Source: Elusimicrobia bacterium HGW-Elusimicrobia-3
GTDB taxonomy: Bacteria; Elusimicrobiota; Elusimicrobia; Elusimicrobiales; UBA9959
Assembly (NCBI GenBank): GCA_002840355.1
Contig: PHAL01000015.1
Coordinates: 1-44,588, forward strand
Direction of reading: 5' to 3'
Length of the DNA: 44,588 bases
In this document: piece by piece, positions 1-44,588 of the stretch
Layout: each line of letters begins with the position of its first letter
How positions within the stretch are numbered: the first letter of the stretch is position 1
Notes under the pieces: generated by a model
The model's database searches: none
Told to the model about the DNA's origin: nothing
Seen by the model: only the letters and a program-made list of their open reading frames with translations
Position numbers and translations under genes: made by a program

Positions 1-895
1 CGGCGTCGCCTGAATCCTCTTGGGCCCCCAGGGCGCGCTTGATGTCCTCCACGGAAGCTACCGATTTGAGGGTGGTGACAGGTTTGCGGCTCTCCAGCAG
101 CGCGGCCAGCACCCTCGCAGACTCGTCCTGCGGGTCTATGGACATGGCCTTCTTGATATCCTCTATGGCGCCTTTGCGGTCGTCCAGCGAGGCGCGCGCC
201 AGCGCGCGGGCCTTGTAAGCGTCGGGGTCGTTATCGTCCAGCGCCAGCGCGGCGGTGGCGAATTTCGCGGCCTTGTCGAAGCTCTTGTCCTCGTTGCAGA
301 AATTGGCGGCGGCCACCTGCACCGAGGGATTGTCCGGGTTTTCCCTTACGGCCGTCTCCAGCGCGGCGGTTTTCCGCTCCTTGTCCCCGGTCTTGCCGGC
401 CACCACCACGTCCCCCAGCGCGTCCACGGCGTTGCGGCGGCCGCTGCCGCCGGGAGTTCCGGGGCCGCCTTCGCGGCGGGCCTGTATAGTGCGCACTTCG
501 AAATCCCTGAGCTCGGCAGTAATGGCCTCGTATTCCAGGGGCGTGATGCGCCCTTCGGCGGAAGCGGCTTCCAGGCCGGCTATCATTTGCACGATCCTGC
601 CGGAGTTCCTGGCCACGAAAAAGGGCAGCCGCTCCGCGGGCAGCACGCCCAGCACGCGCAGCAGGGCCTGGGCCGAAACGTCCGGCCGCTGGGCCACGTT
701 GGTCTTGAAGATAAAGATGTCGCGGCCTACGGTGGTGTCCGGGCCCAATTTAGGTTCCCGCACCTGGCCCTCCTGGCCGGCCGGGGGCTCGGCTACGGCC
801 GCCGGGGCCTGCGGCTCCTCCGCGCCAAGGCGCAAGGGGGCGGCCGGCGCCAGGGCCAGGGAAAAGAAAACCATCGCAGAAAGTATCTTCCTCAT
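1..895 (-). CDS. Secreted TPR-like protein, C-terminus cut by window edge
   Basis: The frame is open from the ATG at 895 down to base 1 (298 residues read, no stop), so the C-terminus lies outside the window. The N-terminus MRKILSAMVFFSLALA is a signal peptide, with cleavage probably near LRLGAEE, followed by a Pro/Ala-rich linker. From about residue 180 the protein shows helical repeats with TPR spacing and residues: two units centred on 'FDKAAKFATAALALDDNDP' and 'DDRKGAIEDIKKAMSIDPQ'. Such proteins are usually periplasmic or outer-membrane scaffolds; no catalytic motif is visible. A good sigma-70-like promoter lies at 936-964. It diverges from the paralogue pair at 1124-2773. The exact role is unknown. 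The start is favoured by the signal peptide. Confidence 0.8.
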   Translation of the reverse strand, partial: MRKILSAMVFFSLALAPAAPLRLGAEEPQAPAAVAEPPAGQEGQVREPKLGPDTTVGRDIFIFKTNVAQRPDVSAQALLRVLGVLPAERLPFFVARNSGRIVQMIAGLEAASAEGRITPLEYEAITAELRDFEVRTIQARREGGPGTPGGSGRRNAVDALGDVVVAGKTGDKERKTAALETAVRENPDNPSVQVAAANFCNEDKSFDKAAKFATAALALDDNDPDAYKARALARASLDDRKGAIEDIKKAMSIDPQDESARVLAALLESRKPVTTLKSVASVEDIKRALGAQEDSGDA

Positions 896-935
896 AAACT
901 ATTGTCAGGATACACTTATCTGTCAGCTATAGAAT

Positions 936-964
936 AGGATAAAGGCCGGCCTGACTTTTGTCAA
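936..964 (-). promoter_or_regulatory. Sigma-70-type promoter for the TPR gene
   Basis: On the minus strand TTGACA (964-959), a 17-base spacer, then TATCCT (941-936). The -35 is a perfect consensus. The expected 5' UTR is about 35 bases before the ATG at 895. Confidence 0.65.
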
Positions 965-1023
965 GGGCCTACCGGCCCAGCAGCGTGGGCCCTTTACCGC
1001 CGCCCGCCTGGGACTTAGGGCGC

Positions 1024-1051
1024 TTGCGGTTTCCTGGCGTTCAGCTAAACT
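1024..1051 (+). promoter_or_regulatory. Promoter of first paralogue
   Basis: TTGCGG (1024-1029), 16-base spacer, TAAACT (1046-1051). The same arrangement with matching flanks (CTTGCGGNTTCC, AGCTARACTRT) recurs before the second paralogue at 1917-1945, which strengthens the call. Confidence 0.5.
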
Positions 1052-1123
1052 ATAGACGTAACAAGCCTTATGAAAGCCGGCCCGCGCCCACTTACGAGCG
1101 CCGCGCCGCTGACCAAGGAAACA

Positions 1124-1885
1124 ATGATATTAAAAAAATTATTCCTCGCGCTGCTCGCCCTGGCCACGGCCCTGCCGGCCTTCGCGCAGCCTCCGGCCGA
1201 ACCGGAATTCACCGAAAAGACCGAACTCCTGAGCGAACTCTCGGTCCCGCTCGGACCGGGCGAGGCCGGCGCGCTCCTGCGCCAGGCCGACAGGAACGAC
1301 CGCTCGGTGATAGTCGCGGGCCTGATCATCATGGCCGGCGCCAAGGCCTGGAGCGTCATCACCAACGGCCGCCCCGCCGCTGACCTGGCCTCCGCCTACG
1401 CCAGCGCCATTCCCGGCTTCGACTACAACTGGGACGAGGTGACCGGCTGGCAGAAGGTGACCCGCAAATACCGCTTCACTATGGAGAACTTCATCCAGGG
1501 CCGCGCCGTGGACATCGTTTATGAAGTATCCTTCCTGCACGGCCCCATTACCATCCCCGGCTCGGCGCGCCAGGGCCGTTATATCGCCAATTTCATGGTC
1601 AAGCCCGAAGCCATAGACCTGAAGTGGGGCTGGAAGGTGTCGCTGGAAGCCCTGATGTCCCACCCGATGAACATCGGCGCCGCGGACTCGCCCGTGGCCG
1701 CGCTGACCGCCGATCTTAAGTGGCAGTACGTGAAGCCTTTCAGCACCGACCCCAAGATAGGCATCAACTCCGTGTCGGTGGACGGCAACGGGAACCTGTC
1801 GGAACATTCTTATAACGACCTGGCCATAGAGCCCGTGCCCGTGGGCGACGAGCGCCAGGACGTGCCCGTGGTGCGCTGGTACTGA
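1124..1885 (+). CDS. Secreted protein of unknown function, paralogue A
   Basis: 253 residues. The ATG at 1124 was chosen over upstream starts because it follows an AAGGA Shine-Dalgarno and begins a clean signal peptide (MILKKLFLALLALATALPAFA). The mature part is soluble and has no membrane segment. It shares an extended core with the next gene: a Gly/Ala-rich stretch with 'AWSVI', then 'YASAIPGF..NW....GW', a beta-rich middle, 'MASxLxxKWGWK'-like and 'HPMNIG' segments. The two are tandem duplicates at clearly diverged identity. The pattern resembles uncharacterised secreted proteins I vaguely recall from Gammaproteobacteria, but I cannot name a family. Its own promoter lies at 1024-1051, and there is a 90-base gap to the next gene, which also has its own promoter. 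Confidence 0.8.
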   Translation: MILKKLFLALLALATALPAFAQPPAEPEFTEKTELLSELSVPLGPGEAGALLRQADRNDRSVIVAGLIIMAGAKAWSVITNGRPAADLASAYASAIPGFDYNWDEVTGWQKVTRKYRFTMENFIQGRAVDIVYEVSFLHGPITIPGSARQGRYIANFMVKPEAIDLKWGWKVSLEALMSHPMNIGAADSPVAALTADLKWQYVKPFSTDPKIGINSVSVDGNGNLSEHSYNDLAIEPVPVGDERQDVPVVRWY

Positions 1886-1916
1886 AGGCCCAGGCCCGGT
1901 CTGGGCCCTCAGGCAC

Positions 1917-1945
1917 TTGCGGATTCCCGATCGCGAAGCTAGACT
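1917..1945 (+). promoter_or_regulatory. Promoter of second paralogue
   Basis: TTGCGG (1917-1922), 17-base spacer, TAGACT (1940-1945). It closely resembles the element at 1024-1051, so promoter and gene were probably duplicated together. Confidence 0.5.
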
Positions 1946-1975
1946 GTTAGTATGAAGGGACAAGGAGACAACCAC

Positions 1976-2773
1976 ATGAAGAACATCATATTAGCTTCCG
2001 CCGCCCTCTGCGTTTCGCTCTCGGCCTTCGCCTCGGCTTCCGAGGTTTCCGCCGATGACGCCTATTTCAAGACCGGCGCGGTCACCGTCTCCTCCGAGGA
2101 GACCGTTACCGACCTCACCGACGCGGACGCCTTCCCGGTGCCCCTGAGGGCCCCCGAGAAAGTCGCCGGCGCGGCCATCGTCAACGGCGGCGTGCAGGCC
2201 TGGAACGTGATAAACAGCGGCAAGCCGGACGCCAGCCTCTCCAGCTCCTACGCGAGCGCCATCCCCGGCTTCTCCTTCAACTGGGCCAACTACAGCGGCT
2301 GGAAGAAGAAGGAAGTGGTTTACACCTACTCGGTGACCAACCTGATGCAGGTGGACGTCATAAAGATCAAGTACGCGGTCTCCTACTTCTATAACGGGCA
2401 GGACCTGACCGGCGGCGACAAAACGACGGAGAGCGTGGAACCCGCCATGGGCCGCAGCAACGCCGTGAAGGGCCACTACATCACCAACTTCACCGTCCGC
2501 CCCCTGTCGATGAACATCAAGTGGGGCTGGAAGTTCTCGCTGAACGTGCGCATGTCCGACCCGATGAACGTGGGCACCTCCGATAACCCGGTGGCCTACC
2601 TGCAGGCCGACCTGAACTACATAGTCTCCACCCCGTTCTCCACCAACGGCTCGGTGTGGACCTACGGCGTCAACGGCCTGGGCGCCTTCACGGACCTCAC
2701 CGCGAACGACGAGCGGATGACCAAGGGCATCACCCCGGTCGAACCGGTCAAGTCCTCGGTGTCCTGGAACTAA
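1976..2773 (+). CDS. Secreted protein of unknown function, paralogue B
   Basis: 265 residues, starting at the ATG at 1976. That start has an AAGGAG about 10 bases upstream and opens a signal peptide (MKNIILASAALCVSLSAFASA). An in-frame ATG at 1952 is rejected because it would bury the signal peptide. The core matches paralogue A: 'QAWNVINSG', 'YASAIPGFSFNW', 'SGWKKK', 'MNIKWGWKFSLNVRMSDPMN', a 'DNPVAYLQADL' segment and a C-terminal 'NDER'. It has an extra loop of about 15 residues near the middle, rich in Thr, Gly and Ser. The predicted product is all-beta and exported. Function is unknown. A strong terminator follows. Confidence 0.8.
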   Translation: MKNIILASAALCVSLSAFASASEVSADDAYFKTGAVTVSSEETVTDLTDADAFPVPLRAPEKVAGAAIVNGGVQAWNVINSGKPDASLSSSYASAIPGFSFNWANYSGWKKKEVVYTYSVTNLMQVDVIKIKYAVSYFYNGQDLTGGDKTTESVEPAMGRSNAVKGHYITNFTVRPLSMNIKWGWKFSLNVRMSDPMNVGTSDNPVAYLQADLNYIVSTPFSTNGSVWTYGVNGLGAFTDLTANDERMTKGITPVEPVKSSVSWN

Positions 2774-2790
2774 GTTCTTCAAACCAATAA

Positions 2791-2820
2791 AAAACCCCGG
2801 CCTGCGCCGGGGTTTTTTAT
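2791..2820. terminator. Bidirectional intrinsic terminator
   Basis: Stem CCCCGGC (2795-2801) pairs with GCCGGGG (2806-2812) around a four-base loop. There is an A tract on the left and a T tract on the right, so it can end the paralogue pair on + and the butyrate operon on -. Confidence 0.9.
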
Positions 2821-2836
2821 TTCTGTGTCCGGGGGG

Positions 2837-3343
2837 TTACTTGCCTTCCCCGTGGCACTTCTTGTACTTCTTGCCCGAACCGCAGGGGCAGGGGTCGTTG
2901 CGCCCCACCTTGGGTTCCTCGCGGCGGACGGTCTCCACCTTGATGGTCTCGCCGCCCTGCAGCACCTCGGGGTGCTTCTTCATCCACTTCTTGACCTCTT
3001 TGTCGTCGCTGACGTCCACGCCCGCCACCAGCATCTTGCGGTAGATGCCGATGATCATGGCGCGCATCTGCGGGTCCTTGGCCTGTGCCAGGATCTGCGG
3101 CGACATCTTGTCGAGTTCGGCGGCCAGTTCGTCGTCGGTCTTGTCGGCCGGCGCTTTCTCCTTAACGGCCTTCGGAGCCGCCGGAGCCGCGCCTTTCGGA
3201 GCCGCGGGGGGCACCGGGGCCGGGGCGGCCGCGTGCGCCTTGGTCCCCGCGGTGGCCGCGGTTATCAACGGGTCCTGCGGGGCCGGGGCCTTGTCATGCC
3301 CCTCCTTGCCGCCCACTATCTTTTTCAGAAAATCCCATGCCAT
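2837..3343 (-). CDS. SEC-C motif zinc-binding protein
   Basis: 168 residues. The C-terminus carries the SEC-C motif '[17 protein letters not shown]', the zinc-binding tail known from SecA and from many unrelated small proteins; Zn ligands are the three Cys and the terminal His/Cys pair. The N-terminus ([12 protein letters not shown]) is followed by an Ala/Pro/Lys-rich linker of about 60 residues and a helical middle ('[20 protein letters not shown]'). It is not SecA: no DEAD motor is present. The ATG at 3343 is preferred to the TTG six bases upstream because AAGGAG sits 8 bases away. It is the last gene of the DUF4185-buk-ptb operon, 12 bases after ptb. A role in protein handling or metal delivery is possible, but no function can be assigned. 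Confidence 0.85.
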
Positions 3344-3355
3344 ATACAATTCTCC

Positions 3356-4288
3356 TTATTTAACCAGCACGCCGGCCTTGTCCTTGAGGTAGGCGGCGAG
3401 CGCGATGGAATGCAGTTTGGTCATAGGGCTGTCCGTGCGGGACGGCAGGATGACGGGGATGTTGGAACCGGCCAGCAGGGTGGCGCTCTTCATCCCGGCG
3501 CCGAAGAAGCTCAGACACTTGTAGACCGGGTTGCCGGAGTCCAGGTTCGGGAACAGCGCGATATCGGTATTGCCCGGCACCGCGGCGCCCTTGATGCCCT
3601 TCTCGGCCGCGAGTTCCTTCGAGAAGGCGATATAAACGTCGTACGGCCCTTCCACGGTGCAGTTCTTTATCTTGCCCTCCTGGTTGCGCTTCACCAGCTC
3701 GGCGGCGTCCAGCGTGCTCGGGATCTTCTCGTTGACCTTCTCCACCGGGCAGACCACGGCCACGTTGGGCTGCTCCACGCCCATCATGCGCATCATGTCC
3801 ACGGCGTTATTGAGGATCATGGCCTTCTGGTCCACGTTCGGGGTGATCATGATGGCCGCGTCGGTGACGGCGAACAGCTTGTGGTAGTTGGACAGCTCGA
3901 ACAGCACGAAGTGGGAGAGCACGGTGCCCTCGGCCACGGCGGCGATGTCCTTGCGGAGGATCGCCTTCATGTAGAACTTGGTGTCCACGAGGCCCTTCAC
4001 CAGGAAGTCGCCCTTGCCGGCGCGCACCAGCTCGACGGCCATGTTGCACATCTCGGCGTAGTCGCTCTTGTCCACGATCTCGAAGATGTCGAGCTTGAGG
4101 CCGACCTTGTTCGCCATTTCCTCCACCTGGGCTTTCGGGCCTATCAGGATGCCGCCGGAGATGATCTGGTGCTCCACGCCCATCTTGCAGGCGGTCAGCA
4201 CCTCGTCGTTGTTGGCGCCGGGCACCACTATGCGGTTGGTCTTGCCCTTCACCAGGCCTAAAAGCTCGTCAAAGTTCTTGAATTTCAT
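3356..4288 (-). CDS. ptb: Phosphate butyryltransferase
   Basis: 310 residues, the usual length for the phosphate acetyl/butyryltransferase family. It catalyses butyryl-CoA + Pi to butyryl-phosphate + CoA in the cytosol. Supporting sequence: N-terminal 'RIVVPGANNDEVLTA', 'FLVKGLVDTKFYMKAILRK' (substrate/CoA region), 'LSHFVLFEL', 'VTDAAIMITPNVDQKAMILNNAV', and C-terminal 'PVILPSRTDSPMTKLHSIALA', the family's phosphate-binding end. Start ATG 4288 has CCGGAGGAAAA upstream. It lies 33 bases after butyrate kinase in the same operon, the standard partner, so butyryl rather than acetyl specificity is the likelier reading, although branched or other short acyl groups are possible. Confidence 0.93.
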   Translation of the reverse strand: MKFKNFDELLGLVKGKTNRIVVPGANNDEVLTACKMGVEHQIISGGILIGPKAQVEEMANKVGLKLDIFEIVDKSDYAEMCNMAVELVRAGKGDFLVKGLVDTKFYMKAILRKDIAAVAEGTVLSHFVLFELSNYHKLFAVTDAAIMITPNVDQKAMILNNAVDMMRMMGVEQPNVAVVCPVEKVNEKIPSTLDAAELVKRNQEGKIKNCTVEGPYDVYIAFSKELAAEKGIKGAAVPGNTDIALFPNLDSGNPVYKCLSFFGAGMKSATLLAGSNIPVILPSRTDSPMTKLHSIALAAYLKDKAGVLVK

Positions 4289-4321
4289 TTTTCCTCCGGA
4301 GTAGTTTAAGTTGACCGAAAA

Positions 4322-5440
4322 TCAGTACCGTTTTATCTTCTCTGGGTGCCTGAGCGCTATCTCGGCCGCCGTGCGCAGCGCGGTCATCTCGTCGCCGCCG
4401 GGGTACGAGAGGATCTGCGCTATCCAGCCCACGCGGCGCTTGATCTCGGGCACCAGCACCTTGTCGTAGGCCAGGCCGCCGGTGAGCACTATCGCGTCCA
4501 CCTTACCCTCCAGCACGGTTGCCAGCGCGCCGATCTCCTTGCAGATCTGGTAGCCCATCGCGTCCACCGCCTCGCGGGCCTCGTCGCGGGTCATTTTATC
4601 CGGGTCGATGCCGCTGCCGGGCTTGATCTCGCCGGTCAGGATGTATTTTTCCAGCGCCACGCAGTCGGAAGTGCCGGTATAGGCCACCAGGCCGCCCTGC
4701 CCCTTGAGCTTGAGCATCATATCCTGCTTGGTGTACTTGCCGCTGAAGCACATGCTCACCAGGCCGCCGGCGGGCACGCCGCCGGAGCGCTGCGGGGTGA
4801 ACGGGCCGTCGCCGTTGAGGGCGTTATTGACGTCTATCACGCGCCCGCCCATGTGCGCGCCCACGGACACGCCGCCGCCGCCGTGCATGACGATCAGCCG
4901 GCACTCCTCGTAAGGCTTGCCTAGCTGTTTGGCCGCGTGGCGGGCGCAGCGCTTCTGGTTGAGCGCGTGAAAAATGGAGATACGCGGGTTCTCCGGCATG
5001 CCGGAGTAGCGGGCCAGCGGCAGCATTTCGTCCACCACCACCGGGTCGGCGATGAAGGCCTTGATGCCGTTGACGCCGGCGATGTCGTGGGCGATGATGC
5101 CGCCCAGGTTGGAGGAATGGTCGCCGAGCACGCCTTCCTTAAGGTCGGCCAGCAGCGCGTCGTCCACGGCGTAGACGCCGCCCTCTATCGGCTTTACCAG
5201 GCCGCCGCGGCCGATCACGGCGTGCAGTTCTTTCACGTCCACGCCGTGCTCCTTCAGGGCTTCCAGCGCCATGCGCTTGCGCAATTCGAATTGGGCGGTG
5301 ATCTTCTCGCGCTCGTAGGGCTTCAGGTCCTCCGGGCTGTAGCGGACGGTCTTGTGGAAGACCTCTTTCTCGCCGCGGAAGTAGCTCACTTCGTCGGAGG
5401 TGGAGCCGGGATTGATAACGAGTATGTTGTATTCGATCAT
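4322..5440 (-). CDS. buk: Butyrate kinase
   Basis: 372 residues, ASKHA (acetokinase) superfamily. It converts butyryl-phosphate + ADP to butyrate + ATP, the last step of the Ptb-Buk branch. Seen: the phosphate-1 motif 'ILVINPGSTS', 'GRGGLVKPIEGGVYAVDDAL', 'RYSGMPENPRISIFHALN' (substrate region), 'LIVMHGGGGVSVGAHMGGR' (phosphate-2/adenosine), and 'AIVLTGGLAYD' near the C-terminus. An in-frame extension upstream to 5761 overlaps the preceding gene and is rejected. The ATG at 5440 has AGGGGA 5 bases upstream that overlaps the preceding stop codon, suggesting translational coupling. The motif-1 tail ('STSDEVSYF') departs from the commoner 'STSTKIA', an oddity that does not remove the known catalytic residues. 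Confidence 0.93.
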   Translation of the reverse strand: MIEYNILVINPGSTSDEVSYFRGEKEVFHKTVRYSPEDLKPYEREKITAQFELRKRMALEALKEHGVDVKELHAVIGRGGLVKPIEGGVYAVDDALLADLKEGVLGDHSSNLGGIIAHDIAGVNGIKAFIADPVVVDEMLPLARYSGMPENPRISIFHALNQKRCARHAAKQLGKPYEECRLIVMHGGGGVSVGAHMGGRVIDVNNALNGDGPFTPQRSGGVPAGGLVSMCFSGKYTKQDMMLKLKGQGGLVAYTGTSDCVALEKYILTGEIKPGSGIDPDKMTRDEAREAVDAMGYQICKEIGALATVLEGKVDAIVLTGGLAYDKVLVPEIKRRVGWIAQILSYPGGDEMTALRTAAEIALRHPEKIKRY

Positions 5441-5448
5441 GTTGTCCC

Positions 5449-6531
5449 CTATTTGAATTTTATCTCGTACAGGTACGGCGCGTTCTTCTTCTCTACGGTC
5501 AAAAAGATCTTTTTTCCGCCTTCCCCGGCGAAGCCGGGCTGCTCCTTGGCGCCGTAGCAGTACTCGTCGGCACCGCAGGCCAGCAGCGTGAACGGCGCGC
5601 TCCACGGCCCCCACGGCGCGGGCGCCAGGCGGGCCCTGGCGGAGCCGTCGGGCCCCGAGTAGACCGCCAGGTAGCCGCCCAGGTGGGCGTTGTGGGAAAC
5701 GGAAAATTCTTCTGGCAGGCCCGGCAGCACGTCCGCGGCTTCGGCGATATCGGCCGTCCACGAACCGGAAGAGGCGTCGGCGGCGTAATAGGCGTAATTG
5801 GCGCGCGAGGCCAGGCCGGACGGCCGCACCCGGGCCAGCTGCGCCGCGTATTCGCCGGGGCCGGTCATCACGCGCCCGTAGACGTAGATCCAGCCGTCCT
5901 CGTCGGCGAGCGCGGCCGAGCCGAAGGAGGGCTCCACGTCGTTCCAGAGCGAATAGCGTGTGCCCATGCGGGCCTTGGCGTAGGGGCCGGCCGGGGAGCC
6001 GGAAACCGCCAGGCCCTGGCCCACCCGGAAATAGTCGTAGGGGCCGGGGCCGAAATTGTTCATGATGGAGTAGAAGACATAATACTTGCCGTCCGCGAAC
6101 AGCCCGGCGCGGGGCCAGAACTTGCGTATCTGGCTGTATTCCCGGAGATCCCCGGAGAGCAGCGGCAGCGGCCAGCCGCCCTCTTCGGCCACGTAAGCCA
6201 GCGCTCCTGCCTGGGCGTAGGGGGAGGTGCTGGGCGCCAGCGCGGCGCCGCCGTCAACTATGCCCCAGACTTCGGCCGGGGCACCGGCCTTCAGCTCGCC
6301 GGCCCAGATATTATTCAGCAGCCAGAGCGTGCGGCCGTCAGGCAGCGGCAGCGAGAAGTTGCCGCCCTGCGCCACCACGGCCCCGGTGGAAGGTGTCTGC
6401 GTCAGCAGCGGGGTGCCGGAGGACACGGAAAATCCGGGGGCGGCCGCCACGGGGGCGGCGAAAACCGGGACGGCAAGCAGCAGCAGGCCGGCCGCCGCGA
6501 AACTACGCGCTGTTTTTTTCTGGGACTGCAT
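5449..6531 (-). CDS. Secreted DUF4185-like beta-propeller protein
   Basis: 360 residues. Signal peptide: basic start (MQSQKKTARSF), then a long hydrophobic run to about 'APVAAA'. The mature part has repeated aromatic blades typical of five-bladed propellers of the DUF4185/GH43-like type: 'NFSLPLPDGRTLWLLNNIW', 'GKYYVFYSIMNNFGPGPYDY', 'GWIYVYGRVM', 'HLGGYLAVYSGPDGSARARL', 'WGPWSAPFTL'. Such folds bind or cleave carbohydrate; no catalytic triad can be assigned by eye. The GGGAG Shine-Dalgarno and the promoter at 6567-6594 support this start. It is the first gene of the operon and only 8 bases before buk, so a secreted, possibly glycan-directed protein is co-transcribed with butyrate enzymes, which is unusual. 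Confidence 0.75.
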   Translation of the reverse strand: MQSQKKTARSFAAAGLLLLAVPVFAAPVAAAPGFSVSSGTPLLTQTPSTGAVVAQGGNFSLPLPDGRTLWLLNNIWAGELKAGAPAEVWGIVDGGAALAPSTSPYAQAGALAYVAEEGGWPLPLLSGDLREYSQIRKFWPRAGLFADGKYYVFYSIMNNFGPGPYDYFRVGQGLAVSGSPAGPYAKARMGTRYSLWNDVEPSFGSAALADEDGWIYVYGRVMTGPGEYAAQLARVRPSGLASRANYAYYAADASSGSWTADIAEAADVLPGLPEEFSVSHNAHLGGYLAVYSGPDGSARARLAPAPWGPWSAPFTLLACGADEYCYGAKEQPGFAGEGGKKIFLTVEKKNAPYLYEIKFK

Positions 6532-6566
6532 TTAAAGGCTCCCGGCAGGTTTTAAATTCAAATTAT

Positions 6567-6594
6567 AATATAATAGAAACCGCGCCCCGTGCAA
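6567..6594 (-). promoter_or_regulatory. Promoter of the DUF4185-buk-ptb operon
   Basis: Minus strand TTGCAC (6594-6589), 16-base spacer, TATATT (6572-6567), within a short AT-rich block in otherwise GC-rich DNA. Confidence 0.45.
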
Positions 6595-6625
6595 ACCGGG
6601 GCTTTTGCCTGTAACATATTAGTCA

Positions 6626-6653
6626 TTGAATTTTGAGCGGTCTCTGTTAGACT
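6626..6653 (+). promoter_or_regulatory. Promoter of the FN3 gene, probably leaderless
   Basis: TTGAAT (6626-6631), 16-base spacer, TAGACT (6648-6653). The -10 ends 6 bases before the ATG at 6660, so transcription would begin at or near the start codon. There is no Shine-Dalgarno between them. Confidence 0.5.
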
Positions 6654-6659
6654 ATCTAT

Positions 6660-9600
6660 ATGCTATCGCGCGCGAAGCTTACCATAGCAGCCGCCTGCCT
6701 GCTGGCAGCGGCCGTCCCCGTGCGCGCCGTAGTAAACGCCCCCACGGTCGGCGCCGTCACCACCAGTGCCGTCACCTTTGCCTGGACAGGCGGCGTATCA
6801 CCGTTCATAGGGGTCTTATCCGATACCAATACTTTCGCCTGGACAATTTCCAGCGGCCCGGCCGTTTCCCCGGTGACCTACACCTCCCTGGACGCCAACT
6901 CGACCTATTACTTCCAGGTCAAATCTTCCGCGGATACGGACGCCGGATACAGGAGCACGTACACCATCACACAGCTGGCCGCGCCTACCGGCCTTTACTC
7001 GGTGCCTGAATACTTCTCGGCCCAGTCCTCCCACACCGCCATAGTCACTATAGGCTGGAACACCAATAACAACCACGAAGCCACCATCTACGAGGTAGCC
7101 TACAACAACGGCGGCGCGGACACCGTGGCCCCCTACATTAACCCCCTGGGCTCCCCCATAGACATCGCCGGCCTGGACGCGAACACCAGCTACAACTTCA
7201 AGGTACGTGCCCGCGGCAGTTCCGGCGCGGTTACGGCCTATACGACCGCTATCACCACAGCCACCCCGGCGTTGCGGCTTTCCGGCCTCAGCGAGCAGGT
7301 CTTCCAGACCAGCGCCATCGTCAGTTGGACTCCGGTGGACAGCGCCGTGCCGGCCCAGGACTCGGAGGGCTACAGCCTGGACCTTTCCCTTTCCCCCTCC
7401 ATGTCCTCCCCCGTGCCCTGGACCACGGCCAATTCCGCTATCACCTCCACGACGCTGACCCCGCTCGTGACGAACACTACCTATTACTACCGGGCCGGCA
7501 CGCTGAACATCTCCGGCCTGGCCAACGTGGAGGCCACGCGCGTCTTCACCACCCTCTCACCGGCCCCGACCGGGCTGACCCGGGGAACCGTGACGGACGG
7601 CTCAGCCAACTTCAGCTGGACTGCCCTGGCGCCTGCCCAAGTCATGGGCTACAGGCTGGAGGCGGCCACCGGCACCTTCTCATCCGGGGAGACCGTGCAC
7701 TCCGCTACCACCTATAGCGCGGCGCAGAACTCGCTGACCATAGTAACGCTGGACCCGAACACCACATACTACTTCAGGGCCGCGGGCCTCAACACCGCGT
7801 ATGTCCCGAACTACGGCTCGCAGCTCTCCTCGGTTACGCTGGCGCTGCCTATTTCGGCCGGCTTCGTAAATGTCGTCGCTGAGCCGCAAGCCATAACCGC
7901 CACTTTCCCCCCGCTGCCTGGTTCGCCCCAGGCCTTCGCGGCCGAAGGCTACCTGCTGCAGGGCTCCACCACTAATTTCAGCGGCGGCACGGTCTACTCC
8001 TCTGCCACCTACGAGTACCGCGAATACCAGCAGTCGCTGACCCTGACGGGGCTCTCTCCCAACAACACCTATTACCTGCGCCTGGGCTCGCTGAACTGGC
8101 AGCGCACGCCTAATTTTTCGGTGCTGGGATCTACGCGCACCGGCTTTCCCGGCAACCCGGCCGGGGTCCTGCTGGACAATGTCTGGAGCTCCAGCGCCGC
8201 CGTTTCGTTCACTCCGGGCATAGCGGCGGAAGGCCACGTGGCTGAAGCCTCCGTCTACCGCTTCTTCAACACGGTGGCGGCCAGCTCTGCCAGCCCCAGC
8301 GGCACTATTTCAAACCTGGTCATCCCCGGCCTTTCGCCAAATACCACCTATTATTTCCGCGCCGGCGCGCTGTATAACGGCGCCACGGTCTACTCCAACA
8401 CCTACCCTGATCATCAGCAGACCCTGCCGCTGGCGCTGACGGGGCTCGGCTTCGCCGGGGTCTTCCGCTCCAGCGTCACCGTCAACTGGCTGCCGCTCCT
8501 CAACGACTCGCAGGCCACCTCGGCCGAGAGCTACCTGCTGCAGGCCTCCACCTCCCCGGTTTTTAACGGCGCTCTTTTCTCCTCGTCCACGCTCAACATA
8601 GGCCTGGACCGCCTGTCTATCACCGGCCTGAGCCCCAACACAAGCTATTACTTCAGGGCCGGCACCTTCAACATGGAAGGCCGCGTGAATTACGCCGCCA
8701 CCCCGGCCACGGCCACGCTGCCCAGCCCGCCGCTGCCGGGCGCTTTCGGCCTGACCCCGGACGCGATGACGCTCACCTGGACCTCCGACGGGAACCCGGC
8801 GGACACGCGCTACCTCGCCGAGATAGACGACAACGAGGACTTCGCCCCGGTGCTGGCCTCCTCGCTGACGGCGATCTCGTCGGCCACCTTCTTCGGCCTC
8901 GCCCCCAACACCACGTACTACACACGCGTGACGGCCTATAACCGCCTCGGCCGCGCGATCCCCGCCGTCAGGTTCCCGGACATGGCCACCGACGCCTACG
9001 ACCCCTCCCCGGCGGCGGCCTCCGGCATCGGCGCCTACGCGCTCAGCGCCAACTGGGGCCCCGGCGGCAACCTCGCGGGCACGTATTACCAAGCCGCGAT
9101 TTCCTCCAATACAGACTTCTCCGGCACCGTGCTCTCCTCGGTCACGCTGGCCAACACGGCCGCTTTCACCGGGCTGGTCTCCAACGCCAGCTACTACCTG
9201 CGCGTGTCCGCCCTGAACCGCACCGGCGTGGCCACCGATCCGCCGATAGCGCTGGGCACGGCCCTCACCTGGCCAACCACCGCCTACGCGCTGCCCAAGG
9301 CGGAAGCCTTCTTCGACATGATGACCGACGGCTTCTCGCTGCGCTGGGAGCCTAACGGCAACTCCTCGCACACCGTCTACTACGTCGAGGCCTCCACCAA
9401 GGCCGATTTCTCGGTGATCAATTCTTCGCGCCTGATCAATGCCCTGTCCTGCACCTTCTCGGATTTGGCCATCGACACCACGTACTGGCTGCAGATCCAG
9501 GCGCGCGGCCAAAGCGGCATACAGTCCGCCTTCGCGGACGCCGGCTCCACCCGCACGCTGCTCTCCACGCAGGGCAACGCGCTCGCGCTGCAGGAGACCA

Positions 9601-10268
9601 CGGTCTCCCTGGAAACCTCCTACGGCACCATCTCGGTGCTGCTGCCTTCGGGCGCCATCGGCGGCTCCACGCGCCTGACCATCACGCCGTCCACCTTCAC
9701 GCTGCCCGGGCCCGCCTCGGCCGTCTCGCAGCTCACCCCCACCGGCATAGGGCTGGTCATCAACCATTTCCCCCCCACGCTGGTGCTGGGCGCCATCACG
9801 ATAACGCTGCCGTACCGCATAGCGGACCTGCCGCCGGGCATAGACCGCTCGCGGCTGGTGCTGGCCCTTCACGATGATGTAAACAATATCTGGGTGCCGC
9901 TGCCCTCGGTGTCGGACACCGCCAACAACCTGGTGGTGGGGCAGACCTGGCATCTCTCCACCTTCCAGCTGATGCAGTCCAACCCCGGCACCGGGCTGGC
10001 GGCGGTAAAGATCTATCCCAACCCGTACCGGCCCAACTCCGTCTCCGACGTCATGCATTTCGCCAACCTGCCCGCCGGGGCCAGGGTGAAGATCTACACC
10101 TTCCTCGGCGAGCTGGTGCGCAGCCTCAAGGCCGACGTGAACGGCATGGCGCACTGGGACGGCGCCAATGACGACGGGCGCGCCGCGGCCAGCGGCGTCT
10201 ACATAGCTTTCATCCGCACCAGCGATAAGAAATCCTCGAAGAGTTTCAAGGTGGCGCTGGAGCGGTAA
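6660..10268 (+). CDS. Giant secreted fibronectin type III protein with sorting-domain-like C-terminus
   Basis: 1202 residues. Signal peptide MLSRAKLTIAAACLLAAAVPVRA. About ten FN3 modules follow, each marked by a variant of 'GLxPNTTYYFRAG' (for example 'ITGLSPNTSYYFRAGTFN', 'FFGLAPNTTYYTRVTAYN', 'FTGLVSNASYYLRVSALN'), spanning roughly residues 25-960. After that comes a beta domain of about 130 residues ('VSLETSYGTISVLLPSGAIG...'), perhaps ZU5-like. The last 85 residues ('VKIYPNPYRPNS', 'VKIYTFLGELVRSL', 'WDGANDDGRAAASGVYIAFI') match the FlgD-Ig/T9SS type A sorting fold. It is predicted to be exported and surface-exposed, with adhesive or structural use. The neighbouring PorV/PorQ gene, 10 bases downstream, fits a type IX-like route. 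No Shine-Dalgarno is present; see the promoter entry. Confidence 0.87.
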   Translation: MLSRAKLTIAAACLLAAAVPVRAVVNAPTVGAVTTSAVTFAWTGGVSPFIGVLSDTNTFAWTISSGPAVSPVTYTSLDANSTYYFQVKSSADTDAGYRSTYTITQLAAPTGLYSVPEYFSAQSSHTAIVTIGWNTNNNHEATIYEVAYNNGGADTVAPYINPLGSPIDIAGLDANTSYNFKVRARGSSGAVTAYTTAITTATPALRLSGLSEQVFQTSAIVSWTPVDSAVPAQDSEGYSLDLSLSPSMSSPVPWTTANSAITSTTLTPLVTNTTYYYRAGTLNISGLANVEATRVFTTLSPAPTGLTRGTVTDGSANFSWTALAPAQVMGYRLEAATGTFSSGETVHSATTYSAAQNSLTIVTLDPNTTYYFRAAGLNTAYVPNYGSQLSSVTLALPISAGFVNVVAEPQAITATFPPLPGSPQAFAAEGYLLQGSTTNFSGGTVYSSATYEYREYQQSLTLTGLSPNNTYYLRLGSLNWQRTPNFSVLGSTRTGFPGNPAGVLLDNVWSSSAAVSFTPGIAAEGHVAEASVYRFFNTVAASSASPSGTISNLVIPGLSPNTTYYFRAGALYNGATVYSNTYPDHQQTLPLALTGLGFAGVFRSSVTVNWLPLLNDSQATSAESYLLQASTSPVFNGALFSSSTLNIGLDRLSITGLSPNTSYYFRAGTFNMEGRVNYAATPATATLPSPPLPGAFGLTPDAMTLTWTSDGNPADTRYLAEIDDNEDFAPVLASSLTAISSATFFGLAPNTTYYTRVTAYNRLGRAIPAVRFPDMATDAYDPSPAAASGIGAYALSANWGPGGNLAGTYYQAAISSNTDFSGTVLSSVTLANTAAFTGLVSNASYYLRVSALNRTGVATDPPIALGTALTWPTTAYALPKAEAFFDMMTDGFSLRWEPNGNSSHTVYYVEASTKADFSVINSSRLINALSCTFSDLAIDTTYWLQIQARGQSGIQSAFADAGSTRTLLSTQGNALALQETTVSLETSYGTISVLLPSGAIGGSTRLTITPSTFTLPGPASAVSQLTPTGIGLVINHFPPTLVLGAITITLPYRIADLPPGIDRSRLVLALHDDVNNIWVPLPSVSDTANNLVVGQTWHLSTFQLMQSNPGTGLAAVKIYPNPYRPNSVSDVMHFANLPAGARVKIYTFLGELVRSLKADVNGMAHWDGANDDGRAAASGVYIAFIRTSDKKSSKSFKVALER

Positions 10269-10278
10269 ACGGTCTATT

Positions 10279-11310
10279 ATGAAAGAAACGGCGGGGAGAG
10301 GACTGACGGCATTGCGAACGGCTTTAGCGCCGGCGCTGCTGCTTTGCTTCCCGTTGCTGGCCGAGCCGGCGGCTGGGGCCGGCTTCGACGCGGCCTCGGC
10401 CGGCACCTCTACAGGCCAGTTCCTCAAGATCGCCTCTGGCGCCCGCGGCGCGGCGCTGGGCGAGGCCTATGCCGCCCTGGCCGACGACGCATTCGCGCTG
10501 GACTGGAACCCGGCCGGGCTCATCCACATCAAGCAGAACTCCCTGGCGCTGATGCACGCGCCCTACCTGTCGGGCTCTTTCGCCGACTATTTCGCCTACG
10601 CCGAAACGGCCGGCGACGTAGGGGCCTGGGGCGTGGCGTTCAAGTACATGAACTACGGCGAGATAGACAAGACCGACTCCAGCGGCCTCGACCTGGGCAG
10701 TTTCGCGCCTTTCGACATGTACGTGAACGTGGGTTTCGCCTGCTATATCACCGGCTTCAACAAGGACCCGGAGGAGCGCTTCGTGCTGGGCGCCACCGGC
10801 AAGCTGGTCAAATCCAAGATCATCTCCGACGACAATACCGTCTCCGCCGACATCGGCCTCAACCTGCCCTACATGTTCGAGAACCGCTTCCGCGTGAGCC
10901 TGGTGGCGCAGAACATCATGGGCACGCTGCGCTACGACAAGGAAGAGGCCCCGCTGCCGCTGATAGTGAGGCTGGGCACCCTGACCAAACTGGGCGACCA
11001 CCTGAACGTCACCGCGGACATCATAGCCGCGCGCGACAATCTGCCTTTCCTGGCCATGGGCAGCGAGCTGAACGTACCGGTCTACGAGGAGATGGACCTG
11101 GCGCTGCGCGCCGGCTTCAATACCCGCGCGGTGGGCGACCTGGGCGGCGCGCGCAACTTCTCCGTAGGCGCCGGCTTGCGCTACTCGGATTACCGCCTGG
11201 ATTACGCTTTCTCCCCGTTCGGCGACCTGGGCACGGTGCACCGCATCTCGGCCGCCATAACCTTCGCCGCGCCCGAAGGCCCGCCGCCGGGCTACAGGCC
11301 TTACCGATAA
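10279..11310 (+). CDS. PorV/PorQ family outer-membrane protein
   Basis: 343 residues. A signal peptide (hydrophobic run 'LAPALLLCFPLLAEPAAG') is followed by the family signature 'GQFLKIASGARGAALGEAY' and 'DDAFALDWNPAGL', then alternating amphipathic beta strands ('GAWGVAFKYMNYGEID', 'RVSLVAQNIMGTLRY', 'LALRAGFNTR', 'SVGAGLRYSDYRLDYAFSP') ending in aromatic-rich strands, as in FadL-like 14-stranded barrels. PorV in Bacteroidota is the type IX outer-membrane shuttle that receives proteins carrying C-terminal sorting domains; many homologues outside Bacteroidota are uncharacterised. The gene starts 10 bases after the FN3 gene with no clear Shine-Dalgarno, so it is probably co-transcribed and maybe translationally coupled. 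Alternative: an unrelated transport porin of the same fold. Confidence 0.87.
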   Translation: MKETAGRGLTALRTALAPALLLCFPLLAEPAAGAGFDAASAGTSTGQFLKIASGARGAALGEAYAALADDAFALDWNPAGLIHIKQNSLALMHAPYLSGSFADYFAYAETAGDVGAWGVAFKYMNYGEIDKTDSSGLDLGSFAPFDMYVNVGFACYITGFNKDPEERFVLGATGKLVKSKIISDDNTVSADIGLNLPYMFENRFRVSLVAQNIMGTLRYDKEEAPLPLIVRLGTLTKLGDHLNVTADIIAARDNLPFLAMGSELNVPVYEEMDLALRAGFNTRAVGDLGGARNFSVGAGLRYSDYRLDYAFSPFGDLGTVHRISAAITFAAPEGPPPGYRPYR

Positions 11311-11340
11311 AAAAAACCCGGCGCCAGGCCGGGTTTTTCT
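11311..11340. terminator. Bidirectional intrinsic terminator
   Basis: CCCGGC (11317-11322) pairs with GCCGGG (11328-11333), loop of five bases, A run to the left and T run to the right. It separates the convergent PorV and transporter genes. Confidence 0.88.
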
Positions 11341-11353
11341 TTGACTGCCGCCT

Positions 11354-12601
11354 TCAGGGCCGGCCGGGTTCCCTGCGCGCCGTGAGCGGGAAGGACATTA
11401 CCAGCCACGCCCCGGAGAAGATCACGCCCAGCGCCGGGTAGAAGCCGGGAGCGATGCTGCCCAAGGCCTTGAGGGCGCTCACCCACACCGCGGTCACGCC
11501 CTTGGCGAAGCGGTAGGTGAAGGCGTCGGCCACCTGCTTGGCGCGGTAGCGCGTGTCGTAGGAGAACGGTATGTAGAGCGTCTCCTTCGAGGCCCTGAAG
11601 ATGGAGTAGTCCATGCCCTTGAACAGCAGGAAGGCCGTGGAGGCCAGGGCCAGCGACGGGTAGATGAACAAGAGCAGGCAGGAAATTATATGCACCGCCG
11701 GGATGGCCGTCAGGATGCCGCGGCGCGGTATGTAGCGCAGCAGGAAAGGCGTGGCCAGGAACTGCATGGAGAACGAGAAGATGTTCACGTTCATCCAGAA
11801 GTTGCCCATGTAGGCCGTACGCTCGTCCTTGCCGGGGATGAAATCCTGCACCAGCTGAGTGAAGCGGAAGTCGAGCGCGGTGGCCACCACCTGCGCCGAG
11901 AAGATGATGAAGGCGATGAACAGCACCGTGCGGTTCTCTTTAAGGATGCTCAAATGCAGGTGGCCCTTCTTGCCGCCGGCCTCGTCGGCCGCCGGCTTGG
12001 GCTCGCCGGCCTTGCCGTAGGCTATCCAGAACAGCGCCGCCGCCGGCAGGATGATGATGGCCGCGAACAGCACGAACAGGTCCGTGCCCAGGCCCATCAC
12101 GTAGCGCCCTATCAGCCAGCCGCCGGTAAGCGAGCCCAGGGCCCCCAGGCCCGCCACGGGGCCGTTGAAGATCTTGCCCTCCTCATCCTTGAGCACGCTG
12201 TTGATGAAGGACCAGTACTGCTCGGAGATCACCACCACGTAGGATTCCTTGAAGACCAGCAGGAAGAAGGCGAACCAGCGCCCCGCCACGTCGAGCAGGG
12301 CCCAGGCCAGCGCGAAGAAGGCGGCGCTGCCGAGCATGGTGACGGCCATGGCCCGCTTGGCCCCGACCGAGGAGAGCAGGCGGCCGTAGCCGTATATCAG
12401 CGCGGCCATCATCAGCGGCACGCAGGCTATGGCGTAGGGTTTGTACTCGGCGCCGAAATGCTCCATGAAGATGGCTTCGGCGGGCGAGCGGATGAACTCG
12501 TAGCCGCAGAACAGGAACATGGCCGACAGGCCGCCCAGGAAAACCGCTGTGGCCACGTGCCGGCCGCGCTCCGTCTTTAAAGCCGCGAAGAGTGTGCTCA
12601 T
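11354..12601 (-). CDS. NTP/NDP exchange-type (Npt/Tlc-like) transporter
   Basis: 415 residues with about 11-12 hydrophobic helices and MFS-like organisation. Sequence suggestive of the ATP:ADP antiporter family (COG3202): 'FKESYVVVISEQYWSFIN', 'GPVAGLGALGSLTGGWLIGR', the central charged loop 'KPAADEAGGKKGH', 'LFKGMDYSIFRASKETLYIP' and 'RYRAKQVADAFTYRFAKG'. The last two segments (K/E/D positions in 'FRASKETLY') are typical of Tlc/Npt proteins. Canonical Tlc proteins are near 500 residues, so this is a short version. It acts in the inner membrane; the substrate may be nucleotides or something else, since homologues in free-living bacteria are not all nucleotide carriers. The start at 12601 has no Shine-Dalgarno and a GATAAT box close upstream. 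It diverges from the SDR gene. Confidence 0.78.
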   Translation of the reverse strand: MSTLFAALKTERGRHVATAVFLGGLSAMFLFCGYEFIRSPAEAIFMEHFGAEYKPYAIACVPLMMAALIYGYGRLLSSVGAKRAMAVTMLGSAAFFALAWALLDVAGRWFAFFLLVFKESYVVVISEQYWSFINSVLKDEEGKIFNGPVAGLGALGSLTGGWLIGRYVMGLGTDLFVLFAAIIILPAAALFWIAYGKAGEPKPAADEAGGKKGHLHLSILKENRTVLFIAFIIFSAQVVATALDFRFTQLVQDFIPGKDERTAYMGNFWMNVNIFSFSMQFLATPFLLRYIPRRGILTAIPAVHIISCLLLFIYPSLALASTAFLLFKGMDYSIFRASKETLYIPFSYDTRYRAKQVADAFTYRFAKGVTAVWVSALKALGSIAPGFYPALGVIFSGAWLVMSFPLTARREPGRP

Positions 12602-12660
12602 GTTATTAATATTATCCCAAATTCACCGCGGCCCATTAAAGGTAAAATATAGGGGTGACG

Positions 12661-14223
12661 ATGACAAAAGACAACAATGAATTGCCGGGCTTCAGGGACA
12701 AGCTGCAAGCCGCCGCCGAACTGCTGGAGGCCATAGCCGCCGACCGCGGCCTGCTGGCCCGCGTGGCGGAAGAAGAGAGCACGCGACTGCTGAAGGCCGC
12801 CGGGGAAATTTCCCGGCCGGACGCCCGCGCGCGCCGCCAGCTGGTAAAGGCCGCCACACGCCGGCGCAAGGCCGAACGCACCGAGCGCGCCGAGAGCGCC
12901 CTCAACGAGACCGGCATACGCAAACTGCGCCGGCAGTCCGTGTTCACCACTCCCAATGTCACCCCGCCGCTGGCCTGGGAGGGCCGCCCCTCCGACGCCC
13001 CCCCTCCGGGCGCCGCGCACGAGGAGCAGAACTGCTATATCTGCAAGACCAACTACACCCAGCTGCACCATTTTTACGACCAGCTCTGCCCGGCCTGCGC
13101 CGAGGTTAATTTCCGCAAGCGCACCGAAACGGCCGACCTGAGCGGCCGCGTGGCCCTGCTTACCGGCGGGCGCGTCAAGATCGGCTACCAGGCCGGCATA
13201 AAGCTGCTGCGCGCCGGGGCGCAGCTGATAGTCAGCACGCGTTTCCCGCGCGACTCGGCCCTGCGCTACGCGGCCGAACCTGATTTCAAGGACTGGGGCC
13301 ACCGGCTGGAGATCTTCGGCCTGGACCTGCGCCACACGCCCAGCGTGGAGGCTTTCTGCTCCCACCTGCTGGCCACGCGCAGCCGGCTGGATTTCATCAT
13401 CAACAACGCCTGCCAGACCGTGCGGCGGCCGCCCGAGTTCTACCGCCATATGATGGACCGCGAGCAGGGCCCGCTGCGCGACCTGCCCGAGGCCGCCCGC
13501 AGGTTGCTGGGCGCCTACGAAGGCCTGCGCGGCTACAGCCTGCTGCCCGAAGGCCCGGCCGCCGGCGGGAAAGAGCTGGCTGCGGCGTTAACGCCCGTGG
13601 CCGCCCAGACCGCGGGGCTTACTCACGCGGCGTCGCTGTCGCAGGTTCCCCTGTTGCCCGACGAGCTGACGGCGCAGGGCGCCTTGTTCCCGCAGGGCCG
13701 GCTGGACCAGGACCTGCAGCAGGTGGACCTGCGCGAACGCAATTCCTGGCGCATGCTGATGGCCGAAGTGCCGGCGGTAGAGCTGCTGGAAGTGCAGCTG
13801 GTCAACGCCGTGGCGCCGTTCATACTGAACGCGCGGCTGAAGCCGCTCATGCTGCGCACCCCGGAGCGCGACAAGCATATCGTAAACGTATCGGCCGTGG
13901 AAGGGCAGTTCTACCGCAAGTTCAAGACCACGCGCCACCCGCATACCAACATGGCCAAGGCCGCGCTCAACATGATGACGCGCACCGCGGCGACCGACTA
14001 TTACGCCGACGGCATACATATGAACGCGGTGGACACCGGCTGGGTGACCGACGAGGACCCGGCCCACATAGCCGCGCGCAAGACGGCTGAGCACCGCTTT
14101 CACCCGCCGCTCGACATCGTGGACGGCGCGGCGCGCATAGTGGACCCCATCATCGACGGCATCAATACCGGCGAGCATGTGTGGGGCAAGTTCCTGAAAG
14201 ATTACAAACCTACGGACTGGTAG
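12661..14223 (+). CDS. Zinc-ribbon short-chain dehydrogenase/reductase, atypical
   Basis: 520 residues, twice a normal SDR. Order: a helical basic N-terminus (1-95), a linker, a four-Cys zinc ribbon (C125, C128, C143, C146 in 'NCYICKTNYTQLHHFYDQLC'), then a Rossmann fold with 'LLTGGRVKIGYQ' (168-176) for NAD(P), 'IINNACQT' (247-253), an insertion of about 110 residues, and 'IVNVSAVEGQFYR' with Ser411. The usual YxxxK tyrosine aligns with Thr429 in 'HPHTNMAKAALNM'; Lys433 is kept. I recall the HPHTNMAK variant in eukaryotic and scattered bacterial SDRs, so it seems family-wide rather than a mutation. Substrate unknown. The ATG at 12661 is chosen over the GTG at 12655 because AGGGG is 5 bases upstream. 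Confidence 0.82.
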   Translation: MTKDNNELPGFRDKLQAAAELLEAIAADRGLLARVAEEESTRLLKAAGEISRPDARARRQLVKAATRRRKAERTERAESALNETGIRKLRRQSVFTTPNVTPPLAWEGRPSDAPPPGAAHEEQNCYICKTNYTQLHHFYDQLCPACAEVNFRKRTETADLSGRVALLTGGRVKIGYQAGIKLLRAGAQLIVSTRFPRDSALRYAAEPDFKDWGHRLEIFGLDLRHTPSVEAFCSHLLATRSRLDFIINNACQTVRRPPEFYRHMMDREQGPLRDLPEAARRLLGAYEGLRGYSLLPEGPAAGGKELAAALTPVAAQTAGLTHAASLSQVPLLPDELTAQGALFPQGRLDQDLQQVDLRERNSWRMLMAEVPAVELLEVQLVNAVAPFILNARLKPLMLRTPERDKHIVNVSAVEGQFYRKFKTTRHPHTNMAKAALNMMTRTAATDYYADGIHMNAVDTGWVTDEDPAHIAARKTAEHRFHPPLDIVDGAARIVDPIIDGINTGEHVWGKFLKDYKPTDW

Positions 14224-14319
14224 CCGCGGCGGCGGGGCCCGGACGGATCCGCGTTACCACAAAATAGTCTCATAGTCATCAGCGTCCCCTCCCCCGGGGC
14301 GGGCCTCTTCGCGGGCCGG

Positions 14320-14409
14320 CAGGCCGGCGGCGGGGAATATCCCGGCCAGGACGGCTTCGGCTGGACGAACGGCGTCTACCTGGAGCTGAAATCTTTCCTT
14401 GAGGAATAG
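14320..14409 (+). pseudogene. Relic of the trehalase (GH37) C-terminus
   Basis: In the gap between two convergent genes, one frame reads 'QAGGGEYPGQDGFGWTNGVY' then 'LELKSFLEE' and a stop (TAG 14407-14409). The block GGGEYP-QDGFGWTNGV is the diagnostic C-terminal signature of family GH37 trehalases (TreA/TreF). The frame stays open upstream to 14224, directly after the SDR stop codon and in its frame, but has no ATG and no catalytic regions. The rest of the gene is missing, so this is a decayed fragment left by deletion, perhaps when the SDR gene arrived. Confidence 0.75.
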
Positions 14410-14415
14410 CGCCGG

Positions 14416-15993
14416 CTAAACCGCGGCCTGCCGCGCCGCCTCCACGGCCCGGATAGCGTCGGAGGCCGCGCTGGTTATGCCGCCGGTATACCCGGACCCT
14501 TCTCCTATCGGATAGAGCCCGGGCAGAGTTACCGATTCAAAGTTTTCGCCGCGCATTATCTTTACGGGTGAGGAAGTCCTCGTTTCCGGCCCCATCAGCA
14601 GGGCGTCGGCCGCCACGAACAGGGGGCAGTCTACGGCCCACTTTTTAAAAGCGGCGCGCAGCGTTTCATTCACAAAGGCCGGGAAGACGGCGGCCAGGTC
14701 CGCGCTTCGCAATCCCATTTTATAAGAGCTGTTATTTAAAACCGCCGAAGGCTTTCCCTCCAGGAAGTCGGGGAGATTTTGCGCCGGCGCCCGCCAGTCG
14801 CCGCCGCCGGCCAGAAAAGCCCGGCGTTCTATCGCCCGCTGGAATTCAGCTCCGGCCAGCGGATGGGCCGGGCCGTAATCCGCGGGGCCGCAGGTTACTA
14901 CGATGGCGGCGTTCGAGAACGCCGACGCCCTGGCCGCATAGCTCATCCCGTTAAGCGCCAGGCCGCCCTCTTCGGAGGAGGCGTTGACCACCTCGCCGCC
15001 CGGACACATACAGAAAGTGTACGCGCCGCGGCCAGCTTTGCGGTCGGTATAGTTGAACGAATAGGTGGCCGCCCCGATACCGGCAAAACCGCGGTACTTT
15101 TCTCCGTACCTGATAAGGTTGATCCTGTCGGCCGGATGCTCCAGCCGAACCCCCACCGAAACCGGCTTGGCCTCCAGGCTGACGCCCCTTTCATGCAGCA
15201 TGACGAAGGTGTCCCGCGCCGAATTGCCGGGCGCGAGGAAAACGCCGGCGGCCGCGTATTCCTCCGCACCGTTTACTACCACCCCCGCGGCGCGGCCGCC
15301 GGAAACCAAGATATCCGTCACCTTGGCGCCGTAATGTATTTCCCCGCCGCCAGCGAGAATATAGTTGCGCACATTGAACACTATACGGCGCAGTACGTCG
15401 GTGCCCAGGTGCGGCTTGCTCGCATAGCCGATCTCCGCCGGCGCGCCGAACTTGATAAAGGTTTCCAGCACGCGGCTGGCGTAGGGAGAATTGTTGATCC
15501 GGGAGAAAAGTTTCCCGTCGGAATAGGAGCCGGCGCCGCCCTCTCCGAACTGAATGTTGGACTCGGGGTCCAGTACGCGGGCGCCGATGAACCGCTGCAC
15601 GTCCAGGTGGCGCTCTTCCAGACTTTTGCCCCTTTCGAAGACCAGGGGCTTCAGCCCGTACGCCAGCAGCTCCAGCGCCGCGAACATGCCTGCCGGGCCG
15701 AAGCCGACCACCACCGGCCGGGGGCCTCCCGGAGCGGGCGGATAGGCCCGGGCCGGCCTGGGAGCGTAAGCGGGCAGCCCCTCCGTGTTCTGGAAACCGG
15801 CCGGGACGCGCACAGCCAGGGAAAGCTCATAGTAGAACTGCCGCTGGTCTCCGAAGATCGGGACCTTGGATAAGATCCGGACGAGCTCCAGTTCCCCGCG
15901 GGGGACCTTGAGCCTCAGCGCGGCGGCCTTTAAATACTCGTCGTGCCCGTCGTTCTCAACAGGCACGCGCAGGCCGCTTATGATCAGTTCCAT
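14416..15993 (-). CDS. FAD-dependent dehydrogenase, COG2509 family
   Basis: 525 residues. A substrate/leader domain of about 90 residues ('GELELVRILSK', 'FYYELSLAV') precedes a dinucleotide-binding motif 'VVVGFGPAGMFAALELLAYG' with the acidic end 'LVFERG', then the family block 'NIQFGEGGAGSYSDGKL', 'FMCPGGEV'-like 'FCMCPGGEVVNASSE', and a C-terminal FAD loop 'YPIGEGSGYTGGITSAASD'. It is a soluble flavoprotein oxidoreductase; the substrate of this family is not established. It is monocistronic and convergent with the SDR gene. The end of the gene is 6 bases from the trehalase relic stop and no terminator hairpin with a T tract is visible there. Confidence 0.88.
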   Translation of the reverse strand: MELIISGLRVPVENDGHDEYLKAAALRLKVPRGELELVRILSKVPIFGDQRQFYYELSLAVRVPAGFQNTEGLPAYAPRPARAYPPAPGGPRPVVVGFGPAGMFAALELLAYGLKPLVFERGKSLEERHLDVQRFIGARVLDPESNIQFGEGGAGSYSDGKLFSRINNSPYASRVLETFIKFGAPAEIGYASKPHLGTDVLRRIVFNVRNYILAGGGEIHYGAKVTDILVSGGRAAGVVVNGAEEYAAAGVFLAPGNSARDTFVMLHERGVSLEAKPVSVGVRLEHPADRINLIRYGEKYRGFAGIGAATYSFNYTDRKAGRGAYTFCMCPGGEVVNASSEEGGLALNGMSYAARASAFSNAAIVVTCGPADYGPAHPLAGAEFQRAIERRAFLAGGGDWRAPAQNLPDFLEGKPSAVLNNSSYKMGLRSADLAAVFPAFVNETLRAAFKKWAVDCPLFVAADALLMGPETRTSSPVKIMRGENFESVTLPGLYPIGEGSGYTGGITSAASDAIRAVEAARQAAV

Positions 15994-16110
15994 GTTAACC
16001 TAAAGGCTCCGTCCGTTATAGTTCAACGATACAAAATATGCCGCCCCGGTAAAACAATCGAGGGGGAGCAAGGGCGACCAGTATCGCCCCGCTTTTAGTA
16101 TTATAGCGGG

Positions 16111-16821
16111 ATGAACACGCCGATCAAGTTCATATTATTGAAGCCGCGCAACCCCGACAATATCGGGGCCTGCGCCAGGGCCATGGCCAATTTCGGGCTG
16201 GGCGAACTGGCCCTCGTCAGCCCTTTCGAATCCGACTGGGCCGAGGTCATGCTCCGTTGGAAAGAGGAAGCCTCCGTCTCGGCCATAAATTCGATGGACG
16301 TGATAAACTCAGCGCGCATCTACGGCAGCGTCCCCGAAGCCGCCGCGGACTGCGACCTGCTGCTGGGCACCTCCTCGCTGCACCAGATTAAACCCGAGCG
16401 GGACGTGCTCCTGCTTAAAGACGCCGCCGGCTATATCGCCGAGCGCGGCGTCAAAAAGGCCGGCATCCTGTTCGGCCCCGAAAAGACCGGCCTCACCAAG
16501 GAAGACCTGTCGCTGTGCAACGCCGTCATCAATATCCCCACCCTGCCCAAACAGCCGTCCATGAACCTGGGCCAATCCGCGGCGTTAGCCGCTTACGAAC
16601 TGACCGCGCGCCGCACGGCCGCCACGGCTTTCCCCCGCGCCCGGGCCCCCCAGGCCTCGCCCTACGAGATAAACCGCCTCACCGCCGAGATCTGCGGAAA
16701 ACTGGAAAAGCTCGGCTGCAAGACCGGCTCCTACCAGGCCATGGCCATCAGCCGCGGCCTGCTGGACGCCCGCCTGACGAAACCCGCCATGAACATGCTT
16801 AAACTGCTGCTCAAGAATTGA
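16111..16821 (+). CDS. trmJ: tRNA 2'-O-methyltransferase, TrmJ type (SPOUT)
   Basis: 236 residues. SPOUT-class SAM-dependent RNA methyltransferase that in characterised members methylates the ribose at tRNA position 32. Motif 1 'KPRNPDNIGACARAMANFG' carries the catalytic Arg/Asn region; motif 2 'GILFGPEKTGLTKEDL' and motif 3 'INIPTLPKQPSMNLGQSAAL' form the deep trefoil knot that binds SAM. A helical C-terminal extension (from about 175) matches TrmJ rather than the shorter TrmL. The ATG at 16111 has TATTAT ending 6 bases upstream and no Shine-Dalgarno, hinting at a leaderless mRNA. A different RNA target is possible. Confidence 0.85.
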   Translation: MNTPIKFILLKPRNPDNIGACARAMANFGLGELALVSPFESDWAEVMLRWKEEASVSAINSMDVINSARIYGSVPEAAADCDLLLGTSSLHQIKPERDVLLLKDAAGYIAERGVKKAGILFGPEKTGLTKEDLSLCNAVINIPTLPKQPSMNLGQSAALAAYELTARRTAATAFPRARAPQASPYEINRLTAEICGKLEKLGCKTGSYQAMAISRGLLDARLTKPAMNMLKLLLKN

Positions 16822-16844
16822 GCGGGCAGAATCCCGGCGCACAA

Positions 16845-16873
16845 AAGTCAGGCCCCGCAAAGGGGCCAGACTT
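16845..16873. terminator. Hairpin after trmJ
   Basis: GGCCCC (16851-16856) pairs with GGGGCC (16862-16867); five further pairs extend the stem after one A-A mismatch. No T tract follows on the + strand, so it is a weak or Rho-type end, or a stabilising 3' hairpin. Confidence 0.45.
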
Positions 16874-16930
16874 GCGGAAAATTGGCCAGGGGATGAGTCC
16901 GGCCCGGCGCTGCAATTCGCCCGCCCCCTC

Positions 16931-16959
16931 TTGAACGCGCCGCGCTCCCTGAGTATAAT
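16931..16959 (+). promoter_or_regulatory. Strong promoter of the symporter gene
   Basis: TTGAAC (16931-16936), exact 17-base spacer, perfect TATAAT (16954-16959). The predicted transcript start is near 16966, giving a UTR of about 87 bases. Confidence 0.75.
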
Positions 16960-16994
16960 ACCAGTGCCGCCCCCGCGGGGCCGGCAACGGGGAT

Positions 16995-17008
16995 GCGGCT
17001 TAAGCCGC
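16995..17008. promoter_or_regulatory. Perfect 14-base palindrome in the symporter leader
   Basis: GCGGCTTAAGCCGC is a perfect inverted repeat about 30 bases after the predicted start of transcription, with another GC palindrome just upstream. It could be a repressor site or a leader hairpin. No known binding motif is recognised. Confidence 0.35.
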
Positions 17009-17052
17009 GCTCGGTACCGGACCCCGGAAAATCCAAAAAAGACAGGAACTAC

Positions 17053-18480
17053 ATGCACCTGATCGACTATTCCATTTTCGCTTTTTACATGCTGGCCGTA
17101 CTGGGGATCGGCATCTATCATTTCCGGAGGAATAATGACGTCCACGACTACTACGTGGCCGGCCGGGACATGGGGGCCTGGCATATAGGCCTTTCTATAG
17201 TGGCGACGGACGTTGGAGGCGGGTTCTCCATCGGCCTGGGCGGCGTCGGCTTCATGATGGGTTTCGCAGGCACCTGGCTGCTGTTCACCGGGCTTATCGG
17301 GGCCTGGCTCAGCGCCGTTTTCATCATACCGCGCCTTAAAGCCCTGGACATGAAACACAAGATGTTCACCTATTCCGATTTCCTCGGCTGGCGCTACGGC
17401 CCGCGTACCGCCGCGGCCGCCGCCGTGATAACCACGCTGGGCTACCTCGGCTTCACCGGCGCCCAGATACTGGCCGGTGCCAAACTGGCCTCCGGCACCA
17501 TGTTCACCCAGCCGGTCTGGGGGCTCTCGCCGCTCGTCTTCTCCCTGCTGGTCATAGCCGTGGTCACTATCGCCTACACCTGCATAGGGGGAATGAAGGC
17601 CGTTATCTATACCGACACCGCCCAGTGGATCATACTGCTGACCGGGCTGACCTTCATAACCGTACCGGTCACGCTCCATGAGATAGGCGGTTTCGCCGCG
17701 CTCAGGGCGGGTCTGCCGCCGGAGTTCTTCTCCTTCGGCAATATCGGCTGGAAAACGCTGTTCAACTGGATGGTGACCATAGTCCCCATCTGGCTGGTGG
17801 GCATGACGCTCTACCAGCGCGTCTTCTCCTGCCGCGACGAGAAGGAGGCCCGCAAGGCCTGGTACATAGCCGGTATCTTTGAATACCCCGTCATGGCTTT
17901 CACCGGGGTCTTCCTCGGCATGTGCAGCCGCGTACTTTTCCCCGGGGCCGAGGCTGAGATGGGCGTGCCGATGCTGATACGCGACGTCCTGCCGATAGGC
18001 GTGACCGGCATCGTTATCGCCTCTTATTTCTCCGCCATCATGTCCACGGCCGACAGCTGCATGATGGCCTCCTCTGGCAGCCTGGTCAAGGACCTCCTCG
18101 AGAAATATTTCATCAAAGGGCTGGACGACCGGGCCAGCATGCGCCTGTCGCAGTGGGCCACGCTGGCCGTCGGCCTGCTGGCGCTGGTGCTGGCGGGCAA
18201 GTTCACCACCGTCCTCGACGCCATACTCTACGCCTACTCCTTCATGGTCTCGGGCCTCTTCGTGCCGACGCTCGGCGCCTACTTCTGGCGGCGCTCCAGC
18301 TCGGCCGGCGCCTTCTGGGGAATGCTGGCCGGCGGCGGCTCCTGCATAGCGCTTATGCTCACGGGGCACAAGGAACTGTCCGGCATAGACGCCAGTTTCT
18401 ACGGCATCCTGGCGTCCCTGCTGGTCTTCACGGCGGCTTCCGTCCTCGTTCCCGACAAAGAAGGACAGCAATTCTTTTAA
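17053..18480 (+). CDS. Sodium:solute symporter (SSS family)
   Basis: 475 residues with about 13 hydrophobic helices. Family signs: N-terminal '[16 protein letters not shown]', '[26 protein letters not shown]', '[19 protein letters not shown]' (the SSS signature in helices 5-6), and '[21 protein letters not shown]', the Na+-binding Ser/Ala region of helix 8. It is inner-membrane and imports a solute driven by Na+. Proline, pantothenate, a sugar or an organic acid cannot be separated by eye. The ATG at 17053 (AGGA 6 bases upstream) is chosen over an ATG at 16993, which would add a charged tail before the first helix. A strong promoter lies at 16931. Confidence 0.9.
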
Positions 18481-18811
18481 CCGCGATGTCTGGCGGAAGT
18501 GCGGGATAAACAGGCGCCGTTATCATCACCCCCCCCCGCCTTTTCCTTCTTTCGATGGCGCGTCTTTTAAAATTTGCGTGAGTGCCGCTTGTTTTGTTTA
18601 CTATATTACATACTAATTTATTTCGCGAATTCAGGCAGGTATTTCCTCCCGGCTTATGCGTGCCGGGGTCAGTCTTCAGGCAAGGGCGGCGCTATCAACG
18701 CGAAAAAAGCGGGGACGCAGATTCCGCGGACGGGCAGGTGTCCCGCATGCGGAAGTTAAAAGCCCGTACCGCTGCGGGGGTAGATAGAATCTGAATTACC
18801 GGAGGCTGATC
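18481..18811. other. 331-base gap, AT-richer, with a poly-C repeat
   Basis: The gap contains the left copy of a short direct repeat (18515-18538), a T/A-rich stretch around 18560-18640 that differs from the surrounding DNA, and just before the next gene a TAGAAT box (18785-18790) and GGAGG (18801-18805). Small open frames, one ending in 'CPACGS', lack start signals and are not called. No RNA gene is recognised. Confidence 0.6.
18515..18538. repeat. Imperfect direct repeat, left copy, with C9 tract
   Basis: CGCCGTTATCATCA followed by nine C and a G. It matches 23189-23214 except one A/G change, an extra G and one extra C. The preceding bases (ATAAAC) also match loosely. The two copies bracket the Sel1/WG gene block. 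Confidence 0.6.
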
Positions 18812-19804
18812 ATGAAAACGAACAGTTCCATCCTGATTGCTGCCGCCTGCTTACTGGCGGCGCCTTTTTCTTTGCCGCCCGGCGCGTCCGCGCAGCGCCT
18901 CGGCGAGCAAGAGTACAAGGCCCATGCCGCGGAGATAGAGAAGAAGAACCATTACGAGGTCAAGATCGCCGAGTATGAGAAAGGAGACCATACTCAGGCT
19001 TATTCTGTAGGTATCGCTTATTTTCACGGTTTTTCCGGCGCCCCTCAGGACTACAAAAAAGCCGGGGAGTGGTTTCTGAAATCCGCCGAAAAAGGCAATC
19101 CGTTGGCCTATATTCAATTGGGGGATATGCTCAACTACGGCAAGGGGATGACTGTTAATGAGGCCGCCGCGTACAAATGGTACAGGAAAGCCGCCGAAAA
19201 AGGGAACGCCGAAGGGCAGGAGAAGCTCGGAGACATGTATTATTACGGCAAAACTGTTAAAAAGGATTATGCCGCCGCGGCGAAATGGTACGGTTTGGCA
19301 GCGGCACAACCGGGGAGCTCCGATGCCAATTACAAACTGGGGCTGATGTACATGTCGGGAGAGGGGGTCAAGCAAGATTATCCCACCGCCCTTAAACACC
19401 TGTTAAAAGCCGATGAGTCTGGGAACGACTCCGCTTGCGTATTTATAGCCAGCATCTTCAGTTCGGGCAAAGAGGGCGTCACGCGCGACCCCGCAAAAGC
19501 GGTGGAATGGCTGAGTAAGGGCGCCACCGCCGGGAATACCCTCGCCATGAACAACCTGGCCGAAGCTTACGCCGCCGGCGACCTGGTAGAGCGCGACTAT
19601 ACGGAGGCCTACAGATGGCTGGCGGTGCTGACCGCCAAGAGCAACGAGGTCACGACCGAGAACCTGATGGCCTCCATCTCGAAGAAGATGAGCCAGTCCG
19701 AAATGGCTTCAGCCAGGGCCAAGGCCGCCGAGTCCGTGAAAAAATACGTCACCGAAGAGGACAGGGAGAACAAGGAATACATGAAGACGCTCAAGGGCCG
19801 CTAA
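18812..19804 (+). CDS. Secreted Sel1-repeat protein A
   Basis: 330 residues. Signal peptide MKTNSSILIAAACLLAAPFS ending near 'GASAQ'. Then a charged helix and six to seven Sel1/TPR-like repeats of 36-38 residues, each with 'A..WY..AAe.G...A...LG.mY..G' ('AAYKWYRKAAEKGNAEGQ', 'KLGDMYYYGKTVKKDYAAA', 'KLGLMYMSGEGVKQDYPTAL'). Sel1 arrays are right-handed helical scaffolds for protein-protein contact, usually periplasmic when exported. The start has GGAGG 6 bases upstream. It is a tandem paralogue of the next gene and part of a three-gene secreted-protein block. The partner is unknown. Confidence 0.88.
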   Translation: MKTNSSILIAAACLLAAPFSLPPGASAQRLGEQEYKAHAAEIEKKNHYEVKIAEYEKGDHTQAYSVGIAYFHGFSGAPQDYKKAGEWFLKSAEKGNPLAYIQLGDMLNYGKGMTVNEAAAYKWYRKAAEKGNAEGQEKLGDMYYYGKTVKKDYAAAAKWYGLAAAQPGSSDANYKLGLMYMSGEGVKQDYPTALKHLLKADESGNDSACVFIASIFSSGKEGVTRDPAKAVEWLSKGATAGNTLAMNNLAEAYAAGDLVERDYTEAYRWLAVLTAKSNEVTTENLMASISKKMSQSEMASARAKAAESVKKYVTEEDRENKEYMKTLKGR

Positions 19805-19840
19805 TCCCCGGCGTTCCCTACGCGCCGCGTTTTCTTGTTT

Positions 19841-19870
19841 TTGTGACCCGGCCCCGCAAATTAATATAGT
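19841..19870 (+). promoter_or_regulatory. Possible promoter of Sel1 gene B
   Basis: TTGTGA (19841-19846), 18-base spacer, TATAGT (19865-19870). The leader to the TTG start is about 50 bases and includes a small GGGC/GCCC hairpin (19880s-19890s). Confidence 0.4.
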
Positions 19871-19928
19871 ATACCTCCGGGCAGCGAAAGCCCTGGCCAT
19901 AGGCGGGGATCAGTATCAGGGGGGTGCT

Positions 19929-20831
19929 TTGAAAAACAATACATTAGGTTCTTTTCTTCTGGTTTCGTCATTTCTTTTTGTGCCCACCGTGGTTCCGGAC
20001 CTTATTGAAGCGCGGGACGCCGCTGTTGCGGAACTTTCATATACCGACTGGCTGGACGCCGCTTCCCAGGGCGATTCTGAAAAGGCTTTCATGATCGGTA
20101 TCGGCTATTATTACGCCATGTACGGCGCCCCTAAAGATAATAACAAAGCGGGGCAATGGTTCTTGAAGGCGGCTGAAGGCGGCCATGCCCGGGCATGCCT
20201 TGTTCTCGGGGACATGTTTTTTTTCGGCCGCGGAGTCCGGCAGAGCGGGCTAGCGGCCATGAAGTGGTACCGCAATGGCGCCGACAGGGGGGACCCGGAG
20301 GCTGCCGAGAAGTTGGGCGATATGTACTATTACGGCACTGATATCAAGCGCGACTATGCCTCCGCCGTGGCTTGGTATCGGAAGGCCGCTGATATCGGGG
20401 CCGCTACCAGTCCCGCTTCCAAGCTTGGACGCATGTATATGCTGGGAGAAGGGGTTAAGACGGACAATGCCGAGGCCCTCAAGCTCCTGTCATCCACCGG
20501 AGATCCCAAAGACTGCGTTTTCATCGCCCAGATATACCGCGCCGGACTGCACGGGGTAAAGAAAGACCTGACTAAGGCCGCCGAGTGGCTGACTAAGGGC
20601 GCCGCGGCAGGAGATATCGCTTCGATGCAGAGGCTGGCCGAGGCCTATTACGCCGGCGACGGCGTGCCTCGCAACTACGGGGAGGCCTATAAGTGGATGG
20701 CGGTAGTGACTTCCAAAGAGGATAACCCGGACGGGGTCGCGCTGATGAAAAAGGCCGCCTCGCGCATGACTTCGGCCGAGCTGTCGGCCGCTAAGAAGCA
20801 GGCCGCGGAGACCATTGAGAGGGGGCGCTGA
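19929..20831 (+). CDS. Secreted Sel1-repeat protein B
   Basis: 300 residues starting with TTG at 19929, with a G-rich stretch just upstream as ribosome site. Signal-peptide-like N-terminus MKNNTLGSFLLVSSFLFVP. About six Sel1 repeats ('KAGQWFLKAAEGGHARACL', 'AAMKWYRNGADRGDPEAAE', 'KLGDMYYYGTDIKRDYASAV', 'KLGRMYMLGEGVKTDNAEAL'). It aligns along its length with protein A, so the two arose by duplication. TTG starts are rare in this window and may lower output. The protein is probably periplasmic; function is a binding scaffold by family, client unknown. It sits 45 bases before the WG-repeat gene and probably shares its transcript. Confidence 0.85.
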   Translation: MKNNTLGSFLLVSSFLFVPTVVPDLIEARDAAVAELSYTDWLDAASQGDSEKAFMIGIGYYYAMYGAPKDNNKAGQWFLKAAEGGHARACLVLGDMFFFGRGVRQSGLAAMKWYRNGADRGDPEAAEKLGDMYYYGTDIKRDYASAVAWYRKAADIGAATSPASKLGRMYMLGEGVKTDNAEALKLLSSTGDPKDCVFIAQIYRAGLHGVKKDLTKAAEWLTKGAAAGDIASMQRLAEAYYAGDGVPRNYGEAYKWMAVVTSKEDNPDGVALMKKAASRMTSAELSAAKKQAAETIERGR

Positions 20832-20876
20832 CGATAGCGCGCTATGCCCCGCACCATTATCAAACAAAGGATAACA

Positions 20877-23042
20877 ATGAAAATCTCGTATAGGTCCGCC
20901 TTGTCGGTCATATTCCTGTTGCAGGCGCTTTTACTTCCGGCCCTCGCGGGCTCCGGCGTGTTGACCCCGCGCGAGCTGGCCGGCCAGCTGGCGGCCGCAC
21001 TGCGCGGCGCGGCCGGCGGCGGCGCGCAGGGGGCCGTGGCCGTTTTCGATTTCCCGTATTACGACGGCAAGCTGGGCCTGGGGTCGGCGAAGGCGGCCGA
21101 CGCGCTTGCGGTCAACCTGGCCGGCGCGGGCGTAAAGGTGGCGGAGCGCAGGCTGCTGGAACAGCTGCTGCGCGAAAAGAAGCTGGAGCGCAGCGGCCTG
21201 TTCGACGAGAACACCGTGGCGGAGCTGGGGCGGCTCAGCGGCGCGGCCTTCTTTGTGACCGGCACGCTGGAGGACCTCGAAGACGGGGTCTCCAGGCTTA
21301 ACCTGCGGATAGTGGACGCCGGAACTGGGCTGATGGTCCACGGCGGGGAATACCTGCTGGTCAGGGACTGGGAGCGGCGCGAAGTGCCGCGCGATTTCGA
21401 CGGAAAACTGGAGATGAGCGTTTCTTTCGAGCCCGAGCAGAAAGGCATGCCCGCGCTGTCTCCCGCAAGGCCGGCGTCGGGTTTGCTGGACCTGAGCGGT
21501 GTGGACATAGCCGCGCTGGAGAAATACGACGTCCTGCTGCGCCTGGAGAAATACTCCCCAGATTATGCCAGGATAGCTTCGGGCTGGGCGGAGTTCGCCT
21601 CGGTAGCGCCGAAACACAAGGAGATATCGCTGGCCAGGGCCGAAAGCTGGCGCCGTTATGCCGATGAACTGCTCCGGCGCGAAACGAACGCGGCTCTGAG
21701 AGAGGGTGAGATGGAAGCGGCCTTCGCCAAACTGTCCCGCCTGTTCGCGCTGGAGACCGTCGCCCACGCGCAAAAAGCCGCCTTCGCCGAGAAGTTCCTG
21801 GACGCTTACGGCTGGGACAGCCCTCGCGCCGCGGCCGTAAGGGTGTACCTGCCCGCTCCCTGCGTGCAGGGTAAGAAAGCCGGGTTCTGCTACCCGGACG
21901 GTTCCGTCGCCATCGCCGGCATTTATGATATGGTAATGCCTTTCCGGGAAGGGCTCGCCCTGGTGCGTACCGGCGGGAAACGCGGCTACGTGGACTTTGC
22001 CGGGGCCCAGGTCATCAAGCCGGCTTCTTTCGACAGGGCCGGCGATTTTTCGGAAGGGCGCGCCCCGGTAAAAAAAGGCAAGAAATGGGGCTTTATCGAC
22101 AGGCGGGGAAAGGTGGTCATAAAACCAACCTATACCGCTTTCGACCCTTTCTCGGAAGGACGCGCCGCGGTGGTGCTCGGTGGAAAATGCGGGTACATCG
22201 ATGCCGGCGGAAAAATGGTTATACCGGCGAAATATGATATGGCAGATTCCTTCGAGGAAGGGTCCGCTATCGTGAAGGCCGGCGGCAAATACGGCCTGAT
22301 AGACCCGGAAGGGAATTACCTGGCGGAACCGGAATACGGCGTCATTCACGCTTTTTCCGGCGGGCTGGCGCGGTTCTCCGCCGAGGGCAAGTTCGGGTAC
22401 CTCGACCGCCGGGGGCGCATCGTGCTGGAGCCCGTTTACGACCATGCCGGCGATTTTTCAGAGGAACTGGCTTCTTTCTGCAAGGACCAGAAATGCGGCT
22501 TTATAGATAAGAGCGGCAACCCTGCGCCCGGCCTGGAATTTCCTGCGGTAAAAAAAAGAGGTTATGAGTATTATATTTTTTCCGGAAGACTCTTCGATGG
22601 CGATGAGCATCCCCTCAACCGGATACGGTTCTCCGAAGGTCTGGCCGCTGTGCCAGGACTCCCCCCCGGTTCAAACCCCGACAGTTCATACTACAAGTAC
22701 ACGTACGTAGACCACAGCGGGGCAGTTGCGTTTCCGGGAGAGTATGGAGACGCGATGCCTTTTGAGGATGGGGTCGCTATTGTCCAATTCGGTAAGGGCC
22801 CTTGTGGTTTTATCGACAGGAATGGCAAGGGTACGCCAATAAAAGAGTGTCGTTCCATTAAGCGCCTCGGGGCGGAGATGTTTGATGTGACGGGCCCAGG
22901 TTGGCACTACATCCTGAACGCCCGCGGCCGGCGCCTGGGAACCGGTTTCAACGGGATGATGGGGGAATTTGTGCGACTATGGCACGATGGCAGAAATTAT
23001 TTAGTCGATAAGTGGGGCCAGAAAATGACGGCTCCGAAATAA
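20877..23042 (+). CDS. Secreted FlgO/CsgG-like domain plus WG-repeat protein
   Basis: 721 residues. Signal peptide MKISYRSALSVIFLLQALLLPALA. Residues about 25-170 resemble the FlgO/CsgG-like fold ('GAVAVFDFPYYDGK', 'VKVAERRLLEQLLREKKL', 'FFVTGTLEDLEDG', 'LRIVDAGTG'). A helical linker follows. From about 310 there are seven or eight WG repeats ('KWGFIDRRGKVVIKPTYTAF', 'KCGYIDAGGKMVIPAKYD', 'KFGYLDRRGRIVLEPVYDHA'), a beta-rich solvent-facing repeat. The last repeats (after about 22550) use more A/T-rich codons than the rest. The ATG at 20877 follows AAAGGA and starts the signal peptide; an upstream ATG at 20844 is rejected. Periplasmic or outer-membrane-associated; function unknown. Confidence 0.85.
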   Translation: MKISYRSALSVIFLLQALLLPALAGSGVLTPRELAGQLAAALRGAAGGGAQGAVAVFDFPYYDGKLGLGSAKAADALAVNLAGAGVKVAERRLLEQLLREKKLERSGLFDENTVAELGRLSGAAFFVTGTLEDLEDGVSRLNLRIVDAGTGLMVHGGEYLLVRDWERREVPRDFDGKLEMSVSFEPEQKGMPALSPARPASGLLDLSGVDIAALEKYDVLLRLEKYSPDYARIASGWAEFASVAPKHKEISLARAESWRRYADELLRRETNAALREGEMEAAFAKLSRLFALETVAHAQKAAFAEKFLDAYGWDSPRAAAVRVYLPAPCVQGKKAGFCYPDGSVAIAGIYDMVMPFREGLALVRTGGKRGYVDFAGAQVIKPASFDRAGDFSEGRAPVKKGKKWGFIDRRGKVVIKPTYTAFDPFSEGRAAVVLGGKCGYIDAGGKMVIPAKYDMADSFEEGSAIVKAGGKYGLIDPEGNYLAEPEYGVIHAFSGGLARFSAEGKFGYLDRRGRIVLEPVYDHAGDFSEELASFCKDQKCGFIDKSGNPAPGLEFPAVKKRGYEYYIFSGRLFDGDEHPLNRIRFSEGLAAVPGLPPGSNPDSSYYKYTYVDHSGAVAFPGEYGDAMPFEDGVAIVQFGKGPCGFIDRNGKGTPIKECRSIKRLGAEMFDVTGPGWHYILNARGRRLGTGFNGMMGEFVRLWHDGRNYLVDKWGQKMTAPK

Positions 23043-23188
23043 CTGCCGCGTCGACAGTACTCGTCGTTTCGGCCCGACTTAAAATCGCGCCGGCCGCTTC
23101 ACGGTGACGGTATAAAGTGCGCGCAGGTTGGCTTAGCCGCGGCCGAGCGTATACTGCCGGGATCAGCTTCAAATGTAGAGAATATAAA

Positions 23189-23214
23189 CGCCGTTATCGT
23201 CAGCCCCCCCCCCG
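23189..23214. repeat. Imperfect direct repeat, right copy, with C10 tract
   Basis: CGCCGTTATCGTCAG followed by ten C and a G. It is the partner of 18515-18538 and lies 147 bases after the WG-repeat gene. Confidence 0.6.
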
Positions 23215-23221
23215 AGTGGAC

Positions 23222-23256
23222 AAAAAACTCCCCGGTTTTTGGCCGGGGAGTTTTTT
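23222..23256. terminator. Bidirectional intrinsic terminator
   Basis: ACTCCCCGG (23227-23235) pairs with CCGGGGAGT (23243-23251), seven-base loop, six A before and six T after. It serves the aminopeptidase gene on - and any transcript from the WG gene on +. Confidence 0.9.
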
Positions 23257-23275
23257 ATCTTTCAGACAGGCTCGC

Positions 23276-24481
23276 TCAGTACTTGAACTGGCCACCCTCG
23301 TAGAGCGTCACTTTTTTACCGCTCTTGAGGGTGGCGGTCACCTTTTTGTCCTCGGTGTTGATCAGGTCCCAGTGCACGGCGGAGTCGTTGTAGCCCAGCT
23401 TGGCCTTGATCTCCTTGGTCAGCCTGGCCGGGTTGCCGGTGAAGGTGTCCGTGTAGGAGTTGCCGATGGCCACGTGGCAGTTGCCGTGCTTGCCGCCGTG
23501 GTTCTCGTCGAACAGCGTGTCCGCCATGAAGCGGTCGATCTTGGAGAAGCGCTTGTCGGTCAGCGAGTACTCGCCCAGCTGGCTGGCGCCCGGGTCGGTG
23601 GCCATGATCTTCTTCACGTAGTCCTCGCCGGCGGAGGCGGAGACCTTTACAGCGCGGCCGTCCTTGAACTCCAGCTTTATCTTCTCCACGTAGTTGCCGC
23701 CGCGGAAAGCCGGCAGGTTGGCGTAGTAGGTGCCGCGCGTGCCGCGCCAGTCGGGGGAGGTGAAGATCTCGAAGCTGGGGATATTGTGGCCGCTGACGCC
23801 GAGGAACTTGCGCCGCTCGCCCAGCGTTACCTCGAAGTCCATGGAGGCGGACTCGGTGCGTATGGACGCTATGCCCAGGCCGTTGATCCATTTCTTTATG
23901 GCCACGGTGTCCTTGTAGATCTGGCCCCATTTTTTGGCCGGGTCGGGCTCGTTGAGGTAGCAGGCCTTGGCGATCTGGGCGGCGTACTCCTTGATGGAGA
24001 GCTTGGCCTGTTTGGCCAGCTCGGTCGTGGGGTAGGTGCACAGGGTCCAGGAGAACTTGCCCTTCTCCTCGCGCTCGTCGCGGATGCGGAACAGCGGCTT
24101 GCGGGCTATGGCCACCTGGCTCTGCCGCTTGGTGTCTATGCCCTTGAGGTGGGTCAGCGAGGCCGGGGCGTGGATGAACACGTAGCCGTTGAGGTTATTG
24201 TAGAGCTCCTTGTCCCAGGCGCCCAGCAGGCCGCGCTGTTTATCGTCGGAATACTGGTAGAAGTCGCGCTCCAGCGTGGGCGTGGGCAGGAAGTTGAAGA
24301 TCACGTTGTACTTGCGCTGCACCAGCTTGCGGTAGACGATCTCGCCCAGCTCGCGGGCCTCGAGGTCGCAGCGCAGCAGCACATTGTCGTACTTCTTGAA
24401 ACCGGTGCTGCGGGCGGTGGTCAGGCCCCAGATCAGGGCGTCCGCGTATTTTTCTAGCTGAATCTTGGAAAGCACGCTCAT
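23276..24481 (-). CDS. Aminopeptidase, family M29
   Basis: 401 residues, normal for M29 (AmpS/AmpT/PepS) dimetal aminopeptidases, which release N-terminal residues from peptides in the cytosol. Family landmarks: 'NIPSFEIFTSPDWRGTRG' (233-250), 'LGEYSLTDKRFSK' with the ligand Glu304, 'LFDENHGGKHGNCHVAIGNS' (323-342) with metal-binding Glu and His, and 'SAVHWDLI' (368-374) with His370 and Asp372. The ATG at 24481 has GGAGG 6 bases upstream. TATAAT lies at 24519-24514 on the minus strand. It is monocistronic. Substrate preference is not evident. Confidence 0.9.
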   Translation of the reverse strand: MSVLSKIQLEKYADALIWGLTTARSTGFKKYDNVLLRCDLEARELGEIVYRKLVQRKYNVIFNFLPTPTLERDFYQYSDDKQRGLLGAWDKELYNNLNGYVFIHAPASLTHLKGIDTKRQSQVAIARKPLFRIRDEREEKGKFSWTLCTYPTTELAKQAKLSIKEYAAQIAKACYLNEPDPAKKWGQIYKDTVAIKKWINGLGIASIRTESASMDFEVTLGERRKFLGVSGHNIPSFEIFTSPDWRGTRGTYYANLPAFRGGNYVEKIKLEFKDGRAVKVSASAGEDYVKKIMATDPGASQLGEYSLTDKRFSKIDRFMADTLFDENHGGKHGNCHVAIGNSYTDTFTGNPARLTKEIKAKLGYNDSAVHWDLINTEDKKVTATLKSGKKVTLYEGGQFKY

Positions 24482-24586
24482 TGGTCCTCCAGCTGCGGGA
24501 TTAACTGCTTTTTATTATATGTAATTGGCGCTCCAACTAAAAAGCCGTTTTTGGTATCATGGGTTAGCGGAGCCAGGGAGGGCAAT

Positions 24587-25741
24587 ATGGGCGGATACGA
24601 GGACAGGAAAATAATTTTAAAGGGCATACTGGGCGAACTGCACGCCGGCCTGCCGCTTGAGGACGCGAAGAAGAAATTCCTCGCCGAGATCGGCACGGTC
24701 ACCTCGAAGGAGATCTTCGAGCTGGAGCAGTCGCTGCTCGAGGACGGCGTGCCCGCCGAGGAGATCAAGAAGTTCTGCAACGTGCACGCGCTGCTGTTCG
24801 ATTCTTCGCTTGAGAAGAGCATGGCCGACCCGGCCGACCCGCGCCACCCCGTAGCCCTGTTCAAGGCCGAGAACGCCGAGATCAAGCGCCGCGTGGAGTC
24901 CGCGCGGGCGCTGCTGCCCGCACTGAAGGACGGCAAAGGCGGCGACTGGGTGCGCAATATCATAGGGGAGCTGCGCGCCGTGATAAAGCATTACGAGCGC
25001 AAGGAGCAGCTGCTGTTCCCGTACCTGGAGAAGGCCGGTTTCTACGGCCCGTCCAAGGTGATGTGGGGCAAGCACGACGAGGTGCGAGGCCTGTTCAAGA
25101 CGGCGCTGGCCGCCTCCCCCGCCGATTTCCCGGCCGCGGCCGCCGCGCTGCTGGAAGAAGTGGACGGCATGATCTTCAAAGAGGAGAGCATCCTCTTCCC
25201 CGCCTCGCTCGAGAAACTCAAGCCCGCCGACTGGGCCGAGATCTTTCGCGAGAGCGCGCAGGCCGGCTATATCTTCATCGACCCGCCCGAGGGCGTGGAC
25301 GAGGCGCTCGATATCGCCCAGAACACCGGCTCCCTCTCCGGCGCCGTGGTGAACCTGCCCAGCGGCAATCTCTCGGTCACGGACCTCACCGCCCTGCTCA
25401 ACGCCCTGCCGGTGGACCTGACCTTCGTGGACGCCGACGACACGGTGAAATACTTCTCCGAGGGCAAGGAGCGCGTCTTCCTGCGCGCCCGCTCCATCAT
25501 CGGCCGCAAGGTGCAGAACTGCCACCCGCCGGCCAGCCTAGGCGCCGTACAGAAGATACTCGACGGCTTCAGGGCCGGCACCAAAAACTCCGAGGAATTC
25601 TGGATAAACATGAAGGGCCGCGCGGTACACATACGCTACTTCGCCCTGCGCGACCCCGGGGGTAAATACCTGGGCTCGCTGGAAGTTACGCAGGACATTA
25701 CCGACATTAAGAAGATCGAAGGCGAGAAGAGGCTGGCTTAA
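24587..25741 (+). CDS. DUF438 protein: hemerythrin-like plus PAS domain
   Basis: 384 residues. An N-terminal DUF438 helical domain ('RKIILKGILGELHAGLPLED', 'ELEQSLLEDGVPAEEIKKFC', 'VHALLF') is followed by a hemerythrin-like four-helix bundle with metal-type His/Glu positions ('HPVALFKAENAEI', 'VIKHYERKEQLLFPYLEK', 'MWGKHDEVRGLF', 'FKEESILFPASLEKL'), then a C-terminal PAS domain ('DLTFVDADDTVKYFSEGKE', 'IIGRKVQNCHPPASL', 'YFALRDPGGKYLGSLEVTQD'). PAS domains of this type often hold heme; CHPP is the likely contact zone. It is a cytosolic redox or gas sensor with no output domain. The start is the ATG at 24587 (AGGGAGG upstream). Only 1 base separates it from the DUF1858 gene. Confidence 0.88.
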   Translation: MGGYEDRKIILKGILGELHAGLPLEDAKKKFLAEIGTVTSKEIFELEQSLLEDGVPAEEIKKFCNVHALLFDSSLEKSMADPADPRHPVALFKAENAEIKRRVESARALLPALKDGKGGDWVRNIIGELRAVIKHYERKEQLLFPYLEKAGFYGPSKVMWGKHDEVRGLFKTALAASPADFPAAAAALLEEVDGMIFKEESILFPASLEKLKPADWAEIFRESAQAGYIFIDPPEGVDEALDIAQNTGSLSGAVVNLPSGNLSVTDLTALLNALPVDLTFVDADDTVKYFSEGKERVFLRARSIIGRKVQNCHPPASLGAVQKILDGFRAGTKNSEEFWINMKGRAVHIRYFALRDPGGKYLGSLEVTQDITDIKKIEGEKRLA

Positions 25742-25742
25742 T

Positions 25743-25973
25743 ATGGCTGAAAAGACCGCTGACCTGAACAAGACCCTGTACGACCTCACCACCGAGCACC
25801 CTGAAATCATAGAAGTGCTGTTCGAGCTCGGCTTCATGGGCGTGAAGAACCCCGTGATGCGCGAGACCCACGGGAAACAGATGACGGTAAAGACCGGCTG
25901 CGGCCACCTGGGGCTGGACCTGGGCCAGGTAGCCGCCACCCTGCGGGCCAAAGGCTATACCGTAAAGCAGTGA
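25743..25973 (+). CDS. DUF1858 domain protein
   Basis: 76 residues. The form 'LTTEHPEIIEVLFELGFMGV' and the C-terminal 'LDLGQVAATLRAKGY' match DUF1858, a small helical domain commonly next to or fused with DUF438 and hemerythrin proteins. A single Cys remains in 'KTGCGH'. It follows the DUF438 stop by one base and has AGAGG in the end of that gene, so the two are translated together. Probable partner of the DUF438 sensor; molecular role not established. Confidence 0.85.
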   Translation: MAEKTADLNKTLYDLTTEHPEIIEVLFELGFMGVKNPVMRETHGKQMTVKTGCGHLGLDLGQVAATLRAKGYTVKQ

Positions 25974-25982
25974 AGGGGGCGG

Positions 25983-26005
25983 CCAAAGGGCCCAGGGCCC
26001 TTTGG
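25983..26005. terminator. Perfect GC hairpin after the DUF1858 gene
   Basis: CCAAAGGGCC pairs with GGCCCTTTGG across a three-base loop (25983-25992 and 25996-26005). No T tract follows, so termination is uncertain. Confidence 0.45.
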
Positions 26006-26074
26006 GAACTTTGCCCGCAAATAGGGGGTCCTTGGCACCTGATATGACGGCGTTGCAACCGCTATCATATATAC

Positions 26075-27187
26075 ATGCTAAAGAACCTCTCTTTCCTCTT
26101 GGTCATAGCCTTAGCCGTACCCGCCGCCGCGCAGAACCTGGATTTTTCAGCCCTCGAAGGCTTCGACGCTACCCAGATCAGGGAGCAGCAGCTGCCCGAC
26201 CTGCAGCTGCCCTCCGATAAGAGCTGGGGCGTGAACTATATTCTTAAAGGCGTGGTTTCGCTGACCGAGGCCGGCCCCTTCCTCAACACGGTGGACGGCC
26301 GCCTCTTCAAGCTGGACCTCAGCGACCGCAAGGCCCGCCGCTTCGACGGCAAGGCCGTCATAGTGGAAGCGCAGGCCAGGCAGGCCGACGACCTCTCGCT
26401 GCTCAAGGTCAAAGAAATTTCAGAGTACGAGCCCTCGGCCGGCGAAATAGTGCCCGCCCCCTACCAGCCCCGCCGCCGCACCGCCACCCTGATCGAGGCC
26501 AAGGACGGCCGCCTGGTAATGGGCAATGTGCGCATGTCCTCCTCCGAGGTGCCCGCTCCCGACTCCTACGAGTGGACCACGATGACGGTCAGGCCCGAGC
26601 TCATCAAGAACGTCTATTTGATCAAGAAGCCCTTCAAGCCCGAGATCGTGGCGGCCCACTCCTTCCTGGTCTTCACCTTCGAGCGCGGCGGCCTGAAGGA
26701 CGCCAACGGCCATGAGCCCATGGCCCTGGCCCTGAGCATAGAGGGCAAGACCCGCGTGGACCAGAGCTTCTCCCCGCTGACCGGCCTGAAGAGGTCCTTC
26801 GGCATCAACTGGAGCCTTTCCACCTGGGAAGAATACGCCGCCCGCACCATACACGAGGAGAAGGGCCACCTGGTGCCCTACCCGGTGCTGCTCGACCACG
26901 CGCAGAAGGCCGCCCTGCTGCGCGAGTCCATGACGCAGGCCGCCGTGGACCGCGAGGGCGAGTTCTACCACACCATCAAGAACAACTGCACCAACAATCT
27001 GCTCATCCTGATCAACCGCGTGCTGCCCAAGGAGCGCCAGATAAAGCTGTGGACCATCCCCTACATGGTCTACAATGTTAAGGCCACCATGCCGCTGATG
27101 GTCATCAAGAACCTCCAGAAGAAGGGCCTGCTCGGCGGCGAATTCACGGACATCAACGCCAGCACGCTGCACACCGTTCTCCCTTAA
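26075..27187 (+). CDS. Secreted DUF4105/Lnb-N-like protein
   Basis: 370 residues. Signal peptide MLKNLSFLLVIALAVPAAAQ. Two halves: residues 20-130 form a beta domain ('ILKGVVSLTEAGPFLNTVDG', 'KAVIVEAQARQADDLSLLKV'), and residues 150-350 resemble DUF4105 (Lnb N-terminal periplasmic domain): 'AAHSFLVFTFERGG' with a candidate His, and 'FYHTIKNNCTNNLLILINRV' with the characteristic NNCT Cys. That fold is papain-like, so a periplasmic hydrolase or acyltransferase is possible, but the activity is unproven. TATCAT ends 6 bases before the ATG and no Shine-Dalgarno is seen. A terminator follows. Confidence 0.72.
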   Translation: MLKNLSFLLVIALAVPAAAQNLDFSALEGFDATQIREQQLPDLQLPSDKSWGVNYILKGVVSLTEAGPFLNTVDGRLFKLDLSDRKARRFDGKAVIVEAQARQADDLSLLKVKEISEYEPSAGEIVPAPYQPRRRTATLIEAKDGRLVMGNVRMSSSEVPAPDSYEWTTMTVRPELIKNVYLIKKPFKPEIVAAHSFLVFTFERGGLKDANGHEPMALALSIEGKTRVDQSFSPLTGLKRSFGINWSLSTWEEYAARTIHEEKGHLVPYPVLLDHAQKAALLRESMTQAAVDREGEFYHTIKNNCTNNLLILINRVLPKERQIKLWTIPYMVYNVKATMPLMVIKNLQKKGLLGGEFTDINASTLHTVLP

Positions 27188-27207
27188 GCGCCGCGGCGCT
27201 TGTAAGA

Positions 27208-27232
27208 AAGCCGGGGCGACCCGGCTTTTTTA
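27208..27232 (+). terminator. Intrinsic terminator after the DUF4105-like gene
   Basis: AAGCCGGG (27208-27215) pairs with CCCGGCTT (27220-27227), GCGA loop, then a T tract. It separates this gene from the downstream flavoprotein gene. Confidence 0.88.
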
Positions 27233-27266
27233 TTCACAGGGCCCCATAATTGCTATATTTTCACAG

Positions 27267-28529
27267 ATGAAGAAAGACAATAAAGACCGGCCCGCCGCCC
27301 CCATCATAGTGGTGGGCGCCGGCCCCTCCGGGCTGATGGCCGCCGGCCGCGCGGCCGAACTGGGCGCCGCCGTCACGCTGGTAGAGCGCAACGCCAGGCC
27401 CGGCGTCAAACTGCTGGTCACCGGCGGCGGCAGGTGCAATGTCACCAACACCGCCGACCTGAAAGGCTTCATAGCGGCCTTCGGCCCCAAGGGCAAGTTC
27501 CTGTACCGCGCTTTCACCGTCTTCCCTTCGGCCGCCCTGACCGGCTTCCTGAAATCCTTCGGCGTGCCCACGCGCGCCGACCCCGACGGCAAGGTTTTCC
27601 CCGCCGACGACAGGGCGGAGAGCGTGCTCGAAGCCCTGAATTGCTACACCAACCGCGGCGGCGTAAATTCCATGGCCGGGCGGGTCTCGGCCCTGCTGCT
27701 GCGGGGCGGGGTCATCGAGGGCGTGGAATTCTCCGACGGGCGCCGGGCGCTCTACTCCAAAGTGATCATCGCCACCGGCGGCATGTCATATCCCGGCACC
27801 GGCTCCACCGGCGACGGCTACGCCCTGGCCGTCAAATGCGGCCATACCATAGTCACCCCGCGCCCCGGCCTCACCGCGCTGGAGTCCGACGAGCCTTTCA
27901 TCAGGGACCTGCAGGGCCTGGTGCTGCAGGACATCCGGCTGACCATTTTCGCCGACGGCAAGGCCGAGGCGGAGGGCAGGGGCGAGCTGCTGTTCACCCA
28001 TTTCGGCGTCTCGGGCCCGCGCCTGCTGATCATGAGCGGCGCGGCGGTGGACGCCCTGGCCGAAGGCAAAAAGACCGAGCTTTCGCTGAACCTCAGGCCG
28101 GACCTGAAGCCCGAGGCCGTGACGGCCGAGGTGCAGGCCTATTTCGCGGCCAACGGCGCCAAGATGTTCGCCAGCTACGCCAAGGCGGCCCTGCCCGCCT
28201 CGCTAGCCCCCGTCTTCGAGCGGCGTTGCGGCATAGAGCGGGAGCGCAAATGCGCCTCCATAACCGGCGCCGAGCGCGCCCGCGTGGCCCTGCTGCTGCG
28301 CGATTTCAGGCTGCGCCTGACCAAGCCGCGGCCGCTGGCCGAAGCCACCGTCACCCGCGGCGGCGTGAATCTGAAGGAAGTAGACCCGCAGACCATGGAG
28401 TCCCGTTTGCAGCCGGGCCTGTATTTCTGCGGCGAGGTGCTGGACCTGGACGGCGCCACCGGCGGCTACAACCTGCAGGAGGCTTTCTCCACCGGCTACC
28501 TGGCCGGCCAGTCCGCGGCCGGGGCATAG
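27267..28529 (+). CDS. HI0933/YhiN-family flavoprotein (aminoacetone oxidase-like)
   Basis: 420 residues, full length for the family. Dinucleotide motif 'IIVVGAGPSGLMAAGRAAELG' with 'VTLVERN', then the family signatures 'LLVTGGGRCNVTNTADL', 'IATGGMSYPGTGSTGDGYAL', 'LLFTHFGVSGPRLL' and the C-terminal FAD loop 'YFCGEVLDLDGATGGYNLQ' followed by 'EAFSTGYLAG'. It is a cytosolic FAD protein; database names such as aminoacetone oxidase are weakly founded and the physiological substrate is unknown. The ATG at 27267 lies 7 bases after TATATT (27254-27259) with no Shine-Dalgarno. Monocistronic between two terminators. Confidence 0.9.
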   Translation: MKKDNKDRPAAPIIVVGAGPSGLMAAGRAAELGAAVTLVERNARPGVKLLVTGGGRCNVTNTADLKGFIAAFGPKGKFLYRAFTVFPSAALTGFLKSFGVPTRADPDGKVFPADDRAESVLEALNCYTNRGGVNSMAGRVSALLLRGGVIEGVEFSDGRRALYSKVIIATGGMSYPGTGSTGDGYALAVKCGHTIVTPRPGLTALESDEPFIRDLQGLVLQDIRLTIFADGKAEAEGRGELLFTHFGVSGPRLLIMSGAAVDALAEGKKTELSLNLRPDLKPEAVTAEVQAYFAANGAKMFASYAKAALPASLAPVFERRCGIERERKCASITGAERARVALLLRDFRLRLTKPRPLAEATVTRGGVNLKEVDPQTMESRLQPGLYFCGEVLDLDGATGGYNLQEAFSTGYLAGQSAAGA

Positions 28530-28563
28530 CCGCCGGCTTTCTTTTTATCCTGCCCGCCCCGCA

Positions 28564-28599
28564 AAAAAGAAAGGCCCGGTTTCCCGGGCCTTTCTTTTT
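28564..28599. terminator. Long bidirectional terminator
   Basis: A 16-base stem (28564-28579 with 28584-28599), core GGCCCGG/CCGGGCC, TTTC loop, with A and T tracts in the outer stem. It separates the convergent flavoprotein and LuxC-fusion genes. Confidence 0.92.
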
Positions 28600-28611
28600 G
28601 CGTTCGGCGGC

Positions 28612-31251
28612 TCAGGCCTGCACGCGCTTGTCCACTACCTTGCGTATCTTGCCGGTGCGCTGTATGCGCTCGATGGAACCCGGCTTGAGCACCTCTATGA
28701 CCGGCTTGTCCAGCCACTTCATGCGCACGCTCTCCTGCAAATCCTCGCAATGCTTGGAGATCTCGCGCCACAGCAGGTCGGCTAGTTCGCCGGCGCGGGC
28801 CGTGGCGGCCGGGTCTTTCAGCTCCACGCGTATGGCCAGCGTGTCCTTGTGGCCCTTCTTGGCTATCAGCACCTGGAAGTTGAAGGTCAGGTCCGGCACC
28901 TTGCCCAGCGCCTCCTGTATGTCGTTGACGAACAGGTGCGCCCCGCCGACGTGGATGCGGTCGTCGCAGCGGCCGAGTATCTCGAACATCGGTTCCTTGC
29001 GGCCGCAGGGGCAGGGCTTCTGTATCCAGCGGCCCAGGTCGCCCACGCGGTAGCGGATGATGGGCATATGCTTCTTGGTGAGGCCGGTCACCACCAGCTC
29101 GCCGATAGCGCCGGGCGCTACGGGCTCGAGCGTATCCTGGTCCACGAACTCTATGAACTGGCTGTAGGCGAAGAGGTGATGCTGGCCCTTTACGCAATGC
29201 GGGCATTGGAAGCCCACCACGCCGGCGTCGGCGGTGGCGTAGCCGGCCGAGCGCACGGCCACGCCGGGAAAAGCGCTATTGAAGAACTTCACCATCTCCA
29301 GGCCGACATATTCACCGCCGTAGAAAATGGTCTTCAGCGGCACCTTGTATTTGGGGTTGGCCTTGATGAACTCGGCCAGTTTCACCAGGAAGGAGGGCAG
29401 GCCCACCACGGCGGTTACCCGGAAATCGTGCAGGTAGCCGGCTATGTTCTCCAGCGGCAGGCCGCTGCCCACCGGCACCGAGATGGCCTTGGTATAGGCG
29501 ATGGCCTTCTCCACCGACAGCCAGCTCGACCACAGATTGCCGGCCACGAACAAATTGGCGATGGTGTCCTTGTCGCCCAGGCCGGCGGCCTCCATCGAGA
29601 AGGCCAGCATACGGCAGGTATGGTCGTACTCATGCTGGTCGTAGAAGACGTACTTGGGCTGGCCGGTGGAGCCGCCGCTGGCGAAATAGATGCCGCGCTG
29701 CACCTTCGAGGTCAGCAGGTCGGCGCTGTCGGGCGGAGTATTCTCCAGCACGTGGTGCTTCTCCAGGAACGGCGCCTTCTGGAAATCCTCCAGGGACACT
29801 ATGCGCGGCACGTCCTTGAAGTGCCGCTTGTAGAACGGGCTGCGATTGCGGGCGTGGTCCACCAGCTCGCTCAGGCGGTCGAGCTGCGAGGGCTTCTCCT
29901 CTATGGGCAGCCAGTTGACCAGCGACATCATCGGGAAGATGCCGTCGTGCGGCGAGCCGTTGGACTCCTCGAGCATCTTGCCCAGGCGCACCACGCGGGC
30001 TATGCCGGCGGGGCCCAGCACCTCCATCACGCGCTTGCGTTCTATGGAGCCGCCCACGCCGACGGTCTGTATGTAGCCGCGCAGCGGCAGAATGCGGTCG
30101 CGCACTTCCTCGAGGCTCTCCACGGTTTTAACGTAGAGCACGCGGTTGAGCGGCGACACGCGGTACACGGGATCCTTCTCGTAAATTACCGTCCAGTCGG
30201 TCTTGGGGGCGGAACTGATATAGGCGGCGTTGCCGAGGGCCTGGTCAACGCGGGCCAGCTGGCGGGCCTTGCTGATCTCCACCATCTCGTCGGGGGACAG
30301 CCGGCCGGGCGGCAGGTCGGCGGCCAGCGCCGAGAAATGTTTGCGGGCATGCTTGAGGAAGTCGGCGGCCAGCGCCTTATGGCGGGCGGCCGGGGCTATG
30401 AAATAAAGGGTATGCAGCGAGGAGCAGGCGGCCTGGTCCCACAGCGAGGCGTCCAGCGCGGCGCGGCGCGCCACATTGTCCATGCCCTCGTGGTCCACGC
30501 AGCTGGCGAAAACCACGCCCACGCTGGTCTTGGGGCCGAAACCCTCCACGCGCACGTCGATAGGCGCTATGCGGCGGTAGGCCTGCACGGCGTCGTAGCC
30601 GCCCCAGACGAAGACGGCGTTGACGTGCCGCAGCGCGGCCTCTTCCAGGCCCTGGCTGCCGCCCTTCCAGGAGAGCACGGCCGCGGAGGCGGCCAGCGCG
30701 CCGCGCTCGTCCACCTCTTTGAGCGCGTCCAGGAACAGGTTGATGAAGTTGGAGCCGGAGGAGGAGAGCTTGACGATATTAACGTTCTTGGTCAGGAAGC
30801 CTATTACCAGCGAATCCAGTATGCCGAGGAAAACGTTGCCGGCCCCGACATGCAGCACCACGCCCTTGGGCATGGCGCGGATAAGCCCCTCGTAGCCGCG
30901 GCGCTCCACCGAGGCTTCCAGCGCGTAAGGCAGGAACAGTTCCATGTTCAGGCGCTTGTTCAGGCCCTGCTTGTTGAGCAGTTCCGGTATCACGTCCAGG
31001 GTCTTGTCTATGACCGGCGCCGAGAAAGAGATCTGGCCTTTGAGGTGGGCGAGCGCCGCCTTGCGGTACTTGCCGCCCTTCTCGAAGAGTTTCCCCGCTT
31101 TCGCCAGCGTCTCGATAATGTACTCGCGCGGCAACCCGGCCAGCAGGCCGCGGGCGGCCTGCGCCCTGCGGCCCAGGTCCTCTATCTCGGCCGCCGTCCA
31201 GGACGACTTGTCCGAGACCTTGCCGAACAAATAGGTGTTGTGTATTTTCAT
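28612..31251 (-). CDS. LuxC-type acyl reductase fused to a PaaK-type adenylate-forming ligase
   Basis: 879 residues, two enzymes in one chain. Residues about 20-450 are a LuxC fatty acyl reductase (ALDH superfamily): nucleotide-binding 'MPKGVVLHVGAGNVFLGILD' (127-146), 'VNIVKLSSSGSNF', and catalytic Cys276 in 'LWDQAACSS'. Residues about 455-879 are a phenylacetate-CoA-ligase-like adenylating enzyme: 'VDHARNRSPFYKRHF', the P-loop 'ASGGSTGQPK' (524-533), 'IIRYRVGDLGRW' (731-742), a CPxC...CPCG zinc pair (683-749), 'GRCDDRIHVGG' (760-770) and a final 'RTGKIRKV' holding the likely catalytic Lys. Predicted role: activate a carboxylic acid and reduce the thioester to an aldehyde with NADPH. Its ATG overlaps the LuxE stop by four bases (ATGA). 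No luciferase is nearby; substrate unknown. Confidence 0.88.
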   Translation of the reverse strand: MKIHNTYLFGKVSDKSSWTAAEIEDLGRRAQAARGLLAGLPREYIIETLAKAGKLFEKGGKYRKAALAHLKGQISFSAPVIDKTLDVIPELLNKQGLNKRLNMELFLPYALEASVERRGYEGLIRAMPKGVVLHVGAGNVFLGILDSLVIGFLTKNVNIVKLSSSGSNFINLFLDALKEVDERGALAASAAVLSWKGGSQGLEEAALRHVNAVFVWGGYDAVQAYRRIAPIDVRVEGFGPKTSVGVVFASCVDHEGMDNVARRAALDASLWDQAACSSLHTLYFIAPAARHKALAADFLKHARKHFSALAADLPPGRLSPDEMVEISKARQLARVDQALGNAAYISSAPKTDWTVIYEKDPVYRVSPLNRVLYVKTVESLEEVRDRILPLRGYIQTVGVGGSIERKRVMEVLGPAGIARVVRLGKMLEESNGSPHDGIFPMMSLVNWLPIEEKPSQLDRLSELVDHARNRSPFYKRHFKDVPRIVSLEDFQKAPFLEKHHVLENTPPDSADLLTSKVQRGIYFASGGSTGQPKYVFYDQHEYDHTCRMLAFSMEAAGLGDKDTIANLFVAGNLWSSWLSVEKAIAYTKAISVPVGSGLPLENIAGYLHDFRVTAVVGLPSFLVKLAEFIKANPKYKVPLKTIFYGGEYVGLEMVKFFNSAFPGVAVRSAGYATADAGVVGFQCPHCVKGQHHLFAYSQFIEFVDQDTLEPVAPGAIGELVVTGLTKKHMPIIRYRVGDLGRWIQKPCPCGRKEPMFEILGRCDDRIHVGGAHLFVNDIQEALGKVPDLTFNFQVLIAKKGHKDTLAIRVELKDPAATARAGELADLLWREISKHCEDLQESVRMKWLDKPVIEVLKPGSIERIQRTGKIRKVVDKRVQA

Positions 31252-32417
31252 AGCATCGTCGCGGCGCTGATGGCGCAGCCCTTAAGTTTGGTCACGCCGG
31301 CGCGCCCTTTTATTTCCAGCACCGGGCCGGGCAGGCCGCAGGAACATTTTTGCCTCACCAGGCCGAAATCGGAACTCAGCACAGACAGCGACGGGTAGCT
31401 GGCCAGGTAAGGCGTGATGAACTGCAGCAGGCCGATCTTATTGAAACCCAGCGGTTCCAGCGTGCCGGGGTGCCGGGCTATCACGCGGCCATAATTGGGG
31501 ATATGGAAATTGCCCAGCCGGCAGTCCACGTAGGGCACGCCGTGCTCCACCATGCCGAACAGGTCGCGCACGCGGGCTACGGGCACGCCCAGGTTATCGG
31601 CGAGGATGCGGCGGTACACCTTCTTGTCCAGCGCCTCGTCGGCCAGCGTTTTCCAGCCGCCCCCGGTGACCACGGAGGAGTCCCGGTTCAGCCTCGGGTA
31701 GCGCCCGTAGCGCCGCTTGAACTCCTCGGTCAGCTTCAGCGCGAAGGCCGGGAAGCCCACCAGCCGCACCAGCGAGCCCGCGGCCTCGAAGCGCCGCAGC
31801 GCCTCCACGGCGCCGTCTATGTCGAAATAGAAGTCGTTCTTCTCCTTGCTCCAGCGGAAGGTGTAGAAGATCTCCCCCTTGGCCGTGAAGCCGGTCAGCA
31901 GCTTGTCGGTCCAGGCGGTGCCCAGGTCTTTGGCCACCTCCGGGTCGTAGGTAAAGCAGATATAGTCGTGCGCGCGCTCCAGGTCGGTCAGGCCCAGGCC
32001 TTCGAACACCCGCCAGGCCATGCGCCGCACCCGCATCAGCGAGCCGCGGTCGAGCTGCATGCGGCTGCGCTGGCCGCTGGTGCCGCTGCTCTTGAGCTCC
32101 AGCGCTATTTTCGAATAGGGCAGCGTGGTCAGGTCGCGCTCCTTGAGGGCCGCGACGAAAAGGTACGGGATCCCGGGGATGTCGGCTTCGGTACGGACGG
32201 AAGCCGGCGAGAAGCCCTCGGCCTTGTACAGCGCCTTGAGCACCGGCGCGCGGCGGCCCTGGAAGTCCAGAGCGGCGCGCATCGCGGCGAGGAAAGCCCG
32301 GGAAGTTTTGGGCGAATAAGCGAAAGCCGGCGTTTCGAACAGCGCGTCCATGGCGCTTCGGCTCCTCAGCGGCTTATGGAAAGGCGGCAGTTTGTCCTCG
32401 ACTGAAAGATCGGCCAC
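31248..32417 (-). CDS. Acyl-protein synthetase, LuxE family
   Basis: 389 residues, close to LuxE (about 370). LuxE makes acyl-AMP from a fatty acid and passes the acyl group to its own Cys, from which LuxC reduces it. Seen: 'ALELKSSGTSGQRSR' (105-119), the ATP/phosphate loop; 'VVTGGGWK' (249-256); 'RDLFGMVEHGVPYVDC' (284-299); and a C-terminal 'CSCGLPGPVLEIKGRAG' (358-374) with Cys358/Cys360 near where LuxE has its acyl-carrying Cys. The GTG at 32417 follows AGGGGGAACC and is 8 bases after the GNAT gene; an in-frame extension to 33416 is rejected because it overlaps that gene. The stop TGA overlaps the next ATG, so expression is coupled. Confidence 0.88.
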   Translation of the reverse strand: MADLSVEDKLPPFHKPLRSRSAMDALFETPAFAYSPKTSRAFLAAMRAALDFQGRRAPVLKALYKAEGFSPASVRTEADIPGIPYLFVAALKERDLTTLPYSKIALELKSSGTSGQRSRMQLDRGSLMRVRRMAWRVFEGLGLTDLERAHDYICFTYDPEVAKDLGTAWTDKLLTGFTAKGEIFYTFRWSKEKNDFYFDIDGAVEALRRFEAAGSLVRLVGFPAFALKLTEEFKRRYGRYPRLNRDSSVVTGGGWKTLADEALDKKVYRRILADNLGVPVARVRDLFGMVEHGVPYVDCRLGNFHIPNYGRVIARHPGTLEPLGFNKIGLLQFITPYLASYPSLSVLSSDFGLVRQKCSCGLPGPVLEIKGRAGVTKLKGCAISAATML

Positions 32418-32425
32418 GGTTCCCC

Positions 32426-33622
32426 CTATTTCTGCTCGGAGTCGAAAACCAGCTCTATGTAGTTCTCGCGCCAGAGCTTCAGGTACTCGTTCAGGAAATT
32501 CTTGTAGAGCGAGATGATCCTGACGTTGCGGAAGTCCAGGATGTCGAACGTGCGCGAGAAGACCACGCAGTCGTAGCGCTTGTCTTCCATGCGCTTGGCG
32601 CTCGGGAAGTAGGCGCTCGGTATAAAGCGCGCGTCCAGCGCGTCGCGCTGCAGCTCCGGGGAGTAGGCGTCTATGATGACCTCCACGTAGCTCATGTCCA
32701 TCCGGCTGACCTGCTGCGCCACGCTCTCGAGCACCACGGCGAAACTCTTCTCGTTGGTCACGCCGCCCACGATCACGCTGTACTTGTCCTTCTGGCTGTA
32801 GGTAATGTAAACCTCGGTACCCTGGTCCGGAGTGATCAGGATCAGATTGGGCTCGTGGAAAGGCATGAAGATGTTCTCGAAGAAGCTGTTGCTCTTCGTC
32901 TTCTTCCAGCGGTGCTTTATGAACTCCGTCGCGGTGATGGTCTCGAAGTTCAGCAGCGGGATCTTCTGCTTGTGGTCGCTGTAGTCGCGCCGGACTTCGC
33001 TTAGCTGCGCCGGCTCCAGGTTGATCTGGCGGCGGACGATCTCGTAGAACGGCGCTATCTCGGGGATGATGACAGGGGTGGTGCGGCGGCGCTGCAGGGC
33101 GCGATCGGTGAAATAGGCGGTCAGGCAGTGCGTTTCGTTGTCCTGCACCTTGTGCGTGTTGGGGAAGATGCCCAGCTTGATGAAGCCCAGGCTCTCGGTG
33201 AGCTTCTGCGGGGCGTGGTTGGCGGTGCGGGTGGTGGCGTAGACCAGGTCCACCAGGTCCTTGGTCTGGGTGATGTCGTCGAGCACCAGCTTCATCATGG
33301 TGAAAGCCAGGTCGTGCTTGCGGAACTCCTGGCTGACCACGGCGCCGAAGGCCTTGGAGTTGCGGTACAGCAGGTCCACAGAGTAGACCAGGCTGCCTAT
33401 CACGCGGCCCTGGCATTCGGCCACCAGCCAGTAATATTCGTCGTTCTCGATGGCGCTGCGCATCTTGTCTTTGTCGGCGATGATCGGTATCGGGTAGGCG
33501 GCGCCGTAGACTTCCGCGTACAGCATCTGTATGCGGCGCATGTCGGCGACGCGGGCCAGCCGGATGATGATATCCTGCTTGCCCTCGGCTTTTATTATCT
33601 TCTCTATTTTTTTATGCGCCAT
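32426..33622 (-). CDS. GNAT acyltransferase with extra C-terminal domain
   Basis: 398 residues. An N-terminal GNAT fold (about 18-180): 'IIIRLARVADMRRIQMLYAEVY' (beta1-alpha1), 'WLVAECQGRVIGSLVYSVD' (beta2-3), 'AFGAVVSQEFRKHDLAFTMM' (beta4-alpha3, acetyl-CoA pyrophosphate region, a diverged RxxGxA loop), 'VYATTRTANHAPQKLTESLG' and 'FIKLG' (alpha4-beta6). Residues about 185-398 form a second domain with a further beta-alpha pattern ('EVYITYSQKDKYSVIVGGV', 'VEVIIDAYSPELQRDALDA'), perhaps a degenerate second GNAT. It heads the operon with LuxE 8 bases downstream. It may acylate an amine substrate, the product or a partner enzyme; which is not visible. The start has GGGGAG very close upstream. 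Confidence 0.8.
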   Translation of the reverse strand: MAHKKIEKIIKAEGKQDIIIRLARVADMRRIQMLYAEVYGAAYPIPIIADKDKMRSAIENDEYYWLVAECQGRVIGSLVYSVDLLYRNSKAFGAVVSQEFRKHDLAFTMMKLVLDDITQTKDLVDLVYATTRTANHAPQKLTESLGFIKLGIFPNTHKVQDNETHCLTAYFTDRALQRRRTTPVIIPEIAPFYEIVRRQINLEPAQLSEVRRDYSDHKQKIPLLNFETITATEFIKHRWKKTKSNSFFENIFMPFHEPNLILITPDQGTEVYITYSQKDKYSVIVGGVTNEKSFAVVLESVAQQVSRMDMSYVEVIIDAYSPELQRDALDARFIPSAYFPSAKRMEDKRYDCVVFSRTFDILDFRNVRIISLYKNFLNEYLKLWRENYIELVFDSEQK

Positions 33623-33649
33623 AGCTCCCCGGTGGTTTCAGACCCAATG

Positions 33650-33660
33650 TATAATATAAT
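33650..33660 (+). promoter_or_regulatory. Overlapping -10 boxes in the divergent AT-rich spacer
   Basis: Two TATAAT hexamers overlap at 33650-33655 and 33655-33660. The same AT block read on the minus strand gives TATATT/TATTAT, so it probably drives both the lipoprotein gene and the GNAT-LuxE-LuxC operon. No convincing -35 is visible. Confidence 0.4.
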
Positions 33661-33713
33661 ATAGTAAAAATAAGCGTCTTTTGATAATGACCAATATCAG
33701 CAACGGGCCAAGC

Positions 33714-34616
33714 ATGAAAAAGATCAAACTAATACTGCTGCTGGCGGCACTGCCGGCCTTCTGGGGCTGCGCCTCCTTCAATTCCGGCGACACGCGGGTG
33801 GACCGCTCCGTGGCGATGGCCATGCTCGAGGACAAGGCCGTGGTCCCCTTCGCCGAGCTCGAGGTGGGCTGGCGCAACTTCCCCTACCGCGCCCCTACGG
33901 ATTCCATAGGCGAGGGCTCCGCCTCCCGCCCCGCCAAGAAGATCAAGCCGGTGCCGGTGGGCTACGGCGAAGAGGCCGCTTTTGTCGCCGAGGCGCGCGA
34001 GATCTTTGGCCGGGCCGGCCTCTACGACAAAACCCGCGGCCAGGGCACGCTCCGCGTGGAGTTGACCACTTTCGGCCGCTGGACCTACAGCGACCTGTTC
34101 CGCTCCTTCCTGGTGGACACCGGCTTCATCTTCATCATCCCCGCCTCGCTGCGGGTCAACTACTTCATGACGGCGGATTTCGCCGCCGGCGGCAAGGCGT
34201 TGCGCGTGGAGACCGAAGCGACCAATAAGACCACCTTCCACCTGCTGCTGGCCCCGCTGTACCCTTTCCTGTCGCCCGGCGCCAAGGAAAACTCGCTGCT
34301 GCGCCAGATGCTCTGGCGCTCGGCCACCGACACCTACTCCAGGCTGAAGGCGGCCGGCGTGCCGGCGGCCCCGCTGCCGCCCAAGACCAAGGAGCAGCGC
34401 GACGCCGAACTGCCCCTCTCCGGCCCGCCGGTACAGCCTGACCGCACCTGGCTGCCGGGCGAGACCGGCTCTTCCGAAGTCCCCGCGGCCCCGGAGGAAC
34501 CGGCCAAGACCTGGAAGGTGAACCCGCCCCCCGCGGCTGAGCCCGCCCAGCCCGCTCCCGCCGCGGTCCCGGCGCCGGCCGACGAGCCAGCCCCGGACGA
34601 ACCCACGGACGACTGA
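33714..34616 (+). CDS. Putative lipoprotein of unknown function
   Basis: 300 residues from the ATG at 33714, chosen because it begins the signal sequence MKKIKLILLLAALPAFWGC. The lipobox (FWGC) is atypical at -3 and -2 but has the required Gly-Cys, so lipidation at Cys19 is likely. A mixed alpha/beta domain (about 40-220) contains 'GTLRVELTTFGRWTYSDL', a hydrophobic 'TGFIFIIPASLRVNYFMTAD' and 'HLLLAPLYPFLSPGAKENSL'; the C-terminal 70 residues are Pro/Ala/Glu-rich and probably disordered. The layout recalls envelope lipoproteins but no family is recognised. An extension upstream to 33681 is rejected for lack of a ribosome site. Confidence 0.75.
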   Translation: MKKIKLILLLAALPAFWGCASFNSGDTRVDRSVAMAMLEDKAVVPFAELEVGWRNFPYRAPTDSIGEGSASRPAKKIKPVPVGYGEEAAFVAEAREIFGRAGLYDKTRGQGTLRVELTTFGRWTYSDLFRSFLVDTGFIFIIPASLRVNYFMTADFAAGGKALRVETEATNKTTFHLLLAPLYPFLSPGAKENSLLRQMLWRSATDTYSRLKAAGVPAAPLPPKTKEQRDAELPLSGPPVQPDRTWLPGETGSSEVPAAPEEPAKTWKVNPPPAAEPAQPAPAAVPAPADEPAPDEPTDD

Positions 34617-34620
34617 CCGG

Positions 34621-34664
34621 GTCAAATAAAAAACCCCGCCTTCGAGCGGGGTTTTTTATTTGAC
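34621..34664. terminator. Long bidirectional terminator
   Basis: A perfect 19-base stem (34621-34639 with 34646-34664), GC core CCCCGC/GCGGGG inside A/T arms, six-base loop. It ends the lipoprotein gene on + and the small secreted protein gene on -. Confidence 0.92.
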
Positions 34665-34673
34665 GGTCGAGAC

Positions 34674-35180
34674 TTACTTGCCTGCCTTTTCCTGCTTGGC
34701 CGGCTGTTCGGAGGGAGCCGCGGCCCCGGCAGCGGCGGGCTTTTCCTCTGAGGCCTTCTCTTCGGCCGGCTTCGCCTCGGGGGCGGGCAAATTGGCCAGC
34801 GCCTCTTTAGCGTCGGCCGCGAAGAAACTCTCGGGGTTGTCCTTCAGGAACTTGTTCAGCGCGGCGCGGCCGCCCTCCATGTCCCCGTTGACCACCAGTT
34901 CCACGGCCCCGGTGAGCTGCTTCTTCTCTTCTTCGAGCTTCTTGCGGGCCTTGTCGGAAATTCCGCCTTTCCAGTAGAGGGCATTGGCGTCCTCGCCCTG
35001 CCTGGCTCCGCGCACGGCCGCCACGGCGCTGACGCGGTGTTTGGATTCCAACTTGCGCTCCACCTTGGACTTCAGGCCGCGCAGCATGTTGTTGTACCAG
35101 GACTTCCAGTCCTTGGCCGGCTCGGCCCGCAGCGCGCTCACCGAGAACAGCAGCGCCATAACGATTATTAATTTTTTCAT
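34674..35180 (-). CDS. Small secreted protein, partner of the NHL protein
   Basis: 168 residues. Signal peptide MKKLIIVMALLFSVSALRA. The mature part is charged and helical: 'WKSWYNNMLRGLKSKVERKL', then a TPR-like pair of helices ('ANALYWKGGISDKARKKLEE', 'NGDMEGGRAALNKFLKDNPE', 'FFAADAKEALANL'), and a low-complexity tail of Ala, Glu, Pro and Lys that is probably disordered. GGAGG lies 5-6 bases before the ATG. It starts 15 bases after the NHL gene and is thus its operon partner. No known family is recognised; a periplasmic scaffold role is a guess. Confidence 0.75.
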   Translation of the reverse strand: MKKLIIVMALLFSVSALRAEPAKDWKSWYNNMLRGLKSKVERKLESKHRVSAVAAVRGARQGEDANALYWKGGISDKARKKLEEEKKQLTGAVELVVNGDMEGGRAALNKFLKDNPESFFAADAKEALANLPAPEAKPAEEKASEEKPAAAGAAAPSEQPAKQEKAGK

Positions 35181-35195
35181 GATACCTCCGGTTCC

Positions 35196-38100
35196 TTACT
35201 TGGCCAGCTTGTCGCCCATGCTCTTGAGCGCGGGGTCTATCTTGGCCGCCCTGTCGGCGTAGGCCTTCACGTCGTCCTTGCGGCCCAGCTTCGCGGAGAC
35301 CCTGGCCATGTTCAGCCAGATATTGCCGTCGAACGGGTCGGCCTTGGCGGCCTTGAAGTAGTACTCCTTGGCCTCGTCGTATTTGCCGTCGCTGTAGCGC
35401 AGGTTGCCCAGGTTGTTCAGCGCGCCGGCGTTGAAAGGCTCTTTCTCCAGCGCTTTTTCGAAGCTCCCGGCGGCCTCCGCGTAAGACTTATGCTCGGCGT
35501 GCAGGATGCCGAGGCTGATATGGGCCTCGACGTCCTCAGGGTTGTCCTGCAGGATGTTCCCGTAGAACTTCTTGAGGTGCGCGTAGCGGGCGTCCAGCAG
35601 CGCGGCGACCGCGCCTTTCACGCGGGCGGTAAGGCCGGGCGACGCGAACTTGTCGGCTTCGGTCTCGGGCAGCGTCACCGGCTCGAATTCGGACCAAGCG
35701 GCGCGCACGTCTATCACGCGCACTTCGCCCTCCATCTTGCGGTAGAGGTCGGCGGCGTGCACCAGCGAGTCGTAGAAGCTCTTGCCCACCATCGTGGTCT
35801 CCACGCCCACCCACCAGGTGTTGTTGTGCTTTATCAGGTATTCCTCCGGCACGCCGGTCTGGCTGGCGTCGGTGGCGCCGGTGTCGAACATCAGCGCGAT
35901 GTGGTTGGGGAAGTCCAGCAGCGCCACGTGCAGGCCGCTGGCCTCGTAGACGCTGGCGAACAGCGCGGTCAGGTCGTCGCAGTCGCCGCTCTTGAACTTG
36001 AGCGTGTTGCGGGGGAACTGCACGGTGTCGAGCACCAGCTCCTTGCTGGATTTCAGCACGGCGTAGGGGCTCACCGGGTCGGCCAGGTAGGTGACGCCGT
36101 ACTCGCCGAGCGCCTCCCAGGCCAGCAGGCCGGTCAGCAGGTTCTCGTCGAGCAGGGCCGCGCCGGCCTCGGCGTTCTTCTTCTCCAGCAGCGCGTGGGT
36201 GCGGAACGCGGTGATGGTCGGGTCCTTGACCGTGATGAAGTTGGCCAGCCTGGCCGCGTTATCCCAGACTATCGCGTTCTTGGAGAGCACCTTCACCGGC
36301 TGGTTGAGCGTAAAGGTCTTCTCCGCGCCGTCCTGGTAATAGGTCAGCGTCATCTGGCACTGTATCGGGGTGTCCTCGGTGATGTTGAGGATGCGGTTGT
36401 TGAGCGTGGCCACCAGGTCCACGTCCACCTTGCTGCCCGCTTTCACCTCGGGCACCACGGTGTCGCTGGGAAAGTCCATGAAGTCCTTGAAGAAGAAAGA
36501 GAGCTTCACGTTGGCGAAGTCGCTCTGCGTGTTGTTCTGCACCGTCACGCGGCCGACGGGCTTCTTCATGTAGTACTTGTAGTTGGCCGAGAAGATGAAG
36601 TTCAGCGCCGACGGGATGATCTCCATCGGGGCCACGTTCTTGCGTTCCGCGGCGGCCTCGGGCTCGGGGGCCGGCGCCGGGGCCTCGGGCCCCTTGAAAT
36701 AAACCTCCACGGGGCTGGAGAGGCCGCCCTGCATGCCGCGCACCGAGAGCGCCGCGGCGTAGTAATAATAGGTGGTATCCGGCTTCAGCGCGGAGTCCTC
36801 ATAGGCCATCCCCTTGGCCGAGCCGGCCTCCTCCATGTCGTCGGCGCCGGCGGCGCGATACACCTTGAAGCCCTTGGTCCAGGCGTTGGCCTTGGCCTGC
36901 CAGGCGAGCTTCACGGACTTATCGCCGGCCTCGGCCGAGATGGCGGTCGGCTCCTCTGGCAGGTAGCTGACGTCGAAGGCCACCACGCGCGAGGCCTCCA
37001 GGTCGGAGACGTAGATCTTGTCGTCGCTGAAGGCCATGTACTGCGGGGCCCACAGCTCGCGCTCGCCGCGGCCCTTGGCGAAGAAGCTGGAGGTGAAGCG
37101 GCCGTCGGCGTCGAAGATCTTCACGCTGTAAGCGCCCCTGTCGAGGATGTAGAAGAAGCCCTTGCCGTCGTAGGACAGCGAGGCGGGGTCCTTGAGGCTA
37201 CCGGAGTCGTCCCAGACGCGCAGGAACTTGCCCATGGCGTCGGTCACTATGACCTTCTTGAGCACGGAATCCAGGATGTAGACGTTCTTGTTCTCGTCGC
37301 AGACCACGTCCACGGGGGCGGCCAGGGTGAGGCTGCCCAGCTGCGGCCCCATAGTGAACAGGAACATCCCGTCGGCGCTGAAGGCCTTCACCATCTTGTT
37401 CCTGGTGTCGGCCACGTAGATATTGCCGGCCGCGTTGACGGCCACCGCCGAGGGGTTCCTGAACTGGCCCTCGCCGGAGCCGCTGCCGCCGAACATGTTG
37501 TCGTACGTGCCGTCGGGGTTGAAGATCTGCACCCGGTCGTTGCCGGTGTCGGCGGCGTAGATGAGGCCCTTCGGGGACACCAGCAGGCCGCGCGGCGAGC
37601 GCAGCTGCCCCTGCAGCTTGCCCTCTTTCACCAGCGTCTTCTTGGTCCCGTTCTCCAGCAGCGCCAGTTCCCTGGCCTCGGGCAGCCAGGCCACCACCTT
37701 GCCCTCCGGGGTCACGGCGAACACGTCGGCCTTGTGGGGGAACTTGGCCGTGGGGCCCTTCACGGTGAAGCGGTCCAGGATGGCGGCCTCGGGCAGGCGG
37801 GGGCCGGAGTAGGAGGTGATCACCTTGATCACGGCGACCTTCTTGTTCTCCTCGTCGCAGAGGTGCAGCGTGCCTTCCTTGCCGATGGCGATGTCGCGCA
37901 GGTTGCGGAACTCGCTCTTGCCCTTGCCCTTGGTGCCGAAAGTGGCGATCTTCTCGCCGGTCTCGGAGAGCTCCATCACCTTGCCGTCCCTGGCGCTGAT
38001 GGCGTACAGGTAACCGTACCTGTCGAAGGCGGCGCCGTTATTGGGGAGGGCGTACTCCTTGAGCAGCTTGCCGGTCCGGTCATAGCGCTGCAGCGCGCCC

Positions 38101-38663
38101 TTGTCCGGGTCGGAGAGGATGATATCGCCGGAGCGGCTGAGAGAGATCTTGGCGGGACGAAGTTTGGTCACCCCGTCGGCCTTGGCCACCGGGAAACCGT
38201 AGAGATAAATACCGTCGGCGTTGAACACGTCCACCCGGGAATTGCCGGTGTTGGAGACATAGAGGCGGCCGTCGGGACCGAACGCTATGCCCTTGGGGGA
38301 CTTCAGCTGGCCCGGCTCGGCGCCGTCGCTGCCGAAGGCCCAGAGCAGGCGACCTTCTTCGTCGAAAACCACCACGCGGGAGTTGCCGGTGTCGGCCACG
38401 TACAGTTTGCCGCCGCCAAGCGTCAGGGCCTCGGGGGATTTCAGCCCGCCCTCTATCTTTTTGCCGGGCTTGCCCTCGGCGTCGAAGACGAAGACCGCGT
38501 TGAGCTTGGAGTCGGCCACGTACACCGTGCCGCCGGAGACGGCCACGGCGGCAGGCTTCTGCATGGCCGGGTTCAGCAGCAGGCCCTTGAACTCTATCCG
38601 CTCATAGGCGGACGCGGCCGTTACCGCGGCGAATAAGATGGCCGAAAAAATAGCGCTTTTCAT
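35196..38663 (-). CDS. Secreted NHL-repeat, FN3, transglutaminase-like, TPR protein
   Basis: 1155 residues. Signal peptide MKSAIFSAILFAAVTAASA. Residues about 20-590: many NHL repeats ('LYVADTGNSRVVVFDEEGRL', 'LYVSNTGNSRVDVFNADGIY', 'IYAADTGNDRVQIFNPDGTY', 'IYVADTRNKMVKAFSADGMF'), enough for two beta-propellers. About 600-685: an FN3 domain ending 'LKPDTTYYYYAAALSV'. About 700-810: an Ig-like beta domain. About 830-990: a transglutaminase-like core with 'KSGDCDDLTALFASVYEASG' (candidate Cys) and 'FPNHIALMFDTG' (candidate His and Asp). About 1035-1155: TPR repeats ('AAGSFEKALEKEPFNAGALN', 'AKEYYFKAAKADPFDGNIWL'). Start 38663 follows GGGGAGG. Exported and likely periplasmic or surface-bound; possible peptide cross-linking or hydrolysis. 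Activity is inferred only. Confidence 0.87.
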   Translation of the reverse strand: MKSAIFSAILFAAVTAASAYERIEFKGLLLNPAMQKPAAVAVSGGTVYVADSKLNAVFVFDAEGKPGKKIEGGLKSPEALTLGGGKLYVADTGNSRVVVFDEEGRLLWAFGSDGAEPGQLKSPKGIAFGPDGRLYVSNTGNSRVDVFNADGIYLYGFPVAKADGVTKLRPAKISLSRSGDIILSDPDKGALQRYDRTGKLLKEYALPNNGAAFDRYGYLYAISARDGKVMELSETGEKIATFGTKGKGKSEFRNLRDIAIGKEGTLHLCDEENKKVAVIKVITSYSGPRLPEAAILDRFTVKGPTAKFPHKADVFAVTPEGKVVAWLPEARELALLENGTKKTLVKEGKLQGQLRSPRGLLVSPKGLIYAADTGNDRVQIFNPDGTYDNMFGGSGSGEGQFRNPSAVAVNAAGNIYVADTRNKMVKAFSADGMFLFTMGPQLGSLTLAAPVDVVCDENKNVYILDSVLKKVIVTDAMGKFLRVWDDSGSLKDPASLSYDGKGFFYILDRGAYSVKIFDADGRFTSSFFAKGRGERELWAPQYMAFSDDKIYVSDLEASRVVAFDVSYLPEEPTAISAEAGDKSVKLAWQAKANAWTKGFKVYRAAGADDMEEAGSAKGMAYEDSALKPDTTYYYYAAALSVRGMQGGLSSPVEVYFKGPEAPAPAPEPEAAAERKNVAPMEIIPSALNFIFSANYKYYMKKPVGRVTVQNNTQSDFANVKLSFFFKDFMDFPSDTVVPEVKAGSKVDVDLVATLNNRILNITEDTPIQCQMTLTYYQDGAEKTFTLNQPVKVLSKNAIVWDNAARLANFITVKDPTITAFRTHALLEKKNAEAGAALLDENLLTGLLAWEALGEYGVTYLADPVSPYAVLKSSKELVLDTVQFPRNTLKFKSGDCDDLTALFASVYEASGLHVALLDFPNHIALMFDTGATDASQTGVPEEYLIKHNNTWWVGVETTMVGKSFYDSLVHAADLYRKMEGEVRVIDVRAAWSEFEPVTLPETEADKFASPGLTARVKGAVAALLDARYAHLKKFYGNILQDNPEDVEAHISLGILHAEHKSYAEAAGSFEKALEKEPFNAGALNNLGNLRYSDGKYDEAKEYYFKAAKADPFDGNIWLNMARVSAKLGRKDDVKAYADRAAKIDPALKSMGDKLAK

Positions 38664-38814
38664 TGTACTGCCTCCCCTTAGGTTCTTTGCCTTTATTTTA
38701 TTAAATTTAGCCGCCTTTTGGGGCGCCGTCAAAGGCCGCGGGCCAACCGGCAAAATCCTCCTTGATTTAACCCCCTTAATTTTTTAGGATACCCCTATTC
38801 GCGAATAACCGGAG

Positions 38815-38820
38815 TATAAT
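38815..38820 (+). promoter_or_regulatory. TATAAT box of the sdh/frd operon, near-leaderless
   Basis: A consensus TATAAT ends 10 bases before the ATG at 38831, so the predicted leader is only a few bases. No -35 match is visible at the standard distance and no Shine-Dalgarno is present. Confidence 0.5.
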
Positions 38821-38830
38821 TATTTATATT

Positions 38831-39514
38831 ATGGATATAACTTTCATAAAACGTCTTATCACCACTTCCATAGGCAGAAAAGCCGTCATGGCCGTCTCCG
38901 GCCTGCTGCTGGGCGGCTTCATGCTGGTCCACCTGGCCGAGAACCTGCTGCTGTTCAGGGGCGAGGCCGCCTTCAACGGCTGGGTGGAGCTGCTGCTCTC
39001 CAACCCGGTCACCCCGCTGCTGGAGATCGCCCTGCTCTTCATCTTCCTGGCCCACATCGTGACCGGCGTCTGGGTGAGGATAGAGGATTTCATGAACGCC
39101 CCGCGCGGCTACGAGGCCCGCAAGTGGCAGGGCGGCCGCACCATAGGCTCGGCGACCATGCTCTACACCGCCGCCGCGATACTCGCCTACCTGGTCTACC
39201 ACCTGCTTACCTTCCGCTTCGTCGACCACTCCATGGGCTTCTACCAGATGGTCACCGGCGCCTTCCGGGCCCCGCTCTTCGTGGCCATCTACATCGCCGG
39301 CGCCGCGGCGCTGGCGCTGCACCTCAGCCACGGCATGCAGAGCGCCTTCCAGACGCTCGGCGTGAACCACCCCAAGTACACCCCCTTCATCAAGATCGGC
39401 GGCATGCTGGTGGCGGTCTCGATGCTGGGCTTCGCGCTGATCTCGGTCTACTTCCTGCTGAACATAGACCTCAAGACGGCCGAGGCCGGCTACCAGGTAG
39501 TGGTGATACGCTAA
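38831..39514 (+). CDS. sdhC: Succinate dehydrogenase/fumarate reductase cytochrome b subunit
   Basis: 227 residues with five hydrophobic helices, the single-polypeptide type-B anchor (Bacillus SdhC, Wolinella/Bacteroides FrdC) that holds two b hemes and reacts with (mena)quinone. Candidate heme His residues lie in four helices: H34 ('MLVHLAENL'), H75 ('IFLAHIVTG'), H124 ('LVYHLLTF') and H164/H167 ('LALHLSHGM'). Short 'TSIGRKAVMAVSG' N-terminus is typical. The gene starts the C-A-B operon, 12 bases before the flavoprotein gene. Direction cannot be decided from sequence: fumarate reduction with menaquinol fits an anaerobe with class I fumarase, so frdC is an equally valid name. Confidence 0.9.
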   Translation: MDITFIKRLITTSIGRKAVMAVSGLLLGGFMLVHLAENLLLFRGEAAFNGWVELLLSNPVTPLLEIALLFIFLAHIVTGVWVRIEDFMNAPRGYEARKWQGGRTIGSATMLYTAAAILAYLVYHLLTFRFVDHSMGFYQMVTGAFRAPLFVAIYIAGAAALALHLSHGMQSAFQTLGVNHPKYTPFIKIGGMLVAVSMLGFALISVYFLLNIDLKTAEAGYQVVVIR

Positions 39515-39526
39515 ACGGGAGGAACG

Positions 39527-41440
<1,914 letters not shown>

Positions 41441-41453
41441 CCGGAGCCCGCAT

Positions 41454-42221
41454 ATGAAAAAGAACAAACATTTCACCGTTACGGTACGCGTCTGGCGCCA
41501 GGACGGCCCCAGGGAGCCCGGCAAGATGGTCTCCTACCGGGTCAAGGACGTGTCGCCAGACATGTCCTTCCTGGAGATGCTCGACGTCCTGAACGACGAG
41601 CTGATGAAGAAGGGCGAGCACGCGATAGCTTTCGAGAGCGACTGCCGCGAGGGCATCTGCGGCAGCTGCGGCCTGGTGGTCAACGGCAACGTGCACGGCC
41701 CGGACGAACATTCCACGGTCTGCCAGCTGCACATGCGCCGCTTCCGCGACGGGGACGTGATCACGGTGGAGCCCTGGCGCGTGAAGACCTTCCCGGTGCT
41801 CAAGGACCTGGTGGTGGACCGCAGCGCGCTGGACCGCGTGATGACGGCGGGCGGCTTCGTGTCGGTGAACACCGGCGCGGCGCCCGACGCCAACGCGACG
41901 CCCGTGGAGAAGGACCGTGCCGAGGAGGCCATGGACGCGGCGGCCTGCATCGGCTGCGGCGCCTGCGTGGCGGCCTGCCCCAACGGGTCGGCGATGCTTT
42001 TTACGGGGGCCAAGATCTCGCAGCTCGCGCTGCTGCCGCAGGGGGCGCCGGAGCGCCGCCTGCGCGCGCTGAACATGGTGGCGGCGATGGACAAGGAAGG
42101 CTTCGGCAACTGCACCAACGAGTACGAGTGCGAGGCGGTGTGCCCGAAGGACGTGAAGGTGGCCAACATAGCGCGCATGAACCGCGAGTTCCTGCTGGCC
42201 AATCTGCTGTCCAAGCGGTAA
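41454..42221 (+). CDS. sdhB: Succinate dehydrogenase/fumarate reductase iron-sulfur subunit
   Basis: 255 residues. All eleven cluster Cys are present: C64, C69, C72 ('[12 protein letters not shown]') and C90 for [2Fe-2S]; C165, C168, C171 with C175 ('[13 protein letters not shown]') and C220, C226, C230 ('[15 protein letters not shown]') for [4Fe-4S] and [3Fe-4S]. An N-terminal ferredoxin domain is followed by a helical ferredoxin domain. It carries electrons from the FAD of SdhA to the hemes and quinone site of SdhC. CCGGAG precedes the ATG. A terminator follows at 42301-42349. Confidence 0.95.
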
Positions 42222-42300
42222 GAAGTCGCCATACTCACCCGGGCCGTCACAGTGGGAGGTGCGCAAAAAACGCGGTCTCGCACACCGTGCTCGCCGCTCC

Positions 42301-42349
42301 CCCTCTCGGCCTCGGCGCTATGCAAGCCTCGGCCTCCGAGAGGGTTTTT
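42301..42349 (+). terminator. Intrinsic terminator of the sdhCAB operon
   Basis: CCCTCTCGG (42301-42309) pairs exactly with CCGAGAGGG (42336-42344), followed by TTTTT. The loop of 26 bases is long and contains a repeated GCCTCGG, which can form alternative pairings. Confidence 0.75.
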
Positions 42350-42425
42350 GCTAAACCTCCCCCTGCGCCGTCCCGGAAGTTCCAGCAGTTGCCCCATTTA
42401 AAATAAGTGTTAGGGGAAATAAAGT

Positions 42426-44054
42426 ATGGCTGATTTTAAATACACGGAGCTCTTTCAGCTGGCCGAGCGCGGCACCAAGTTCAGGCTGGTGTCCAAGGAG
42501 GGGGTGGTGGTGTCGCGCGACGGGGGACGCGAGATACTGGAGGTGGAGCCGGCGGCGCTCACCCGGCTGGCGCGCGAAGCTATCCGTGACGTTTCCTTCC
42601 TGCTGCGCCGCGCCCACAACGAGCAGCTGGCGGCCATCCTCGCCGATCCCGCGGCCTCCGAGAACGACAAATTCGTGGCTTACTGCATGCTGGAGAACGC
42701 GGCCATCTCCGCCGATTTCGAGCTGCCCTTCTGCCAGGACACCGGCACCGCCACGATAGTCGCCAGGAAGGGCGAGCAGGTGTGGACGCGGGCCAACGAC
42801 GAGGAAGCCCTCTCGCGCGGCGTGTGGGAAGCCTATACCGGCGAGAACCTGCGCTACTCGCAGACGCTGGCCGTGGATATGTTCCGCGAGCGCAACTCCG
42901 GCGACAACCTGCCGGCGCAGATAGATATCTACGCCAAGCCCGGCATGGCTTACGAATTCCTGTTCGTCACCAAGGGCGGCGGCTCGGCCAACAAGACCAT
43001 GCTCTACCAGGAGACCAAGGCCACGCTGACACCGGCGAATCTCAAGCCTTTCCTCGTCGAGAAGATGAAGTGGCTGGGCACGGCGGCCTGCCCCCCCTAC
43101 CATATCGCTTTCGTCATCGGCGGCACCTCCGCCGAGATGTGCCTCAAGACGCTCAAGCTGGCCACTACGGGTTATCTCGACGGCTTGCCGGACAACCCCG
43201 GCGACAGCGGCCGCGCCTTCAGGGACAAGGCGCTGGAGGCGGAACTGCTGGAAGCTTCGCGGCATATCGGCTACGGGGCGCAGTTCGGCGGCAAGTATTT
43301 CGCCCACGACATCAAGGTGGTTCGCCTGCCGCGCCACGGCGCCTCGGTCCCCATCGGCATGGGCGTCTCCTGCTCGGCTGACCGCAACGCGCTGGCCCGC
43401 ATAGACCGCGAAGGCCTCTGGCTGGAAGAGCTGGACCGCGAGCCCGGCAACCTGATACCTAAAGAAGTCCGCGCCCGTTTCTCCTCCTGCTCCAGCTGCG
43501 CCGGGGTGGACCTGAACAAGCCCATGCCGGAGATACTCGCCCAGCTGTCCAAGTACCCGGTGGGCACCCGCCTGTCGCTCTCCGGCCGCATTGTGGTGGC
43601 GCGCGACCTGGCCCACGCTAAATTCAAGGAGCTGCTGGACGCGGGCAAACCGCTCCCCGATTATCTAAAGAAACACCCGGTCTATTACGCCGGGCCGGCC
43701 AAGACGCCCCCGGGCAAGCCGTCCGGCTCTTTCGGCCCCACCACGGCCGGCCGCATGGATTCCTACGTAGACCTCTTCCAGGGCCTGGGCGCCTCGCTGG
43801 TGATGATAGCCAAGGGCAACCGCTCGGCGGCCGTCACCGAAGCCTGCAAAAAACACGGCGGCTTCTACCTCGGCTCTCCGGGCGGCCCGGCCGCGCTGCT
43901 GGCCGAGCGCCACATAAAGAAAGTCGAACCGCTGGATTACCCGGAGCTCGGCATGGAGGCCGTCTGGGCCATAGACGTTGAGGATTTCCCGGTTTTCATT
44001 TTGGTTGACGACAAGGGCGGCGACTTCTTCCGCCCGTCGGCCGGAGGCAAGTGA
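42426..44054 (+). CDS. fumA: Fumarate hydratase class I
   Basis: 542 residues, the fused alpha+beta form as in E. coli FumA/FumB. Hydrates fumarate to malate with a labile [4Fe-4S] cluster; the ligands are seen as Cys103 ('[10 protein letters not shown]'), Cys222 ('[12 protein letters not shown]') and Cys316 ('[11 protein letters not shown]'). Other marks: '[25 protein letters not shown]', '[12 protein letters not shown]' and the beta-half block '[17 protein letters not shown]'. AGGGGA lies about 9 bases before the ATG and TAAAAT at 42399-42404 may be its -10. It lies downstream of sdhCAB behind a terminator, giving adjacent enzymes for succinate, fumarate and malate. Class I usage fits a low-oxygen life. 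Confidence 0.94.
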
Positions 44055-44588
44055 AGAACAAAGCGGTCTGCGGCGATTCTATCTTCAACTCGCGGCGGCG
44101 CGACGGCGCCTTCAGGCCGGGCGCCGCGGACGAGGTCTTCATGCGCGCCGAGGCCTGCCGCAACGCCGGCAGCCCTGAGCGCATGGCGGCGCTGCTTCGC
44201 GCTTACCTGCGCATGAAACCTGAGCGGCCCGAAGCCGCGGCGGCGCTGGAACTGACCGGCCGCTGCGCCGAAGGGCTGGCCCTGGCCGCCGCGCACCTGC
44301 GCTCGGCGCGGCTCACTCCCGAAGAGACCTCGCTGCTGGCCAACCCCTGGATCAACATCTCCAACCCCGGCTTCATCCGGCGCGCGCTGCGGGCGCTGTC
44401 CGGCGCGCGCGCGCCGGCCGGAGCCGGCACGCTGAAAGCGCTCCAGCTCTTCGTGCTGCGCTCCGCCGCGGGGCTGCCCGCGGGCGAGCCGCCGCTGCTG
44501 CGCGGGCGCCTGTCCATCGCCAACGCGCACGCGGCCCGCGCGCTGCTGGAGGCCGGGCGGGAAAGTCCCGCCGCCCGCCTGCTGGCCG
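44051..44588 (+). CDS. Unknown helical protein, 3' end outside window
   Basis: A GTG at 44051 overlaps the fumarase stop (GTGA), and the frame stays open for 179 codons to the window end. The product ([20 protein letters not shown]...) is Ala/Leu/Arg-rich and helical, with TPR-like pairs ('[20 protein letters not shown]', '[16 protein letters not shown]') and no signal peptide. The four-base overlap implies coupling to fumarase. The codon bias matches its neighbours. Not recognised as a known family from this part; the first residues could also be a different start further in. Confidence 0.65.

Follow-up and report, generated by a model that had tools for sequence, protein, structure and literature searches.

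In luminescence, LuxC and LuxE act together as a fatty-acid reductase pair, and both families are compared here with PDB 7xc6, in which LuxC and LuxE of P. phosphoreum form a complex. A system that works alike is GriC/GriD from the secondary-metabolite cluster for grixazone biosynthesis, a two-protein carboxylic acid reductase that adenylates an aromatic acid and reduces it to the aldehyde (Suzuki 2007, cited in PMC10179220). It is likened to the locus described here by its described activity, not by sequence, and the passages on GriC/GriD in PMC10179220 mention neither a PaaK fusion nor a tandem GNAT. luxE and luxC are also known without a luciferase in the flagellin glycosylation islands of Aeromonas and Enterobacteriaceae (PMC7874193; PMC4875605). 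Finally, natural-product clusters contain PaaK-family ligases such as NatL2, AjiA1, ClxA and BagE/FevW, and among PaaK-like structures with bound aromatic acids are those of NatL2 with salicylate and ClxA with 3-amino-4-hydroxybenzoate.

Here, we describe an operon within a 44,588-nucleotide window from an uncultured bacterium, an Elusimicrobiota metagenome-assembled genome. Like the 7xc6 system, the operon combines LuxC and LuxE, with the LuxC cysteine in place and, in LuxE, both the adenylation motif and the cysteine at the C terminus, but at about 25% identity and far under the NCBIfam equivalog cut-offs; it differs from the lux system in having no luciferase and no luxD that could be found, in the fusion of LuxC to PaaK, and in its GNAT partner. 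The genes for ACP, ketoacyl reductase, AMP-synthetase and glycosyltransferase carried by the flagellin islands are missing from the trio. While the C-terminal half of the fusion shares fold and motifs with NatL2, AjiA1, ClxA and BagE/FevW, the ligase here sits behind a LuxC reductase and matches none of the equivalog models at cut-off. On balance, we think that the operon encodes a luciferase-free, ATP- and NADPH-dependent carboxylic-acid reductase of the LuxE/LuxC type that has its own PaaK ligase built in, works with an N-acyltransferase and makes a small metabolite.

Organization of the operon

The operon runs from 33622 to 28612 on the minus strand, in the order GNAT, LuxE, LuxC::PaaK, with the following features:

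33623..33713, no strand: AT-rich gap, presumed promoter region, between the GNAT gene and a divergent putative lipoprotein gene
32426..33622, minus strand: leading gene of the operon, for a tandem-GNAT acyltransferase of 398 aa (Pfam Acetyltransf_1, AlphaFold2, Foldseek, conserved beside LuxC::PaaK)
31248..32417, minus strand: 389-aa acyl-protein synthetase of the LuxE family, with a GTG start (Pfam LuxE, alignment to 7xc6)
28612..31251, minus strand: 879-aa fusion of a LuxC reductase and a PaaK-type adenylate-forming ligase (Pfam, alignments, AlphaFold2, Foldseek)
28561..28602, no strand: probable two-way terminator hairpin (sequence and RNA fold)

The first-pass annotation of this DNA had reported three minus-strand genes with an 8-base gap and a four-base overlap, and these agree to the base: the GNAT stop is followed by the LuxE GTG after 8 bases, and luxE and luxC overlap by ATGA. 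Many relatives show the same short gap and ATGA overlap, and their LuxE matches also extend over the 22 residues that precede the first ATG; together these support the GTG start. LuxC::PaaK is a single open frame in more than 70 genomes, which shows that the fusion is no assembly error and bears out the earlier description of a LuxC reductase fused to an adenylate-forming ligase, with LuxC at residues 43-447 and the PaaK-type ligase at 454-876. The operon and an HI0933-like gene converge on a G+C-rich perfect hairpin (core 28569-28594), which has an A-run on one side and a T-run on the other and folds as RNA at -33.6 kcal/mol; it is probably a terminator acting in both directions and was not among the features returned by the pattern scan. 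At the other end, the same scan gave a weak sigma-70-like match in the presumed promoter region (33687-33658, minus strand).

Domain composition and catalytic residues

LuxE is recognized by Pfam PF04443 (1.2e-34, 120.3 bits against a gathering cut-off of 24.9), and its alignment with the LuxE subunit of 7xc6 retains the SSGTSG motif and the cysteine of the C-terminal KGC; C381 and most of the SSGTSG motif are invariant in 31 homologues. The LuxC half matches PF05893 (1e-66, 225.9 bits against a cut-off of 21), and C276 of the fusion, aligned to the LuxC cysteine of 7xc6, is invariant among homologues. Against the bioluminescence equivalogs, LuxE reaches 88.1 of 550 bits (NF052244) and LuxC 116.7 of 750 bits (NF052251). 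The ligase half contains Pfam AMP-binding and AMP-binding_C_2 domains and aligns with the PaaK structures 4r1l, 2y4o and 2y27, but it scores 167 bits (4.8e-49) against the PaaK phenylacetate-CoA ligase model TIGR02155, whose equivalog cut-off is 646.3 bits. Its P-loop SGGSTGxPK, RxxGD motif and C-terminal lysine K868 show little or no variation across 33 divergent homologues, and with the C-terminal domain they place it in the PaaK-like adenylate-forming superfamily. The AlphaFold2 model of the fusion (pLDDT 88) gives PaaK ligases and 7xc6_A as Foldseek matches.

These assignments bear on whether the operon supplies fatty aldehyde or alcohol for membrane or storage lipids, a lux-like pathway without light. 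In its favor, the two reductase proteins belong to the families that reduce fatty acids in luminescence, and each matches its counterpart in 7xc6. Against it, the PaaK domain looks more like a ligase of aryl acids than one of fatty acids, LuxC and LuxE score far under the fatty-acid enzyme cut-offs, and such a pathway needs no GNAT partner. No LuxD was found either: PF02273 matched in 0 of the 32 genomes of the genus, in a search run without a positive control. We therefore regard lipid supply as improbable and prefer the reductase that makes a small metabolite. The first-pass annotation had noted that luxA and luxB are absent from the window, and this absence extends to the whole genus, with luciferase family PF00296 found in none of the 32 genomes and positive controls recovered. 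The locus thus lacks the luxA/luxB pair of a lux bioluminescence operon, and bioluminescence was rejected as its function.

The GNAT protein is placed in the GNAT superfamily by Pfam (Acetyltransf_1, 2.8e-6), by an AlphaFold2 model (pLDDT 89) whose two GNAT-like halves fit the earlier label of a two-domain GNAT, and by Foldseek, with ArsN, SpeG and RimI as top PDB matches (E 3e-10 to 6e-9). Its CoA-binding loop reads RKHDLA in the window, departing from the consensus RxxGxG/A. The loop is altered in the core Elusimicrobiota loci but canonical in some relatives and in the Streptomyces homologue, where it reads RSAGLA. Given this altered loop, the domain may use a donor other than acetyl-CoA or play a different part. 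The altered loop is also consistent with a scheme in which an acyl group activated by LuxE and PaaK is placed by the GNAT on a protein or RNA, with LuxC serving mainly as an acyl-holding scaffold; RimI/RimL protein acetyltransferases share the GNAT fold. We consider macromolecule modification very unlikely, since LuxC retains its catalytic cysteine and reductase fold and the transporters of the enlarged clusters described below fit a diffusible product, as would be made by the reductase module that we favor.

Conservation in Elusimicrobiota

The first-pass annotation had proposed a search for conserved GNAT-luxE-luxC/PaaK gene order, and the order is conserved across the class. Among 235 genomes, 76 carry both GNAT and fusion, 5 the GNAT only, 2 the fusion only and 152 neither, and 74 of the 75 same-contig pairs lie at most 6 kb apart. 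The trio is kept together in nearly every close relative, is near-universal in the family and is a real module. In other Elusimicrobiota, a paralogous enlarged cluster adds an extra PaaK, a new second GNAT-like protein and an MFS exporter (MFS_1, 3.9e-22). Beside the core trio there are no genes for a transporter, an ACP or precursor supply.

That nearly the whole family has the trio, and that it lacks a transporter, would fit a structural role, in which its product is an acyl or hydroxyacyl side group of a polymer in the cell envelope, as LuxC/LuxE sets presumably provide in flagellin glycosylation islands. Those islands combine LuxC/LuxE with ACP, FabG-like and AMP-synthetase genes (PMC7874193; PMC4875605); on plasmids of Rhizobium and Ponticoccus, LuxE/LuxC have SDR, AMP-binding and ACP-like genes as neighbors, joined in Rhizobium by a glycosyltransferase; and a divergent putative lipoprotein gene adjoins the GNAT in nearly all loci of the family. 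Against this, comparison of relatives' loci shows no ACP, FabG/FabZ, glycosyltransferase or sugar gene in the conserved unit, and in the LuxE tree (midpoint-rooted, with some long outgroup branches and two Streptomycetaceae rows from over-extended frames trimmed by alignment) the Elusimicrobiota LuxE is distant from that of Rhizobium/Ponticoccus and closer to that of Streptomyces/Salmonella. Envelope tailoring is thus an unlikely explanation, though one to be weighed seriously, and a small metabolite remains the product that we favor.

Copies outside Elusimicrobiota

Three Streptomycetaceae plasmids carry the five-gene set PaaK-MFS-GNAT-LuxE-LuxC::PaaK (Streptomyces NBC_00158 has one copy), and two Salmonella plasmids carry part of the set as LuxE-LuxC::PaaK-PaaK-GNAT. 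The Streptomyces and Salmonella fusions contain the LuxC cysteine and the PaaK motifs, the Streptomyces P-loop being without its last lysine. The core trio and the plasmid clusters are related by homology and gene order at 24-35% identity, a distance at which their products may differ. A contig scan by short exact peptides returned only two loci outside Elusimicrobiota, both LuxC-only; viral contigs contained no LuxE relative, and E. coli genomes gave no megablast match to the Salmonella cassette.

Proposed pathway

The catalytic logic of the module is well supported; the domains, the intact LuxE, LuxC and PaaK catalytic residues, the strict linkage and the lack of a luciferase are observed in sequence and structure models. 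In the proposed scheme, LuxE would use ATP to adenylate an acid and then keep it bound in thioester linkage to its C-terminal cysteine. The acyl group would then pass to the catalytic cysteine of LuxC and be reduced with NADPH to the aldehyde. The fused PaaK domain would adenylate an acid, perhaps aromatic, and form a CoA thioester that could either feed LuxC or serve as acyl donor, while the tandem GNAT would move an acyl group onto an amine. The direction of acyl flow and the identities of acid and amine are those that we infer. Two observations suggest a small molecule as end product: the paralogous clusters include a second PaaK and an MFS transporter, and copies are carried on plasmids. 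Since the set also occurs on Streptomyces and Salmonella plasmids, the trio probably makes such a molecule.

The carboxylic-acid reduction pathway proposed in the first-pass annotation is supported, as a module for acid activation and reduction, by the conserved catalytic residues, the missing luciferase and the class-wide gene order. The further suggestion there of an undescribed system stands insofar as the PDB, NCBIfam and the open-access literature searched yielded no characterized close homologue, and that literature no description of this gene set either. Because plasmids of Streptomyces and Salmonella carry the module too, and luciferase-free LuxC/LuxE are known elsewhere, it is better called an undescribed variant. 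It is possible, and we propose it tentatively, that the module forms the core of an uncharacterized class of biosynthetic clusters that spans phyla, has neither NRPS nor PKS (LuxE, LuxC::PaaK, PaaK, tandem GNAT, MFS) and makes an acylated, aldehyde-derived signal or inhibitor. Such clusters would be plasmid-borne in Streptomycetaceae and Salmonella, while one Elusimicrobiota family would keep the module as a near-core trait. This points to a biosynthetic logic that dispenses with NRPS or PKS enzymes in a phylum from which, to our knowledge, very few natural products have been characterized. The plasmid versions sit in culturable bacteria and hence are open to testing, and a reductase that has an acid-activating ligase in the same chain might find practical use as a carboxylic-acid reductase.

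Other candidate roles and parts were set aside. An anti-phage defense system was rejected, as PADLOC models matched neither the trio nor two proteins of the enlarged cluster. The NHL/TPR and lipoprotein genes that flank the trio adjoin it within the family only, not in other families, and were not retained as parts of the system (neighborhood genes were predicted by a simple codon-usage caller, with some errors on the far flanks). In some relatives, genes intervene in the GNAT/LuxE/LuxC set; those checked (AAA_14/DUF4143; DUF1007 and NicO; phosphonate-binding and ferredoxin-like) are unrelated to the pathway and vary from genome to genome.

Operon architecture and catalytic residues

The candidate operon comprises a tandem GNAT, LuxE and an 879-residue fusion of LuxC with a C-terminal PaaK-type ligase:

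32426-33622, minus strand, GNAT (Pfam GNAT, 2.8e-6)
31248-32417, minus strand, LuxE (Pfam LuxE, 1.2e-34)
28612-31251, minus strand, LuxC::PaaK (Pfam LuxC, 1e-66, plus AMP-binding and AMP-binding_C_2)
28561-28602, hairpin with A and T tails (folding energy -33.6 kcal/mol)

The first-pass annotation had placed all three genes correctly, including the 8 bases from the stop codon of GNAT to the GTG of LuxE and the ATGA in which the LuxE stop overlaps the LuxC start. The hairpin stands between the operon and a convergent HI0933-like gene, and the source assembly (2.88 Mb, 95 contigs, 97% complete), of which the window forms one entire contig, holds one LuxC. On the other side, a putative lipoprotein gene divergent from the trio (33681-34616) begins a stretch, 33681-38753, that also encodes a 168-residue protein and a 1185-residue NHL/TPR protein; most of the family's genomes keep these genes next to the trio, and other families do not. 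Elsewhere in the window, 24551-25741 encodes a DUF438, hemerythrin and PAS domain protein, perhaps an oxygen or NO sensor.

In the lux system, the C-terminal cysteine of LuxE is the acyl acceptor. LuxE here keeps SSGTSG, and its C-terminal KGC cysteine aligns with the KGC of the solved Photobacterium phosphoreum LuxE, while LuxC keeps the cysteine of DQxACxS and the PaaK half keeps the P-loop, RxxGD and terminal lysine. Across 31-33 diverse homologues these active-site motifs are invariant or nearly so. Structure models were good (pLDDT 89 for GNAT, 88 for the fusion), and with Foldseek the fusion halves match, respectively, LuxC of the P. phosphoreum LuxC-LuxE complex (PDB 7xc6) and PaaK ligases, including NatL2 with salicylate and ClxA with 3-amino-4-hydroxybenzoate. 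GNAT resembles ArsN, SpeG and RimI over ~160-170 residues; ArsN has been solved with AST and phosphinothricin, both analogues of amino acids. The CoA loop of GNAT reads RKHDLA, not RxxGxG/A.

Conservation across the Elusimicrobiota

Profile searches of 235 genomes of the class found GNAT in 81, the fusion in 78 and both in 76, a co-occurrence far above chance, with a p-value inflated by the relatedness of the genomes. Where a fusion had a GNAT on the same contig, the two lay within 6 kb in 74 of 75 cases and on the same strand in 74 of 75, the exceptions being a pair with 13 kb between its genes and another in inverted orientation. Identity of the full-length fusion, nearly always a single open frame, falls from 88% within the genus to ~31% for members of the class from other families; among the matches listed, other classes of the phylum were covered in the PaaK part only, and small-genome relatives (1.2-1.6 Mb; family f2, genus g14) yielded no fusion. 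Because families f13-f15 keep the core order at 36-40% identity despite quite different neighbours, what is conserved as a unit is the trio.

Enlarged and plasmid-borne clusters

A second cluster, paralogous to the first, occurs in several Elusimicrobiota in the order PaaK, new GNAT-like protein, LuxE, LuxC::PaaK, MFS and tandem GNAT, and is often accompanied by a putative secreted protein with a weak resemblance to glutaminase; four genomes (G112, G113, G116 and G190) hold two full-length fusions, one per cluster kind. The new GNAT-like family (~490 residues; locus L105:6675-8153 and relatives, alignment A4) has no match in Pfam or NCBIfam. Its middle region is GNAT-like, and by eye its N-terminal part looks like a putative GHKL-type ATPase.

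Searching plasmids with GNAT (tblastn) gave matches in three Streptomycetaceae strains, all within PaaK-MFS-GNAT-LuxE-LuxC::PaaK. A LuxE-LuxC::PaaK-PaaK-GNAT cassette, with transposase or recombinase genes close by, lies on two conjugative IncF plasmids of Salmonella enterica:

L111:10560-16318, cassette 1, CP054717.1
L118:8001-13758, cassette 2, CP053580.1

On the second plasmid GNAT is unannotated, yet the DNA is 99.8% identical across the whole cassette; megablast found no match to it among 5,426 complete Escherichia coli genomes. The Salmonella GNAT is closer to the new GNAT-like protein than to the tandem GNAT (54 versus 15 bits). The Streptomyces and Salmonella fusions also carry the LuxC cysteine and PaaK motifs, with one P-loop lysine substituted in Streptomyces. 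In the LuxE tree, sequences from Streptomyces, Salmonella, Streptomyces europaeiscabiei and Chloroflexota group with enlarged-cluster LuxE, apart from lux, Rhizobium and Ponticoccus LuxE, with moderate support for the branch around the whole group (83/71).

Proposed function and relation to known systems

There is good support for the enzyme types of LuxE, LuxC, PaaK and GNAT; we infer in what order they act and which compounds are involved. LuxE and LuxC would together act as an acid reductase that uses ATP and NADPH, the PaaK domain attached to LuxC would provide a CoA thioester, and GNAT would acylate an amine. The presence of a transporter, and of copies on plasmids, speaks for the enlarged form making a specialised metabolite that can diffuse, and the core trio, which has no transporter, may make a related compound retained in the cell.

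The operon had been proposed as a candidate for an undescribed system. Our searches of the open literature yielded no description of the LuxC::PaaK fusion or the gene set, but LuxC and LuxE without luciferase are known from flagellin-glycosylation islands (PMC7874193, PMC4875605). The mycobacterial mel2 locus has a LuxC-like protein, there alongside a luciferase-like protein. GriC/GriD is already described as a two-part aryl-acid reductase (PMC10179220), to which LuxE/LuxC may be likened in mode of action. A new class of biosynthetic cluster is plausible but unproven.

LuxE-LuxC pairs also occur in other settings. On Streptomyces europaeiscabiei plasmid NZ_CP109155.1 (L112:2944-11402) the genes next to the pair encode YcaO, a multinuclear iron protein with DUF692, a protein of MBL fold and an MFS protein, a neighbourhood that reads as if acid reduction took place within a modified-peptide pathway. 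Chloroflexota plasmid CP069395.1, from a cold seep, carries a pair (L113:8962-15169), with a heliorhodopsin gene lying a few kb away. In an uncultured proteobacterium MAG (L070:841-10226), what looks like one operon combines LuxE-LuxC with genes that, judged by eye, encode an enzyme like isopropylmalate/homocitrate synthase, the large and small subunits of an aconitase-like enzyme, a protein resembling radical SAM enzymes and an FAD protein, possibly a chain-elongation and acid-reduction pathway.
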